DNA of 64,000 nucleotides. Source: Pelovirga terrestris (GTDB taxonomy: Bacteria > Desulfobacterota > Desulfuromonadia > Desulfuromonadales > Geopsychrobacteraceae). The stretch is taken from the NCBI RefSeq assembly GCF_014773365.1, contig NZ_JACWUN010000005.1, positions 62,001 to 126,000 of the forward strand. The letters run 5' to 3'. The position numbers were made by a program, and so were the translations under genes. The notes beneath the pieces are model-generated. The model saw only the letters and a program-made list of their open reading frames with translations, had not been told where the DNA came from and did no database searches. This document shows positions 1 through 64,000 of this stretch, piece by piece; position 1 is the stretch's first letter; each line of letters opens with the position of its first letter.

Positions 1-147
1 CGGATAGGCGACCAGCCCATTTTTGTAACGGGTCACTACCAGGCCGTCACTATCATAATCCTGACGCAGTTCATCCCTGAACGGGGCCGGAATACTGACC
101 CGCCCTTTGAGATCGATACTGACATTGAACTCGCCGGAAAACCTCAC
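1..147 (-). CDS. mraZ: MraZ transcriptional regulator, 5' part only
   Basis: The first 49 codons read from a GTG at 147 and begin MRFSGEF, followed by a motif of the type DLKGRVSIPAPFR. This is the SpoVT/AbrB-like DNA-binding fold of MraZ, the repressor that usually heads the division and cell-wall (dcw) cluster. The ATG two bases upstream runs straight into TGA, so GTG is the start. The gene leaves the window on the left, and the rest of the dcw cluster probably lies there. A sigma-70-like promoter and three evenly spaced repeats lie just upstream, as expected for autoregulation. The identity is confident although two thirds of the protein is missing. Confidence 0.93.
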   Translation of the reverse strand, partial: MRFSGEFNVSIDLKGRVSIPAPFRDELRQDYDSDGLVVTRYKNGLVAYP

Positions 148-148
148 A

Positions 149-174
149 TGACACCTCTTGACACTATTTGACAC
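149..174 (-). promoter_or_regulatory. three 10-bp-spaced GTGTCA repeats, probable MraZ operator
   Basis: On the plus strand TGACAC occurs at 149-154, 159-164 and 169-174, exactly 10 bp apart; on the mraZ strand this reads GTGTCA three times. The repeats lie between the promoter and the mraZ start, and the last abuts the GTG codon. MraZ proteins are known to bind short direct repeats with one-helical-turn spacing in their own leader, so position, number and spacing all fit an autoregulatory operator. The repeat sequence differs from the TGGGN boxes of E. coli. Confidence 0.75.
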
Positions 175-185
175 CAAGTTTAGAA

Positions 186-214
186 AATATAGCGGTGGGC
201 TCATGAAGTGTCAA
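186..214 (-). promoter_or_regulatory. sigma-70-type promoter of mraZ
   Basis: On the minus strand a perfect TTGACA (214-209) is followed by a 17-bp spacer and TATATT (191-186). The predicted start, near 180, lies just before the three repeats. A further GTGTCA on the plus strand (208-213) overlaps the -35 box in the opposite orientation to the operator repeats. Confidence 0.75.
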
Positions 215-342
215 GGGAAAATCTGTCTGCAGGGGGTCTGAGAAAAAAAGAAAAGTATTGCTAAGACAAGGACTTGGGACAACCGGCGGGCAAAAGCCCG
301 GAAGCAGGAGGGAACTAGCTAATTTCTATGGACTATTGGTTG

Positions 343-1605
343 TCATGAAGGCTTCTCTAATGGCGACACAAGAAAAATTTCAATTTCTTCTATTCTTCTT
401 TCTTCCATCCGCCTGACGCGAAAGCGGATCCCTCCCTCATCAAAGGTGTCACCTTCGCTGGGAATGCTGCCACTGAGTTGAAAAATATGACCAGCCAGGG
501 TAGTGACCTGCTCCTCGGGAAGTTCCAGACCCAGACGTTTATTGACTTCACGCAAAGGCATGGCGGCATCAATCAGGTAATGGCCCGGGGCCAATTCTCT
601 GAATTCAACTTCGGCAATGTCGTATTCATCATTGATGTCGCCAATGACCTCTTCCACCACATCCTCAAGGGTGACGATCCCCTCCATGCCGCCATATTCG
701 TCAACAACGATGGCCAGATGTTCGCGCATTTTCAGAAAATTCTGCAACAGCACGCCAATGCGTTTTGACTCCGGGACATAGTAGGGCTTGCGACAGGCAC
801 TCTCGAAGGAAAAATCAGCTGGATTCTGACTATAGGCCAGAACATTTTTCGAATGCAGCACCCCGACAATATTGTCGAGATTTTCGTGATACACAGGGAA
901 ACGGGAATGCCGGGCCTGCCGTACCACCTCCAGGACCTCTTCAAACGATGCCGTTGCATCGATCCCAACAACTTCTGTGCGCGGAATCATGACATCGCGC
1001 ACCCGGGTTTCGGTCAGTTCGAAAACTCCGTGCAGCATCCGCCGCTGCTCAGCGGCAACCACACCCGACTCTTCACCCGCCTCAATCAAGGCCTTGATGC
1101 CATCCTCTGAAACCTGTAGCCCTTCGGCCTGGTGCTTGCGCAAAAAACCGGTCAACAGCCTTGAAGTACCTGCGACCACCCGAATAACCGGAGCCATAAC
1201 AAACAGAAACCCCCGCATCGGTCGCAACACGATAAAGGAAAATCGTTCCGGATACTGGGCCGCCAACGTTTTAGGGCAGACCTCGGAAAAAATCAGCAAA
1301 ATTGGGGTCAGAATCAGGACAGTCAACCACTCCCCCTGCTCACCGAAAAGACTGACAAACAATCCGGCAGCAATAACCGACGTGGCAATGTTAACCAGAT
1401 TATTGCCAATCAACACACCACTTAAGGTACGATCAGGGTTATCGACGAGTCCAGCCAGCTTATCTGCACCCGGATGCTGCTTTTGCTGCAACAACCGTAG
1501 CCGTAAGCGATCGAGGGAGGTAAAAGCGGTTTCGGAACCGGAAAAAAAGCCGGACAGCAGCAACAGAAAAAACAGCGCCAGAATGCGCCAGGTTGTTTCA
1601 TCCAT
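343..1605 (-). CDS. CorC/HlyC-family membrane protein with CNNM, paired CBS and CorC domains
   Basis: This 420-residue protein starts with membrane segments of the CNNM (DUF21) type, with the signature SGFFSGSETAF around residue 20. A CBS pair follows at about 200-325 (motifs VRDVMIPRT and VVDEYGGMEGIVTLEDVVEE), then a C-terminal CorC_HlyC domain at about 335-415. The family includes magnesium/cobalt efflux or magnesium-homeostasis proteins; the older name haemolysin is misleading. The length is normal for the family. It is divergent from ligA across 137 bp and appears monocistronic. The transported ion cannot be read from the sequence. Confidence 0.88.
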   Translation of the reverse strand: MDETTWRILALFFLLLLSGFFSGSETAFTSLDRLRLRLLQQKQHPGADKLAGLVDNPDRTLSGVLIGNNLVNIATSVIAAGLFVSLFGEQGEWLTVLILTPILLIFSEVCPKTLAAQYPERFSFIVLRPMRGFLFVMAPVIRVVAGTSRLLTGFLRKHQAEGLQVSEDGIKALIEAGEESGVVAAEQRRMLHGVFELTETRVRDVMIPRTEVVGIDATASFEEVLEVVRQARHSRFPVYHENLDNIVGVLHSKNVLAYSQNPADFSFESACRKPYYVPESKRIGVLLQNFLKMREHLAIVVDEYGGMEGIVTLEDVVEEVIGDINDEYDIAEVEFRELAPGHYLIDAAMPLREVNKRLGLELPEEQVTTLAGHIFQLSGSIPSEGDTFDEGGIRFRVRRMEERRIEEIEIFLVSPLEKPS

Positions 1606-1709
1606 TGAAAGGTATCCTCAGTCTTTGCATTGCACCGTTACCCAGCTCCTTAGAACAGGAGAAGTTCTTGCATTAGTTGTGTTGAATCCGCATGATATGG
1701 ATGAAATAA

Positions 1710-4045
<2,336 letters not shown>

Positions 4046-4080
4046 ATCGCTGAGCTTGCTTTCGCAGGAAAGGATTCACC

Positions 4081-5079
4081 ATGAATCATCTGCTTAATCT
4101 GCGCCGAGTTAACACCTGGCGAAACATCATCCAGTGGGGGTTTTTCCTTTGGATATTGTACCTCGGTATCCGCTTGGGGATATTTGTCCGCCATTTTGAA
4201 ACAGCTGGGGCAACTCCTTTTGTCTCCCGCCCCCCGGGAGTTGAGGGTTTCCTGCCGATCGGGGCGTTAATGAGCCTGAAACATTGGGTGATGAACGGCA
4301 TCATCGATACGATTCATCCCGCGGCACTGGTTCTCTTTATTACCTTCATGGCGATGAGTCTGTTGGCAAAAAAATCATTCTGTTCCTGGTTGTGTCCGGT
4401 CGGCACCCTGTCGGAGGGCCTGTGGAAAGCCGGACAACGCTTTTTGGGGCGGAATTTTCAGCTCTTAAGCTGGCTGGATATTCCTTTGCGCGGACTCAAA
4501 TACCTGTTATTTTTCTTTTTCGCCAAAACCATCCTCTACGACATGCCGGCCCAGGCCATCAGCGGCTTTATGCGAGCCCCGTACTGGGCCACCAGTGATA
4601 TCAAGATGCTTTATTTTTTCAAACAGATGTCCATCACTGCTGCAGCTGTTATCCTCGTTCTGTGCGCTTTGTCACTGCTTTATAAAAATTTCTGGTGCCG
4701 CTATCTCTGTCCTTACGGTGCCCTTCTCGGGCTACTCAGCATAGTCAGTCCGATGAAAATCAGGCGGGATGAGGCTCAATGTAACAATTGCGCTAAATGC
4801 GCCCGGCATTGCCCCTCATCCTTACCGGTACACCAAAAAAAAACCATCCACAGTCCGGAATGTATCGGTTGTGTCAGCTGCGTCGAAAGCTGTCCGACAA
4901 ACGCCCTGGCCATGTCGCTGCCACGACTGAAGAAGCCCCTGCCACTATGGGTGTTCCCGTTACTCGCCATGGGGATCTATGCCGGAGGAGTCACTTTCGG
5001 CATGATCTCCGGGAACTGGCAGACCTCTCTGACCTATGGGGATTATCAGCTACTGATACCGCTGATTAACAAAATCTGA
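4081..5079 (+). CDS. NapH/NosR-like membrane polyferredoxin
   Basis: The 332-residue protein has an N-terminal membrane helix, several further helices, and two membrane-proximal motifs of the CxxxCP type (CSWLCPVG and CRYLCPYG). A soluble domain with two classic 4Fe-4S sites follows (CNNCAKCARHCP and CIGCVSCVESCP), then a final helix. This architecture is that of the NapH/YccM/NosR family, which passes electrons from quinol or ferredoxin to periplasmic partners. No partner reductase is adjacent, so the electron acceptor is unknown. It lies 35 bp after the acylphosphatase and may be its operon mate. An Fe-S electron carrier is certain; the role is open. Confidence 0.85.
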   Translation: MNHLLNLRRVNTWRNIIQWGFFLWILYLGIRLGIFVRHFETAGATPFVSRPPGVEGFLPIGALMSLKHWVMNGIIDTIHPAALVLFITFMAMSLLAKKSFCSWLCPVGTLSEGLWKAGQRFLGRNFQLLSWLDIPLRGLKYLLFFFFAKTILYDMPAQAISGFMRAPYWATSDIKMLYFFKQMSITAAAVILVLCALSLLYKNFWCRYLCPYGALLGLLSIVSPMKIRRDEAQCNNCAKCARHCPSSLPVHQKKTIHSPECIGCVSCVESCPTNALAMSLPRLKKPLPLWVFPLLAMGIYAGGVTFGMISGNWQTSLTYGDYQLLIPLINKI

Positions 5080-5122
5080 CGATATACTTCATCGGGAAGA
5101 TTTCGCACAGTCAACATAGCCA

Positions 5123-5959
5123 TCAGTCCTTCTTCCGCAACGCCAGCGACTCCCGATACACCTCGCTGCCGGCGACTCCCTGATCGCGCGCAACCTGCTT
5201 GACGATTTCTTTCCAGCTTAACCTGGTGGTCTGGCGCAGGTGGAGTAACTGCTCGCTTATCGTCATCGCCGGTGCCAGCGGGGGAGCTGGCCCCAGCATG
5301 ATAACCAACTCGCCCTTGATGCTGTCCCGTTCGGAAAAACTGCTCAGTGCTTCTGCTGCCATGCCGGCAAACAGTTCTTCATGGCGCTTGGTCAATTCAC
5401 GGGCAATAGCAACCCGACAGTCACTGCCACAGATGTCAACAATATCAGCCAGGGTTGCCAGCAAACGGTGGGGTGCTTCATACATGACCTGGGTTGCCGT
5501 TTCATCACGACAGCGTTGCAACATAGTGCGTCTGGCCTGGGTTTTGGCCGGCAGAAATCCGAGAAAACGAAATCCTTCCGTCGGCAATCCGGCAATCGAC
5601 AAGCCGGCGATGACCGCAGAGGGGCCGGGTATGGCAACGACCGGAACGTCCTCATGATGACAGCGCTGTACCAATTGATAACCGGGATCGGCAATGCAGG
5701 GGGTTCCAGCATCGCTGATCAGAGCAATGTTCTCGCCACCTTGCAGACGCACCAGAAGTTGCTCGGAACGCCCTTTTTCATTGTGATCATGATATGAAAT
5801 CAGCCGCGTGCTGATTCCGTAGTGGTTCAGCAATTTGCGACTGTGGCGGGTATCCTCAGCAGCAATCAGGGCGACTTCACCCAGAACCCGCACCGCCCGA
5901 TAGGTCATGTCCTCAAGATTGCCGATCGGTGTAGCCACGACATAGAGGATACCTGTCAC
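5123..5959 (-). CDS. rsmI: 16S rRNA (cytidine(1402)-2'-O)-methyltransferase
   Basis: RsmI methylates C1402 in the ribosomal decoding centre. The tetrapyrrole-methylase fold is seen in [13 protein letters not shown] at the N terminus, AEDTRHSR, and [12 protein letters not shown], the family signature. I chose GTG at 5959 because it overlaps the nadE stop as GTGA and begins [13 protein letters not shown] as homologues do; an ATG nine codons upstream would add an unusual tail inside nadE. The product is 278 residues, a normal length. It is the last gene of the rnhB-yraN-nadE-rsmI run. Confidence 0.95.
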
Positions 5960-7923
5960 TGTAGCTGCTCCAGTTGAGCAAGCCACAAAGCTGCCGCTGC
6001 ATCGCTCGGCATGCGCCAGTCCCCGCGCGGTGACAGGGCAACAGTACCGACCTTGGGACCATCGGGCAGACAGGAACGTTTGAACTGCTGACTAAAAAAG
6101 CGCCGATAAAACTGTTTTAACCAGTCGATCAATTGGGAACGCGAATATTCTTCAACGAAAGCCTGCTCGGCCAACATCAGCACCTTCTGCGGCGAAAAGT
6201 GCATCCTGACCACCTGGTAAAGAAAAAAATCGTGCACCAGGTAGGGGCCAATCACCTGCTCCGTCAACTGCTCAATTTCACCATCAGCGCTCGGGGGCAA
6301 CAACTCGGGGGAAATGGGGGTAGCGCAAACATCACCCAACACGGTCGACGTCTCACCACTGAACTCCTCATCGGCGCACCATTGCACCAGATAACGTACC
6401 AGGGTTTTCGGCACCCCGCCGTTGACCGCGTACATGGACATATGATCACCATTGTAGGTACACCACCCCAGAGCCAATTCCGACAGATCGCCGGTGCCGA
6501 TGACCAGGCCGGAAACCTGGTTGGCAATATCCATCAGAATCTGGGTACGCTCGCGCGCCTGACTGTTTTCGTAGGTCACGTCGTGAACCTTGGGATCATG
6601 ACCGATATCACGAAAATGCTGCTCAACGGCGGCATCAATGGGGATCACCCGTAGCGTCACGCCCAACTCTTCGGCAAGCCGTTGCGCATTTGATCGGGTC
6701 CGGCTGGTGGTGCCAAAGCCGGGCATGGTGACGGCGACAATCCCGGTCCGCGGTAACCCGGCGAGGTCAAAGGTTTTGACCGTCACCAACAGCGCCAGGG
6801 TGGAATCAAGGCCGCCGGATATGCCGATGACAACGGCTCTGGATCCGGTATGACGCAGGCGCCTGACCAACCCGCCGGTCTGGATCTGAAAAATTTCGTG
6901 ACAACGTTCCCTGCGCTCGGCAAGGTCGGGCGGAACGAAGGGCGTTCGTGCCAATGGTCGTAACAGCCCGGAGATGGGATGTCGATGCAAGGGAACGGAT
7001 ATCACCCGGGAGGGACCTTCAGGAGCACTTTCAGCAAAGGGACGATTGCGCTGACGCTCACTTTGCAGTCGGGCAACATCAAGATCGGCAACCGCCAGCT
7101 GACTTTCAAAGGAAAAGCGCTCGGTTTCGGCAAATATCTGGCCATTTTCAGCGATCAGGGAGTGTCCGGGGAAAACCAGATCGGTGCTTGACTCCCCCGG
7201 TCCGGAACCGGCGTAGACATAGGCGGCCAGACACCGCGCCGACTGTGAGGCCACCAGGTTACGGCGATACTCAAATTTACCAAGAATTTCTGGGCTCGCT
7301 GAGAGGTTCAACAGCAAACTGGCCCCGGCCAGGGCCTGAGAGCCGCTGGGAGGCTGTACCGCCCACAGATCTTCGCACAGCTCGATACCGATCATCATCT
7401 GCGGATCATCCGCCGCAGCAAACAGCAGATCAGTACCAAAGGGGATATCAACACCCCGCAGGGTGACGGTTGACCAATTGGCATCGCGCGCCGAAGAGAA
7501 CCAGCGTTGCTCGTAAAACTCACCGGTATTAGGCAAATGGGTCTTGGGCACCAGACCATGAACGATGCCGGCGCTGATCAGCGCAGCACAATTAAACAAT
7601 CGCCCCGCAACCGCCAGGGGCAATCCGACCACAATGGCGATATCGGTGGTTGTCGTCCATTTTCCCAGGGCAAATAGCACCTCAACTACCCGCCGTTGTA
7701 ACAGCTCCTGAAAAAACAGATCCCCACAACTGTAACCGGTCAGGCAAAGCTCAGGAAAAACCACCAGAGAACAAGATTGTTCAGCAGCCCGTTGGGCCAG
7801 GTTGCAGATTTCACCAAGGTTTGCATCAGGATCAGCCAGATGGAGTTGCGGCGTTGCCGCAGCAACGCGAACGAGGCCATACGGGATGGGATCAATTGCC
7901 GTAGCGGTTGCTTTGTTGGTCAT
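5956..7923 (-). CDS. nadE: glutamine-hydrolysing NAD+ synthetase
   Basis: The enzyme amidates nicotinic acid adenine dinucleotide to NAD+. The N-terminal nitrilase-type glutaminase domain shows its Glu-Lys-Cys triad in [21 protein letters not shown] and GIELCEDLW. The C-terminal synthetase domain carries the ATP-pyrophosphatase loop [11 protein letters not shown]. About 655 residues fits the two-domain class. I start at ATG 7923 because AAGGAG lies nine bases upstream; an ATG at 7953 is also in frame but has no such site. It overlaps rsmI by four bases. Confidence 0.96.
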
Positions 7924-7952
7924 TGACGACATCTCCTTAGCGAATAAAATCA

Positions 7953-8324
7953 TCAGCCGGCGAGGGTAAAGGCATTCTGGATATGATTAATTTCCGGCAT
8001 CTGCCCTGGACGCACCAGAATCGCAATCACATCAAAGCGCGGATGATGGCGTGAACCCCCCGGCCGCTTAAGGTACCACTGGGCACTGCGAATCAACTGA
8101 CGTTGTTTATGTGCTCCAACCGCATCCTGCGGCAATCCAAACAGGGTACTGCGCCGGGTTTTCACCTCGACAAAAATCAGGTCGTGATGTTTCTTTGCAA
8201 TGATATCAATTTCCCCCAGAGGACAGCGAAAATTTCGCTCCAGCAAAGTATAGCCCTGTTCACGCAAATAGGCAGCGGCCATCTCTTCACCATAGGCTCC
8301 CAGAGCGAGGCGGTTCTCAGTCAC
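7953..8324 (-). CDS. yraN: YraN/UPF0102 family nuclease-like protein
   Basis: This 123-residue protein has the restriction-endonuclease-like core of the UPF0102 family: GxxGE at the N terminus ([13 protein letters not shown]) and the acidic/lysine motif GEIDIIAKK followed by LIFVEVKTR. The family is widespread and often sits next to rnhB, as here. The biological role is unsettled; nuclease activity or a link to DNA uptake has been proposed. It starts with GTG overlapping the rnhB stop (GTGA), so it is translationally coupled to rnhB. Confidence 0.92.
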
Positions 8325-8959
8325 CTGAGGTGTTCCTTGACGCCAGCGAAGGTTTTACGATGAAGAGCGGACGGTCCGATCTCAGCAATAGCGGCCCGGT
8401 GTTGCAGCGTTCCGTAACCCTTATGGGTAGCAAAACCGTAAGCAGGCAACTGGCGATGGTATCTGAGCATGATCCGGTCACGAATCACCTTGGCAACGAC
8501 TGAGGCCGCGGCAATAGAAAGGGAGCGACTGTCTCCTTGTTTGATACATTGTTGTGAAAGGTTCAAGGGAACGGCAGTAATGCCATCAATCAACAAGTGA
8601 TCAGGATCCTGAGCCAGGCGGCCAATCGCACGAGTCATGGCCAGCAATGTCGCCTGGAGAATGTTCAGACGATCAATTTCCCGGGTTGATGCGACACCAA
8701 TACCGACGGCTCGTGCCTGTTGGCAGATTTCCGGATAAAGGATCTGGCGCCGGCGTTCACTGAGTTTTTTGGAATCGGTCAAACCGGGCAGGGAAAAATA
8801 TTCAGGCAGAATGACTGCGGCTGCAACCACCGGACCGGCCAGAGGTCCACGCCCGGCTTCATCAATCCCGGCTACGGATTGAAAACCGCGTTGCCGCGCC
8901 TGCTCCTCGAATTCCAGAAACGTGGGCGGTGGGGCGTCGAACAAAGGTAAAGGTGTCAT
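8321..8959 (-). CDS. rnhB: ribonuclease HII
   Basis: RNase HII removes ribonucleotides and RNA from RNA-DNA hybrids. The 212-residue protein has the signature GIDEAGRGPLAGPVVAAAV with the first two catalytic acidic residues near 33-34, the DSKKLSE motif, and a further acidic site in LLIDG. The length is normal. It heads the rnhB-yraN-nadE-rsmI run and is separated from rplS by a strong terminator, so it probably relies on read-through or its own promoter. Confidence 0.97.
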   Translation of the reverse strand: MTPLPLFDAPPPTFLEFEEQARQRGFQSVAGIDEAGRGPLAGPVVAAAVILPEYFSLPGLTDSKKLSERRRQILYPEICQQARAVGIGVASTREIDRLNILQATLLAMTRAIGRLAQDPDHLLIDGITAVPLNLSQQCIKQGDSRSLSIAAASVVAKVIRDRIMLRYHRQLPAYGFATHKGYGTLQHRAAIAEIGPSALHRKTFAGVKEHLR

Positions 8960-8976
8960 GCTGTCGCCACCTTCAT

Positions 8977-9010
8977 TAAAAAAGCCCCCAGCTTTGAATA
9001 CTGAGGGCTT
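8977..9010 (-). terminator. intrinsic terminator after rplS
   Basis: On the minus strand AAGCCCTCAG pairs with CTGGGGGCTT (10 bp, one G-U) around a 9-base loop, followed by six T residues. It lies between the rplS stop and the rnhB start and ends the ffh-rplS transcript, or attenuates it before rnhB. Confidence 0.85.
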
Positions 9011-9030
9011 CTCGTTCGGTTGAGGAGGGA

Positions 9031-9378
9031 TTAAGCGGTGCGCTTTTCCGCAATCCGGGCAGCCTTACCGCGCAGGTTGCGCAGATAGTACAATTTGGCG
9101 CGACGAACCTTGCCAACCCGCACCAGATCGACTCTTTCAATACTCGGTGAATGGAGCGGGAAGATTCTTTCAACGCCGACCGTGCCCGAGATCTTACGCA
9201 CGGTATAGGACGAACCAAGACCGCTGTTGACCCGCTTGATGCAGATACCCTCAAAAACCTGAATCCGCTGTTTGTCCCCCTCAGTGATTTTAACGTGAAC
9301 CTTGAGGGTATCACCTGCCTTAAAATGGGGGACGTCCTTACGGAGTTGTTCTTGCTCTAATCTATCGATGATGTTCAT
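9031..9378 (-). CDS. rplS: 50S ribosomal protein L19
   Basis: A 115-residue protein beginning [12 protein letters not shown], with the L19 signatures [13 protein letters not shown] and the conserved C-terminal [15 protein letters not shown]. It sits at the 30S-50S interface. It has a strong AGGAGG site before the ATG. It is the last gene before a terminator in the ffh-rpsP-rimM-trmD-rplS group, the usual bacterial order. Confidence 0.98.
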
Positions 9379-9434
9379 GCCTTATCCTCCTGAAAAAAAT
9401 GATTCTATCCTTGTCTTTCGACCGTATTTGTTTA

Positions 9435-10175
9435 TTAAGACCCGTCAGTGACGCCACGCAGCTCCTCGAGAATACGGCGATCATCACCACTAAGGTCGGC
9501 CTTTTCCAGCAAATCGGGGCGGCGCTGCAAGGTGCGCAACAACTGCTGTTCGCGACGCCAGGCGTCGATCCGACCGTGATCACCTGAAAGCAATACCTCC
9601 GGCACAGCAACACCGTTAAATATCGGTGGTCTGGTATACTGGGGATATTCCAGCAGGCCATCGGAGAAAGAATCGCTTGTGACGCTGTCCGCCGAGCCCA
9701 GAACCCCAGGCAGATGTCGGGCGATGGCATCTATCATCACCAGCGCCGGCAATTCACCACCGGTCAACACAAAGTCACCAATGGAAAATTCTTCATCCAC
9801 CAGCGTAGTACGAACCCGTTCATCGAACCCGGCATAACGTCCACACAGAAAGATGAGCCCCTCTGCAGTCGCCAGGCGCTGAGCATGGTGCTGATCAAAA
9901 GGGACTCCCTGGGGAGACATTAGCAGCACCCGAGCGGCAGGGGTACGCTGCTTGAGTGCTGTCACCGCGCGACACAGGGGCTCGGGTTTAAGCACCATCC
10001 CGTCGCCACCGCCATAGGGAGCATCATCGCAGGAAAGATGCTTGCCTTCGGCCCAGTGGCGCAGGTTGTGGGTTTCAACCTCAATCAATCCCTGTTTGAT
10101 AGCACGACCAAGGATGCTCTCACGCAGGGGCGCCTCGAGCATTTCCGGAAACAGGGTAACAACATGAAAAATCAT
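9435..10175 (-). CDS. trmD: tRNA (guanine(37)-N1)-methyltransferase
   Basis: TrmD methylates G37 next to the anticodon and prevents +1 frameshifting. The 246-residue protein starts MIFHVVTLFPEML and has the SPOUT trefoil-knot region with CGRYAGFDERV and SIGDFVLTGGELPALVMID. The catalytic aspartate region ENxQYTRP is represented by EYPQYTRPP. Its ATG overlaps the rimM stop by four bases, so the two are coupled. Confidence 0.98.
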   Translation of the reverse strand: MIFHVVTLFPEMLEAPLRESILGRAIKQGLIEVETHNLRHWAEGKHLSCDDAPYGGGDGMVLKPEPLCRAVTALKQRTPAARVLLMSPQGVPFDQHHAQRLATAEGLIFLCGRYAGFDERVRTTLVDEEFSIGDFVLTGGELPALVMIDAIARHLPGVLGSADSVTSDSFSDGLLEYPQYTRPPIFNGVAVPEVLLSGDHGRIDAWRREQQLLRTLQRRPDLLEKADLSGDDRRILEELRGVTDGS

Positions 10176-10723
10176 TCTGGTTCCGGCACCAGCCCGGCGG
10201 GCAGGTCGACCTCGATACTGTTCTGCTTAAGGTCTATCTCCACAATAAATTCTTTTACTGCCGGGATCAGGACTTCGCCGTACCCACCCTCAACCACATA
10301 GGTGTCATGAGCAGCGGTGGTAAACATTCTGACGAGGCGTCCAAGGTCACCATAGTGCCGGTCAATGACTTGCAACCCCACCAGTTCATCCCAGTAATAT
10401 TCATCCTCGTCCAGCTCCGGCAGAGCTGACTCCGGAATCTTTACCTTGCTACCGACCAACGGCTCGGCCAGGGCAATAGCTTCATAGCCCTTCAACCGCA
10501 ACAACACGACCCCCTTGTGCGGGGTCTGACGAATAACCTGAGCAACAACAAGACCATGACCGGGTGTTTCCAGCGCAATCTCGGCTAGCGCCAACAGCAC
10601 ATCCGGATCACCTGAGTGGCAGCGCACTTTGAGGTCACCACGCAGGCCATGAGTGCCGACAACGTCGGCAACATGGATCAGAGCCGCGTAATCACCCTGT
10701 TGATGTCCTGAACCAGTCAGCAT
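10172..10723 (-). CDS. rimM: ribosome maturation factor RimM
   Basis: RimM assists assembly of the 30S head by binding S19. The 183-residue product has the N-terminal barrel (VGTHGLRGDLKV) and a C-terminal PRC-barrel (DEYYWDELVGLQVID, then VLIPAVKEFIVEIDL). The first dozen residues before the conserved domain are not typical, but GGAG precedes this ATG. It lies 31 bp after rpsP and overlaps trmD. The small KH-domain gene often found between rpsP and rimM is missing here. Confidence 0.95.
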   Translation of the reverse strand: MLTGSGHQQGDYAALIHVADVVGTHGLRGDLKVRCHSGDPDVLLALAEIALETPGHGLVVAQVIRQTPHKGVVLLRLKGYEAIALAEPLVGSKVKIPESALPELDEDEYYWDELVGLQVIDRHYGDLGRLVRMFTTAAHDTYVVEGGYGEVLIPAVKEFIVEIDLKQNSIEVDLPAGLVPEPE

Positions 10724-10754
10724 GCCACTCCACCATCAGTATCGGCAGACGTGA

Positions 10755-11030
10755 TCAGGCTTGCGCCGCTGACTGACCCTTGAACTTAGCCCAGACCCCG
10801 GAAAGACGCAACAACCTGCGCACTGTATCGGTCGGCTGAGCACCCTTTTGCAACCACTCAAGGGCACGATCATCCTTGAAGTCAACCAGAGAATTCTCCA
10901 GGCGCGGGTTATACTGCCCTAATGCTTCAATAAACCGGCCGTCCCGTGGGAAACGCTCATCGGCTACAACAACCCGATAAACTGGTTTTTTCTTGGCGCC
11001 ACCGCGGGCGAGCCTGATTTTTACTGCCAT
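10755..11030 (-). CDS. rpsP: 30S ribosomal protein S16
   Basis: A 91-residue protein starting [16 protein letters not shown], with [18 protein letters not shown], the canonical S16 opening. It ends in a short alanine-rich tail. It lies 52 bp after ffh and 31 bp before rimM in the conserved ffh-rpsP-rimM-trmD-rplS order. Confidence 0.98.
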
Positions 11031-11082
11031 GCTGTCTGTCCTCCTGGGGTTTCACATGAATTATTGGCGGTAGATAAACTAT

Positions 11083-12435
11083 TTAAAATGGAAGCTGGCC
11101 GCCACGACCAAGCATTCCCTTGAGCCCCTTGGGACCCATTTTCTGCATCTTTTTCATCATCTTCTGTGCTTCAACAAAACGCTTTAACAACTGATTGACA
11201 TCCTGCACCCGGGTGCCACTACCCTTAGCGATGCGCAGTCGGCGTGAACCATTCAAAATCCGATGATCCATCCGTTCGCGGGCCGTCATCGAGCGGATAA
11301 TTGCCTCGATCTTCTGGATTTCCTTTTCCGGCAACTGCATCCCCGGAGCCTGCTTCATCATTTTACCGGCGCCGGGAATCATCTTCAGCAGGGAGTCCAT
11401 CGACCCCATTTTTTTGACCATCTGCATCTGCTCAAGGAAGGTCTCAAGGGTGAAACCATCTTTGCGCAACCTGGCTTCCATCGCCGCGGCGTCATCCGCC
11501 TCGACAGCTGCCTGGGCTTTTTCGATCAGGCTTAAGACATCCCCCATGCCGAGGATGCGCTGGGCCATACGGTCGGCATGAAAAACCTCAAGGGCGTCGA
11601 GCTTTTCTCCCATCCCGACCAGCTTGACCGGCTTGCCGGTGACCGCCCTGATGGACAGAGCCGCACCACCGCGGGCATCGCCATCCATCTTGGTAAGGAT
11701 AACCCCTGTCAGCGGCAACTGCTCATTAAAGCTCGCCGCCACCGTGACCGCATCCTGACCGGTCATGGCGTCAGCGACAAACAGGATTTCCTGCGGCGCA
11801 ACCGCCTGGACAATCCCTTTGAGCTCACCCATCAACTCGGTATCGATGTGCAGGCGACCGGCGGTGTCGAAAATAATCGTGTCAAAGCCGTTAAGCTCTG
11901 CGTAACGGCGGGCACGGCTACAGATATCAACCGGCTTGTCGTTGATCGTCGAGTCAAAAACCTCGATCCCCAACTGTCGTCCCAGGGTTTTCAACTGCTC
12001 AATTGCTGCCGGGCGGTAAACGTCAGCCGGCACCAGCAACGGATTGCGCTTATCGCGCCGCAGCTTGAGGGCCAGCTTGCCACAACTGGTGGTTTTACCA
12101 GCCCCCTGCAAACCACAGAGCATCAATGAAACGGGGGGCTTGGCGGCCAATTTCAGGGAGTTATCTTCCCCGTCGCCCATCAGGCGCGCCAGCTCTTCCC
12201 GCACAATTTTTATCACCTGTTGCGCCGGGGTCAGACTTTTGAGGACATCCTGCCCAACTGCGCGGTCACTAACCGTCGCAACGAAATCCCTGACAACCCG
12301 GAAATTAACATCAGCCTCAAGTAAAACCAGGCGAATTTCCCGCATGGTTTCCTTGATCTGCTTTTCAGTTAACCGCCCGTGGCCACGCAGTTTTTTAAAA
12401 ACCGCATCAAGCTTGTCAGAGAGATTATCAAACAT
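11083..12435 (-). CDS. ffh: signal recognition particle protein (SRP54)
   Basis: Ffh binds SRP RNA and signal sequences and delivers nascent membrane proteins to FtsY. The 450-residue protein has the N domain (1-90), the GTPase G domain with GLQGAGKTTSCGKLA, the DTAGR box and TKMDGDARGG, and the methionine-rich M domain (from about 325) with MTARERMDHRILNGSRRLRIAKGSG, the RNA-binding helices. Length and order are standard. It starts the ribosome/tRNA operon. Confidence 0.98.
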   Translation of the reverse strand: MFDNLSDKLDAVFKKLRGHGRLTEKQIKETMREIRLVLLEADVNFRVVRDFVATVSDRAVGQDVLKSLTPAQQVIKIVREELARLMGDGEDNSLKLAAKPPVSLMLCGLQGAGKTTSCGKLALKLRRDKRNPLLVPADVYRPAAIEQLKTLGRQLGIEVFDSTINDKPVDICSRARRYAELNGFDTIIFDTAGRLHIDTELMGELKGIVQAVAPQEILFVADAMTGQDAVTVAASFNEQLPLTGVILTKMDGDARGGAALSIRAVTGKPVKLVGMGEKLDALEVFHADRMAQRILGMGDVLSLIEKAQAAVEADDAAAMEARLRKDGFTLETFLEQMQMVKKMGSMDSLLKMIPGAGKMMKQAPGMQLPEKEIQKIEAIIRSMTARERMDHRILNGSRRLRIAKGSGTRVQDVNQLLKRFVEAQKMMKKMQKMGPKGLKGMLGRGGQLPF

Positions 12436-12521
12436 ATAGCCTATCGTTTCAACTCACAAAAGAGTTAAAGTAAAATTTATCCCACCCACTTGTCAAGACA
12501 AAACTCTGACCACAGGAGGAC

Positions 12522-12776
12522 TTAGACAATCCGCACATACTTGCCTGCTTGCATCGCCCAGAGTTCGGCGATACTAACGCCGGCGCCCTCAAGGGTTGCG
12601 CTGATACGCGCGTGCACATCCGGGGCAAAACACAAAGCCAGGCCACAATCTGCGCTGAATTGTCGTGGAGCCGGAATCAGGGTGAACGCGATTCCTGCTT
12701 CCTTTAATACCTGCTCAGCCTTAAGCACCCGGTGAACCGAATGAAAAACTGCAACCCAATCACCTTCCTTAACCAC
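12522..12776 (-). CDS. DUF3343 (putative Se/S carrier-like) protein
   Basis: An 84-residue protein with a GTG start, preceded by AAAGGGG. It matches the DUF3343 pattern: an N-terminal FHSVHRVLKAEQVLKEAG stretch, a central Pro-Ala-Pro-Arg loop, and CGLALCFA with two cysteines, then an amphipathic C-terminal half. The family is annotated as putative Se/S carrier-like from its similarity to small sulfur-handling proteins; no activity is shown by the sequence. It lies 86 bp upstream of ffh on the same strand. Confidence 0.75.
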   Translation of the reverse strand: MVKEGDWVAVFHSVHRVLKAEQVLKEAGIAFTLIPAPRQFSADCGLALCFAPDVHARISATLEGAGVSIAELWAMQAGKYVRIV

Positions 12777-12878
12777 GGTACCCCTTTAAATTGATGATTG
12801 ACACCCCCCATCCGGTCGCGCATAGTGCCATGATTGTCACGGCGGTGCAAGAAGCAATTGACCGCCCTCCTTGATCAA

Positions 12879-12908
12879 TTGACAACACCCTGAAGCGTGC
12901 AGTAAATT
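12879..12908 (+). promoter_or_regulatory. candidate promoter for the membrane protein/DciA-like pair
   Basis: TTGACA (12879-12884), an 18-bp spacer, then TAAATT (12903-12908), about 40 bp upstream of the TTG start at 12949. In the same divergent gap an imperfectly centred inverted repeat, GGCGGT at 12841-12846 and ACCGCC at 12861-12866, precedes the promoter. Confidence 0.5.
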
Positions 12909-12948
12909 TGAGCATATCTATGCACAAAAGATCTCAGAGGGAGTACTT

Positions 12949-13209
12949 TTGCTACCGGACCACCAGACGCTACCACTGATCATACTTCTTTGCATTGCAT
13001 TCGCCAGCAACCTCCCCCTGGGCTATCTGCGCGAATCCGCAATTAAGTATTCTCTGCGCTGGATCATCTACATCCATGCCTCCATCCCTTTATTGGTGGT
13101 TGTCCGTCAATTTTATGGATTCAGCTGGCACTGGATCCCTGTCACTCTGGTCTGCGCATTTATCGGTCAACTTCTCGGCGGCTGGACGTACCGACGGGCA
13201 CATTCATGA
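12949..13209 (+). CDS. small conserved-looking membrane protein, function unknown
   Basis: An 86-residue protein with three predicted membrane segments (about 8-25, 33-50 and 60-76) and a basic C-terminal end. I do not recognise a named family. The start appears to be TTG, because AGAGGGAG lies six to seven bases upstream and no ATG is available. Its stop overlaps the ATG of the DciA-like gene by four bases, which argues strongly that it is translated and coupled to it. Confidence 0.7.
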   Translation: MLPDHQTLPLIILLCIAFASNLPLGYLRESAIKYSLRWIIYIHASIPLLVVVRQFYGFSWHWIPVTLVCAFIGQLLGGWTYRRAHS

Positions 13210-13712
13210 CAAGCAGCAAGCGCCCTCGGCTTCAACAAGCCCAAAGCGTTAATGCCCTGCTCAAGGAAATACTTGCCAAACCGGGCCTTGGAGAGCAGAT
13301 TACTCGTCACCAGGCGTGGCTGGTATGGGATAAGATTGTCGGTCGTCAAATAGCCGCACGGGCAAGGCCGTTACGCTTACGCAAAGGGGTTTTGGAAATA
13401 GCGGTCGATCATCCGGTCTGGATGCAGCAGTTACAAATGATGAAAACCCAGATCCTTGCCAAGATCCAGCAGCAGATACCAAAGGCCGGCATTACTGAAC
13501 TCTACCTGCGCAAAACCGGACACCCCCCAACCACCGGTCAACCCAGGACAGCACCACAAAAAGCACCACCCCTCGAGGATATCAAGCTTAGTGCGGCAGA
13601 GCGTTCTCACATTGATCACCTGGTCAAGAACATTGAGAATCCGGAATTGCAAGGAGAACTACGCAGATTTTTCAGCCTGCAGGCAAAACTTCACAAAAAA
13701 CACGATCGCTGA
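13206..13712 (+). CDS. DUF721 / DciA-like protein
   Basis: A 168-residue protein whose first 100 residues fit DUF721: a helical start (VNALLKEILAKPGLGEQI), the conserved W-x-x-IVG segment (LVWDKIVGRQIAARARP), a beta stretch (GVLEIAVDHPVWMQQL) and a following helix. DciA is the ancestral bacterial loader of the replicative helicase DnaB and has this fold. The C-terminal 70 residues are Pro/Lys-rich then helical and less conserved. Whether this copy is the helicase loader is inference. Its last 22 bases overlap the convergent methyltransferase gene. Confidence 0.8.
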   Translation: MTSSKRPRLQQAQSVNALLKEILAKPGLGEQITRHQAWLVWDKIVGRQIAARARPLRLRKGVLEIAVDHPVWMQQLQMMKTQILAKIQQQIPKAGITELYLRKTGHPPTTGQPRTAPQKAPPLEDIKLSAAERSHIDHLVKNIENPELQGELRRFFSLQAKLHKKHDR

Positions 13713-14458
13713 CCTTCCGCCCCGTCATTACCATACATCTGCTCAACCTCTTCGGTATAGCGCCGTTCGGCCTGACAGCTCTCATAAAGAACCAGTGGTT
13801 TCTCAACCTGCAGTCCGGGCCGCCCGCCCTTAATCCCCTCAACCAGAACCAGCCTGGCAGCGCTGTGGGCTGTCGCATGAATCATTCTCAGGCGCTTGGG
13901 CTCTAACCCTGCCCGAGTCATGGCAATAAACAGTTGATTAAGACGCTCGACCAGATACACTACCGCAAAACGACCACCGTTTTTCAGTAACCAGGCCGCT
14001 GCCAGAGCAAAGTCATCAATCGTCCCGGCCAATTCGTGACGGGCATGAGCCCGCTCATCGTTGGGTGCAACACGGCCACTGATTGGCGCCCGGTAAGGAG
14101 GGTTACTGACAACCAGATCCATCGCTCCCGGCTCCCATATGTCCCTGATATTACGGATATCCGTGGCACAAATGCTGATGCGTTCAGCCAGACCATTCAA
14201 CTCGACATTGCGCCGGGCCCGCGCGACCATTTCCTGCTGCAGTTCAAAACCACAAATATGAGCGTCTCCCGTCAACGACGCCAGTAATAATGGTAATACG
14301 GCGTTTCCCGTACCCAGATCAGCAAGTTGCCGACAGGTTCCCAGGCGAACAAAACGCGCCAACAGAACCGCATCGATGGAGTAGCGATGACCTTCTTTTG
14401 CCTGCCAGAGCTGCAGATTTCCAGGCATCAATTGATCAAGGGTTTCGCTGTTGCTCAT
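13691..14458 (-). CDS. TrmN6-like tRNA1(Val) adenine-N6 methyltransferase
   Basis: A class I SAM-dependent methyltransferase of about 255 residues. The SAM site is seen in LADLGTGNAVLPLLLA, and the NPPY motif that marks amino-methylation of adenine appears as VVSNPPYRAP. The layout matches YfiC/TrmN6, which makes m6A37 in tRNA1(Val). The start is placed at ATG 14458, with GTAGGTG about nine bases upstream; a GTG at 14464 is the alternative. It overlaps the DciA-like gene tail to tail. Confidence 0.85.
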   Translation of the reverse strand: MSNSETLDQLMPGNLQLWQAKEGHRYSIDAVLLARFVRLGTCRQLADLGTGNAVLPLLLASLTGDAHICGFELQQEMVARARRNVELNGLAERISICATDIRNIRDIWEPGAMDLVVSNPPYRAPISGRVAPNDERAHARHELAGTIDDFALAAAWLLKNGGRFAVVYLVERLNQLFIAMTRAGLEPKRLRMIHATAHSAARLVLVEGIKGGRPGLQVEKPLVLYESCQAERRYTEEVEQMYGNDGAEGQRSCFL

Positions 14459-14525
14459 GGACACCTACACAGGGCCTATTCAGCGGCGGGATAATACAGC
14501 AGATGAATCGTTGTTGCGCATCAAG

Positions 14526-14571
14526 CAAAAACAACGAACGCCACCCCGGTTCAACCGGGCTGGCGTTCGTT
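14526..14571 (-). terminator. strong intrinsic terminator after the tetraheme cytochrome
   Basis: On the minus strand AACGAACGCCA pairs with TGGCGTTCGTT, and an inner CCCGG/CCGGG pair extends the stem; GTTTTTG follows. It lies 42 bp past the cytochrome stop and isolates that gene from the methyltransferase. Confidence 0.88.
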
Positions 14572-14612
14572 ATCATTCATTTTTTAGCTGTTAAAACCGG
14601 ATTAACAGTTTT

Positions 14613-14924
14613 TTAGCGCTTGTGACACTCGTTACAGGTCCCCTTCATGCCGGCCCCTTTGTGACAGTCGATACAGAAGGTGTGGAACTCACCGCGAGGT
14701 GCCTTGGTTGAGGAAGCGGCGGTGCCATCGTGACAGCTGCGGCAGGAAGCATCGTTGGAACCTTCATGGTGACAGGTGATGCAATCGGCACCAGCATGCT
14801 TGGCATGTTCAAAAGTGACATTGCCATTCTTGGCTTCAAATACAACTTGATCCGGTGCAGCAATGGCATACATGGCAATACCAACGACAGCAAACACAGC
14901 CAGCAATACAACAAGCTTCTTCAT
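14613..14924 (-). CDS. periplasmic tetraheme cytochrome, c3/c7-like
   Basis: The 103-residue precursor has a signal peptide (residues 1 to about 23, ending AIA before APDQ). The short mature part carries four CxxCH heme sites: CITCH, CRSCH, CIDCH and CNECH. Extra histidines in FEHAKHAG, in CHHEG and before CIDCH can supply the distal ligands, giving four bis-His hemes. The opening VVFEAKNGNVTFEH closely follows the PpcA-type c7 cytochromes of Geobacter, which carry three hemes; this one has four, like cytochrome c3. It is likely an abundant electron shuttle between inner membrane and outer-surface acceptors. It is monocistronic, with its own promoter, an AGGAGG site and a strong terminator. 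Confidence 0.92.
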   Translation of the reverse strand: MKKLVVLLAVFAVVGIAMYAIAAPDQVVFEAKNGNVTFEHAKHAGADCITCHHEGSNDASCRSCHDGTAASSTKAPRGEFHTFCIDCHKGAGMKGTCNECHKR

Positions 14925-14981
14925 TTTTTACTCCTCCTGACAAAAGATTAATTACCAATGACAAAAAAACTGGGAGTCGTT

Positions 14982-15010
14982 AAATTAGTACGACATCCCT
15001 TAAATGTCAA
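14982..15010 (-). promoter_or_regulatory. promoter of the tetraheme cytochrome gene
   Basis: TTGACA (15010-15005), a 17-bp spacer and TAATTT (14987-14982) on the minus strand, about 60 bp upstream of the cytochrome ATG. The near-consensus -35 and ideal spacing suit a highly expressed gene. Confidence 0.65.
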
Positions 15011-15031
15011 CAAAATTGTATACAGTGTCCA

Positions 15032-15556
15032 CTAATCGAGGCCGTCTGCCTGCAACCTTTCCTGCAATTTTTCAGATTTCCTAACAACACCGTCAGCCAT
15101 TTCCTGCCTGAACTCATCCAGTTTGTGCTCCAGACGGGAATCCGTGGTCGCCAGCATGCGCACAGCAAACAATCCGGCGTTGCGGGCGCCGGCAGGGCCT
15201 ATTGCCATGGTAGCCACTGGAATACCAGCCGGCATCTGAACCATCGCCAGCAAAGCGTCAAGACCGCGCAACGAGGTGGCGTCAATCGGCACCGCGATCA
15301 CCGGCAAAGTGGTTTCTGCAGCGACCACACCGGCCAGGTGAGCGGCAGCCCCGGCACCGGCGATCAGGACCCGGAGGCCACGCTCACGTGCGCTACGCAC
15401 ATAGTCGGCGGTTCGTTCAGGGGTACGATGGGCACTCGAAACAATCATCTCAAAGGGGATATCAAATTGCTTGAGCGCCCGTCCGGTCTCTGCCATCACC
15501 TCATAGTCATTGTCGCTGCCCATCAGAATCCCAACTAACGGTTTGTTATCATTCAT
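15032..15556 (-). CDS. purE: N5-carboxyaminoimidazole ribonucleotide mutase
   Basis: PurE (class I) converts N5-CAIR to CAIR in purine synthesis. The conserved GSDNDYEVM, SAHRTPERT and GAGAAAHLAGVVAA motifs are all present; the histidine of SAHRTP is the catalytic acid/base. I start at ATG 15556, which overlaps the purD stop by four bases and follows GGAGAAAAGAA; a longer in-frame extension into purD is not conserved. The product is 174 residues. The partner PurK is not in the window. Confidence 0.96.
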   Translation of the reverse strand: MNDNKPLVGILMGSDNDYEVMAETGRALKQFDIPFEMIVSSAHRTPERTADYVRSARERGLRVLIAGAGAAAHLAGVVAAETTLPVIAVPIDATSLRGLDALLAMVQMPAGIPVATMAIGPAGARNAGLFAVRMLATTDSRLEHKLDEFRQEMADGVVRKSEKLQERLQADGLD

Positions 15557-16848
15557 TTCTTTTCTCCTGCACTCGCTGCATGCTGCAACGCCCGGGCACC
15601 AATATCCCGGCGATAATGAACCTTGTCCCAATGAATTTTTTCCACCGCCCGATAGGCGTTACTGATCGCCTCGGCGACGGTGGATCCCAAACCGGTAACC
15701 CCTAATACCCGGCCACCACGATTGACAATTTTCCCCTGTTCCAGAGCGGTGCCGGCATGAAAGACCATAACATCTTCCAGGGCTGCAGCGTCCTCGAGAC
15801 CAGTAAGGGGCAACCCCTTGGCATAGTCAGCCGGGTACCCACCACTGGCCATCACCACACAAACCGCCGCTTTGTCATGCCACTCGATTGTTTGGTCGCT
15901 GAGTTCACCCATGGCACAGGCTTTGAGTATCGGCACCATATCAGACTTCATGCGCATCAGCAGCGGCTGTGCTTCAGGATCACCAAAACGAGCGTTGTAC
16001 TCCACCACTCGTGGCCTACCATCCTTGATCATCAAGCCGACGTAAAGAATCCCGCTGTAAGGGCAACCATCGTTGGCCATTCCGACAATCGTCGGCCGGA
16101 CAATCGTATCAACAATCTCCTGATGGAGCTCGGCGGTAACCACCGGTGCCGGAGAATAGGCTCCCATGCCACCGGTATTGGGGCCCTGATCCTGATCATA
16201 GACTCGTTTGTGGTCCTGGGATGATGCCAGGGGCAGGATCGACGTACCATCGGTAAAAGCAAAAAAAGAGGCTTCTTCACCGGCCATAAACTCTTCAATG
16301 ACAATGCACCTACCGGCATCACCGAAAACTTGCCCCAACATCATATCATCCAGGGCAGCCAGGGCCTGTTCTTCGTCCATGGCAACGACCACCCCCTTGC
16401 CCGCCGCCAGGCCATTGGCCTTGATGACAATCGGCGTCCCTTGGGCTTTGACATAAGCGACCGCTTCGCCATGATCAGTAAAACTGCGATAGGCTGCCGT
16501 GGGGATCTGGTACCGCTCCATCAACTCCTTGGAAAACCGCTTGCTCCCCTCAATCTGCGCAGCTTTTTGGGTAGGACCAAAAATTGCCAGTCCGGCGGCC
16601 TGAAAATGATCGACAATTCCTAGGGTCAGAGGAATCTCGGGGCCGACAACGGTGAGATCAATCTGCTCGGCTTGGGCAAACTCACACAGGCCCTCAATAT
16701 CATCGGCATCGATATGAACGCAGTCGGCCAACTGGGCGATACCGGGATTACCAGGCGCACAGTAGATCTTCTCAACCAGAGGAGACTGGGCAATCTTCCA
16801 GACCAGGGCGTGCTCACGCCCGCCACCACCGACGACCAGAATGTTCAT
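15553..16848 (-). CDS. purD: phosphoribosylamine-glycine ligase
   Basis: PurD joins glycine to phosphoribosylamine with ATP, step two of purine synthesis. The 431-residue ATP-grasp enzyme starts MNILVVGGGGREHAL and has ANGLAAGKGVVVA in the ATP-grasp lid, QDHKRVYDQDQGPNTGGMGAYSPAP, and VEYNARFGDPEAQ near the metal site. It is downstream of purH by 81 bp and overlaps purE, forming a purH-purD-purE operon. Confidence 0.98.
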   Translation of the reverse strand: MNILVVGGGGREHALVWKIAQSPLVEKIYCAPGNPGIAQLADCVHIDADDIEGLCEFAQAEQIDLTVVGPEIPLTLGIVDHFQAAGLAIFGPTQKAAQIEGSKRFSKELMERYQIPTAAYRSFTDHGEAVAYVKAQGTPIVIKANGLAAGKGVVVAMDEEQALAALDDMMLGQVFGDAGRCIVIEEFMAGEEASFFAFTDGTSILPLASSQDHKRVYDQDQGPNTGGMGAYSPAPVVTAELHQEIVDTIVRPTIVGMANDGCPYSGILYVGLMIKDGRPRVVEYNARFGDPEAQPLLMRMKSDMVPILKACAMGELSDQTIEWHDKAAVCVVMASGGYPADYAKGLPLTGLEDAAALEDVMVFHAGTALEQGKIVNRGGRVLGVTGLGSTVAEAISNAYRAVEKIHWDKVHYRRDIGARALQHAASAGEKK

Positions 16849-16929
16849 GGTTTTTTCTTCCTTTCAGCTATGCCCGCGGAGCGACAATCTATCTGCAGCC
16901 CAAGGGGTGATTGGCGAATCGCCCCTCTG

Positions 16930-18498
16930 CTAGTGGCGAAAATGGCGCATCCCGGTAAACACCATCGCTATGCCGTGTTCGTCGGCAGCGGCGATCACCT
17001 CTTCATCGCGGATGGACCCACCGGGCTGAATCACCGCTGTCACACCAACGGCAGCGGCATTATCGATCCCATCACGGAACGGGAAAAAGGCATCGGAAGC
17101 CATGGCCGAACCACTGACGCTCAAACCGGCGTGCTCAGCCTTGATGGCTGCAATACGCGCTGAATTCACGCGGCTCATCTGTCCGGCACCCACACCGATG
17201 GTCATGCCGTCCTTACCGTAGACGATGGCATTGGACTTCACATATTTAGCCACCCGCCAGGCGAAGTCGAGGTTTCTCATCTCTTCCGCGGTCGGCTGCC
17301 GGCGGGTCACCACCTTCAGTTCGGTGCTGAGCTGCACATCGGCGTCCTGCACCAGCAGACCGCCATGCACCTTTTTGCAGTCAACGCGTGCGGGGCTGTC
17401 TGCCGGCCACTGGCCACACTCAAGCAGACGGACATTTTTTTTAGCAGCAACAACAGTTACCGCCCCTGCGGCAACCTGCGGCGCGATAATCACCTCAACA
17501 AACTGATTATCGACAATAGCCTTTGCGGTTTCGGCATCCAGCTCGCCATTCACCGCAATAATACCGCCGAAGGCTGACTCCGGGTCGGTGGAAAACGCCT
17601 TGCGATAGGCCTCCAGCAGGCTATCGCCAATTGCCACCCCACAAGGATTAGCATGCTTGACAATAACGCAGGCCGGGGTGCCGTCAAACTGCTTGACGCA
17701 CTCCAGGGCAGCGTCGGTATCAGCAATATTGTTGTAAGAGAGCTCTTTACCCTGCAACTGTCTGGCCGTCGCCACGGAAGCTTCGCTGAACCCCTTTTCG
17801 ACGTAAAAGGCTGCCTTCTGATGGGGATTTTCGCCATAACGCATTGCCTGACTATGCTGATATTGGAGGGTCAAACTGACCGGGAAGGCAGTCACCTCGC
17901 CACTGGTACGCTGGCCAAGCCAGTTGGAGATGGCACCATCGTAGGCCGCGGTATGCTGATATGCCTTGGCGGCCAGACGGAAATTTGTCTGCTCAGACAC
18001 CGCTCCAGCATGCGACTTCAACTCGTCCAGCACCGTTGAGTAATCTGCCGGGTCAACCAGAACGGTAACTGAGCGGTTATTTTTAGCGGCACTGCGCAGC
18101 ATACTCGGGCCACCGATATCGATATTTTCGATGGCATCCTCAAGACGGCAGTCCGGGCGTGCTACTGTCGCTTCAAAAGGGTAAAGATTGACAACCACCA
18201 GATCGATCGCTTCAATGGCATGCTGCTGCATCGCAGCAACATGTTCGGGATGATCGCGCAAACCGAGAAGCGCGCCATGAACCTTGGGGTGCAGGGTCTT
18301 GACCCGACCGTTCATCATTTCGGGAAAACCGGTATATTCAGACACATCTGTCACCGGAATCCGGGCTTCACGCAGCAGACCGGCAGTGCCCCCGGTAGAG
18401 AGGATCGCCACCCCGTAGTCGCTACTGAGGGTTCGGGCCAGATCGACAACCCCGGTCTTATCAGATACCGATATAAGTGCACGCTTGATGACAGCCAT
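16930..18498 (-). CDS. purH: bifunctional AICAR transformylase/IMP cyclohydrolase
   Basis: PurH does the last two steps to IMP. The N-terminal MGS-like cyclohydrolase domain (1-200) opens [17 protein letters not shown] with [12 protein letters not shown] and HPKVHGALL. The C-terminal transformylase domain carries [10 protein letters not shown], with the catalytic lysine and histidine, and ends in [13 protein letters not shown] and [12 protein letters not shown]. The start is set at ATG 18498, with AAAGGA upstream; an in-frame extension of 32 codons is not part of the family. 522 residues is normal. It heads the operon. Confidence 0.97.
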
Positions 18499-18655
18499 CC
18501 TGGTTCCTTTCTCTGTTGTTCTATTGGGTAAAGGTGAAATAACGTTCATATCAGCAAAAGGGTTCTGCAGCATAAGTGTCGCTGTTAGCTGCACCCAGGC
18601 TCAGTGCAGAAAGGACGATTTATTAACATGGTTGGACGCTTAGTGACAACCGATT

Positions 18656-19846
18656 TCAGGCGCAAGGCAGGTAGCGGCGTGGCACCCTGGCGCTGATGCG
18701 GCAAAAAACCTCATAGGAGATAGTACCCAGTTGTGCCGCCATAGCGTCGCCGCTGATAGTTATTCCCTGCGAACTGCCCAGCAAGGTGACAGGATCACCG
18801 ATAGCGACATCGGCGACAGTACTCACATCAAGCATAATCCAGTCCATACAGACCCTCCCCACCACCGGCACCAGACAGCCACGGACAATACCCTGCCCCC
18901 GATTGCTCAGCAAGCGGTTATAACCATCAGCATAACCAATCGGCAACACCGCCACCTGAATAGGCTCGGTTGCACGATATTGATGGCCGTAGGAAATCCC
19001 GCTACCGGCCGGCAGCTTGCGCAACTGGGCGACGCAGCTGCGCAAATGCATCACCGGGCGCAGGTCGAGGTCCTGGGCAAAGTCATCCCCCGGCAGGCCC
19101 CCGTAGAGCATGATGCCCGGGCGAACCAGGGTACACTCAGGGCCATACCGGCCGGCTATGCCGGCGCTGTTAGACAGATGAAAGTCAACCGGATTGATCC
19201 CGCTAGCCCGCACCAGAGCAATCATGTCGCTAAAGAGTTGTAGCTGCGCCACTGAAACCACAGAGTCACGCTCATCGGCACAGGCAAGGTGCGACATCAG
19301 CCCTTGAACAACCAGCCCCGGCATGTTTTTCAAGCGTGGCAGGGCTGCTTGCAACTGCTCCGGGGTGAAACCGACCCGCCCCATTCCGCTATCAATTTTA
19401 AGATGGACCCTGATCTGTTGCCGGCGCAAAGACGCAGCGGCGTTCAGTCGCTCGGCGGTTTCAAGATCAAGCAGGGCGGGCATCAATCCATCACGGATAA
19501 AACCCTCCTCCTGCCCGGGGAAGCACCCACCCAGAACCAGCAGGTTCGCGTCAATTCCAGCACAACGCAGTGCCTGGGCTTCCTCCAGAGTGGCCACTGC
19601 AAAATCGCTGATTCCGGCGCCGACCAATTCCCTGCTGACCGGCACCGCACCATGACCATAGGCATCAGCTTTAACCACCGCCATCACCCGCTGCCCCGGG
19701 TGAAGCAAGTTATCGATCTGGCCAAGGTTATGGTGCAGGGCCCGCAGATCAATATCGGCCCAGGTCGGGCGGCCGAACGTGTTAACTGACCGATTTTGTC
19801 GACCAGGCAACCCATTACCGGTAGCGTTTTTTGCTGGACCAGTCAT
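18656..19846 (-). CDS. alr: alanine racemase
   Basis: Alr makes D-alanine for peptidoglycan using PLP. The PLP lysine is in VVKADAYGHGAVP (K59 from this start), the second catalytic tyrosine lies in the GISYGHQYR region, and the conserved C-terminal VGRVCMDWIMLDVS is present. The 396 residues include an N-terminal tail about 25 longer than usual before RPTWADIDLRAL. An in-frame TTG at 19810 is a possible shorter start, but neither has a convincing ribosome site. It lies 157 bp upstream of purH on the same strand. Confidence 0.95.
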   Translation of the reverse strand: MTGPAKNATGNGLPGRQNRSVNTFGRPTWADIDLRALHHNLGQIDNLLHPGQRVMAVVKADAYGHGAVPVSRELVGAGISDFAVATLEEAQALRCAGIDANLLVLGGCFPGQEEGFIRDGLMPALLDLETAERLNAAASLRRQQIRVHLKIDSGMGRVGFTPEQLQAALPRLKNMPGLVVQGLMSHLACADERDSVVSVAQLQLFSDMIALVRASGINPVDFHLSNSAGIAGRYGPECTLVRPGIMLYGGLPGDDFAQDLDLRPVMHLRSCVAQLRKLPAGSGISYGHQYRATEPIQVAVLPIGYADGYNRLLSNRGQGIVRGCLVPVVGRVCMDWIMLDVSTVADVAIGDPVTLLGSSQGITISGDAMAAQLGTISYEVFCRISARVPRRYLPCA

Positions 19847-20020
19847 CGGAGTATAAAGCCTTTTTTATCCACCGTTAAAAACCACGGCAACAGATTAATT
19901 GACACCAAGGTTTACAGCTGCTAGTGTTGCATATTGTGTCATAGCTACCTTCTTTTCATATAACAAAAAACATGCCCTAGCAACATCCCCCAGCAAGCCA
20001 GGTGCAAAGGAATATTATCG

Positions 20021-21454
20021 ATGATTTCCGGCCTCTACCTGATTACTGACGACAATCGTGACGGCTACATCCTAACCAAAGTCAAAAAAGCCCTGACCGG
20101 TGGTGCTCGCATTATCCAGTACCGCGCTAAAGATATCGACGTCAACGAACGCCGTGCCATTGCCACCCAATTGCAGACCCTGTGCCGTGAACACCAGGCC
20201 CTGTTGATCATCAATGATTTCCCTGAACTGGCACGCGATATCGATGCTGATGGGGTCCACCTTGGACAGGATGACATGTCCGTGGTTCAGGCGCGCCAGA
20301 TCATCGGCCGCAATAAACTGATCGGCATTTCCACCCATAGTGTTGACGAAGCCCTTAAAGCTGAAGCCCAGGGCGCTGACTATATCGCTTTTGGCAGTGT
20401 TTTTCCAACCAGCACGAAAAAAGATATTACCCTGGTTGGGCTCAAAAGCTTAAGCATGGTGCGTAAAGCGGTGCTCATTCCGCTGGTTGCCATTGGCGGC
20501 ATGACGCCTGAACGCGCGTCGTCAGCTATCGACGCCGGAGCCGATGCGATCGCGGTTATTTCGGGTGTGATGGCCGATGATGATCCGGGACGTGCAGCAC
20601 GGGAATTCGCCCTGCTGTTTAACCGTCATCTGCCCTTGCCTAAAGGCAAAGTCATGACCATTGCCGGGTCCGACTCCGGCGGCGGGGCCGGGATCCAGGC
20701 CGACATCAAAACCATCACCCTGCTGGGCAGCTATGCTACCAGCGTACTGACCGCCCTGACCGCGCAGAACACCCTTGGGGTCAAAGAGGTCTACAGTATT
20801 CACACCAACTTTGTCGAACAGCAGCTTGATGCCGTCCTTGATGATATCGGCACCGATACCATTAAAACCGGCATGCTCAATTGGGGGGGGAGTGTCTGGC
20901 GCATTGCCCAAATCATCGAAGAACGCGCACTGCTGGCGGTTGTTGATCCGGTCATGGTGGCTAAAGGGGGCGCCAGCCTGCTTGACGATGTCGCCCTCGA
21001 CAGCCTAATTTCACGGTTATTACCCCAGGCCTACCTGTTAACCCCCAACCTGCCGGAAGTTGCCGCCATTACCGGAATCAATCCCCGCAATAGCGAAGAA
21101 ATGATCGAGGCCGGTCGCAATCTGCAAATGCTCGGCGCCCGCAATGTCCTGATTAAAGGGGGGCACCTTGAGCAAGGGGATGCTACCGATGTGCTGCTGC
21201 TGGATGAAGAGGAACATCTGATCACCGCTCCGCGCATCGACAGTCCCAACACCCACGGCACCGGTTGCTCCCTGGCTGCTGCCATTGCCACCTTCCTGGC
21301 ACAGGGCTATCCCCTCAAGCAAGCCGTTGAACGGGCCAAACGCTTTATCAGTATTGCCATTGAGCACGCTGTTCCTATCGGCCACGGTCATGGACCGATT
21401 AATCACTTCCATGCGGCGATGCAACTCTTGCATGAAAAGGCACCGATGGATTAA
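20021..21454 (+). CDS. ThiE-ThiD fusion: thiamine-phosphate synthase / HMP(-P) kinase
   Basis: One 477-residue chain joins two thiamine enzymes. Residues 1 to about 205 are the ThiE barrel (GLYLITDD, QYRAKDID, NDFPELARDIDADGVHLGQDD, PLVAIGGMTPE), which couples HMP-PP to thiazole phosphate. Residues from about 212 are ThiD (MTIAGSDSGGGAGIQADIKT, DPVMVAKGG, TPNLPEVAAITG, NTHGTGCSLAAAIA), which phosphorylates HMP and HMP-P. The methionine at the junction could in principle be an internal start, but the reading frame is continuous. ATG 20021 follows AAAGGAA. A terminator-like hairpin and then thiC follow. No TPP riboswitch is recognisable upstream. Confidence 0.95.
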   Translation: MISGLYLITDDNRDGYILTKVKKALTGGARIIQYRAKDIDVNERRAIATQLQTLCREHQALLIINDFPELARDIDADGVHLGQDDMSVVQARQIIGRNKLIGISTHSVDEALKAEAQGADYIAFGSVFPTSTKKDITLVGLKSLSMVRKAVLIPLVAIGGMTPERASSAIDAGADAIAVISGVMADDDPGRAAREFALLFNRHLPLPKGKVMTIAGSDSGGGAGIQADIKTITLLGSYATSVLTALTAQNTLGVKEVYSIHTNFVEQQLDAVLDDIGTDTIKTGMLNWGGSVWRIAQIIEERALLAVVDPVMVAKGGASLLDDVALDSLISRLLPQAYLLTPNLPEVAAITGINPRNSEEMIEAGRNLQMLGARNVLIKGGHLEQGDATDVLLLDEEEHLITAPRIDSPNTHGTGCSLAAAIATFLAQGYPLKQAVERAKRFISIAIEHAVPIGHGHGPINHFHAAMQLLHEKAPMD

Positions 21455-21493
21455 ACTGCCTGGGTGTGCCTGTACTGCATCTGTTAACCAAAC

Positions 21494-21530
21494 AGCGCGA
21501 CTTCCCATTTATTGTGGTCGCGCTTTTTTT
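21494..21530 (+). terminator. intrinsic terminator between thiED and thiC
   Basis: AGCGCGAC (21494-21501) pairs perfectly with GTCGCGCT (21517-21524) and is followed by seven T residues. It separates the fusion gene from thiC, 21 bp before the thiC ATG, so thiC needs read-through or a separate promoter; it could also act as an attenuator. Confidence 0.85.
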
Positions 21531-21551
21531 ACCCTTTCAAGGACGATATTC

Positions 21552-22853
21552 ATGACTCAACTGGAGATGGCACGACAAGGTCAAATCAGCGATCTTGTTC
21601 GCGAAGCCGCCGCCGCAGAAAACATTGACCCCGAAATTCTGCGGCAGAAGATCGCTGCCGGCACGGCAGTGATCTGTCGCAACAACAAACACCTCAACGC
21701 CCGTCCCCTGGCTGTCGGTGAAGGATTGCGTACCAAAACCAACGCCAACATCGGCACCAGTGGCGACGACACCAGTATTGACAAAGAGCTGGAAAAGGCC
21801 AAGGTGGCCGCTGCGGCCGGCGCAGATGCCCTGATGGATCTTTCAACCGGTGGCCCGATTGATGACATCCGGGCTGCGATTATTGCCGAAACCGACCTCT
21901 GCATCGGCAGCGTCCCCCTCTATCAGGCCGCCTGTGATGCCGTGCTGCGTCAGGGCAAGCCGATCGTCGACATGACAGTTGACGATATTTTTGACGGGGT
22001 CAAAAAACACCTGGACGATGGCGTCGATTTTATCACTGTCCACTGTGGCGTTATCCGGGACACGGTCGCCCGCATGGAACGTGAAGGACGTTTGCTTGAA
22101 GTTGTGTCCCGCGGAGGGTCCTTTACCGTTGAGTGGATGCTCCACAACAACGCCGAAAATCCCTTATTTGAATTCTACGATCGGCTGCTCGAACTGGTAC
22201 GCCCCTATGATGCGGTGCTGTCCCTCGGTGACGGTTTTCGCCCCGGTTGTCTGGCCGACGCCACCGACCGTGCCCAGGTCCAGGAGCTGATTATTCTTGG
22301 TGAACTGACCCAGCGCGCCCAGGAGGCCGGCATCCAGGTCATGATCGAAGGTCCCGGTCACGTGCCCCTCGATCAGATTGAGGCCAACATCAAGCTGCAG
22401 AAGCGTCTTTGCCACGGTGCGCCCTTTTATGTGCTTGGCCCGCTGGTAACCGATATTGCCCCCGGCTATGATCATATCACTGCCGCCATCGGTGGTACTG
22501 TTGCCGGCGCTGCCGGTGCCGACTTTCTCTGTTACGTCACCCCCAGCGAACATCTGCGTTTACCCACGGTTGAAGATGTCCATGAAGGTGTCATGGCGGT
22601 GCGCATTGCCGCCCACGCTGCCGATATCGTCAAAAAAATTCCGGGAGCGATAGAAAAAGACAATGCCATGGCCCGCTTTCGCAAAAATCTCGACTGGGAA
22701 GGACAGTTCTCGGTCGCCATCGACCCGGCCAAAGCCCGCCGTATCCGCAAGGAGTCGGGCGTGGATGAAAGTCACGGTGCCTGTACCATGTGCGGCGCCC
22801 TGTGCGCCTACAAGGTGATGAACGAGAGAAAACGGGAGAAAGCCGCGAGTTAA
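21552..22853 (+). CDS. thiC: phosphomethylpyrimidine synthase
   Basis: ThiC is a radical-SAM enzyme that turns aminoimidazole ribotide into HMP-P. The 433-residue protein has TKTNANIGTSGDD, STGGPIDDIRAAI, DFITVHCGV, SRGGSF, EGPGHVPLDQIEANI, and the C-terminal cluster motif with CTMCGALC, where the CxxCx4C cysteines near residues 410-420 bind the 4Fe-4S cluster. Start ATG 21552 follows AAGGA by eight bases; an open frame extending upstream through the previous gene is not coding. This is the short (about 430 aa) form of ThiC found in many anaerobes. Confidence 0.97.
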   Translation: MTQLEMARQGQISDLVREAAAAENIDPEILRQKIAAGTAVICRNNKHLNARPLAVGEGLRTKTNANIGTSGDDTSIDKELEKAKVAAAAGADALMDLSTGGPIDDIRAAIIAETDLCIGSVPLYQAACDAVLRQGKPIVDMTVDDIFDGVKKHLDDGVDFITVHCGVIRDTVARMEREGRLLEVVSRGGSFTVEWMLHNNAENPLFEFYDRLLELVRPYDAVLSLGDGFRPGCLADATDRAQVQELIILGELTQRAQEAGIQVMIEGPGHVPLDQIEANIKLQKRLCHGAPFYVLGPLVTDIAPGYDHITAAIGGTVAGAAGADFLCYVTPSEHLRLPTVEDVHEGVMAVRIAAHAADIVKKIPGAIEKDNAMARFRKNLDWEGQFSVAIDPAKARRIRKESGVDESHGACTMCGALCAYKVMNERKREKAAS

Positions 22854-22883
22854 CAGCGACCGTCACAACCCTGCACCGTCCAT

Positions 22884-22913
22884 AAAAAAAGCCCGCGTAA
22901 TACGGGCTTTTTT
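22884..22913. terminator. bidirectional terminator between thiC and speA
   Basis: AAAAAAGCCCG and CGGGCTTTTTT flank a 7-base loop, giving T tracts on both strands. It serves the convergent thiC (plus) and speA (minus) genes. Confidence 0.88.
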
Positions 22914-22980
22914 GTTTATAGGGATAAAAAATACTCCTCACACGGCAGAGACACCTTCTCGTTCCTCACGGCGGGTTGTC

Positions 22981-24888
22981 TTATTCCCCCATGTAGGTAT
23001 AGGACACCAGGGTGCGGTCGAGCAGTTCAATGAAATGACTGCTCTGCTCAATACTGATCTTGCGTGACGCGACACTTTTTTCCAGGGTATCGCGCACATG
23101 CTTGAGGATTTCCGGCCCCTTGTACTGAACATATTTGAGACTTTCCCATACCGCATCGCCGCTGATGACGGTATCGATCTTGTAGCCGGTTTTGCGATTA
23201 AAGGTCACGTGCACGGCATTGGTATCACCGAACAGATTGTGCATATCACCAAGAATTTCCTGATAGGCTCCGATCAGGAAGAAGCCGATAAAATAATCCT
23301 CATTTTTTTTAACCCGGTGCAATGGCAGAAACTTGGTGCGTCCGTTTTCCCCGACAAAGCTGGTAATTTCACCATCGGAGTCGCAGGTAATATCGGCAAT
23401 CGAAGCGTTGATCTCGGGCTTCTGCTGCAACCGCTGAATCGGCATGATCGGAAACAGCTGATCGATCGCCCAGGAATCGGGAATCGACTGAAACAGGGAA
23501 AAATTGGCAAAACAGGTCTGGCGCAACGACAATTGAAAATTCTGCAGTTCCTCGGGTACCAGTTTCAAGCGTTCAACGATACTGTTAATCTTCTGAAAAA
23601 TCTTGAAGCACAACCATTCGGCAACCGCGCGGTCATGGAGATTGAGATAGCCAAGATTAAAGAGACTGACCGCCTCCTGAATCAGTTGCAAGGTGTCGTG
23701 GTAATCCTCACGCAACGAATGGCGATCGATGCTCTTGTAGATATCGACCAATTTTTTGACCGTTGGTGCGAGCGTTTCTGTCGAGTCCAGCACCTCTTCA
23801 AAATCCGGCGTCAGACTTTGGGCACTCGTGTCCAAGACATTGGTCACCAACACCGAATAATGGGCAACAATCGCCCGACCTGACTCGGAGATGATATTGG
23901 GACAACTGACCCCGACTTCATCACAGATATTTTTTATCTGATAGACAACATCGTTGGCGTATTCCTCAACGGAGTAATTGACACTGGAAAAATAGCTCGA
24001 CTTACTCCCATCGTAATCAACCCCAAGGCCACCACCAATATCTACGTACTCGAGGTTGACGCCAAGCTTGCACATCTCGGCATAGACCCGTGTCCCTTCA
24101 ATCAGGGCAGATTTAATCTTGTCGATTTTAGTAATCTGGCTGCCGATATGAAAGTGGAGAAGGTTCAAACACTCGAGCATATGTTCTTCACGCAACAACT
24201 CGATGGCCGTCATGATTTCAGAGATCCGCAAGCCAAACTTGGCACCATCGCCGCCGGATGTCGCCCATTTACCAGTCCCCTTTGATGACAGTTTCACCCG
24301 AACACCAAGCTTCGGACTGATCCCAATCTCACGCGCAAGGGCAATAATTTTCTCAAGCTCGAACAGTTTCTCAACCACAATCGTTATATCGTAGCCAAGA
24401 CGGGTCGCATAAAGAACCGTTTCAATAAAAGCTTTATCTTTATAGCCGTTACAAATAATGGGAATATCCTTGCCGGTGGCAAAGGATATAGCAATCAGCA
24501 GTTCCGGTTTGGAGCCGACCTCAAGGCCGATATTATAGCGTTTGCCAAACTCGGTAATCGCTTCGACGACCTGACGTTGCTGATTGACTTTGATCGGGTA
24601 AAAGGTACGGTACTGCGCCGGATATTCATTGTCGCTGATGGCGCCCTTGAAGGCTCGATTGATAGCAGAGATACGCCCCTCAAGAATATCCATAAAGCGC
24701 AGCAAAATCGGCGGCTTGATTTTGCGCTTGATCAGATCGTCAATCAACACTCGCAGATCGATAGAATATTTCGAATTTGGTGAAGGATGAACACAGACAT
24801 TCCCTTTACGATTGATGGAAAAAAGGTCAGCCCCCCAGTTGCTTAAGTTATAGAGTTTGTCGGAACTAGCAGTGCTCCATTTTTCCAT
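22981..24888 (-). CDS. speA: biosynthetic arginine decarboxylase
   Basis: The 635-residue PLP enzyme decarboxylates arginine to agmatine. It matches the large biosynthetic SpeA family: N-terminal NWGADLFSINRKGNVCVHP, the PLP lysine in YRTFYPIKVNQQRQVVE, HFHIGSQI, VDIGGGLGVDYDGSKS, and the C-terminal alanine-racemase-like barrel half. The next enzyme, agmatine to putrescine, is not in the window. It is last in the polyamine gene set, 141 bp after nspC. Confidence 0.96.
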   Translation of the reverse strand: MEKWSTASSDKLYNLSNWGADLFSINRKGNVCVHPSPNSKYSIDLRVLIDDLIKRKIKPPILLRFMDILEGRISAINRAFKGAISDNEYPAQYRTFYPIKVNQQRQVVEAITEFGKRYNIGLEVGSKPELLIAISFATGKDIPIICNGYKDKAFIETVLYATRLGYDITIVVEKLFELEKIIALAREIGISPKLGVRVKLSSKGTGKWATSGGDGAKFGLRISEIMTAIELLREEHMLECLNLLHFHIGSQITKIDKIKSALIEGTRVYAEMCKLGVNLEYVDIGGGLGVDYDGSKSSYFSSVNYSVEEYANDVVYQIKNICDEVGVSCPNIISESGRAIVAHYSVLVTNVLDTSAQSLTPDFEEVLDSTETLAPTVKKLVDIYKSIDRHSLREDYHDTLQLIQEAVSLFNLGYLNLHDRAVAEWLCFKIFQKINSIVERLKLVPEELQNFQLSLRQTCFANFSLFQSIPDSWAIDQLFPIMPIQRLQQKPEINASIADITCDSDGEITSFVGENGRTKFLPLHRVKKNEDYFIGFFLIGAYQEILGDMHNLFGDTNAVHVTFNRKTGYKIDTVISGDAVWESLKYVQYKGPEILKHVRDTLEKSVASRKISIEQSSHFIELLDRTLVSYTYMGE

Positions 24889-25029
24889 GAACGGAACCTT
24901 TCATCATTGAGATATTCGCCACTGAAGAAATTCAGAGGCGGAGCGTTGTCATCAACAAAATCGGCAACCAGCGCTACGATGTCCGATCCCATCCAACGTT
25001 CAATTAATAGTGAACACCCAGGGCGCCGA

Positions 25030-26184
25030 TCAACCGAGTCGACTTCTGAAATCTGAATAATCAAAACGCCTCACCACTGTCAATTTACCCGTATCCGGCT
25101 CATAGGTACACAGATGCGGGTGCTGAATTCCGTTGAACGTGGTGGTCTTGACCGTGGTGTAATGGGCCATGTCCTCAAACGCCAGGCGACTGCCGACACT
25201 CAGGGGCTGATCAAACGACCAGTCGCCGACCACATCCCCAGCCAGGCAGGAAGGTCCCCCGAGACGATAGGTGAAAGGCTTTTCCTGAGGCGCTCCGGCA
25301 CCATAGATTTCCGGGCGGTAAGGCATTTCCAGTACGTCCGGCATATGGCAGGTCGCCGACACATCGAGGATCGCATTATCGACCTCGTTGCGCACCAGAT
25401 CGAGGACCTCCCCGACCAGCAGACCGGTGCCGATGACGACGGCCTCTCCCGGTTCGAGGTACACCGCCACGCCGTACTTGTCCTGAAAGTGCCGGATCAG
25501 CTTGATCAGCCCGTCAATATCATACCCCTCACGGGTAATATGATGACCACCACCAAAATTGACCCACTTCATTTGCGGCAGAAACTCGCCGAACTTTTCT
25601 TCAAACACTGCGGCGGTGCGTGCCAGCGGCTCGAACAACTGCTCACACAGGGTGTGAAAATGCAGGCCATCAACGCCCTCAAGGGAGCGGCCGTCAAATT
25701 CAACCCGTGGTATCCCCAAGCGCGATTTGGGCGCACAGGGGTCATAGAGCGGCACCGCCCCTTCCGAATGCTGCGGATTAACGCGCAGACCGATGGAAAC
25801 GCGCCCGTTGGCTTTCGCCAACAGCGGACGAAAGCGCTCCAGTTGGGCAAAGGAGTTAAACACCAGGTGGTCGGAGAGGGTGAGCAGGTCCTCAACATCC
25901 GCCTCCTTGAAGGCAGCGGAGAAGGAATGGACCTCACCGCCGAACTCCTCACGCCCAAGCCGCGCCTCCCACGGTGAACTGGCACAGACCCCTTTCAGGG
26001 TCTGGGCAATCAGGGGGAACACCGGCCAGAAGGAAAAGGCCTTCAAGGCAAAGAGAATCTTTGCACCGCTGCGCTGCTGCACGTCAGCAAGAATGGCGAG
26101 ATTATGGCGCAAGCGCCCCAGATCAAGGACATAAGCCGGCGATGGCGCCAGCTTCAGGATGTTAGGAATGTCGATATCTATCAC
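25030..26184 (-). CDS. nspC: carboxynorspermidine/carboxyspermidine decarboxylase
   Basis: A fold III PLP decarboxylase of 384 residues. The PLP lysine is in KILFALKAFSFWP, the specific motifs SSPWEARLGREE and LHFHTLCEQ follow, and the glycine-rich phosphate loop is NFGGGHHIT. C-terminal GGPSCLAGDVVGDW carries the active-site cysteine region. It decarboxylates carboxyspermidine or carboxynorspermidine to spermidine or norspermidine. GTG 26184 starts three bases after the dehydrogenase stop, so the two genes are coupled. Confidence 0.95.
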   Translation of the reverse strand: MIDIDIPNILKLAPSPAYVLDLGRLRHNLAILADVQQRSGAKILFALKAFSFWPVFPLIAQTLKGVCASSPWEARLGREEFGGEVHSFSAAFKEADVEDLLTLSDHLVFNSFAQLERFRPLLAKANGRVSIGLRVNPQHSEGAVPLYDPCAPKSRLGIPRVEFDGRSLEGVDGLHFHTLCEQLFEPLARTAAVFEEKFGEFLPQMKWVNFGGGHHITREGYDIDGLIKLIRHFQDKYGVAVYLEPGEAVVIGTGLLVGEVLDLVRNEVDNAILDVSATCHMPDVLEMPYRPEIYGAGAPQEKPFTYRLGGPSCLAGDVVGDWSFDQPLSVGSRLAFEDMAHYTTVKTTTFNGIQHPHLCTYEPDTGKLTVVRRFDYSDFRSRLG

Positions 26185-26187
26185 CTG

Positions 26188-27384
26188 CTACAGCTCCGGC
26201 CACTCACCTTCAACAACCCTGTGCGGCAACCCCATCGGGCCAAGCTCGGCGAGGAAAACCTCCGGGTCAAACTGCTCCATGTTCCAGACGCCGGGTGCGT
26301 GCCATTGACCGGTCACCATCATGATGCCACCAACGACCGCCGGCACCCCGGTGGTATAGCTGATCGCCTGGGAGTTGGTTTCCTGGTAGCAGGCCTCGTG
26401 ATCACAGATGTTGTAGATGTAGACCTGCTTGCGCTGGCCGTCCTTGGTGCCACGGGCAATCACGCCGATACAGGTTTTCCCTTTGGTCAGGGGGCCGAGG
26501 CTGGCCGGATCGGGCAACAGCGCCTTCAAAAACTGGATCGGGACAATCTTCTGCCCCTGGAATTCGACCTCATCGATGCGCGTCATACCGACATTCTGCA
26601 AAACCTCCAGATGTTTAAGGTAATTGTCGGAAAAGGTCATCCAGAATTGGGCTTTTTTGATGGTCGGGATGTGCTTGACCAGTGATTCCATCTCTTCGTG
26701 ATAAAGCCGATAGATGTTCATCGGCCCGATCCCTTCAGGGAAATCAAAAACGCGTTTGGTTGTCAGCGGCGCAGACTCGACCCACTGACCGTTTTCCCAA
26801 TGGCGACAGGTGGCGGTAATCTCACGGATGTTGATTTCCGGGTTGAAATTGGTCGCAAAGGGCTGACCGTGGTTGCCGGCGTTGGCATCGATGATATCGA
26901 GTTCCTCAATCACATCGAGATATTTCTTCGCTGCCAGAGCAGTGAAAACATTGGTCACACCGGGATCGAAACCGCTCCCCAGCAGTGCCATCACCCCTTG
27001 TTCCTTGAACCTGTCATGGTAGGCCCACTGCCAGCTGTACTCGAATTTTGCCGTTTCGTGGGGCTCGTAATTGGCGGTATCGAGATAATCGACGCCGGTT
27101 TCGAGACAGGCGTCCATAATGGTCAGATCCTGATAGGGCAAGGCAACATTGATTAACAGTTGCGGCTGTTCCTGCTGAATCAGGGCGACCAGCGCTGGAA
27201 CATTATCGGCATCAACCTGCACCGTTTTAACCGTCACATCCTTGATTTCCGCGGCAATCTCGTCACACTTCGATTTAGTCCGCGAAGCCAACGTGATAGC
27301 GGAAAAAATATCCTTGCGCTGGGCGCATTTATGAACAACAACGCGGCCGACACCACCGGCCCCGACAATCAAAACCTTACTCAT
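26188..27384 (-). CDS. carboxynorspermidine/carboxyspermidine dehydrogenase (Lys1-like)
   Basis: A 398-residue saccharopine-dehydrogenase-fold protein starting MSKVLIVGAGGVGRVVVHKCAQ (Rossmann GxGxxG). In isolation it could be called saccharopine dehydrogenase, but its position directly before nspC identifies it as the enzyme that condenses putrescine (or diaminopropane) with aspartate semialdehyde. ATG 27384 is chosen because GGAG lies six bases upstream; a second ATG two codons earlier is less well placed. It heads the polyamine operon, behind a promoter overlapped by an inverted repeat. Confidence 0.92.
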   Translation of the reverse strand: MSKVLIVGAGGVGRVVVHKCAQRKDIFSAITLASRTKSKCDEIAAEIKDVTVKTVQVDADNVPALVALIQQEQPQLLINVALPYQDLTIMDACLETGVDYLDTANYEPHETAKFEYSWQWAYHDRFKEQGVMALLGSGFDPGVTNVFTALAAKKYLDVIEELDIIDANAGNHGQPFATNFNPEINIREITATCRHWENGQWVESAPLTTKRVFDFPEGIGPMNIYRLYHEEMESLVKHIPTIKKAQFWMTFSDNYLKHLEVLQNVGMTRIDEVEFQGQKIVPIQFLKALLPDPASLGPLTKGKTCIGVIARGTKDGQRKQVYIYNICDHEACYQETNSQAISYTTGVPAVVGGIMMVTGQWHAPGVWNMEQFDPEVFLAELGPMGLPHRVVEGEWPEL

Positions 27385-27489
27385 CAACATCTCCTTTCAG
27401 CCAAACAAACAATACCAGGACCGCCGCTTTGCTGCCGGCCAGCGTTGGAACAAAAACAACCAGAGCAAACGTCTTGCGACATACGTAAC

Positions 27490-27530
27490 AAGACAGTTTT
27501 CGACTGTACCTGTCTTCCCAACACTGTCAA
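27490..27530 (-). promoter_or_regulatory. promoter with overlapping inverted repeat before the polyamine operon
   Basis: On the minus strand TTGACA (27530-27525), a 16-bp spacer and TACAGT (27508-27503). The -10 box lies inside an inverted repeat with arms AAGACAG (27490-27496) and CTGTCTT (27510-27516), which also contains ACAGT/ACTGT. A repressor bound there would block the promoter. The ligand and regulator are unknown. Confidence 0.5.
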
Positions 27531-27566
27531 TAAAAAAGTTGGTGCCGCCGGAAAACAATCGGCACC
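27531..27566 (-). terminator. intrinsic terminator after hldD
   Basis: On the minus strand GGTGCCG pairs with CGGCACC around a 12-base loop, followed by AACTTTTTT. It sits about 100 bp past the hldD stop and directly before the polyamine promoter. The rest of the 284-bp gap holds no recognisable gene. Confidence 0.7.
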
Positions 27567-27668
27567 CGCAACGGCGTTAAGCCCCCTGCGAGTGCCGAAA
27601 CAGCATCAATCGAATAATCTAACCGCATGGAGCATCCAACCAACAGGCATACCCCCGGAACCTGTACT

Positions 27669-28643
27669 TTATGTTCTCAACGTCGGCAACAGGTAATTAT
27701 TAACATAATCCGTCACCCCCTGCTCCAGGGTATGAAACCTTGCCGGATAGCCATAGCTGCAGATTTTTTCCATATCAGCACAGGTATAGTACTGATATTT
27801 ACCCCGCAGATGCAGCGGCATCTCGACATACTCAATGATGGGCTCTTTCTCCATCGCATTAAAAACAGCCATCACCAGATCAACCCAGGTGCGGGGGGTG
27901 CCGGTACCACAATTGAACAAGCCGTTCACTGCGGTATGTTCTCCCAGCCAGAGGGTCATGTCGACCGCATCTTTAACGTAGAGAAAATCGCGTACCTGCT
28001 CGCCATCACGATAATCAGAACGATGAGATTTGAACAATTGTACTTTACCGGTCTCACCTATTTGATCAAACGACTTGTGGACCACCGAACGCATATCCCC
28101 CTTGTGAACTTCGCCGGGTCCATAGACATTGAAATATTTCAGCCCGGCTATTTTTTTTAACAATCCCGAACGCAGGGCCCAAAGATCGAACATGTGCTTG
28201 GAGTAGCCGTACATATTCAAGGGGGAATAGCTGGGCGTTTTGTTGTCGTCGTCAGAATAGCCCAGATCACCATCACCATAGGTTGCTGCACTCGATGCAT
28301 AAACAAAACGCACCCCGGCACTTAAACAGCGCTCACACAGAGCGCGAGTGTAACGATAGTTATTTTCGGCCAGATAACGGGCATCCACTTCAGTCGTGGA
28401 ACTGCAGGCACCAAGATGAAAAACGGCCTGAACCTGTTCCAGAGAGATCCGATCGAGGAACGAGAAAAGCTCCGTCTTGTCAATATAATCTTCATAGACA
28501 AGTCCAACCAGATTTTTCCACTTCTCTGAGGTTCCCAGGGTGTCGACAATAAGAATATCGGTCTCACCCCGAGCGTTGAGTTCACGCACCAGGTTGCTGC
28601 CGATAAAGCCGGCCCCGCCGGTCACAATGTATTTTATCCTCAT
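27669..28643 (-). CDS. hldD: ADP-L-glycero-D-manno-heptose 6-epimerase
   Basis: HldD makes the ADP-heptose used in the lipopolysaccharide inner core, so the organism has a Gram-negative envelope. The 324-residue SDR protein has the GGAGFIGSNLV nucleotide loop, HLGACSSTTE near the catalytic loop, YASSAATYGDG, and the YxxxK pair in MYGYSKHMFD; RDFLYVKDAVD is typical of the family. Its start is 18 bp after the aldolase stop, so the two are probably co-transcribed. Confidence 0.96.
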   Translation of the reverse strand: MRIKYIVTGGAGFIGSNLVRELNARGETDILIVDTLGTSEKWKNLVGLVYEDYIDKTELFSFLDRISLEQVQAVFHLGACSSTTEVDARYLAENNYRYTRALCERCLSAGVRFVYASSAATYGDGDLGYSDDDNKTPSYSPLNMYGYSKHMFDLWALRSGLLKKIAGLKYFNVYGPGEVHKGDMRSVVHKSFDQIGETGKVQLFKSHRSDYRDGEQVRDFLYVKDAVDMTLWLGEHTAVNGLFNCGTGTPRTWVDLVMAVFNAMEKEPIIEYVEMPLHLRGKYQYYTCADMEKICSYGYPARFHTLEQGVTDYVNNYLLPTLRT

Positions 28644-28661
28644 GTACCGTCCTTTTTATCC

Positions 28662-29645
28662 CTACTTTGCACGACCGGCACTGCCAAGCACTGCTTCGTT
28701 CTTATGCTTGATCAGTTTGATCAGTTCCTTGCGTGCCGCACCCAGGTATTTACGCGGATCAAACTCGCCCGGGTCATTGGCTAAATATTCACGAATCTTC
28801 GCCGTCACGGCCAGGCGACCATCCGAGTCGATATTGATTTTACATACCGCACTTGCTGCAGCTCGCCGCAGTTGGTCTTCAGATACACCAACGGCTCCTT
28901 CCATCTTGCCGCCATATTTATTGATCAATTCGACATACTCCTGCACGACACTGGAGGCACCATGTAGAACAATCGGAAAACCCGGAATCCGCTTTTCACA
29001 CTCTGCCAGAATATCAAAGCGCAGCGGTGGTGGTTCCTCCCCCTCCTTGACCTTGAATTTGAACGCACCGTGGCTGGTACCGATGGAAATAGCCAAAGAG
29101 TCAACGCCGGTTTTACTGACAAAATCTTCCACCTCTTCCGGCTGGGTGTAGGTGGAATGTTCAGCCACGACATCATCCTCAATGCCGGCCAGGACACCCA
29201 GTTCCCCTTCGACGGTCACATCATACTGATGGGCGTATTCAACCACCTTGCGCGTCAAGGCGACATTTTCTTCATAGGGCAGATGAGAACCATCGATCAT
29301 CACCGAGGAAAACCCCGATTCGATACAGCTTTTGCATGTCTCAAAGGAATCACCATGATCCAGATGCAGAACAATCGGAATCTCCGAGCCCATCTCCCGC
29401 GCCATGCGAACCGCGCCCATCGCCATAAAACGGAGCATCGTTTCGTTGGCGTAGCTGCGCGCCCCCTTGCTGACCTGCAAAATGACAGGGGAACTGGTTT
29501 CAGCACAAGCTGTAATAATCGCCTGCAACTGCTCAAGATTGTTAAAGTTATACGCAGGAATCGCGTAACCGCCGGAAACGGCCTGGCGAAACAGTTCACG
29601 CGAATTGACGAGCCCCAGATCTTTGTAGTTCACTACCTCGGCCAT
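28662..29645 (-). CDS. fba: class II fructose-bisphosphate aldolase
   Basis: A zinc-dependent aldolase of 327 residues that cleaves or makes fructose 1,6-bisphosphate. Metal and substrate motifs are GYAIPAYNFNNLEQ, VILHLDHGDSFETC, SVMIDGSHLPYEEN, GELGVLAGIED and VLHGASSVVQEYV. ATG 29645 (MAEVVNYKDLGLV) follows GGGGAGG; in-frame codons upstream are non-coding. Divergent from gap with a 199-bp shared promoter region, so two glycolytic/gluconeogenic enzymes share control. Confidence 0.95.
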   Translation of the reverse strand: MAEVVNYKDLGLVNSRELFRQAVSGGYAIPAYNFNNLEQLQAIITACAETSSPVILQVSKGARSYANETMLRFMAMGAVRMAREMGSEIPIVLHLDHGDSFETCKSCIESGFSSVMIDGSHLPYEENVALTRKVVEYAHQYDVTVEGELGVLAGIEDDVVAEHSTYTQPEEVEDFVSKTGVDSLAISIGTSHGAFKFKVKEGEEPPPLRFDILAECEKRIPGFPIVLHGASSVVQEYVELINKYGGKMEGAVGVSEDQLRRAAASAVCKINIDSDGRLAVTAKIREYLANDPGEFDPRKYLGAARKELIKLIKHKNEAVLGSAGRAK

Positions 29646-29844
29646 GAATGATACCTCCCCATCTTTGTTTGGATTAATGGCGCTGTCGTAAGGTCGCTGC
29701 TGCGCCCCGCCATTGCCCGGTTTGCAGCCTGCAAACAGTTGCAATAGGTACCTAGATCTTCTAGTATACGCTTGATTTTAATGGTTGGTATATCACAGAT
29801 CGTAAAAGACTTAAAAAACATTTGCAAAACGAAAGGAAACGGCC

Positions 29845-31284
29845 ATGGGTGAAACAGCGGTAGGGAATTATTTTAAGGACTGGAAAGAACGGGAGGCCAT
29901 TGCTGAATTGATGATTCCGCTGATTGGCAGGCTGTACCGCGATCACGAAGTTATCTGCACTGTATTTGACCGCAATCTGGTCAACCAGTCGACGATCGAC
30001 ATCCTGCGTGTTCATCGTTTTGCCCGCCAGATTATCAACCGGGAGATCTGGGTTAAGGACACCTATCCCATCCTGCAAGTAATGGCCGAAATGGATCTGG
30101 CCCCGGCCAAGGTCGATCTGGCCAAACTGGTTCTGCGCTATCAGGAACAATCAGACCAGGACATCCGCACTTTTGTTACTGAACAGCTCAGTGACCTGAA
30201 TACCGGCAAAGGACACCAGCTTAGCGCTCCACGCGACGTCGTGCTGTATGGCTTCGGTCGGATCGGCCGCCTGCTGGCCCGCATTCTGATTGAGCAAGCC
30301 GGAGGGGGCGACAAACTGCGCCTACGCGCTGCAGTGGTACGTAAAGGCAGCGACGATGACCTCGCCAAACGGGCCAGCCTGCTGCGCCGCGACTCGGTTC
30401 ACGGCCACTTCAAAGGGACCATCATCGTCGACCAAGAGCAGAGCTCCATCGTTGCTAACGGTAATCAGATTCGGATCATTTACGCTGACTCCCCGGAAGA
30501 AGTGGATTACACCAGTTACGGTATCAACAACGCCATCGTCATTGACAATACCGGAAAATGGCGTGACCGCGCCGGGCTCTCCCGCCATCTGCGCCCCGGC
30601 GCATCCCAGGTGCTACTGACCGCACCGGGCAAAGGCGATATCCCCAATGTGGTTTACGGCGTCAATAATGAACTGCTGGATGCCGGGGATCAGATCCTCT
30701 CCGCCGCCAGCTGCACCACTAACGCTATTGTCCCAGTGCTAAAAGCGATCAATGACCGTTTCGGTATCGAAAATGGTCATGTAGAAACCTGCCATAGTTA
30801 TACCAACGACCAGAACCTGATTGACAACTACCACAACAAAGAGCGGCGTGGTCGCAGTGCTCCCCTGAACATGGTCATCACTGAAACCGGCGCCGCCAAA
30901 GCCGTGGCCAAGGCCTTACCGGAACTGGCCGGCAAATTAACCGGTAACGCTATCCGCGTGCCGACACCCAATGTCTCCCTGGCGATCCTCAACCTGACCC
31001 TGAAACAGGAGACCAGCGTCGACGAACTCAATCTTTATCTGCGCGGCATGTCGCTGGAATCACCCCTGCAGGATCAGATCGACTACACCAATTCGCCCGA
31101 AGCGGTATCCTCCGACATGGTCGGCTCAAGTTATGCGGGGATTGTTGATTCTCTGGCCACCATCGTCCAGGGCAACCGTTGCGTTCTTTATGTCTGGTAC
31201 GACAATGAATATGGCTACAGTCACCAGGTGGTGAGGATTGTTGAAAAACTATCGGGTCTTAATCTGGAGCAATGGCCCAAGTAA
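29845..31284 (+). CDS. gap: long-form glyceraldehyde-3-phosphate dehydrogenase
   Basis: The 479-residue protein has a normal GAPDH core from about residue 128 (VVLYGFGRIGRLLARILIE), with the catalytic cysteine at 290 in SAASCTTNAIVP, followed by SYTNDQNLIDNYH and the C-terminal WYDNEYGYSHQVVRI. In front is an extra helical domain of about 125 residues with no catalytic motif that I recognise. This long class is known from Pseudomonas and other proteobacteria. Cofactor choice (NAD or NADP) cannot be settled here. ATG 29845 follows AAAGGAAACGG. Confidence 0.93.
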   Translation: MGETAVGNYFKDWKEREAIAELMIPLIGRLYRDHEVICTVFDRNLVNQSTIDILRVHRFARQIINREIWVKDTYPILQVMAEMDLAPAKVDLAKLVLRYQEQSDQDIRTFVTEQLSDLNTGKGHQLSAPRDVVLYGFGRIGRLLARILIEQAGGGDKLRLRAAVVRKGSDDDLAKRASLLRRDSVHGHFKGTIIVDQEQSSIVANGNQIRIIYADSPEEVDYTSYGINNAIVIDNTGKWRDRAGLSRHLRPGASQVLLTAPGKGDIPNVVYGVNNELLDAGDQILSAASCTTNAIVPVLKAINDRFGIENGHVETCHSYTNDQNLIDNYHNKERRGRSAPLNMVITETGAAKAVAKALPELAGKLTGNAIRVPTPNVSLAILNLTLKQETSVDELNLYLRGMSLESPLQDQIDYTNSPEAVSSDMVGSSYAGIVDSLATIVQGNRCVLYVWYDNEYGYSHQVVRIVEKLSGLNLEQWPK

Positions 31285-31351
31285 ACGTGATGGCGTCGCA
31301 AAATCCACCAACGACTGCGTTGCTGCCCCTGCTTTTGCTGTTGACACGGCA

Positions 31352-31495
31352 GTGACCTACAACAGCGGATTGCTGGTTCTGTTGTTTGTCGGCTGTTGCG
31401 TCCTGATCCTTGTCGCACAACTGGTGCCGGCGGTGCTAATACTGTTTGGCAGGACTAAAGCTGCTGCCCAGGGCACGCAAGACCGGTGCTGCTGA
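31352..31495 (+). CDS. possible small membrane protein
   Basis: A GTG at 31352 opens a 47-codon frame with an N-terminal YNSG, one long hydrophobic segment (about residues 6-33, containing a Cys-Cys pair and a proline) and a basic, cysteine-ended tail. Its start overlaps, as GTGA, the stop of a 21-codon leucine-rich frame at 31290-31355. No good ribosome site is visible, so expression would need coupling to that frame or to gap, which ends 67 bp upstream. It may be a small anchored protein or chance. It lies in the 326-bp gap between gap and the next gene. Confidence 0.35.
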   Translation: MTYNSGLLVLLFVGCCVLILVAQLVPAVLILFGRTKAAAQGTQDRCC

Positions 31496-31525
31496 AAACT
31501 AAGTCCACTCCAACATTCCAGTTAA

Positions 31526-31573
31526 CCAATAACAATGGCAGGTGACCCGCGGGGTACCTGCCATTGTTATTGG
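31526..31573. repeat. perfect 18-bp inverted repeat without a T tract
   Basis: The arms at 31526-31543 and 31556-31573 are exact reverse complements (18 bp), around a 12-base GC-rich loop. GGGGTACCCC follows at its right edge. Neither strand has a T run after the stem, so it is not a classical intrinsic terminator, although it lies between convergent genes. Confidence 0.85.
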
Positions 31574-31610
31574 GGTACCCCCTTCACCGATCGTTGAGAG
31601 GCTAAAGGAT

Positions 31611-31835
31611 TCAGCTGGCATCAAGCCAGTCGTTATCGCAGCGCATCATGCGCGAGTGGCGTAGCAGATACGCGAGGTACAGGGGGCAGGCATCGTGCTC
31701 GTCGGTCAGGCACAGGGGACGGCGTATAGGCATTTCAGCGGAGGAACGCTGACAGCGAGAGGCCCGACGGTCATACAGGGGGCAGGGAATAGTCAATTGA
31801 TGAAACGTCTCGGTGGAACTCTCAGTGATAGGCAT
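31611..31835 (-). CDS. small cysteine-containing protein, function unknown
   Basis: A 74-residue frame whose ATG at 31835 has AAAGGAG eight to nine bases upstream, which supports translation. The protein contains two Cys-Pro-Leu-Tyr motifs framing two further cysteines (C-P-L-Y, RCQR, PLCL, ACPLY), a spacing that could hold zinc or an Fe-S cluster. No signal peptide or membrane segment is visible. I do not recognise the family. It is bounded on both sides by hairpins and appears monocistronic. Confidence 0.6.
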   Translation of the reverse strand: MPITESSTETFHQLTIPCPLYDRRASRCQRSSAEMPIRRPLCLTDEHDACPLYLAYLLRHSRMMRCDNDWLDAS

Positions 31836-31925
31836 CGACAGCACTCCTTTGGGCTTTTGTTGAGCTGCTGTCAAGGATGACGATGAACCATTGGAATCAT
31901 GTTAGTATGGTGTTTATCTTTGACG

Positions 31926-31966
31926 AGAAAAGGGGCAACCACCACCGGGATGGTTGCCCCTTTTTG
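31926..31966. terminator. bidirectional terminator after the cytochrome bc operon
   Basis: AAAAGGGGCAACCA and TGGTTGCCCCTTTT pair over 14 bp with a 9-base loop, giving T tracts on both strands. It lies just past the pentaheme cytochrome stop on the minus strand. Confidence 0.88.
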
Positions 31967-32004
31967 CTTATCTTTTTCCTATGATCAGCGTTGGCATGAG
32001 CCTA

Positions 32005-32808
32005 TTAGCGGTTCTCAAAGGTACGCCGGATTAACAAGGCAATGCAGCCGCCGAGAATCAGCAACAACACCAGGGCCCCGCCGACAAGTTTACGCTGCCC
32101 GAGGGTTTCTTCCAATTCATCAATTGTGGCCTTGGTTTCTGCCAGATCAGCATCGAAACCTGCGGTTTCTGCACGAATTTTCTCAATATCGACACTATGG
32201 AACAGGCGCCGGAAATTATTACGGGTCGAAAACAGCTCATCCTGCAGGCGACCGGTATCAAAACCAACCCGATAAAGAGAAGCGATCGAGGCTTCCAGGC
32301 GACTGAGCATCGCCTCAGTGTCGCTGATCTCCTGTTTGATCAAGGCCGGTTTGTCGTAAGTATGACAACGTGAACAGCTGATGTCATTAATCAGGTCAAT
32401 GGTAGCTACCTGCACAGCGTGATTTTCATGACAGCTGACACAGTTGGGGCCCCCAAACTCAACCACCTGGCCGTGCAGACTGGCACGATAATCTTCTTCC
32501 ACCCCAACGTGGCAGCGGCCGCAGAAAGCCGGAACCTCGGCATAATCAGGCACTCCGATAAAGCCCCGATCAGAGGACATGGCCTCAACATAATCAGTCG
32601 GGTCGCCACCGTGACAATCATGGCAGGACACCCGATGAACCGCATGGACACTGGTATGCCACTCAGCGGTGGGGATTTCCCCCAGTTGACCGGACAGTCC
32701 GCCGTGGCATTCGATACAAACACTGGTAGCGGCAGCAGAAGCGGTTGCGCTGGTCAGCAAAAAAATCATCAGAAAAAAGAACAGATTGTTCAGCAATATT
32801 TTTTTCAT
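32005..32808 (-). CDS. pentaheme c-type cytochrome subunit of the bc-type complex
   Basis: The 267-residue protein has a signal peptide (1 to about 26), then five CxxCH heme sites (CIECH, CHDCH, CGRCH, CVSCH, CSRCH) within the first 150 residues. A long helical, probably coiled-coil stretch follows (about 155-235), then one C-terminal membrane helix ending in a basic IRRTFENR tail. It takes the place of cytochrome c1 or f. ATG 32808 overlaps the cytochrome b stop (ATGA); a slightly longer frame upstream is not needed. It should accept electrons from the Rieske centre on the periplasmic side. Confidence 0.88.
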   Translation of the reverse strand: MKKILLNNLFFFLMIFLLTSATASAAATSVCIECHGGLSGQLGEIPTAEWHTSVHAVHRVSCHDCHGGDPTDYVEAMSSDRGFIGVPDYAEVPAFCGRCHVGVEEDYRASLHGQVVEFGGPNCVSCHENHAVQVATIDLINDISCSRCHTYDKPALIKQEISDTEAMLSRLEASIASLYRVGFDTGRLQDELFSTRNNFRRLFHSVDIEKIRAETAGFDADLAETKATIDELEETLGQRKLVGGALVLLLILGGCIALLIRRTFENR

Positions 32809-33905
32809 GAGTAGTGCCCCCACAGTGACAGGCCGACAAACAGCAGAATCCCCAGCAGGTAGAGGGTGACAAAAAGCGGCCGATGGGACGGTCGCCGTTC
32901 CAAGCCCCGATCAAAAAACGGCAGCACTGCCAAAAAGCCCATGGCTATCCCTTGAGAAGCGAGGCCTAAAAGCTCATTGGGGAATATTTTCAACGCCTGA
33001 TAAGCCCAGAGGAAATACCACTCCGGCTTGATGTTGGGCGGAGTGAAAAACGGATCGGCAGGTTCCAGTGCGTCAGGCGGAATAAAGAGCCAGGGGGCAA
33101 AAAATGTGATGCCCACCAGCAGTGCCAAAGCAAAAAAGACCATGGCGCCATCTTTAATAGTGTAGTTAGGATGGAAAGGCACGCCATCCGGATGTTCTTC
33201 GTGATGGAAGCTAAGTGGCATTTCCGTCGTCCGATATGCGTCACCAAAAGGCGGCCTGGAGATACCAACCCGACGGACACAGAACAGATGGAAGCCGACC
33301 AGAGCAAAAAACACCAGGGGTAATCCCATCACGTGCAGGGCAAAGAAACGCCCGAGGGTGGCTTCATTGACCGTAGGCCCACCCCGCATAAAGGCGACCA
33401 GCTGGTCACCTACAATCGGGATAGCGCCGGCCGCATCAGTGGCAACCGTAGTTGCCCAGAATGACAATTGACTCCAAGGGAGCAGATAACCGGTCAGACA
33501 GAAGACCAGCGCCAGGTTAAACAAAATAAAACCCGACACCCAGGTCAACTCCCGGGGGCGCTTATAACTGCCCATAAACAGAACGGAGAGCATGTGTGCC
33601 AACAGAAAGACAATGATCAGATTGGAACCGACCACATGCAGATATCGGATCAACCAGCCATAGGGGATCTCGTTCATGATCATGGTAACGCTGGCAAAAG
33701 CCTTTTCCGTATCGGGCACATAAAAAACCAGGAGCAGGGTTCCGGTAAGGAACTGCAGACCGAACATGGCCATCAGCACGGCCCCCAGGGTGTACCAGAT
33801 GTTAATATTAGGTGGCAAAAGATAGCCGCCGAGGTTCTGATGCAACAGTTCACGAACGCCCAGGCGCCGATCCAGCCAGTTAATTGCTTCTTTAGCAGGA
33901 TTCAT
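32805..33905 (-). CDS. cytochrome b subunit of a quinol-oxidising bc-type complex
   Basis: A 366-residue membrane protein that fuses the cytochrome b N-terminal (heme) part and the C-terminal part. Heme histidines lie in YLHVVGSNLIIVFLLAHML and in HVMGLPLVFFALVGFHLF, and the quinol-site PEWY is seen in KPEWYFLWAYQAL. About eight membrane helices are predicted. It lies between the Rieske gene (11 bp upstream) and the pentaheme cytochrome, in one operon. Confidence 0.95.
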   Translation of the reverse strand: MNPAKEAINWLDRRLGVRELLHQNLGGYLLPPNINIWYTLGAVLMAMFGLQFLTGTLLLVFYVPDTEKAFASVTMIMNEIPYGWLIRYLHVVGSNLIIVFLLAHMLSVLFMGSYKRPRELTWVSGFILFNLALVFCLTGYLLPWSQLSFWATTVATDAAGAIPIVGDQLVAFMRGGPTVNEATLGRFFALHVMGLPLVFFALVGFHLFCVRRVGISRPPFGDAYRTTEMPLSFHHEEHPDGVPFHPNYTIKDGAMVFFALALLVGITFFAPWLFIPPDALEPADPFFTPPNIKPEWYFLWAYQALKIFPNELLGLASQGIAMGFLAVLPFFDRGLERRPSHRPLFVTLYLLGILLFVGLSLWGHYS

Positions 33906-33916
33906 TGTGTACCTCC

Positions 33917-34351
33917 TTAACCGATCAGAATGTCGTCGCCATCGAGGGTAACCGGATAGGTATCAAGGGCGCGGGGTGGTGGTCCACCCAGAACCTGGCC
34001 GGAATTGCCAAAGCGACCGGCATGGCAGGGGCAGAGAAATTCCTGCGTTTCTTGAACCCACTTGATGATACACCCCAGGTGAGTGCAGACTGCGCTCAAA
34101 GCGACAAACTCACCTGCTCGTGGTTGCAGGACAACTGCCGGGCGTCCCTGAAAGGCAAAGAAATGAACCGTGCCAATCGCTACCAGCTCACGGGCAACAC
34201 GCACCTGGCTGCCTTCCCCACTCCGTTCGACCGGCGAGAGGAAACGAAATATTGACCAACCAAACACGCCAGCGGTAACAGCGCCAATAGCTGCCAGAAT
34301 AATAGCCAGAAACGTTCTTCTTTCATTAGGGGAGGCAGGGGCTTCACTCAT
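33917..34351 (-). CDS. Rieske iron-sulfur protein
   Basis: The 144-residue protein has a single N-terminal membrane anchor (about 16-38) and the Rieske boxes CTHLGC and CPCHAGRF, 12 residues apart, which bind the 2Fe-2S cluster. It moves electrons from quinol to the pentaheme subunit. ATG 34351 follows AAGGAG by five bases; an in-frame ATG 23 codons upstream is inferior. It is the first gene of the Rieske-cytochrome b-pentaheme operon. Confidence 0.95.
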   Translation of the reverse strand: MSEAPASPNERRTFLAIILAAIGAVTAGVFGWSIFRFLSPVERSGEGSQVRVARELVAIGTVHFFAFQGRPAVVLQPRAGEFVALSAVCTHLGCIIKWVQETQEFLCPCHAGRFGNSGQVLGGPPPRALDTYPVTLDGDDILIG

Positions 34352-34728
34352 ACAAACTCCTTCATAGAAACTAACGCTAACAACACAGGACGACAATCGT
34401 GACAGAACAACAATATCCATTGCCCATAAAAAACTCGAGCGGAACTATAGCACAAAGGTTATATCAAGATAATCGTTAACATGCTTTTTATGAAAATACT
34501 GTGCTGCGCTTACCTGCGTTTTTTTAACACTCGGAAAGAAGCATGGTTACCGCTACCGACCGATAAGCCCAACGATCGCCAGATCATCCTTTTTTTGAAT
34601 AAAAACATTAATGAATATAGTAAGTTGTGGCGACACAAAAGAAACCCCGGCCAACGTCCTTTCAATTGACAAGGGTTATTTTTTCCTGCTATAGATTACT
34701 CTTATTAATTTTTGATCAGGGAGCAACA
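34352..34728. other. 377-bp divergent intergenic region between the Rieske gene and hpt
   Basis: No convincing gene is present. A 62-codon plus-strand frame (34481-34669) has no ribosome site or family resemblance. The right end holds the hpt promoter. The left end must contain the promoter of the Rieske operon, but I cannot identify its boxes with confidence. Confidence 0.6.
34666..34695 (+). promoter_or_regulatory. hpt promoter
   Basis: A consensus TTGACA at 34666-34671, an 18-bp spacer and TATAGA at 34690-34695, 33 bp before the ATG. Confidence 0.7.
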
Positions 34729-35262
34729 ATGACAATAGCAGACAAAAAGCAGAGCATTCTCTTTTCACGAGAACTCATTGCAGCCGAGGTCGAACGTCTA
34801 GGCCTAGAGATTTCCCGTGATTTTGCCGATCAGGAAGTCATGCTGATTGGGGTGTTAAAAGGCTCTTTTATTTTTATTGCCGACCTGATTCGCGCCATCA
34901 AGGTGCCAACCGTGGTTGATTTTGTGCGCCTGGCAAGCTACGGCTCGGAAACCAGCACATCCGGAATTATCGAATTTCGCAAAGGGCTGGAAATGCCCAT
35001 TCGTGGTCGTCATGTGGTTATTGTTGAAGATATCGTCGATAGTGGCTACACCCTGGAATGCCTGTATCACAAGTTATTGCTTCAGGAACCCTTATCCTTA
35101 AAAATCTGCACCTTGATTGATAAACGTGGGCGACGCGAAGTCGAGATCGAAGCTGATTATGTCGGTATGGCGATGGAAGATGGTTTCATCATCGGCTATG
35201 GCCTTGACCACGACGAACGTTATCGCAACTTGCCGGACATCTACCTGGTCCACGACGTCTGA
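34729..35262 (+). CDS. hpt: hypoxanthine phosphoribosyltransferase
   Basis: A purine-salvage enzyme of 177 residues that joins hypoxanthine or guanine to PRPP. The PRPP loop is VVIVEDIVDSGYTL, and the flexible loop region LASYGSETSTSG and the DKRGRREVEIEADYVG stretch are typical. ATG 34729 has GGGAG upstream and lies behind a clear promoter; an in-frame extension through the promoter is not coding. Confidence 0.96.
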   Translation: MTIADKKQSILFSRELIAAEVERLGLEISRDFADQEVMLIGVLKGSFIFIADLIRAIKVPTVVDFVRLASYGSETSTSGIIEFRKGLEMPIRGRHVVIVEDIVDSGYTLECLYHKLLLQEPLSLKICTLIDKRGRREVEIEADYVGMAMEDGFIIGYGLDHDERYRNLPDIYLVHDV

Positions 35263-35345
35263 CCTTCATCCCGTGGAACGAGCGGCAAGACTGTCGGATA
35301 ATTTTCGCGAAAAGTTCTCGACCTACTCTTTAAAAGGAGATCACC

Positions 35346-36425
35346 ATGGTTATTACCTGCCCTGAATGTTCCACCCGTTTCAATGTTGCCGAAGCACGCA
35401 TCCCTGACGCGGGGGCAAAACTGCGCTGTGCCCGCTGCCGACACATTTTCATGGTCCACAAACCGATACCGGAAGAAGTGCAACCAGAAGAACCAGAGGC
35501 AACCCCGAAAGAAGCTGCGACAATAGGCTCAGCTCCGCAGCCGGAGGAATCAAGCTTAGGCGAATCGGCCTTCAGCAATAGAATAGAGACCTTTTCCCAC
35601 AGCCCGGCCGCACCCCCTGAGGATCCAGCGAGCTTCAGTGATGTCGATACCAACGATGGCGACTTCGACTACGATCGCTTCCGCGAACTTGACACCGGTG
35701 ATTCGGCTGCCGAGGAATTTACCTTTGGCAATGATGAAGAATTGGCGCCCCCGCCGGCGCAAGGGACTGAGTCTGTCTCCGAGACGGCAAATGGGCAGCT
35801 TAACGCGCCACAAGAGCAGGATGAAGCCAGGGAACTGGCTCCGGCAGCGGCTCAAAAGCACAAAAAAGCTTCAGCCCCCAGCAGTTCAGCCTTCTCAATA
35901 TTAATCAAAGCTATGCTGTTAATTATTCTGGCCGCCCTGATTATCGGAGGAATCTACATCTATTTGGACGGACCGGAAGAAATCAATGAAAAGCTCAAAC
36001 ACTATTTTGGTCAGGCAAGCGAGGAATCAACCGGCATTGATCAGATCTCCCTGGGGACACTGGAAGGCCGGTTTTTGAGAAATGAACACGCCGGGGAGAT
36101 TTTTCTGATTCGTGGTGAGGCCATTAATAATTTCAATCAACCTCGCTCAGCTGTTCAGGTCAAAGGGGTGCTGTACGATCAACACGGCAAACCACTGATG
36201 CAAAAGACGGTATTCTGTGGTAATCCGATCAGCGATGAGCAGCTACGCACCCTGCCCTTTAATGAACTGGAACAACTGATGGGAAACCAGTTTGGCAAAG
36301 ACCTGAGCAACATGAAGGTGGACCCACGAACAAGTATTTCCTTCGACATTATCTTCAAGGATCTGCCGGCTAACATTGCCGAATTTAGTGTTAACGTCAC
36401 GTCCTCCCGCCCAATTGCCCGCTGA
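35346..36425 (+). CDS. zinc-ribbon/DUF3426 membrane protein
   Basis: The 359-residue protein starts with an MJ0042-type zinc ribbon (CPECSTRF, then CARCRHIF). An acidic, low-complexity linker rich in Glu, Ala and Pro follows (about 40-165), then one membrane helix at about 178-202 and a C-terminal extracytoplasmic domain of the DUF3426 type. The family is common in proteobacteria and has no established role. ATG follows AAGGAG. It is 83 bp after hpt with no terminator between, so the two may be co-transcribed. Confidence 0.85.
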   Translation: MVITCPECSTRFNVAEARIPDAGAKLRCARCRHIFMVHKPIPEEVQPEEPEATPKEAATIGSAPQPEESSLGESAFSNRIETFSHSPAAPPEDPASFSDVDTNDGDFDYDRFRELDTGDSAAEEFTFGNDEELAPPPAQGTESVSETANGQLNAPQEQDEARELAPAAAQKHKKASAPSSSAFSILIKAMLLIILAALIIGGIYIYLDGPEEINEKLKHYFGQASEESTGIDQISLGTLEGRFLRNEHAGEIFLIRGEAINNFNQPRSAVQVKGVLYDQHGKPLMQKTVFCGNPISDEQLRTLPFNELEQLMGNQFGKDLSNMKVDPRTSISFDIIFKDLPANIAEFSVNVTSSRPIAR

Positions 36426-36489
36426 TTGTCGCGTCCATCCACCATTCCTGCTTATTTTACCAGCACCTCAGGTCCGGTCCTCGATCTAT

Positions 36490-36524
36490 AAAAAAAGCGG
36501 CGACCGTCAATAACAGCCACCGCT
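36490..36524 (-). terminator. intrinsic terminator after the ferredoxin gene
   Basis: On the minus strand AGCGGTGGC pairs with GTCGCCGCT (two G-U pairs) around an 11-base loop, followed by six or more T residues. Confidence 0.75.
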
Positions 36525-36552
36525 CTCTTACCTCATACTGTCCAGCAATGAA

Positions 36553-36720
36553 TCAGGCTTGGCTGATTGCATCCACCGGGCAGGAATCAACACAGGCACC
36601 ACAATCGGTGCAGGTTCCTGCATCGATGGAATAGATGTCGCCTTCGGCAATTGCGTCGACAGGACAGGTTGATTGGCAGGCGCCACAAGCAATACATTCG
36701 TCAGAGATTACATGAGCCAT
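36553..36720 (-). CDS. 2[4Fe-4S] ferredoxin
   Basis: A 55-residue protein with two complete CxxCxxCxxxCP cluster motifs, CIACGACQSTCP and CTDCGACVDSCP, each followed by VDAI. This is the small clostridial-type ferredoxin, a low-potential cytoplasmic electron carrier for enzymes such as pyruvate:ferredoxin oxidoreductase. An AGGAGG site precedes the ATG and a terminator follows. It is monocistronic. Confidence 0.95.
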   Translation of the reverse strand: MAHVISDECIACGACQSTCPVDAIAEGDIYSIDAGTCTDCGACVDSCPVDAISQA

Positions 36721-36751
36721 GGTTTTTTTCCTCCTGAAAATTAAGGTCCGG

Positions 36752-36763
36752 TATCACCTGATA
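36752..36763. promoter_or_regulatory. small palindrome upstream of the ferredoxin gene
   Basis: TATCACCTGATA has perfect 5-bp arms around CC, 31 bp upstream of the ferredoxin ATG. It is a possible operator. The rest of the 284-bp divergent gap between the ferredoxin gene and ackA (36721-37004) shows no gene. Confidence 0.3.
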
Positions 36764-37004
36764 TGGTTATACCCTCGTAACAGGTGGCACTTTACCCGAT
36801 CTCAACCTTCCTGTCCAGACCTGAAAAACACTTGCGGAAAATGGTGTAATCGCGCTAGCCTGTCGTCTTGATTTTATCCGTATTTTTTTCGTATAAGCTA
36901 TGAATATATCAATAGCGGGACAACAAATCCTCCCACGATGATCTGAAAAACGGGGAAATGTTCGAACCATTTTTTTCATTTGACAATAAAAAGGAGCTGA
37001 CGAT

Positions 37005-38270
37005 ATGGACATTCTGGCGCTGAACTGTGGAAGCTCATCGGTCAAATATCAATTATTTGACTGGAAGCGCAAGGAAGTAATCGCCAAAGGCATGGTGGAA
37101 CGCGTGACCATCGGCGATTCTTACATTATTCACGAAGTACCGGGACGCGAAACCTACCGCGAAGAATATGAATGCCCCGACCACAAAACGGCCGTCCACC
37201 TGATTGTCAAAACCCTGAGCGGCAAGGAGCACGGTGTCGTCACGGATATGAATCAGATATCGGCGGTCGGTCATCGAGTGGTTCATGGTGGAGAAAAATT
37301 CACCTGTTCGGTGCGTATTGACGACGATGTGCTGGCCGCCATCAAAGAGGTTCAACACCTCGCCCCGCTCCACAACCCGCCTAACATTTCCGGCATCGAA
37401 GCAGCGCAAGCGGTGCTTCCCAACGTTCCGCACATTGCTATCTTTGACACCGCGTTTCACCAGACCATGCCCGAATATGCCTATACCTATCCGGTTCCCC
37501 ACGAATGGTATACCCAGCATGGCGTACGGCGCTACGGCTTCCATGGTACCAGTCACCTTTATGTAGCCAAGCGTGCTGCGGTTCTGCTCGGCAAGAAACC
37601 GGAACAGTGCAATATTATCACCATGCACATTGGCAACGGGGTCTCTCATTGTGCTATCAAAAATGGTGTCTCGGTAGATACCTCCATGGGCTTGACGCCT
37701 CTGGAAGGCGCGGTCATGGGAACCCGCTGTGGGGACATTGACCCGGCGATCCCGGCCTTTATCATGGAGCGCGAAGGGTTAACTCCTAAGGACATTGACA
37801 ATATCCTCAATAAAAAATCAGGAATATTTGGCATTACGGGTGAATTCACCGATCGGCGCGACGTCATCGAGGCCGCCGAAGCCGGCAACACCCGCTGTCA
37901 ACTCGCCCTTGACATTGAGTCCTATCGCCTGAAAAAATATATCGGTTGCTACAATGCTGCGTTAGGACGCCTTGATGCGGTGGTGTTTACCGCCGGAGTT
38001 GGAGAGATGGCCTGGCTGATCCGCGAAAAAACACTGGACAATCTGGAACATATGGGGATCACACTTGACCGTGAGAAAAACCGCAACACCATGACCCGCA
38101 AGCGTGAAACGATGATTTCCACCCCGGACTCGCCGATCAAGGTCTTTGTTATTCCCACAGATGAGGAGTTGGTTTTTACCGAGGATGTGGTTGCTATCCT
38201 CGAAGGAACCTATACCGATCACATGAATTTCAGCTACTCCTTTGCCCATGACAGTTTTCAGCGTAGCTGA
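37005..38270 (+). CDS. ackA: acetate kinase
   Basis: AckA interconverts acetate and acetyl phosphate with ATP. The 421-residue protein starts MDILALNCGSSSVKYQLFD and has VGHRVVHGG, FDTAFHQTMPEYAYTYPVP, RRYGFHGTSHLYV, MHIGNGVSHCAIKNG and MGLTPLEGAVMGTRCGDIDP, the whole ASKHA signature set. It is about 20 residues longer than the E. coli enzyme at the C terminus. A phosphotransacetylase gene is not adjacent. Confidence 0.97.
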   Translation: MDILALNCGSSSVKYQLFDWKRKEVIAKGMVERVTIGDSYIIHEVPGRETYREEYECPDHKTAVHLIVKTLSGKEHGVVTDMNQISAVGHRVVHGGEKFTCSVRIDDDVLAAIKEVQHLAPLHNPPNISGIEAAQAVLPNVPHIAIFDTAFHQTMPEYAYTYPVPHEWYTQHGVRRYGFHGTSHLYVAKRAAVLLGKKPEQCNIITMHIGNGVSHCAIKNGVSVDTSMGLTPLEGAVMGTRCGDIDPAIPAFIMEREGLTPKDIDNILNKKSGIFGITGEFTDRRDVIEAAEAGNTRCQLALDIESYRLKKYIGCYNAALGRLDAVVFTAGVGEMAWLIREKTLDNLEHMGITLDREKNRNTMTRKRETMISTPDSPIKVFVIPTDEELVFTEDVVAILEGTYTDHMNFSYSFAHDSFQRS

Positions 38271-38297
38271 TGACCACTAGAGATCAATTCTTAAACC

Positions 38298-38330
38298 CCT
38301 GGCTTTTCCGTGTCGAACGAAAAAGCCAGG
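38298..38330 (+). terminator. possible terminator after ackA
   Basis: CCTGGCTTTT and AAAAGCCAGG form a perfect 10-bp stem with a 13-base loop, 28 bp after the ackA stop. Only a weak CTCTT tract follows, so it may terminate inefficiently or act as a stabilising hairpin. Confidence 0.5.
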
Positions 38331-38393
38331 CTCTTAAACCAATAAATAAAGCATGGTCAACTTGTAGTTGAAAATCAGACCCAAGGGTACCCA

Positions 38394-39479
38394 ATGGCCG
38401 ACACCGGCGACGACGTCCAGCAGCTGCTTGCCCAGCTCCAACAGGAAAATGGAGAACTTAAGCAGACCTGTAAAGACCTGATCAGTGAGCGTGAAGCCCT
38501 GGAGATGGCGATTGCTGAGTTCGGCAATAAGCAACTGCGCGCCGAAATTGAAGCAATGGAACTGGAACAGATTTTTCTTTCTGTCAGTGATGCCATGTGG
38601 GCCGTCCGTGATGACGGCACTGTCATCAGAGCCAATGAGGCGATGGCAGCGCTGCTCGGCAAACCTACCGCTGACATTGTCGGCAAGAAATGCCGCGAGT
38701 TACTTGATTATGGCCTCTGCCAGAACAAATCCTGCCCGCTTGAGGTTTGCAGCAGCCGAAAGAAACAGGAATTTGACGTCAAACTGGCGACAGGAGCGGA
38801 TAGCTGCGATCATTACATTATCAGTGTCGCACCGCTGACCACTATTGTCGGCACCACCGCTATTATCAGCCAATTCAAAAACATTACAGCGCGCAAAGAA
38901 GCGGAGCAACAGCTTGAAGAGCTCAACCGGGCCCTATCAGAGATGGCCCGGATTGACGGCTTGACCGGCATTGCTAATCGGCGTTTTTTTGATGAAGTCT
39001 TTGATAAAGAATGGAAACGCCTGGCACGGGAACAGAATCAGAATTTTTCATTGATTCTCGCCGATATCGATTTTTTTAAAAAATATAACGACAACTATGG
39101 TCATCAGCAGGGGGACGATTGCCTGATCCTGGTTGGCAAGGCGCTTAAGGAGGCTATTCTGCGTCCAAGTGACATGGCTGCCCGCTATGGCGGTGAGGAA
39201 TTTGCCCTGTTGTTGCCGGGGAGTGATCTTGCCGGAGCCGGGACAGTTGGTGAACGTGCCCGTCAGGCGATTGTTGACCTGCAGATTCCCCACGAATATT
39301 CCGACGCTGCCGACCATATTACCATGAGCCTTGGGGGAGCCATGATGACCCCCAGCCACGATAACTCACCCGCCGATCTGATCGCATTGGCTGATCAGGC
39401 CCTCTATCGGGCAAAAGAAAGCGGCCGAAATACCCTGTACCTGCCGGACATCGACTACCCCCTCCCCACCCGGTCATAA
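38394..39479 (+). CDS. PAS-GGDEF diguanylate cyclase
   Basis: The 361-residue cytoplasmic protein has an N-terminal coiled coil (about 5-55), a PAS domain (about 58-175) and a GGDEF domain (about 185-355). The active site is GGEEF at residues 266-270, preceded at the usual distance by the RxxD inhibitory site (RPSD at 257-260), so it should make c-di-GMP and be product-inhibited. A cysteine-bearing run in the PAS domain (Cys-Pro and Cys-Ser around residues 105-125) might sense redox or a ligand. Its last six bases overlap the convergent rhomboid gene. Confidence 0.93.
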   Translation: MADTGDDVQQLLAQLQQENGELKQTCKDLISEREALEMAIAEFGNKQLRAEIEAMELEQIFLSVSDAMWAVRDDGTVIRANEAMAALLGKPTADIVGKKCRELLDYGLCQNKSCPLEVCSSRKKQEFDVKLATGADSCDHYIISVAPLTTIVGTTAIISQFKNITARKEAEQQLEELNRALSEMARIDGLTGIANRRFFDEVFDKEWKRLAREQNQNFSLILADIDFFKKYNDNYGHQQGDDCLILVGKALKEAILRPSDMAARYGGEEFALLLPGSDLAGAGTVGERARQAIVDLQIPHEYSDAADHITMSLGGAMMTPSHDNSPADLIALADQALYRAKESGRNTLYLPDIDYPLPTRS

Positions 39480-40637
39480 ATCCGGGCCAGGGCGATCTTC
39501 AATCGCGCGCAGATAGCCGCGCGCTCGGCCAATCAATTCTTGATCGCTGGATAAGTCGATCGCTGCCAGAAAATAATGATAGGCGCTGGTCAAATAGCGC
39601 GGATTTTTCAGCATCGCCTGCCCTGCTCCCAGGTAGGCATGATCAAGGGCCCTATCGCGCGGCCGTTCAGCGATCAGTCGTCGAAAAAGGGATAAAGCCT
39701 CCTGATCCCGCCCCTGAGCCAGCAGATAATCACCAACCCTTAACAGATCAGCGGTCGCGACCTGACCACGTTGCTCGCGACTGGTCAAACTGAAATAACA
39801 GTGTGCGGCCTGATCGAGATCCCCCCGATCCACGGCGGGACAAATACTGCGCAACGATTCGAGGGGAGCACTGACCTGCTGCGTCCGGCGCAAGGGAAAG
39901 AGGCGACGGTAGTGATTCCCCCCCCAGGCAATTCCCAAGCCCGCCAAAAAGCCACCGATATGAGCACCGTGAGCAATACCACTGCCCTGAGTACCGGAAA
40001 CAATGAATGGCAGCAGGTTATCAATAATCAGATAAAAACCCAGCAACAGGCGGGCGGGTAGATAAATTGTAGTCACCACAATGGGAAATAAAAAGATCAG
40101 ACACCGCACCCGGTTCTTGGGAAACCACAGAAAGTAACAGCCCAGCACTCCAAAGATCGCCCCGGATGCACCGATTAACGGGACCTGTGAATTCAGTGAA
40201 AACATGGAAAAAAACAAGGTGGCTGAAACCCCACAGCCGAGATAAGCAAGCAAGTAGCGTAAATGACCAAGCCGATATTCGACATTTTTACCGAAAATAT
40301 ATAGAAACAACATGTTGCCGACCAGATGCATGAATCCCCCATGCAGGAACAGGGAACTGAGCAGGGTCAGCAATGAGGCGGCAGCGGGCCTGAAACCATA
40401 CTGAAACACCAGCAGATCATGAGCACTCAGATGGTCAAGAACTTCACGGGCGGAAATCCTGCCATACAACCCCAAAGATCTGAGATAGTCCAACAGCAGC
40501 GGGTCAGTCAAATCAACCTTGGTACGGGTTGCCGGAAAGCTGATAAAAAGAAAAACACCAATGTTTATCGCCATCAGTCCCCAGGTGACAGCGGGACGGC
40601 CAGGAGCTCGGGGAGTATCGGCGATGGGGAAAAACAT
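39474..40637 (-). CDS. rhomboid-family intramembrane serine protease with TPR-like tail
   Basis: The 387-residue protein has about six or seven membrane helices. The catalytic serine is in GASGAIFGVLG and the histidine in HGAHIGGFLAGLG, as in active rhomboids. After about residue 250 comes a cytoplasmic helical segment resembling tetratricopeptide repeats. ATG 40637 has AGGA upstream and begins MFFPIADTPRAPG; a longer in-frame start is unlikely. Substrates are unknown. Confidence 0.88.
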   Translation of the reverse strand: MFFPIADTPRAPGRPAVTWGLMAINIGVFLFISFPATRTKVDLTDPLLLDYLRSLGLYGRISAREVLDHLSAHDLLVFQYGFRPAAASLLTLLSSLFLHGGFMHLVGNMLFLYIFGKNVEYRLGHLRYLLAYLGCGVSATLFFSMFSLNSQVPLIGASGAIFGVLGCYFLWFPKNRVRCLIFLFPIVVTTIYLPARLLLGFYLIIDNLLPFIVSGTQGSGIAHGAHIGGFLAGLGIAWGGNHYRRLFPLRRTQQVSAPLESLRSICPAVDRGDLDQAAHCYFSLTSREQRGQVATADLLRVGDYLLAQGRDQEALSLFRRLIAERPRDRALDHAYLGAGQAMLKNPRYLTSAYHYFLAAIDLSSDQELIGRARGYLRAIEDRPGPDL

Positions 40638-40717
40638 TGCAATCCTGTCGGTTGGCAGGCCAATATAATAGCACAATATCCGGCTACCGGAATCATCCCT
40701 GCAGCGAGGGTTTTACT

Positions 40718-41326
40718 ATGAGTCTTTTGTTTATGCTGGATATGATCGGCACCGTAGCTTTTGCCGCCTCCGGGGCCTGGGTCGCTGTCCGCAAGGAAAT
40801 GGATCTGTTCGGCGTCGTTGCTTTAGGAATGGTCACCGCAATCGGTGGAGGCACCCTGCGCGACCTGCTGCTTGGGGATCTCCCCCCTTTTTGCCTGCAG
40901 AATGAAATCTACTTCTGGGTGCCGGCGGCGACAGCGCTACTGGTTTTTGTCATGCATCGTCATCTGCCCACCCTGATGCAGCCATTACTTTATCTGGATG
41001 CCATTGGTCTGGGGACTTTTGTCGTGATTGGCGTGAGCAAGGCGCTGTTATTTGACACCGGACCCTTTGGTGCCGTATTGATGGGGATATTGACCGGCAC
41101 TGCCGGTGGGGTTATCCGCGATATTCTCGCTAACGAAGTTCCCTTGATTCTGCGCCAGGAAATCTATGCGTCTGCCTGCGTTCTTGGCGGTATTCTGCTG
41201 GTCATCCTGACCCACCTTGAAGTTCCGGAGCAACTTAATCTGCTGCTGGTGGCCGGCAGCGTTATTCTGATCCGGGTCCTGGCCATCCGCTACAACTGGT
41301 CGCTACCCAAGGCCCCAATCCAATAG
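40718..41326 (+). CDS. TRIC/UPF0126-family membrane protein
   Basis: A 202-residue protein with about seven membrane helices in two similar halves, each with a glycine-rich Arg-Asp motif (GGGTLRDLLLGD and GGVIRDILANEVP). These mark the TRIC (trimeric intracellular cation) fold, formerly UPF0126 (YicG/YadS-like). It probably conducts a small ion or metabolite, but the substrate is not evident. ATG 40718 follows GAGGG; the frame extends upstream without a ribosome site. It starts the TRIC-FAH-DUF2520 operon. Confidence 0.88.
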   Translation: MSLLFMLDMIGTVAFAASGAWVAVRKEMDLFGVVALGMVTAIGGGTLRDLLLGDLPPFCLQNEIYFWVPAATALLVFVMHRHLPTLMQPLLYLDAIGLGTFVVIGVSKALLFDTGPFGAVLMGILTGTAGGVIRDILANEVPLILRQEIYASACVLGGILLVILTHLEVPEQLNLLLVAGSVILIRVLAIRYNWSLPKAPIQ

Positions 41327-41356
41327 TTTTTCTCCACCCCTTATGAGGATATCACC

Positions 41357-42010
41357 ATGCATCAAATCAAATTCACTGATGGCACAACGCTGAACCCCGG
41401 TAAAATTATCGGTCTGGGACGCAACTACCTGGATCACATCCGTGAGCTTGGCAATGCCGTCCCGGAACGGGCGGTCATCTTCTCCAAACCCCAGAGCAGT
41501 CTACTGAATAATGGCGGCATCATCAATCTGCCGGAATTTTCCAAGGAATGTCACCACGAACTGGAACTTGCCGTACTGATTGGCAAAACCGGCAAAAACA
41601 TCAAGACAGAAAGGGCCCTTGATCATGTCGCCGGTTATGCCGTTGCACTTGATCTGACCCTGCGCGACCTACAGACGCAGCTCAAAGAAAAGGGGCTCCC
41701 CTGGGATATCGCCAAAGGATTCGACACCTCCTGCCCCCTTTCTGCCTTTGTCCCCGCTGACCAGGTGACAACCCCCAACAATCTTGAGTTGCAGCTCAAG
41801 GTGAATGGTGTGACCCGTCAAAAAGGGAATACCGCGCACATGATGCGTTCGATTGAGGAGATCATTGCTGAGATCTCCATCTATTTCACCCTCGAACCCG
41901 GTGATATCCTTCTCACCGGCACCCCGGCCGGCGTTGCCAGGCTTTATAGTGGTGATATCCTCGAGGGGACGATTGAACAGGTTGGTTCCCTGAAGGTGTC
42001 TGTAGCGTGA
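41357..42010 (+). CDS. fumarylacetoacetate hydrolase (FAHD1-like) family protein
   Basis: The 217-residue protein has the FAH fold: GLGRNYLDHIRELGN, the metal-binding ECHHELELAVLIG acidic residues, LDLTLRDLQ, AKGFDTSCPLSAFVP, and GDILLTGTPAGVAR. This group includes acylpyruvases and oxaloacetate decarboxylases or tautomerases; which activity applies is not decidable. It has a GAGGATATCACC leader and overlaps the next gene by four bases. Confidence 0.9.
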   Translation: MHQIKFTDGTTLNPGKIIGLGRNYLDHIRELGNAVPERAVIFSKPQSSLLNNGGIINLPEFSKECHHELELAVLIGKTGKNIKTERALDHVAGYAVALDLTLRDLQTQLKEKGLPWDIAKGFDTSCPLSAFVPADQVTTPNNLELQLKVNGVTRQKGNTAHMMRSIEEIIAEISIYFTLEPGDILLTGTPAGVARLYSGDILEGTIEQVGSLKVSVA

Positions 42011-42903
42011 GCAAGCAATTTGCCCTGATCGGCCCAGGTCGGGTCGGTTCAGTCATCTCCCGGGCGCTGTTCGAGAACGGCTATCAGCCGGTCGCCATCA
42101 TTGGTCGCAACCTGCAATCAGCGCAGGAAGCCTGTTCTTTCATCGGCTGTGACGTGGGTCTGGCAACCATGGATCTGTACGCTGCCGCCCCTGCCGAGCT
42201 GATTCTACTGGCCGTACCGGATGACCGCATCGCAGCTGTCGCCGGTCAAATCCACCTCAATCAGGTTGCAAAACCGGGCTGCGTCCTGCTTCATTTCAGC
42301 GGTGTTCACCCGGCTGCCGTTATGCGCCAGCCGGAAGGGCGAACGTTCCTGTTTTCCCTCCACCCCCTGTTCCCATTTGCTGACCGCCGGCAGGCGTATG
42401 AACAATTGGGTCTTATTCATTATTTCGGTGAAGGGGATGTGACCGCTTATCCCACTGCCGAGGCCCTCGGTAACACCCTGGGGGGACAACTCCACTTTCT
42501 AAGCCCACAGATGAAGCATCTTTACCACGCTGCCGCCTGCCTGGTCTCCAATTATCTTGTCACGCTGATCGCGGAGGCCGGTTCTCTACTGGAAGAATGT
42601 GGCATTGAACCGAGTCAGGGGGAAACTTGCCTTCTTCCGCTACTTGAAGCCACCTTGCGCAATGTTGCAACCTGTGGGACAAACGAAGGGCTGACCGGTC
42701 CCATTGTGCGGGGAGATATCGGCACCCTCACTGCCCATCTGCAGGCATTGGAAAGCAGCCCCACCGGTCTGCTTGACCTCTATTGTCTTCTGGGCGGCAG
42801 AACAGTACTGATTGCTGAAGGTTCAGGACGTCTCAGCACCAGTAAGGCGGAATCAATACTCGAACTCTTTAATAAGACAAATTTCACTAACAAGCGCGCA
42901 TGA
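42007..42903 (+). CDS. Rossmann-like/DUF2520 protein
   Basis: A 298-residue protein with an N-terminal NAD(P)-binding Rossmann fold (ALIGPGRVGSVISRALFENG), LLAVPDDRIAAVAG, and HFSGVHPAAV followed by the SLHPLFPF motif of this family. A C-terminal all-helical DUF2520 domain has the conserved YHAAACLVSNYLVTL, typical of 3-hydroxyacid-dehydrogenase-like proteins. The GTG start overlaps the FAH stop (GTGA). It is probably an oxidoreductase, but its substrate is unknown. Confidence 0.85.
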   Translation: MSKQFALIGPGRVGSVISRALFENGYQPVAIIGRNLQSAQEACSFIGCDVGLATMDLYAAAPAELILLAVPDDRIAAVAGQIHLNQVAKPGCVLLHFSGVHPAAVMRQPEGRTFLFSLHPLFPFADRRQAYEQLGLIHYFGEGDVTAYPTAEALGNTLGGQLHFLSPQMKHLYHAAACLVSNYLVTLIAEAGSLLEECGIEPSQGETCLLPLLEATLRNVATCGTNEGLTGPIVRGDIGTLTAHLQALESSPTGLLDLYCLLGGRTVLIAEGSGRLSTSKAESILELFNKTNFTNKRA

Positions 42904-42934
42904 AATAATTAAAATCCTTGCCTTTCTTCACTGG

Positions 42935-42948
42935 TTTAGTTAACTAAA
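42935..42948. repeat. 14-bp perfect palindrome before the HDOD-kinase gene
   Basis: TTTAGTTAACTAAA is perfectly self-complementary. Flanking CTG and CAG three-base arms extend the symmetry to about 22 bp with one mismatch. It lies 31 bp after the DUF2520 stop and 90 bp before the kinase start, suitable for a dimeric regulator. Confidence 0.7.
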
Positions 42949-42959
42949 GCAGATCTATT

Positions 42960-42976
42960 GGTGGTAGTCGACCACC
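42960..42976. repeat. inverted repeat before the HDOD-kinase gene
   Basis: GGTGGT and ACCACC flank AGTCG. It lies 12 bp after the 14-bp palindrome and 61 bp before the kinase start. It may be a second operator half or a leader hairpin. Confidence 0.6.
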
Positions 42977-43037
42977 TAACATTCCGGCGGTCGGCAAGAC
43001 AGAAGAACTGTCGAATCTATTGAACATCAGAGAAGCG

Positions 43038-45122
43038 ATGAATCTCACTTGCAGCGACAACAAGAGCTACAACATCTCCAATCTCCCCACGGTCCCTCAT
43101 CTGTTGGTGGAACTGCTCAATCTTTGTCATCAGGAAGATGTCAGTTTTGACAAGTTCGCCGAGATGATCGGCAAAGATACCGGACTGACTTCACGAGTGA
43201 TGCACATTGCCAACACCCCGGCATTTCGACAATGGAAAGATGTCAGTGATCTGCGCCGGTTTTTGATCGTTCTGGGTATGCACAACCTCAAGACCATTGT
43301 TACCACTTCTGCCATTGAGCAGTTTTTTTACCAGTTCAGCAGTGCCTTTAATCACCAGTTACGCCAGATCTGGGTGCGATCCATCTGTTGTGCCAATCTG
43401 TGCGAGCGCCTGGCCCGCCTGCTTAACTATCACAAGCCCGGAGAGGCTTTTTTTGCCGGTCTTCTCCATCAGTCCGGCATGCTGATACTGATGATGAACG
43501 ATTGTGACAATTATCTACAGCTGCTGGACAGCTATTACGAGACCCCGTACAGTTTCTGTGAACAGGAAAGGGCGCTTCTACAAATCGATCACTGTGAGCT
43601 GGGTGCACTGTTGGCACAGAGCTGGAAGCTCGATTCCTTTATTGCCGATGCCATCCAGTTCCAGCGCGCTCCTGTTGAAGAATTGCGCAGTGCACCGACC
43701 CTGATAAAAATCCTCGCCGTTGCTGCGCGCTTTACCGGGAGCCGCAAGCCTGACGATAATCCCACAGCGCTGGCCATAGCTACGGAGCTACTCGGACTCA
43801 CTTCCGAAACATCACTTACGTGCCTTCAGGAATCACTGAACATAAGTATCGCCATGCTGACGGCCCTAAGGATTCCGAATGCCGCCTCTCTGATCAATCA
43901 CCAGCGCGAATCCGGACAACTCCCCGAGGATGAACACTCCGCCCCACAACTGCGCGCAGCGGTTCGCCGGATTGCGCTCAGCCAGGCTGGAGCGCCTGGC
44001 ACCAGCAAGGACCTGATCACTTTTGCCAAGCAGGTAAGAATCAGCATCTGTTCGGTCTTCCCTCTGCAACAGCTGCTGCTGCTCAGTTACGACGAGAAAA
44101 ATAATCTCCTGATTCCAATCAATGATCTTGAACTACATCAGTTAGACGACCTGCTCTGGGAAGACTCAGACAAGAAAAGTCGGGTTGTTGCCGCCCTCAA
44201 CTCCGCTAGCGAAAAAACCCTGACCACGAACGGGGCCACTATCGCAGATCGGCAATTACTCCGCCTTCTCGACAGTTCAACAGCGTCCCTGATCCCCCTG
44301 GTGTACCGGAATAAAAAAATCGGGTTGATAGCTCTGGGGCTGGGTGGTGAACAATCCCCTCTGGCAGTGAAGGACAAGGCCTTGTTGTCATTGTTCTGCG
44401 AGGAGATCGCCCGACGCTACGCTACCCTTAACAACACCCTGGATAATTCGCTTGGCATGGGGGCAAACCGGTTCAGACAGCTGGTGCATGAGATCAGCAA
44501 CCCATTGTCAATTATCAACAACTATCTTTATGTTCTCGGCAAAAAACTTCACCATGAGGATACGGCTCAGGAGGACTTGCGAACTATTTCCGAAGAAATT
44601 GATCGGATTGGCCGCATCCTGCTGCACGCCGGGGAAAGCAGCTCAGGAGCTAAAAGAAGTCAAGATATTACAAATATTAATGAACTGATATCCGACCTTG
44701 ATCGCATCCTGAACAATTCACTTTATTCTTCTGGACAGATCCAATCGGTTCTGCATCTTGACAAGAAGTTGCCTCCTGTACGATGTTCTTCCGACAAGCT
44801 CAAACAGATTTTGATTAATCTGCTCAAGAATGCGGCGGAAGCTCTTGACTGCGGTGGAACCATTCAGGTTTCCACCAGGGACAATATCTTCCAGGATCAG
44901 CAGCGTTATATTGAGATCACTATCAAAGACAACGGGCCCGGCATTGCACCTGCGGTGCTGCAGGGCTTGTTCAGCCCAGTCACCAGCACCAAAGAAGGGC
45001 ACTCCGGCCTGGGTTTGACAGTAGTCAACAACCTGATCAAGGATCTAGGTGGCAGCATCTCCTGCTTTTCAAGTGCCACCGGCACTGAGTTCAAAATTTT
45101 GCTGCCACGCGCTACAGGGTAA
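43038..45122 (+). CDS. HDOD domain-histidine kinase fusion
   Basis: The product is about 694 residues with no membrane segment. The N-terminal HDOD domain covers about 15-210 (LPTVPHLLVELLNLCHQ, IGKDTGLTSRVMHIANTPAF, then GLLHQSGMLILM). A central region of about 270-460 is compatible with a GAF domain. The C-terminal kinase has its H-box HEISNPLSII with the histidine near 484, N-box LLKNAAEAL, DNGPGI, and GHSGLGLTVVNNL. So it should autophosphorylate, probably to pass phosphate to the response regulator next door. I prefer ATG 43038; a TTG at 43020 is possible. Two palindromes lie just upstream. Confidence 0.9.
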   Translation: MNLTCSDNKSYNISNLPTVPHLLVELLNLCHQEDVSFDKFAEMIGKDTGLTSRVMHIANTPAFRQWKDVSDLRRFLIVLGMHNLKTIVTTSAIEQFFYQFSSAFNHQLRQIWVRSICCANLCERLARLLNYHKPGEAFFAGLLHQSGMLILMMNDCDNYLQLLDSYYETPYSFCEQERALLQIDHCELGALLAQSWKLDSFIADAIQFQRAPVEELRSAPTLIKILAVAARFTGSRKPDDNPTALAIATELLGLTSETSLTCLQESLNISIAMLTALRIPNAASLINHQRESGQLPEDEHSAPQLRAAVRRIALSQAGAPGTSKDLITFAKQVRISICSVFPLQQLLLLSYDEKNNLLIPINDLELHQLDDLLWEDSDKKSRVVAALNSASEKTLTTNGATIADRQLLRLLDSSTASLIPLVYRNKKIGLIALGLGGEQSPLAVKDKALLSLFCEEIARRYATLNNTLDNSLGMGANRFRQLVHEISNPLSIINNYLYVLGKKLHHEDTAQEDLRTISEEIDRIGRILLHAGESSSGAKRSQDITNINELISDLDRILNNSLYSSGQIQSVLHLDKKLPPVRCSSDKLKQILINLLKNAAEALDCGGTIQVSTRDNIFQDQQRYIEITIKDNGPGIAPAVLQGLFSPVTSTKEGHSGLGLTVVNNLIKDLGGSISCFSSATGTEFKILLPRATG

Positions 45123-45203
45123 AACCGCCACTGAAAATATGGCCGGTTGCGGGGACGAAAAAAAACCTAATTAAAAACGGCGGGGGAAAGAGAATTAAAA
45201 CCA

Positions 45204-47363
45204 ATGTTGATTCTGATCGTAGATGACGAAATTAAGGTTGCCCAGAGCTTGCAACTGATCCTCAAGCTGGAGGGGTTTGAAGCCCAGATTGTAACATCGG
45301 GGGCAGCAGCTTTTGAAGAGTTAGCGCGTCATCCTTACGATATAGCCCTCCTTGATCTGAACATGCCGCAGATTGATGGCATGACTGTTCTTGACCACAT
45401 CACCCGCAACCACCCTGACACCAGCGTCATTGTGGTCAGCGGCGAGTCCGAAATCAGAAAAGCTGTTCACGTTCTGAAGGCCGGAGCCAGGGACTTTGTT
45501 CGCAAACCCTACACCCCGGAAGAACTGATTTTTTCCATCAATAACGTGCGTGAAAAAATCCAACTGGAACGTGACAATCAAGCGATGATTGCGACGCTGC
45601 AGGAATCAGAGGCCCTCCATAAGTTTATTGTTCACCACTCACCCGATCTGGTCTATATGCTCGACCATCAGGGCAACTTCACCTTCGTCAACAACAATAC
45701 GGCAGAACGACTGGGTTACAAGAGACAAGAACTAATGGGTAGACACTACAGTAGTGTTGTCTACCCTGACGATCTGGACCTTGCGCAACGATACTTTATG
45801 ACCAACGCAACCTTACCCCACCACGAAAGTATCGAGTTGCGCCTGCAAGGCAAAAACAAGGGTAATATCATCCATGCTGAAATCCGCTCGATTCATATCG
45901 AACGAAAGCTTGCTGGAGGCTACCGTTTAGGCCGTGCTCGCAAGCCGGATACCCATGCTATCGGCACCTATGGCGTTGCCCGGGACATCAGCGAAAAAAA
46001 ACGCGCAGAAGAAATTATCCGCTTTCAGAATAACCACGACCTGATGACCGGCTTACCCAACCGCAGTCTCTTCCATGAGCGGCTGGAGCAGTTACTCAGT
46101 CGAGCGCGCAGCACCAACGAAACCTTTGCCCTGATCCTGATCGATATCAATCGTTTTAAGCTGATCAATGATACCTACAGTCAAGCAGTTGGTGACAGCG
46201 TCTTGCGCAGCTTCGCCGAACGCCTGGGACGCTGCTGCACAGCGGTTGACACCCTGGCACGCATCGGCGGTGATGAGTTTGCCCTGCTGATGCCTACCAG
46301 TGGTCCGGCCGACACTTTTGCCCGAGCAAGAGCCGAACGCATAGTTGAAGAGACCATGATGCCGATTCGCGCCAATGGCCACGACATCCATCTGAGTGTC
46401 AGCCTCGGTATCACCATTTATCCGGACCATGGCAACAGCTGTCAGGATCTTATGAAAAATGTTGACACCGTGCTCTGCAATCTGAAAAACCGCTCCATCA
46501 ACTCCTATGGTTTCTACAATACAACCCTGGAGAACAAAAACAGTCAAAAGGTGTTTACCGAAAATCTGATCAGGCAGGCACTAAAGAACGATCAACTGAT
46601 TGTACATTACCAACCCCTGGTCCAGGTCAGCACCTTGAAGGTAGCCAGTATAGAAGCTCTGGCCAGAATTCAATTATCCTCCGGCAACATTCTTATGCCT
46701 ACTCAATTTATCGAGACGGCAGAAGAAACCCCACTGATTCATGACATTGGCGCGCGCGTCATTGAAATTGCCTGCCGCGACCTCAAAGATTTAAACCGCA
46801 GGGGAATCAAAACCCAGGTGTCGATCAATGTCTCTGCGGTGCAGTTGCAGATGGAAAATTTCGCCGGAATAGTACTGGAGCGGATCCATTTCCATCGCCT
46901 CCGGCCACAGGACATTGAACTGGAACTGACAGAGAATGTGTTGATTCAGGATCTCAAAACCACCGTTGCCAACATCGTTGAACTCGCCGGTGCCGGAGTG
47001 AACATTGCCGTGGATGACTTTGGTACCGGGTATTCGTCCCTCTGTTATCTTGATCGTCTACCCCTCAACACCCTCAAGCTGGACAAGTCCTTCATCCAGA
47101 AAATTACGCCGGAGAACCCTGCTGAGCCGATTATTCCAGCCATGATCAGAGTCGCCGAGGGGCTGCAATTACGCTTTGTCGCCGAGGGGATAGAAACCCG
47201 GCAACAGCACGAATACCTGTTAATCCACGGGGGGACAATTGGTCAGGGATATTACTATAGTCGGCCCGTTGCAAAGGAACAGATCATCGACTATATGTTA
47301 GCGCATCATGATACGGCGGGAACATTCCAGCAAACTAAAAGCCAACAGGCGAGTCCCGGGTAG
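45204..47363 (+). CDS. response regulator with PAS, GGDEF and EAL domains
   Basis: The 719-residue protein has a receiver (1-118) with D7-D8, the phosphoacceptor D51 (LLDLNMP) and the conserved Lys near 101. A PAS domain follows (about 135-265), then GGDEF (about 275-435) with the intact GGDEF at 355-359, and EAL (about 450-700) with EAL at 484. The EAL domain also has the other catalytic motifs, including ELTEN, DDFGTGYSSL, KLDKSFI and AEGIET. Both c-di-GMP synthesis and breakdown sites look complete. It lies 81 bp after the HDOD-kinase and is its likely partner. GGGGGAAAGAG precedes the ATG. Confidence 0.95.
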   Translation: MLILIVDDEIKVAQSLQLILKLEGFEAQIVTSGAAAFEELARHPYDIALLDLNMPQIDGMTVLDHITRNHPDTSVIVVSGESEIRKAVHVLKAGARDFVRKPYTPEELIFSINNVREKIQLERDNQAMIATLQESEALHKFIVHHSPDLVYMLDHQGNFTFVNNNTAERLGYKRQELMGRHYSSVVYPDDLDLAQRYFMTNATLPHHESIELRLQGKNKGNIIHAEIRSIHIERKLAGGYRLGRARKPDTHAIGTYGVARDISEKKRAEEIIRFQNNHDLMTGLPNRSLFHERLEQLLSRARSTNETFALILIDINRFKLINDTYSQAVGDSVLRSFAERLGRCCTAVDTLARIGGDEFALLMPTSGPADTFARARAERIVEETMMPIRANGHDIHLSVSLGITIYPDHGNSCQDLMKNVDTVLCNLKNRSINSYGFYNTTLENKNSQKVFTENLIRQALKNDQLIVHYQPLVQVSTLKVASIEALARIQLSSGNILMPTQFIETAEETPLIHDIGARVIEIACRDLKDLNRRGIKTQVSINVSAVQLQMENFAGIVLERIHFHRLRPQDIELELTENVLIQDLKTTVANIVELAGAGVNIAVDDFGTGYSSLCYLDRLPLNTLKLDKSFIQKITPENPAEPIIPAMIRVAEGLQLRFVAEGIETRQQHEYLLIHGGTIGQGYYYSRPVAKEQIIDYMLAHHDTAGTFQQTKSQQASPG

Positions 47364-47377
47364 CCCGACACTCGCCT
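47347..47377. terminator. hairpin at the convergent end of the response regulator and ppdK
   Basis: AGGCGAGT pairs with ACTCGCCT, with an inner CGGG/CCCG pair, spanning the stop codon of the regulator. No T tract follows on either strand, so termination is uncertain. Confidence 0.4.
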
Positions 47378-47406
47378 GTACTATCTGACATCAAAGGAAA
47401 GAAGGG

Positions 47407-50067
47407 TTATTGATCCAGGATAGCGGCATGGGCAGCTGCCAGCCGTGCGACCGGCACCCGATAGGGGGAGCAGGACACATAATCAAGACCGATTTTATGG
47501 CAGAAAATAACACTCGATGGTTCACCACCATGTTCACCACAGATCCCCACCTTCAGATCCGGACGGGTTGAACGTCCACGCTCAAAACCAAGTTTAACCA
47601 ACTCACCGACCCCGCGCTGATCCAGGGCAACAAACGGATCTTTCTTCAGTACGCCGCGTTCGACATAATCAGGCAGAAAATTGCCGGCATCGTCGCGTGA
47701 CAGCCCATAGGTGGTCTGGGTCAGGTCGTTGGTACCGAAGGAGAAAAATTCTGCTTCTTCGGCAATGGCGTCAGCGGTCAGGCAGGCGCGTGGCAATTCG
47801 ATCATGGTACCGATCAGATATTTTACCTTAACCCCATAGCGTTCACAGACGGCATCAGCCATTTTAACCGCATTCTCACGTAAAATTCGCAGTTCATTGA
47901 CATGCGCCACCAGAGGAATCATGATTTCCGGCACGATATCAAACTGTTCATCGCGCACCAGTTCGCAGGCCGCCTCCATAATGGCCTGCACCTGCATGTC
48001 GTACACTTCGGGATAGGTGATCGCCAGACGACAACCACGGTGACCAAGCATCGGGTTAAACTCATGGAGCTTTTCCACGTGTGATTTCACTTCGGAAAAG
48101 CGGATGCCGACCGCTTGGGCCAATTCGGACACATCATCGTCGTTTTGCGGCAGGAACTCATGCAACGGAGGATCAAGCAGACGAATAGTAACCGGCAAAC
48201 CCTTCATCTCACGAAAAATCCCGAGAAAATCACTCTTCTGCATCGGCAGGATCTTATCGAGGGCCCGTTTACGTCCGGCCAGATCATTGGCCAGAATCAT
48301 TTCTCGTACGGTTTGAATCCGATCCCCCTCAAAGAACATATGCTCCGTCCGGCACAGACCAATCCCCTCAGCACCAAAGTCGCGAGCCACCTTGGAATCA
48401 TAGGGAGTGTCGGCGTTTGTCCGCACCTTCAGACGTCGGAAACTGTCGGCCCAGGCCATCAGGGTGGCAAAATCGCCGCAGACCTGAGGTTCTACCTTGG
48501 GAACATTACCTAACAACACCTCTCCGGCAGAGCCATCGAGGGTGATATATTCACCACGTTTTATCACTTGTCCGGCTTCAGTGGTAAATTGTTGTTTTTC
48601 GTAGTCGATCTTGATCGCGCCACAGCCGGAAACACAGCATTTCCCCATACCGCGGGCAACAACTGCAGCATGAGAGGTCATCCCTCCGCGAGCGGTCAGG
48701 ATGCCGCGGGCGGCATGCATACCGTGAATATCCTCCGGGCTGGTTTCAACCCGCACGAGAATCACATCTTTTTTAAGCCGTGCCAACTCTTCTGCTTCAT
48801 CGGCGGTGAAGATGACCTGGCCACTGGCAGCCCCGGGAGACGCCGGCAGCCCTTTGGCGATCACCTGCTTCTCCGCCTGAGGATCGAGGGAGGGATGAAG
48901 CAGTTGATCGAGCTGATCGGGACTGACCCGCAGGACCGCTTCCTGTTCGCTGATCAAGCCCTCATTGACCATCTCCACGGCGATCCGGATGGCGGCGTGG
49001 GCCGTGCGCTTACCGGTGCGGGTCTGCAGCATGTAGAGTTTCCCTTTCTCGATGGTAAACTCGATGTCCTGCATGTCCTTGTAATGCCGTTCAAGCAAGT
49101 CGCGAATCTTTGCCAGTTCCTGGTAGCTTGCCGGCATCACCTCTTCCATCGCCGGCAGGTCCCCTTCCTGATACTTGGCGCGATTGATCGGCTGCGGGGT
49201 ACGAATCCCGGCAACCACATCCTCCCCCTGGGCGTTGACCAGATATTCTCCGTAAAAGTAGTTTTCTCCGGTCGAAGGATCACGGGTAAAGGCAACACCG
49301 GTGGCGCAATCATCCCCCATATTGCCGAACACCATCGCCTGAACGTTGACGGCAGTACCCCAATGGGCCGGGATGCCGTTGAGTTTGCGATAGGTGACGG
49401 CGCGAGGGTTCATCCAGGAACCGAATACGGCACTGATCGCGCCCCACAGCTGCTCCTGCGGATCTTCAGGAAAATCCTGGTTCAGGGTTTGTTTGCAACT
49501 CGCCTTGAAATCGGCAACCAGTTGTTTGAGATCATCGGCAGACAGCTGGGTATCGAGGGCAACGCCGCGTTGTTGTTTTTTCTGGTCGAGGAGGTGTTCG
49601 AGGATTTCACCGTCCATCCCCATGACAACGTTGGAATACATCTGAATGAAACGACGGTAGGAATCGTAGGCAAAACGGGGGTCGTTACTCTGTTTGATCA
49701 CCCCTTGAATGGTCTGGTCGTTAAGTCCGAGGTTGAGCACCGTGTCCATCATCCCCGGCATCGAAGCCGGAGCACCGGAGCGCACTGATACCAACAGCGG
49801 ATTGGCGGCGTCGCCGAACCCTTTACCCATCCGTTTTTCCAGCAACTGCAGGGCGTTCGCCACCTGCTCGCGAACCTCATCGGGGTAGTCCCGATCGTTG
49901 GCATAAAAGGCCTTGCATACTTCGGTGGTCATCGTGAAACCAGGTGGCACCGGCAGACCGATCGAGGTCATATCCGCAAGATTCATCCCTTTGCCACCAA
50001 GCAACTCACGCATGGTACTGTCACCGTCAGCCTGCCCCTCTCCGAAAGAATATACGAATTTTGCCAT
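47407..50067 (-). CDS. ppdK: pyruvate, phosphate dikinase
   Basis: PpdK interconverts pyruvate, ATP and Pi with PEP, AMP and PPi, linking the acetate/pyruvate pool to gluconeogenesis. The 886-residue protein has the nucleotide domain with LLGGKGMNLADMTSIGLPVPPGFTMTTE, the phosphohistidine domain with GGMTSHAAVVARGMGK (His466), and the PEP-binding barrel with GIGLCRTEHMF, MIELPRACL and GTNDLTQTTYG. Length and order are typical. GGAGAGATCAGG leads to the ATG. Confidence 0.98.
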   Translation of the reverse strand: MAKFVYSFGEGQADGDSTMRELLGGKGMNLADMTSIGLPVPPGFTMTTEVCKAFYANDRDYPDEVREQVANALQLLEKRMGKGFGDAANPLLVSVRSGAPASMPGMMDTVLNLGLNDQTIQGVIKQSNDPRFAYDSYRRFIQMYSNVVMGMDGEILEHLLDQKKQQRGVALDTQLSADDLKQLVADFKASCKQTLNQDFPEDPQEQLWGAISAVFGSWMNPRAVTYRKLNGIPAHWGTAVNVQAMVFGNMGDDCATGVAFTRDPSTGENYFYGEYLVNAQGEDVVAGIRTPQPINRAKYQEGDLPAMEEVMPASYQELAKIRDLLERHYKDMQDIEFTIEKGKLYMLQTRTGKRTAHAAIRIAVEMVNEGLISEQEAVLRVSPDQLDQLLHPSLDPQAEKQVIAKGLPASPGAASGQVIFTADEAEELARLKKDVILVRVETSPEDIHGMHAARGILTARGGMTSHAAVVARGMGKCCVSGCGAIKIDYEKQQFTTEAGQVIKRGEYITLDGSAGEVLLGNVPKVEPQVCGDFATLMAWADSFRRLKVRTNADTPYDSKVARDFGAEGIGLCRTEHMFFEGDRIQTVREMILANDLAGRKRALDKILPMQKSDFLGIFREMKGLPVTIRLLDPPLHEFLPQNDDDVSELAQAVGIRFSEVKSHVEKLHEFNPMLGHRGCRLAITYPEVYDMQVQAIMEAACELVRDEQFDIVPEIMIPLVAHVNELRILRENAVKMADAVCERYGVKVKYLIGTMIELPRACLTADAIAEEAEFFSFGTNDLTQTTYGLSRDDAGNFLPDYVERGVLKKDPFVALDQRGVGELVKLGFERGRSTRPDLKVGICGEHGGEPSSVIFCHKIGLDYVSCSPYRVPVARLAAAHAAILDQ

Positions 50068-50113
50068 CCTGATCTCTCCTTACAGGTAAAAATACCATCA
50101 ATTAAATAGTGTT

Positions 50114-52174
50114 TCAGGACAAACGACTAAAGTCAGCAATGCCACTGAACAGGGTGGAAATTGCCGCCAGCAACGCCAGCCGATTAGTTCTGAGCGAAGC
50201 ATCCTCAACCATTACCATCACATCATCAAAAAAAGCATCGACCGGCTTGCGTAACCGGGCGACGGACTCAAGGGCAGCAACGTAATCACCCCTTTTAATC
50301 GCAACCGAGACATTTTGTTCCACCAGTTGCAATTGCTGATACAAATCCTTTTCACTGCTCTCCACCAGCAGTTGTTCATCAAGCCGGGTATCGGTCTGCT
50401 GCTTGACCATATTGCCGACCCGCTTGAAGGCGACGCTCAGCAAATCAAAATCAGCTCGCTGTTTCAACGTCGTCAAGGCCTTGATGCGCGCCAGGGCATC
50501 GACCGGCACAGTAAAAGAGGCACTCAATACCGCATCAACGACATCGGCAGGGTACTGCTGCGCCAACTGGTTGACCAGTCGCAGACGGATAAAGGAGACC
50601 ACATCATCCACAACCTCTTGCGCCGGGCGCTGACGCTTGTTATCAAGTAAAGCAACACTGCGAGCGATCAACTCGGGGATGGACAGAGCATAACCACGAT
50701 CGAGGATAATGCTCAGAATGCCAATAGCGTTGCGTCGCAAGGCGTAGGGATCGGCAGTTCCGGTAGGAATCAGACCAACGCTGAAACAGCCGCAGATAGT
50801 ATCAATTTTGTCGGCAATAGAGACAAAAGCACCGATATCGTCGGCAGGCAGAACGCCCCCGGCCTGGGTTGGCAGGTAGTGTTCGTAAATAGCTGTTGCG
50901 ACACGCGGGTCCTCACCTTCGAGCAGGGCATATTCGCGTCCCATCACCCCTTGCAACTCCGGGAACTCATAAACCATGCCGGTCTCCAGATCGCACTTGG
51001 CCAACAGCGCGGCACGGCGCGTCAGCGCCAGAGTATCCGGTGCAAACTGCTCTGCCAGCTTAGCAGCAAGTTCACTGAAACGTTCAACTTTTTCAAAGCT
51101 GGTGCCGAGTTGCGCCTGATAGACAACTTTTTTTAGTGCGTCAAGACGCTTCTCAAGGGGAGTTTTTTGATCTTCGCGCCAGAAAAACATCGCGTCGGCC
51201 AGGCGAGCCTTCAGCACGCGCTCATTACCGGCCACCACCACCGCTGGATCAACTGCCTGGGTATTGGCTATGGTAATAAAATGGGGCAGCAACGTACCCT
51301 GCTCGTCGACCAGAGTAAAATAGCGCTGATGCTCACGCATACTGGTAATCAGCAGCTCCGATGGCAATTGGAGAAAACCGGCTTCGATGGAACCGGCCAG
51401 AGCCTGTGGCGACTCAACCAGGAAGGTTACCTCCTGTAATAATTCGTCATCAGGATTGATGCGTCCCCCCAGTTGATCAGCCAGGGCGTGCAACTGCTCT
51501 TCGATCAACTGACGGCGGGCAGCAATATCAACCATGACATGATGTTGCCGCGCTTGTTCAACATAATCCTCAACCCCGGTAACCCTGAATTCATCCGGCG
51601 CCATAAAACGGTGCCCGCGTGAACGATTTCCACTCTGCAGATCGCCATAGGTCACCGGTACCACTTCACCGCCGTAAAGGGCAACGATCCAATGAACCGG
51701 GCGTGCAAAGCGCACATCCAGATCCTTCCAGCGCATCGATTTTTTAAAGCTGATTTTATTGATGACGCGGGTCAAGATCTCCGGCAGTTGATCGCTGGTG
51801 TCACCCCCTTCAATAATCTTTGAGATCCCGAGATAGTCCCCTTTTTCGGTCTGCACAATCTTCAGATCCGCCACCTCAACACCATTAGTGCGGGCAAAAC
51901 CGATGGCGGCTTTGGTTGGCTGCCCCTGCCCATCATAAGCGATACGCGCGGGTGGACCGGTCAGTTCAAGCTCCTGACGCTGTTGTACCGATGACACCTC
52001 CGCAACAGAAATCGCCAGTCGCCGCGGGGTGGCAAAAGTCGTGACCTCACCATGAGGGATACGGGCGTGTTCAAGTTCCTGACGCAGCAGGTTTTCCATA
52101 TCGTTAAGGGCACGAGGAATAAACCCGGCGGGTATCTCCTCGGTACCTAATTCGAGAAACAGTTCTGCAGACAT
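50114..52174 (-). CDS. glyS: glycyl-tRNA synthetase beta subunit
   Basis: The 686-residue beta subunit of the alpha2-beta2 enzyme binds tRNA-Gly. It starts MSAELFLELGTEEIPAGF and has the family stretches SMRWKDLDVRFARPVHWIVAL, ESPQALAGSIE, and the HD-like core with KCDLETGMVYEFPELQGVMGREYA. The C-terminal part resembles an anticodon-binding domain. ATG 52174 follows GGAG; an in-frame ATG four codons earlier is less well placed. It is 46 bp downstream of glyQ. Confidence 0.97.
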   Translation of the reverse strand: MSAELFLELGTEEIPAGFIPRALNDMENLLRQELEHARIPHGEVTTFATPRRLAISVAEVSSVQQRQELELTGPPARIAYDGQGQPTKAAIGFARTNGVEVADLKIVQTEKGDYLGISKIIEGGDTSDQLPEILTRVINKISFKKSMRWKDLDVRFARPVHWIVALYGGEVVPVTYGDLQSGNRSRGHRFMAPDEFRVTGVEDYVEQARQHHVMVDIAARRQLIEEQLHALADQLGGRINPDDELLQEVTFLVESPQALAGSIEAGFLQLPSELLITSMREHQRYFTLVDEQGTLLPHFITIANTQAVDPAVVVAGNERVLKARLADAMFFWREDQKTPLEKRLDALKKVVYQAQLGTSFEKVERFSELAAKLAEQFAPDTLALTRRAALLAKCDLETGMVYEFPELQGVMGREYALLEGEDPRVATAIYEHYLPTQAGGVLPADDIGAFVSIADKIDTICGCFSVGLIPTGTADPYALRRNAIGILSIILDRGYALSIPELIARSVALLDNKRQRPAQEVVDDVVSFIRLRLVNQLAQQYPADVVDAVLSASFTVPVDALARIKALTTLKQRADFDLLSVAFKRVGNMVKQQTDTRLDEQLLVESSEKDLYQQLQLVEQNVSVAIKRGDYVAALESVARLRKPVDAFFDDVMVMVEDASLRTNRLALLAAISTLFSGIADFSRLS

Positions 52175-52219
52175 GTATGTCTCCAATCCTTGCAGGCAAT
52201 TAGCACCCGGTAGAAGCAG

Positions 52220-53089
52220 CTATTTTTTTAGCAGGGGAAAACCAAGTCGTTCCCGTTGTTCAACATAGGCACTAGCGCAAAGCTTGGCCATATTACGCAC
52301 CCTGCCGATATAACCGGCACGCTCGGTCACCGAAATAGCCCCGCGGGCATCAAGCAGGTTAAATGTGTGTGAACACTTCAGGACAAAATCGTAGGCTGGG
52401 AATACCAGCTTTTTCTCAGCCAGTCGCACCGATTCCTTTTCGTACATGTTAAAAAGCTGAAACAGCATGGCAGTATCAGCTTCTTCAAAGTTATAATGGG
52501 AAAATTCGACCTCAGTTTGATGGTGTACATCACCGTAGCGAATCCCTTTGACCCATTCCAGATCGTAGACGTTATCTACGCCCTGAAGGTACATGGCAAT
52601 ACGCTCAATCCCGTAGGTTATCTCTCCAGGGATCGGCTTTAAATCGATACCGCCACATTGTTGAAAGTAGGTGAACTGGGTAATTTCCATCCCGTCGAGC
52701 CACACCTCCCAACCCAGTCCCCAGGCTCCCAGGGTAGGGGATTCCCAATCGTCTTCAACAAAACGGATATCGTGCGCAAGAGGATCGATACCAAAACTCT
52801 TGAGCGAATCGAGGTACAGATCCTGAATATTGAGGGGCGAGGGCTTGAGAATAACCTGGAATTGATAATAGTGCTGCAGACGATTGGGATTTTCACCATA
52901 GCGCCCATCAGTTGGGCGCCGCGACGGCTCAACATAAGCAACATTCCAGGGCTCAGGACCGAGAGCGCGCAGAAAAGTCGCAGGATTAAAGGTTCCGGCA
53001 CCTTTTTCGATGTCGTAGGGCTGTTGAATAATACACCCCTGGGCGGCCCAGAAGTTCTGCAGGGAAAGGATTAGTTCCTGAAAAGTCAC
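52220..53089 (-). CDS. glyQ: glycyl-tRNA synthetase alpha subunit
   Basis: The 289-residue catalytic subunit makes glycyl-adenylate. It has [19 protein letters not shown], the class II motif region [30 protein letters not shown], and [17 protein letters not shown] start at GTG 53089 because a strong TTGGAGGTACC site precedes it; an ATG 11 codons upstream is not conserved. It is co-directional with glyS. Confidence 0.97.
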
Positions 53090-53180
53090 GGTACCTCCAA
53101 GAAACAGGCAACAGCCCGTCACAACGGATAAAAGGAAAGGTCATCTGCGTTCGGGAGTTTAGCTATCACCCTTAAGGATG

Positions 53181-53945
53181 TCAAGATTCTGATTCACGGG
53201 CACTTACGCGGGCGAGAAACTTCAACGAATTGGGTTCACGTGGCAGAATTTGTCGGAGCACCTGGGAAAGCAGCAGATGACCATCACGAATTGTTGTCGC
53301 GCCAAGCTTAAAACCGTCAAACCGGTGATGGGAAACCCGCAGTGAACGGGCTAGTGAGCCCAGGCTGCCCAGGCTGACCTCAAGATCGTTGGTACCGGCA
53401 CAATCACGGCAAAGACTGCCGCCACGCTGAGAATCAAAACAAATCGGCTCGTTATCAAATATTTTCAGGCATTCACTGCAATGTAATAGGTGAGGGATAT
53501 ACCCAAGCAGGTAAACCAGCCGCAACTCCAACAGCAGGCGTGCGACGTCATGGTCCCCGCCCCGCTCAAGGTAGTCAAGATAACTGCACAGCAGTTCGTA
53601 AATCCTTTGATAATCTTCCGTCTCAGCTGCCAACAGCTCGACCAGCTCTACCCCGTATCCAGCCAGAGCCAGACGATCCAGGTCCGTGCGCAAGCCGCTG
53701 CGGGGGGTAAGCAGATCAGCCTCCTGCAAAGTCCAGAGGTCCCCCCGTCCCTGACGCCAGTGAAACACCGCCTGGCTAAAAGGTTCCAGGGCCGGACCAA
53801 AGCGCTTACGGCTGTTGCGTGCTGATCGGGCAAAGCCCTTTTTAATCCCCCAGGCTGCAGTAAACACACTGACGATACGATCCGCTTCACCATAATTAAC
53901 ATAGCGCAACACCACTCCTTCACACCGTAGCAGGGCACCTTTCAT
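53181..53945 (-). CDS. recO: DNA repair protein RecO
   Basis: RecO with RecR loads RecA at gaps. The 254-residue protein has the N-terminal OB fold (RCEGVVLRYVNYGEADRIVSVFT), LGPALEPF-like RFGPALEPFSQAVFH, and a zinc-finger-like pair of cysteines (HCSEC ... CRDC) at about residues 160-190. ATG 53945 lies eight bases after AGGG and 13 bp after the mgtE stop; GTG 53951 is an alternative. Confidence 0.94.
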   Translation of the reverse strand: MKGALLRCEGVVLRYVNYGEADRIVSVFTAAWGIKKGFARSARNSRKRFGPALEPFSQAVFHWRQGRGDLWTLQEADLLTPRSGLRTDLDRLALAGYGVELVELLAAETEDYQRIYELLCSYLDYLERGGDHDVARLLLELRLVYLLGYIPHLLHCSECLKIFDNEPICFDSQRGGSLCRDCAGTNDLEVSLGSLGSLARSLRVSHHRFDGFKLGATTIRDGHLLLSQVLRQILPREPNSLKFLARVSARESES

Positions 53946-53958
53946 GGTCACACCCTGA

Positions 53959-55329
53959 TCAGATCAACAGCCGAAGGAAGATCGTAGCGGTACCAAAATA
54001 GATAAGTATTCCGGTAATATCGTTGGCAGTTTGAATAAAGGGACTGGATGCAATAGCAGGATCGATCCCCACTTTTTTGAAAAATGACGGGACAATGACG
54101 CCCATACAGGCAGCCACCGTGATGGCGGCCGACATGGCAATACCAACCACCAGACCAAGGTACAGATTCTGGTGCCAGGACATCGCCACCAGCGCAATGA
54201 CCAAACCACAGACCAAGCCCATAATCAATCCGACCCGCAATTCCTTGAAAAACACCTGGCGCAAACTACCAAAGTCGATTCGTCCGGTAGCAAAACCGCG
54301 AATCAGAATAGTCGAGGATTGACCCCCAACATTACCACCCATGCCGGTAATGACCGGCACAAAAGAAATCAGCATTATCGCCTGTTCCAGGGTTGTCTTG
54401 AACATCCACATCAGAATGCCGGTCGTAACCCCCCCCAGCAGGGTCATCAGTAACCATGGCAAACGCAAACGGGCGATACTGAAGGATCGGAACCCAAGCA
54501 ATAATTCCTCTTCCGTTGTCCCGGCCATCCGCAGGATATCTTCGGTGGCTTCATCCCGCATAACGTCGATAACGTCATCAACGGTGATAACCCCCATAAG
54601 TTTACCGTGCTCATCAACAACCGGTATGGCAAGAATATTGTACTTGGCGACTAATTCAGCAACATACTCCTGATCCATATCAACCCGCACACGTATCACG
54701 TTGGTAGACATGATCTCCGCCAGCTTGGTGTGAGGAGGTACGGTCAGGAGTTGGCGCAACGATAGAACACCAACCAGATGGTTATGCTCATCGGTAACAT
54801 AGACGTAAAAAACCATCTCGTAGTCCTGAGCATCGTGCAATTTTTCAATCGCCTGCTTAACCGTGATGTCCTGATTAAGAAAAAAAACGTCCGTCGACAT
54901 GATGCCGCCGGCTGAGTCTTCGTCATAAGCCAGCAAACGCTCAACGTCTTCAGAATGGTCATCATGCATTTCGGTCAGCAAGTCTTCCGCCAGACTGTCA
55001 GGAAGACTGCGAATAAACAGCGCACTGTCATCATCGGCCATTTGATGAACAACGGAAACCAGATAGTCACGATCAAGAAGACCGGCAAGTTCCGGCCATG
55101 AGTCGGGATCTAATTCAGCAAGAACATCTGCTGCCCGTTCAAGATCAGGGATTAAAGACAGCAGGGTTTTTTGCTCTTCAATCGTAAAATAACGAAAGAT
55201 ATGTGCAATATCGGCGGGATGGATCTTTGTCAGTGCTTTTTTTAAGTTGGGAGTAGCATCGCGGCGGAGCAATTTGCTGATCGACTCCTGAAGCAAACGC
55301 ATCTTGTTTTCGTGCATAATGTCCACCAT
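53959..55329 (-). CDS. mgtE: MgtE magnesium transporter
   Basis: A 456-residue divalent-cation channel. It has an N-terminal MgtE_N superhelix (about 15-125), two CBS domains (about 130-255, MSTDVFFLNQDITVKQAIEKLH and MSTNVIRVRVDMDQEYVAELV), a plug helix, and five membrane helices with FVPVITGMGGNVGGQSSTILIRG lining the pore. Magnesium binding to the cytosolic part is expected to gate it. ATG 55329 and ATG 55317 are both plausible starts. It follows the ribosomal operon terminator. Confidence 0.95.
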   Translation of the reverse strand: MVDIMHENKMRLLQESISKLLRRDATPNLKKALTKIHPADIAHIFRYFTIEEQKTLLSLIPDLERAADVLAELDPDSWPELAGLLDRDYLVSVVHQMADDDSALFIRSLPDSLAEDLLTEMHDDHSEDVERLLAYDEDSAGGIMSTDVFFLNQDITVKQAIEKLHDAQDYEMVFYVYVTDEHNHLVGVLSLRQLLTVPPHTKLAEIMSTNVIRVRVDMDQEYVAELVAKYNILAIPVVDEHGKLMGVITVDDVIDVMRDEATEDILRMAGTTEEELLLGFRSFSIARLRLPWLLMTLLGGVTTGILMWMFKTTLEQAIMLISFVPVITGMGGNVGGQSSTILIRGFATGRIDFGSLRQVFFKELRVGLIMGLVCGLVIALVAMSWHQNLYLGLVVGIAMSAAITVAACMGVIVPSFFKKVGIDPAIASSPFIQTANDITGILIYFGTATIFLRLLI

Positions 55330-55422
55330 TCCAGAATAAAATCCGCCAAAATACCGTTTGCAGTCGAATGTGATATGAGTCTGTTTAAAGCATTCACAAT
55401 CCGTCTGGTTATCATCACCAAC

Positions 55423-55460
55423 GAAAAAAGGGCAAAGAGGATGATATCTCTTTGCCCTTA
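55423..55460 (-). terminator. terminator of the spc/alpha ribosomal operon
   Basis: On the minus strand AAGGGCAAAGA pairs with TCTTTGCCCTT over 11 bp around a 10-base loop, followed by a T tract. It sits 23 bp after rplQ. Confidence 0.92.
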
Positions 55461-55482
55461 AGAATTAAACGACTGGCTAAAA

Positions 55483-55923
55483 TCAATTTGCGACTGCTTC
55501 CTTTTGCTCACCGGCGCTTGATTTGACGTCACTATGGTCGGCATCATCAGTGGCCTGGGCAACATAACCGTCTTCAACCAGCTCAATGATAGCCATCGGG
55601 GCATTATCACCCAGACGATTCTCGAGACGCAGAATGCGGGTATAGCCACCGGGACGTTCAGCATAACGCGGTGCAATCATCTCAAACAAGCGTGCCACCA
55701 CTTTAGGTTCACGAATGACACGCATGGCCTGACGACGTGAATGAAGATCACCACGCTTGGCAAGAGTAATCATTTTTTCTGCCAATTTGCGCAATTCCTT
55801 GGCACGGGTAACGGTTGTTGTGATTTTTTCGTTCTGAAAAAACGAGGTCACCATATTACGCATCATATGCTGACGATGGTCTGGTTTGCGACCTAATGTT
55901 CTTCCGGATTTATTGTGACGCAT
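55483..55923 (-). CDS. rplQ: 50S ribosomal protein L17
   Basis: A 146-residue protein starting [20 protein letters not shown] with the classic RVT-like [21 protein letters not shown] and [15 protein letters not shown] motifs. It has an acidic, Ser/Glu-rich C-terminal tail of about 25 residues beyond the shorter bacterial form. Last gene of the alpha operon. Confidence 0.98.
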
Positions 55924-55957
55924 CGGGATGTTCCTTTCTTAAACAATCACAGGACGA

Positions 55958-56968
55958 TTATTCGTCATCCTGACCTTTTCGTATCAGTTTCAAGTAGTCG
56001 GGATCAGGAAAAGAATCGATCTTCATCCCCAGGCCTAAGCCCATGTCGGCAAGGATATCCTTGATTTCGTTGAGTGATTTTCTACCGAAATTCTGGGTTT
56101 TGAGCATTTCCGACTCGGAGCGTTGTACCAATTCCCCAATCAGATTAATTTGGGCATTTTTTAAACAATTAGCACTACGAACCGACAGTTCCAACTCCTC
56201 GACAGAACGGTAGAGATTTTCATTAATCTTGTTCTTTTCGCCCTCTTCTTCCTCAACCTGCGGTTCTTGGTCTTCGTCAAAGTTAATAAAAATCTGCAGT
56301 TGCTCCTTAAGAATCTTTGCTGCAAAAGCTACGGAATCATCAGGGGTGACACTGCCATCAGTATAGACTTCAAGGGTCAACTTGTCATAGTCCGTCATGT
56401 TTCCAACACGTGCATTGGAGACATTGTAGTTGACCTTGACGATGGGAGAAAAGAGTGCATCGATTGGGATTGTTCCCACCGGAGCACTGTCATCGCGGCC
56501 GCGATCTGCTGACACATAGCCCTTTCCCATGGAGACAACCATATCCATCTCCAGGTCTGACTCTTCGCCACAGGTAACGATATGGTGCTCGGGATTGAGT
56601 ATTTCGACATTACTGTCGGTGATCAGATCACCGGCACGGACCACTCCGGGGCCTTTTTGCACAATACGAATGTTACGGTTATCATGACCATGCAGACGAA
56701 CCTTAACCCCTTTGAGGTTAAGAATGATATCAGTTACATCTTCCGTCACACCAGGCACATTGGAAAACTCATGAGCAACATTCTTGATCCGCACAGATGT
56801 TATAGCTGCGCCCTGAAGTGACGATAACAGGACCCGGCGCAACGAGTTGCCAAGGGTGGTCCCGAACCCGCGCTCAAAAGGCTCAGCAACAAACTTACCG
56901 TAAGTGGAAGTCAGTTCGGCAGCCTCAAGTCGTTTAGGGCTGATCAGATTTCTCCAGTTTTTGTACAT
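55958..56968 (-). CDS. rpoA: RNA polymerase alpha subunit
   Basis: The 336-residue subunit has the N-terminal assembly domain ([25 protein letters not shown] at about 26-50) and a C-terminal helix-hairpin-helix domain ([47 protein letters not shown]) that contacts UP elements and activators. An acidic linker (EEEEGEK) joins them. Between rpsD and rplQ as usual. Confidence 0.99.
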
Positions 56969-57011
56969 ATTTATTGAATCTCCCTCTCAAGAGTCCTTGG
57001 CGAGGTTGTGA

Positions 57012-57641
57012 TTATTTTGAGTAGAGTTCGACAATCAGTCGTTCATTGATCTCTGGAGTTGTCAACTCTGCACGCACCGGCAGGGTCTTCATCGTACCTT
57101 TGTAGGCATCACGATCAAGTTCTACCCAGGAAGGTACTCCACGTCGCATGACACTATCCAGCGATTCATTGATACAGGCAATCTGACGGCTTTTTTCAAT
57201 CAGACTGATAACATCATTGGGTCGAACCAACTGGGATGGAATGTTGGCTTTGTGACCATTGATCTGGAAATGTCCGTGACGCACCAAAGTACGGGCCTGA
57301 GCCCTTGAGGCTGCAAATCCGAGGCGATAAATAACACTGTCGAACCGCCTCTCCAAAAGGATCAGCAGATTTTCACCGGTAACACCACGCATCCGATCCG
57401 CTTTGGTGAAATACAGTCTGAACTGTTTTTCCTGCAAACCATACGAACGCTTTACTTTTTGTTTTTCACGCAGCTGCGCACCGTAGTCAGAAAGCTTGGA
57501 CCGACGCTGACCGTGCTGGCCAGGTGCGTAATTACGGCGTTCCAGGGAACATTTATCGGTGTAACATCTGTCCCCTTTAAGGAACAGTTTGGTATTTTCT
57601 CTTCTGCACTGACGGCAGACTGGACCTGAGTACCTAGACAA
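57012..57641 (-). CDS. rpsD: 30S ribosomal protein S4, zinc-binding form
   Basis: The 209-residue primary 16S-binding protein has the S4 RNA-binding domain ([32 protein letters not shown]). The four N-terminal cysteines C9, C12, C26 and C31 form the zinc-binding (C+) type found in many bacteria. In the alpha operon it also represses translation in E. coli; no such site is apparent here. Confidence 0.98.
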
Positions 57642-57659
57642 CTTCTTCCTCCTTGTTGC

Positions 57660-58055
57660 TTAAACGCGACGACGCTTGGGTGGACGACAGCCATTGTGGG
57701 GGATTGGAGTGACGTCCTTAATCATTGTCACTGTCAGTCCGGCAAGGGAGAGGGCACGTAACGCCGACTCTCTACCACTACCTGGACCCTTGATATAGGC
57801 CTCTACCGAGCGCATACCATGCTCCATGGCTTTGGTTGCAGCTTCTTCAGCGGCAATCTGGGCAGCAAAGGGGGTACTTTTACGCGAGCCCTTAAAACCT
57901 TTTGCCCCCGAGGTTGACCAGGCTACCACGTTACCCACAGGGTCGGTGATGGTCACAATAGTATTATTAAAGGTCGACTGGATATGTGCGACTCCGCGCG
58001 CGATATTCTTTTTTTCAACCTTTTTACGTACGATTTTCTTACCTGATTTGGCCAT
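57660..58055 (-). CDS. rpsK: 30S ribosomal protein S11
   Basis: A 131-residue platform protein with [35 protein letters not shown], and the C-terminal [20 protein letters not shown]. Placed between rpsM and rpsD. Confidence 0.98.
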
Positions 58056-58066
58056 GATAACTCCGC

Positions 58067-58435
58067 TTATTTCTTCTTGCCGGCAACAGTCTTCTTGGGA
58101 CCTTTACGGGTCCGTGAATTATTCTTGGTGTTCTGTCCGCGCACCGGCAAGCCTTTACGGTGACGAAGTCCACGATAACATCCAAGGTCCATCAGACGCT
58201 TGATATTCATCGAAACCTCGCGGCGCAAATCACCCTCCACTCGACAGTTATGGTCAACCAATTCACGAATCGTTGCCAGCTCAGTCTCGGTCAGATCATC
58301 TGTGGAAGCGTTATAATCAACACCAGCCTGATCAAGAATTTCTTTAGATTTAGTGCGGCCGATCCCATATACATAGGTCATTGCCACTTCAATGCGCTTG
58401 TTGCGCGGGAGATCAACTCCAGCAATACGTGCCAA
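58067..58435 (-). CDS. rpsM: 30S ribosomal protein S13
   Basis: A 122-residue protein starting [19 protein letters not shown] with the C-terminal [11 protein letters not shown] and TRKGPKKT; it contacts the head of the small subunit. It lies 17 bp after rpmJ. Confidence 0.98.
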
Positions 58436-58452
58436 TTTTTCCTCCTAGGGCC

Positions 58453-58566
58453 TTATCCCTGTCTTTGCTTGTGTTTGGGATTCTCGCAGATGATCCGGAT
58501 AACACCTTTGCGTTTAATGGTTTTGCACTTATCACAGATCTTCTTGACCGAAGCTCTTACCTTCAT
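58453..58566 (-). CDS. rpmJ: 50S ribosomal protein L36, zinc-ribbon form
   Basis: A 37-residue protein: [14 protein letters not shown] at the start and [10 protein letters not shown] at the end. C11, C14, C27 and H32 form the zinc site, so this is the C+ form. It is too short for routine gene calls. It lies between map and rpsM. The gene infA, often between map and rpmJ, is not present. Confidence 0.97.
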
Positions 58567-58614
58567 TGTGAGATCCTTTTCCTATCCATTTCCCATCACA
58601 TGAAATGGGAGTGA

Positions 58615-59367
58615 CTATGTATCAATCCGGGAGAGTATCTCCGGACCGTTTTCAGTTATCGCTATCGTGTGCTCAAAATGGGCTGAGCGTTTGCCATCAA
58701 CCGTGACAGCAGTCCAGCCGTCATCAAGGATTGACACGCCAGGTTTACCAATATTGACCATTGGTTCAATGGCCAGAGTCATTCCCGGGCGCAATCTAGG
58801 CCCGCCACCAGGCGAACCGTAGTTCGGGATCTGTGGGTCTTCATGGAGCTGACGGCCGATACCATGACCAACAAATTCACGCACCACACTAAAGCCTGCA
58901 TCTTCAACACAGGACTGTACAGCGTGTGAAATGTCCGACAAACAGCCATCTGGCCGCGCAGCTTCAATCCCTTGGTGCAGAGATCTAAAGGTTACATCCA
59001 GCAACCGCTGGCTTTCACTGTCAATCTCGCCTACCGCAAAGGTAATGGCATGATCACCGTAATAGCCATCACAGATCAAGCCGAAATCGACACTTAAAAT
59101 ATCACCCTCAACCAATGGAGTGGCATTTGGAAAGCCGTGAACAATCTGCTCATTGGGTGAAGCGCAGATAGTAAAAGGAAAACCACCGTAGCCCTTAAAA
59201 GCAGGCTTGACATTCCATTTACGACACTGATTATAGGCAATAACATCGAGCTCGAGGGAGGTGATCCCAGGCTTGATCTTGTCTCGCAGCAACATTAAGA
59301 CGTCTGCGACCATCCGCCCGGCACGACGCATTTTTTTAACTTCAGCTTGCGACTTTATTACTATCAA
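58615..59367 (-). CDS. map: type I methionine aminopeptidase
   Basis: Map removes initiator methionine. The metal ligands are seen in LSVDFGLICDGYYGDHAITF (two aspartates), GHGIGRQLHEDPQIPNYG (His), AIEPMVNIG (Glu) and HFEHTIAITENG (Glu). The start is TTG at 59367, one base after the adk stop, giving 250 residues, normal for the family. A longer frame into adk would add a non-conserved tail. No ATG is available near that point. Confidence 0.95.
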   Translation of the reverse strand: MIVIKSQAEVKKMRRAGRMVADVLMLLRDKIKPGITSLELDVIAYNQCRKWNVKPAFKGYGGFPFTICASPNEQIVHGFPNATPLVEGDILSVDFGLICDGYYGDHAITFAVGEIDSESQRLLDVTFRSLHQGIEAARPDGCLSDISHAVQSCVEDAGFSVVREFVGHGIGRQLHEDPQIPNYGSPGGGPRLRPGMTLAIEPMVNIGKPGVSILDDGWTAVTVDGKRSAHFEHTIAITENGPEILSRIDT

Positions 59368-59368
59368 T

Positions 59369-60016
59369 TCAGCGCGCCTGTAACCCAGCCAGAATCTCCT
59401 GCTGGACATCTTCTATGCCGGACATACCATCCACCGTCAACAAAATCCCTGCTCGGCGATAATAATCTTCAAGCGGTGCCGTCTGTTGATGATAGGTATC
59501 CATCCGGCGACGGATTGTCTCTTCGTGATCATCATCACGCTGGGTCAGCTCACCAGAGCAGGCAGAACAGGAACCATCTTGCGCCGGAGGATCAAACTTG
59601 AGATGAAAGCCTTTCCCACAGTTTTTGCAGGTGCGACGACCGGTTAATCGCTCAACCAGTACGCTGACATTGACCTGCAAAGAAACAACGGCATCCAGTC
59701 CTTTCGTCAATTGAGTCAACGATTCATTGAGGGCATCAGCTTGAGGTACCGTCCGAGGAAATCCATCAAGGATAAAACCGTCGGCACAGTCAGGCTCCTG
59801 CAGTCGCTCATGGACAATTCCAACAACCACACTATCCGGGACCAGGTCACCGGCATCCATGTAAGCCTTTGCTGCAAGCCCCATGGGAGTTGATGCCTTG
59901 ACTGCTGCGCGCAACATATCACCGGTAGAAATCTGCGGAATATTAAAGCGCTTTTCTAATAAAACAGACTGGGTACCTTTTCCTGCACCAGGAGGTCCAA
60001 GCAAAATCAAATTCAT
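59369..60016 (-). CDS. adk: adenylate kinase, zinc-LID form
   Basis: The 215-residue enzyme interconverts ATP, AMP and ADP. It has the P-loop GPPGAGKGTQ at about 7-16, DGFPRT, and the long LID. In the LID C130, C133, C150 and C153 form a zinc site that rigidifies the domain, as in Bacillus. Between secY and map. Confidence 0.98.
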   Translation of the reverse strand: MNLILLGPPGAGKGTQSVLLEKRFNIPQISTGDMLRAAVKASTPMGLAAKAYMDAGDLVPDSVVVGIVHERLQEPDCADGFILDGFPRTVPQADALNESLTQLTKGLDAVVSLQVNVSVLVERLTGRRTCKNCGKGFHLKFDPPAQDGSCSACSGELTQRDDDHEETIRRRMDTYHQQTAPLEDYYRRAGILLTVDGMSGIEDVQQEILAGLQAR

Positions 60017-60025
60017 AACAAAAAC

Positions 60026-61336
60026 CTAACCGTGGCGTCCCTTGAGGGTAACACCCTTCATAAAACCCTCGTACGAACGCGATATCAGATGGGCATCAAT
60101 CTGTGCGGATGTATCCATGCCGACAGCAACAACAATGAGCAAAGCCGTACCACCAAAGAAAAATGGCACGTTCAATTGACTGATTAAGATTGTAGGCAAC
60201 ACACATACGGCTGATACGTAAATGGCACCTGCAAACGTTAAGCGACTCAAGACCGTATCAAGATAGGTCGCGGTCTCCTTACCGGGTCTAATCCCCGGGA
60301 CAAAACCACCTTGATTCTTGATGTTTTCGGCTACGTTAACCGGGTTAAAGGTTATAGCCGTGTAGAAGTAGCAGAAGAAAACAATAAATGCAACATAAAA
60401 TATATTGTAAACCAGATGCTCCGGCGACAAATAGGCGGAAACCTGCTGAACCCAGGGGGCATCGACAAAACTGGCAATGGTAGCAGGAAACATCATGATC
60501 GAACTGGCGAAGATTGGGGGTATAACCCCAGCCATGTTGATCTTCATGGGTAGATGGCTCGATTGGCCCCCCATATTGCGCATGCCGACAACACGTTTTG
60601 CATAATGAATCGGCACTCTACGCTGGGCTCGCTCCATGAAAACGATGGCACCCACGGTGGCAAGCATCAAGGCCAGAATAAAGATAATGACGGTTGGTGT
60701 CATCGCCCCGGTTTCGAGCAGCCGCAGGGTATTGACGATGGCCGAAGGCATTCCTGCCACAATACCGGCGAATATAATCAACGAAATACCGTTACCGATA
60801 CCACGCTCAGTAATCTGCTCACCCAACCACATGACAAAGGCAGTTCCAGCGGTCAGGGTGATCACGGTCATCAGAATAAAACCGACTCCCGGATTCGGCA
60901 CTACCGGTTCGCCGGCTGGACCAACCATCCCTTGAAGCCCATAAGCCATACCGGCGCCCTGGATGATGGCCAGAACAATTGTTCCGTAGCGGGTATATTC
61001 AGTAATCTTTTTACGCCCCTGCTCACCTTCCTTGGATAACTTTTCCAAGGGCTCATAAACCACCGTGAGCAGTTGCAGGATGATGGAGGCACTAATATAA
61101 GGCATGATGCCCAGTGCAAAAACAGCCATCATCTCAAGCGCACCGCCAGTGAAGGCACTGACGAGACCCAGGAGTGTTCCTTCAGTTCCGGCAAAGAACT
61201 GCGAGAGAACCTGTCCATCAATGCCCGGCGTAGGAACATGGCAACCAATGCGGTAAACTGCAAGAATAGTAAGGGTGAAAGCAATCCTGCGGCGTAGTTC
61301 CGGTATTGCCAGAATATTCTGTACAGTTGATAACAT
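60026..61336 (-). CDS. secY: protein translocase subunit SecY
   Basis: The channel of the Sec translocon: 436 residues and ten membrane helices, with VPTPGIDG, GIMPYISASIILQLL, RYGTIVLAIIQ, GNGISLIIFAGIVAGMP and QGGFVPGIRPGKETATYL. ATG 61336 overlaps the rplO stop (TGATG), so the two are coupled; the TTG one codon earlier is not needed. Confidence 0.98.
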   Translation of the reverse strand: MLSTVQNILAIPELRRRIAFTLTILAVYRIGCHVPTPGIDGQVLSQFFAGTEGTLLGLVSAFTGGALEMMAVFALGIMPYISASIILQLLTVVYEPLEKLSKEGEQGRKKITEYTRYGTIVLAIIQGAGMAYGLQGMVGPAGEPVVPNPGVGFILMTVITLTAGTAFVMWLGEQITERGIGNGISLIIFAGIVAGMPSAIVNTLRLLETGAMTPTVIIFILALMLATVGAIVFMERAQRRVPIHYAKRVVGMRNMGGQSSHLPMKINMAGVIPPIFASSIMMFPATIASFVDAPWVQQVSAYLSPEHLVYNIFYVAFIVFFCYFYTAITFNPVNVAENIKNQGGFVPGIRPGKETATYLDTVLSRLTFAGAIYVSAVCVLPTILISQLNVPFFFGGTALLIVVAVGMDTSAQIDAHLISRSYEGFMKGVTLKGRHG

Positions 61337-61776
61337 CAAATAACCTCAGCCTTACCACCTGCGGCTTCAATCTTTTCGACAGCTGCGCTGCTGAATTTAT
61401 GGGCCTGGACGGTCAACGCCTTAGACAGTTCGCCATCGGCAAGGATCTTAATCCCATCCTTCATTTTCTTCACCAGGCCGGCCTTGCCATAGAGCTCAAG
61501 GGTGACGGTGGCATCGGCATCGAAACACTCCAGATCGCGCAGATTAACGAGGTTATAATCTTTCTTGTTAATCGAGGTAAATCCACGCTTGGGCAAACGA
61601 CGCTGCAGGGGCATCTGTCCCCCCTCAAAGCCGGGCTTAATACTGCCGCCACTACGAGCCTTTTGACCTTTGTGACCCTTGCCGGCAGTTTTTCCTGTGC
61701 CGGAGCCTGGACCGCGACCGATACGTTTTCTATTTTTTGTTGAACCGGGAGCCGGTTTCAATTGACTTAAATCCAT
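61336..61776 (-). CDS. rplO: 50S ribosomal protein L15
   Basis: A 146-residue protein with the N-terminal [36 protein letters not shown] and [18 protein letters not shown], the classic L15 basic loop. Overlaps secY. Confidence 0.98.
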
Positions 61777-61799
61777 GTTACTGCCCTTTATTTTTGTAG

Positions 61800-61979
61800 T
61801 CAGTCCTCAACGACAACCATATGCTCAACCTTGCGGATCATCCCACGTATTTCCGGAGTATCCTGCAGTGTCACTGTCTGATTCAGGCGTCTAAACCCGA
61901 GGCCTTTGAGTACATTGGAAAAATAAGCCTTACGGCCAATAGGACTCTTTTTTAAGGTGACCTTAACTTCTGTCGCCAT
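61800..61979 (-). CDS. rpmD: 50S ribosomal protein L30
   Basis: A 59-residue protein starting [17 protein letters not shown], with [10 protein letters not shown] and [11 protein letters not shown], which fit L30. It lies between rpsE and rplO in the spc operon. Confidence 0.96.
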
Positions 61980-62002
61980 CCTGCATCTCCCTGTTTTCTT
62001 GC

Positions 62003-62494
62003 TTAAGCCTGGTTGATACCGCGACGTGCGTAAATCTCTTCAGGACTTTTAAGCATCTTTAAAGCATTAATAGTAGCTTTGACGACATTGTGCGGGTTGT
62101 TTGTGCCCAGACATTTAGTCAATACGTTACCAACCCCGACCGACTCAAGAACCGGTCGCACTGCGCCACCGGCAATAACCCCGGTACCCTCTGATGCGGG
62201 CTTAAGCAACACCCTGCCTGCTCCAAACTTGCCGACAACATCATAAGGGATAGTACTTCCCTGCTGGATCGGAACCCGGATCAGGCTTTTCTTGGCTTGC
62301 TCAACCGCCTTACGGATCGCTTCCGGCACTTCTTTGGCCTTACCAAGACCATAACCAACATGACCATCACCATCACCGACAACAACCAGGGCAGAAAAGC
62401 TGAATCGACGTCCACCTTTTACAACTTTGGCATTACGATTGATATGAATTACCCGGTCGGTCAATTTCAATTTATCTGGATCAATGCGCAGCAC
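62003..62494 (-). CDS. rpsE: 30S ribosomal protein S5
   Basis: A 163-residue protein with the S5 double-stranded-RNA-binding domain ([39 protein letters not shown]) and the C-terminal [28 protein letters not shown]. Contacts 16S rRNA at the A-site side and the decoding region. Between rplR and rpmD. Confidence 0.98.
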
Positions 62495-62506
62495 AGATCA
62501 TCTCCT

Positions 62507-62869
62507 CTATAGTTTGAGTCCAGCTTCCCGTGCCGCATCGGCCAGAGCCTGAACGCGCCCCTGATACAGGAATCCATTTCGATCAAAAACAACATTGCTG
62601 ATATTCTTTTCCAGTGCCTTGCGAGCAACAGCTGCGCCCACAACCTTTGCAGCTTCCACATTGCCCTTGTGGTTCATATCGATGCCGCTTTCTAACGTTG
62701 AGGCCGCCACTAAAGTAGCACCTGCAGTGTCATCAATAATCTGGGCATAAATATGATTTGCACTGCGAAAAACAGACAGCCTGGGGCGCTCACTTGTTCC
62801 ACGAACTTTTTTACGCACGCGGGCTTGACGCTTGAGTCGTGCCTGACGTCTCATCTGAGAAACATTCAC
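62507..62869 (-). CDS. rplR: 50S ribosomal protein L18
   Basis: A 120-residue 5S rRNA-binding protein with [29 protein letters not shown], and [24 protein letters not shown] at the C terminus. Between rplF and rpsE. Confidence 0.98.
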
Positions 62870-62895
62870 CGTCTTGCTCCTTGCTTTATAATCAT

Positions 62896-63432
62896 CTATT
62901 TACCAGTTTTGCCGGCTTTACGCAGAATACGTTCATCGGCATACTTGATGCCTTTACCTTTGTAAGGTTCCGGGGCCCGGAAAGAGCGTATTTTGGCTGA
63001 GGTCGAACCAACCAGTTGCTTATCAATGCCGACAACGCTCAACTTGGTCTGCTTTTCAACTTCAACGGAGATACCTTCAGGCAGCTCATAAACCACCGGG
63101 TGGGAATAACCAAGCGACATGGTCAACACATTGCCACTGATTTCAGCCCGGTAACCAACACCATTGATTTCAAGGGCCTTTTTAAAGCCCTGAGAGACCC
63201 CTACTACCATATTATTGATCAGGGAACGGGTCAAACCATGCAATGCGAGATCGGTTTTTTCGTTACTGGGACGATTGACAATAATTTGCTCCGCCTCCAC
63301 AGCAATCACCATGCGCTCATGCAATGATTGTTTCAATGTTCCTTTTGGCCCAGTCACGGTCATCTCATTTCCACTCAGAGAAACCTTTACTCCAGCAGGA
63401 ATGGCAACTGGCAACTTTCCTATACGTGACAT
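62896..63432 (-). CDS. rplF: 50S ribosomal protein L6
   Basis: A 178-residue protein starting [17 protein letters not shown], with the repeated domain ending [28 protein letters not shown], the L6 signature PEPYKGKGI. Between rpsH and rplR. Confidence 0.98.
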
Positions 63433-63453
63433 TTTGATACTCCTCGCTCTGCT

Positions 63454-63852
63454 TTACCAGATGGTACAGATAACTTCGCCACCAACATTCTCACGGCGCG
63501 CAGAGACGTCGTCCATGACACCCCTGGAGGTCGACAATATGGATACTCCGAGGCCATTTTTAACCCTGGGTATTTCATCCTTACTGACGTAGACGCGGCA
63601 ACCAGGCTTTGAAATTCGCTTAATCTCATGAATAACAGGCGATTGGTTATCATCGTATTTCAGGAAGATACGCAGGATACCTTGTTTTTTATCACTAATG
63701 ACTTTAAAATTTTTCAAATAACCCTGCTCATGCAATACCGTTGCAACCGCAACCTTCATATTGCTCGACGGCACATCAAGTTTTGCATGACCGGCCATGC
63801 CTGCATTACGAATGCGGGTCAGCAAATCTGCCATCGGATCTGTCATGGACAT
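63454..63852 (-). CDS. rpsH: 30S ribosomal protein S8
   Basis: A 132-residue protein starting [22 protein letters not shown] and ending [22 protein letters not shown], the canonical S8 ends. Between rpsN and rplF. Confidence 0.98.
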
Positions 63853-63873
63853 AAATGGTTCTCCTTAACGCTG

Positions 63874-64000
63874 TTACCAGCTGGACTTGACGACTCCGGG
63901 AATTTTTCCTTCGGACGCCAGTTTCCGCAGACAAATTCTGCACATATCAAACTTACGATAATAAGCACGTGGACGACCGCAAATCGGGCAGCGATTATAC
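63874..64000 (-). CDS. rpsN: 30S ribosomal protein S14, zinc form, 3' part
   Basis: The last 41 codons, with [40 protein letters not shown] in the C-terminal half. The CxxC...CxxC pair is the zinc-binding short S14 (type Z). The 5' end is outside the window. Confidence 0.95.

Follow-up and report, generated by a model that had tools for sequence, protein, structure and literature searches.

A conserved HDOD-GAF histidine kinase and REC-PAS-GGDEF-EAL response regulator pair in Pelovirga terrestris, a probable two-component system acting on c-di-GMP

Results

In the 64,000-nucleotide stretch of the Pelovirga terrestris genome that we analyzed (hereafter the window), a forward-strand gene at 43038..45122 encodes a cytoplasmic histidine kinase (HK) with the architecture HDOD - GAF-like - HisKA - HATPase_c. 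The longest open reading frame opens at a TTG codon (43020) and provides the residue numbers used here; we prefer the ATG at 43038, its residue 7, as the start, because the methionine at this position is the ORF start in many relatives. The HDOD domain (43083..43673, + strand, residues 22-218) belongs to Pfam PF08668, scoring 158.8 bits against a cut-off of 22.9, and its nearest solved structures by sequence are 3hc1 and 3m1t. Its HD motif is degenerate (H150-Q151) and thus lacks the intact pair of a metal-dependent hydrolase, as in 49 of the 79 family members, this one included, the motif Asp being present in the other 30. Hydrolase activity is therefore not expected of this domain, and we rule it out at the level of the motif.

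The GAF-like domain (43953..44429, + strand, about residues 312-470) matches the family profile. The sequence-only reading had called it a probable GAF: in the window kinase no Pfam GAF model exceeds its cut-off, but in two relatives, L191 and L186, such models do so over the corresponding stretch, and GAF_2 matches 7/34 aligned family members at E<=0.01. The HisKA dimerization/phospho-acceptor domain (44475..44621, + strand, residues 486-534) scores 24.1 bits, slightly below the Pfam cut-off of 26.9, and is matched in 33/34 aligned family members at E<=0.01. It carries the phospho-acceptor H490 (44487-44489, + strand) in the motif HEISN, this histidine being conserved in 78 of 79 family kinases. 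The HATPase_c domain (44790..45113, + strand, residues 591-698; Pfam, 72.3 bits) follows with its N, G1, F and G2 boxes. All the signature residues of a HisKA-type kinase, namely the HExxN histidine and these four boxes, are present (H490, E491, N494, N600, N604, D637, G639, G641, F651, G663 and G665), and we found no transmembrane segment in the protein (best 19-residue hydropathy 1.36). HDOD and a complete cytoplasmic kinase do therefore lie in one chain, as had been proposed. The AlphaFold model of the kinase, built from three sequences, was unusable (pLDDT 36, pTM 0.23).

The response regulator (RR) gene, defined by its ORF and Pfam matches, lies at 45204..47363 on the + strand and begins after a gap of 81 bp (45123-45203), the distance given by the earlier reading. 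A scan of 42850-47500 detected no terminator-like site within this gap; over the whole scanned region there were six such sites (shuffle mean 5.0) and seven promoter-like sites (shuffle mean 4.0). Counted from longest-ORF starts, the two genes share 1 or 4 bases in 19 of the 79 pairs, as in translational coupling. The window-type locus is syntenic, with the order FAA hydrolase, DUF2520, HK, RR, PPDK, glyS.

All four RR domains, on the + strand, exceed their Pfam cut-offs: REC (45210..45533, residues 3-110), PAS (45624..45896, residues 141-231), GGDEF (46032..46496, residues 277-431) and EAL (46566..47267, residues 455-688). A residue check identified D51 (45354-45356, + strand) as the phospho-acceptor of REC, in agreement with the earlier assignment, and D7, D8 and K101 are also present. 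The GGDEF motif (46266-46280) is intact and accompanied by D314, N322 and D331, and the EAL domain retains the ten residues checked (E484, N542, E572, E574, D604, D605, K625, E661, E664 and Q681). With the residues that we take to be catalytic in REC, GGDEF and EAL, the protein thus has the acidic REC pocket, the GGDEF motif and the EAL metal/base residues of a dual GGDEF-EAL regulator. The I-site (RxxD; 46239-46250, + strand) reads TAVD, its Arg having been lost (T346).

Among relatives, D51 and K101 are kept in 60/60 RRs. The checked EAL and REC residues are intact in each of the 19 window-type pairs (a count that excludes L080, on a contig without the RR, and L089, whose RR ORF is split), and GSDEF replaces GGDEF in six. 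The view that both catalytic sites are intact thus holds for the window RR, but the GGDEF site varies in its relatives.

Neighbor conservation, on which the earlier reading had staked the pairing, was observed: a REC-first protein comes next, on the same strand, after 77 of the 79 mapped HDOD-kinase genes. Same-strand adjacency was found at 40 of 41 loci in the first set, the 41st being at a contig end, and a REC-first neighbor at 37 of 38 loci added from the class and phylum and chosen by kinase match alone. The second exception, L200, has readable flanks and a kinase without the phospho-histidine (H490D, together with N600Y); this orphan is, judging from these substitutions, a dead kinase. 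At 14 loci (L203-L216) adjacency is not an independent test, as they were picked because both genes matched close together; the L212 kinase ORF is split in two, and those of L206, L214, L215 and L216 are cut by contig ends. Not counted as pairs were L217, L224, the contig-end fragments L218-L221 (from G010, G006 and G023), L222 (no REC) and L223 (G041), an RR without an adjoining HDOD kinase; the match fragments G144:C53, G138:C125 and G019:C333 were left out.

The proposed co-occurrence in other genomes was also borne out. In the same 60 genomes, the Geobacter-like host included, the HK occurs in 35 and the RR in 36, the extra RR genome (G005) being without REC. At the thresholds used, neither gene is found in 24 of these 60 near genomes, so the family is patchy, and a survey of the phylum gave a match in 18/198 genomes. 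A scan of genome contigs returned two close relatives, plus two matches limited to the kinase, and a plasmid search returned no record covering 80% of the query, the 20 listed of 543 matches being to the kinase part. Where present, in Geobacter-like bacteria and related lineages, the HK and RR genes are inherited as a pair.

The nature of the partner changes with the lineage. In the window's class it is a REC-PAS-GGDEF-EAL protein at 60 of 65 loci. The 14 loci from the phylum's other classes have REC-(PAS-)HK-REC behind this kinase in 12 cases. The REC of one such hybrid from the window's class falls inside the c-di-GMP clade, and the REC tree sets the first RECs apart from the hybrids' second RECs (93/91). 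The output has therefore been swapped behind a conserved HDOD-kinase/REC core. The main clades of the kinase and REC trees, compared by eye, mirror each other. Covariation between DHp and REC (mutual information with APC; 77 pairs, Neff 41) showed no enrichment at the expected interface, the DHp-alpha1 x REC-alpha1 share of the top 60 covarying pairs being 0.017 versus 0.033 expected. The HExxN Asn and E661 are both kept at 61 loci, both lost at eight and lost singly at two each (n=73, without L089, whose RR is split, and L177, whose RR is cut). We do not claim this co-loss as linkage, since one of four independent tree pairs agrees and three show no difference, and significance is out of reach of a sign test on four.

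The own genome carries a second, paralogous HK-RR pair (B) with degraded EAL and REC sites but with both GGDEF and I-site retained, unlike the window pair, in which the I-site alone is lost. In two genomes (L213 and L214) the kinase of the B copy carries H490Y but the neighboring RR is intact, indicating that the RR can persist without a working neighbor kinase.

Discussion

Neighbor conservation, the shared main clades and an orphan that appears to be a dead kinase support the view that HK and RR are cognate partners that act on c-di-GMP. We consider it likely that the two proteins form a cytoplasmic two-component system in which the HDOD-GAF kinase phosphorylates D51 of the RR and thereby tunes a c-di-GMP enzyme. 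The HDOD and/or GAF domain would read an intracellular signal, the kinase would autophosphorylate at H490 and the phosphate would pass to D51 of its operon partner; REC phosphorylation, together with PAS, would then set the balance between synthesis by GGDEF and breakdown by EAL, and with it the c-di-GMP level. Since the checked EAL and REC residues are invariant in window-type pairs and the GGDEF motif is variable, their conserved net output is, on sequence grounds, more likely to be c-di-GMP breakdown. The transferable unit is probably the HDOD-GAF-HK/REC-(PAS) front end, with either c-di-GMP enzymes or a second kinase-receiver (a phosphorelay) as output.

Of the first proposal, that an HDOD input controls phosphorylation of the c-di-GMP enzyme, the cognate pair is the part that finds support; HDOD as the input is what we infer, and GAF may be the sensor instead. 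GAF domains are classical small-molecule sensors, and HDOD could then be merely a dimerization or docking platform, which we regard as a serious, if less probable, alternative. The loss of the HD-motif Asp in most of the family would suit it, as would the own-genome B copy (L106), in which HDOD has diverged (53 bits versus 159 in the window) and the kinase part is still recognizable. On the other hand, HDOD occurs in 79/79 kinases, weak evidence given that it was needed for inclusion, and the GAF-like part scores below HDOD against the family profile in every far locus with both, a comparison weakened by its shorter length.

More speculatively, HDOD (or GAF) may sense c-di-GMP or another cyclic nucleotide and close a feedback loop, with HDOD-GAF-HK/REC-PAS as a portable intracellular sensing front end; we think this rather unlikely. 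If true, the product of the RR would set the phosphorylation of the RR itself, the I-site loss in the window's genus would represent product inhibition handed from enzyme to kinase, and the same front end would have been connected in some lineages to c-di-GMP and in others to a phosphorelay.

It is improbable that the RR is mainly a degenerate signaling platform for which c-di-GMP turnover is unimportant. The B copies of the window's genus, which have lost EAL catalytic and REC acidic residues, the six GSDEF copies and the replacement of the output by HK-REC could be read in this way, but the window RR keeps every checked GGDEF and EAL residue, and the EAL residues are intact throughout the window-type pairs. 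A cGAMP product (Hypr type) is very improbable and is rejected at the level of the signature, since D331, presumably the equivalent of GacA S347, is present in 60/60 RRs and the substrate-site Asp is thus not replaced. Hypr GGDEF enzymes do exist in Geobacter, according to the part of PMC6456294 available, which names GacA S347 in a construct list.

HDOD has a wider range of contexts than the earlier view (usually alone or with EAL/GGDEF) allows, as the available portions of two reports already describe REC-HDOD (PMC4114195) and YbaK-HDOD (SadB; PMC6543031) proteins. Like the window kinase, the REC-HDOD regulators GsmR and DVU0330 place HDOD within a two-component pathway (PMC4114195, in part), and MmoQ is named as another among PDB entries, as far as these go. 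In such regulators, however, HDOD is the output, whereas in the window kinase it stands at the input end. The accessible text of PMC4114195 reports no c-di-GMP hydrolysis for DVU0330 and, for GsmR, neither phosphatase nor phosphodiesterase activity. It also describes DVU0408 of Desulfovibrio vulgaris (REC-GGDEF-EAL), in which, as in the window RR, a receiver precedes a dual output in a two-component setting; that text mentions no HDOD kinase partner, while for the window RR both an HDOD-GAF kinase partner and the PAS domain are conserved.

SadB of Pseudomonas fluorescens, like our kinase, brings HDOD into a c-di-GMP pathway, though without a kinase; it binds c-di-GMP with a Kd of 0.23 uM, and the domain responsible is not settled in the section of PMC6543031 consulted. 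In the EAL-HDOD phosphodiesterases ZpdA and CdgJ (PMC12607878, in excerpt), HDOD works with an EAL enzyme, as in the window pair, but within the same chain rather than in two proteins joined by predicted phosphotransfer. The best solved sequence relative of the window HDOD, the uncharacterized HDOD protein 3hc1 (E 3.5e-26), is a 305-residue chain with no kinase match listed, unlike the window kinase.

In Geobacter-like metal reducers, c-di-GMP levels affect biofilm and extracellular electron transfer genes (PMC12285248, as excerpted). The mechanistic role of HDOD domains is described as not established in PMC6543031. With an HDOD on the input side of a kinase whose partner is fixed and readable, phosphotransfer offers an assay of HDOD function, for which the swapped output and the orphan with a dead kinase, both natural, provide built-in comparisons.

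Conservation of the pair

The sequence-only reading had placed an HDOD-containing kinase next to a bifunctional c-di-GMP enzyme, and we found that this neighbourhood is conserved: 77 of 79 HDOD-kinase genes have a gene for a REC-first protein beside them. This count covers one phylum, with many whole-genome assemblies in hundreds of contigs, and one family gathered by a full-length profile, so that other HDOD-kinase families may be missed. Among 60 genomes (our own and 59 relatives; thresholds E<=1e-30 for the kinase and E<=1e-100 for the regulator), 35 carry the kinase and 36 the regulator, the extra regulator-only genome (G005) having a matching protein devoid of REC. Kinase and regulator lie side by side on one strand in 40 of the 41 loci read, and the 41st kinase sits at a contig end. 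Sampling 146 genomes of the class gave 47 with a match, and sampling 198 of the phylum gave 18, a few genomes recurring between samples. From these we added 38 loci, picked by the kinase match alone; in 37 of them a REC-first protein is next to the kinase. Another 14 loci are also adjacent, having been fetched because both genes had matched, and hence are not independent.

The gene following the 79 kinases encodes REC-PAS-GGDEF-EAL in 60 cases, the same protein split over two ORFs in one (L089), REC-(PAS-)HK-REC in 13 and a REC cut by the contig end in three, which leaves the contig-end case and locus L200. The full c-di-GMP partner is found in 60 of 65 loci of the window's class, and an HK-REC partner in 12 of 14 loci of other classes of the phylum, the other two being cut. 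The flanks of the window-type locus are also kept in many relatives (matched ORFs above 35% identity: DUF2520 in 16, FAA hydrolase in 15, PPDK in 17, glyS in 15). Another gene on this strand, at 38394-39479 and thus some kb upstream, encodes PAS-GGDEF and has matched ORFs at 57-79% identity in three related loci.

Domains and sites of the two proteins

The longest ORF of the kinase gene starts at TTG 43020; we prefer ATG 43038, the Met where many relatives' ORFs start, which gives 43038-45122. In its product, Pfam places HDOD ahead of a HisKA/HATPase_c kinase and leaves the stretch between them unannotated; a hydropathy check found no transmembrane segment. We consider the unannotated stretch GAF-like because, at the homologous place, Pfam GAF models exceed their cut-offs in L186 and L191, and several closer relatives give weak matches. 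The phospho-acceptor H490 is present, whereas HDOD has a degenerate HD motif. At two loci (L185, 4768-7914, and L187, 4936-8055), a ParA/MinD-like ATPase domain is fused N-terminally to HDOD-GAF-kinase, with a REC-PAS-HK-REC partner.

The regulator gene (45204-47363) starts 81 bp after the kinase gene and encodes REC-PAS-GGDEF-EAL, every domain scoring above its own Pfam cut-off. Receiver residues D51, D7, D8 and K101, GGDEF and ten EAL residues are all present; the roles of single catalytic residues are presumed. In the inhibitory I-site of GGDEF (46239-46250), the Arg is replaced by Thr. Among 60 regulators this Arg is kept in 53, replaced by Thr in four (the genus's window-type copies, namely the window and L073-L075) and by Gln in three (L078, L086, L088).

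Exchange of the output

All 13 HK-REC partners start with REC. In the eight scanned with Pfam, PAS follows in L185, L186, L188, L189, L190, L191 and L198, and none was found in L171; a family PAS profile found one in L187. L171 belongs to the window's class, and its REC falls inside a 16-member clade (support 100/100) in which every other member is either cut or a c-di-GMP partner, and its kinase sits in the matching clade of the kinase tree. Therefore, one output has replaced another while the REC in front of it stayed orthologous. On the kinase tree, the HK-REC label needs three changes against a shuffled mean of 12.3, the direction of the older change being unrooted, and compared by eye, the kinase and REC trees mirror each other in their main clades.

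Mechanism and natural controls

We consider it likely that phosphotransfer from H490 to D51 would control the balance between GGDEF and EAL. The sole regulator-less HDOD-GAF-kinase with readable flanks among the 79 (L200; G127:C26, 5995-8178) has lost both the phospho-histidine and an N-box Asn (H490D, N600Y) and gives no HisKA match in Pfam. On the other hand, two kinases of a second, paralogous pair carry H490Y beside an intact regulator (L213 and L214, in G031 and G019), and one regulator has no adjoining HDOD kinase (L223, in G041), which counts against a simple picture of the pair.

Binding of c-di-GMP (Kd 0.23 uM) is reported for the HDOD protein SadB and may lie in either its HDOD or its YbaK domain (PMC6543031), so a c-di-GMP feedback loop onto the HDOD kinase is possible, though not likely.

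A second, diverged pair

The second pair (B) is present in many relatives and in our own genome, where its kinase and regulator are 29% and 35% identical to those of the window-type pair (A). Four species of the genus were sampled, ours included, and in each the B regulator (L106 on our contig C46, L104, L203, L204) has lost D7/D8, its REC reading VGEQ, and carries K625M/E661K in EAL, while keeping GGDEF and the I-site Arg; such regulators are predicted to be hardly phosphorylatable. The A regulator of the same four species keeps D7/D8, K625/E661 and GGDEF, with Thr at the I-site. In 19 A pairs compared, the ten EAL residues, the REC pocket and the kinase His never vary, while six have Ser in place of the second G of GGDEF. 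These patterns suggest that the constrained activity of A may be breakdown and that B of this genus may tend to synthesis only.

Literature and host genome

No HDOD-kinase pair is announced in the titles of the open papers searched on HDOD with histidine/sensor kinase, two-component, Geobacter, c-di-GMP, GAF or SadB; this collection mostly lacks subscription papers and is hence no proof of novelty. The HDOD passages of several of these papers describe none either, and the word HDOD is absent from a signal-protein census (PMC1183210).

Among named relatives of the host, a Desulfuromonadales MAG is closest (86% identity), followed by a Geobacteraceae MAG (68%). Judged by coordinates, two of the 11 HDOD matches above cut-off in the host's 3.1 Mb genome share an ORF with HATPase_c, namely the window gene and the C46 paralogue. 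At least five of its 10 EAL proteins above cut-off also carry REC (window, C46, C3, C6, C10; on C4 and C22 the fetched locus ended before the N-terminus, leaving REC unread), and therefore two-component control of GGDEF-EAL is not in itself unusual here. On contig C3 (99744-100729), the strand that encodes a stand-alone HDOD protein also carries a separate histidine kinase match some 100 bases away from the HDOD match, possibly a split version of the HDOD-kinase idea.
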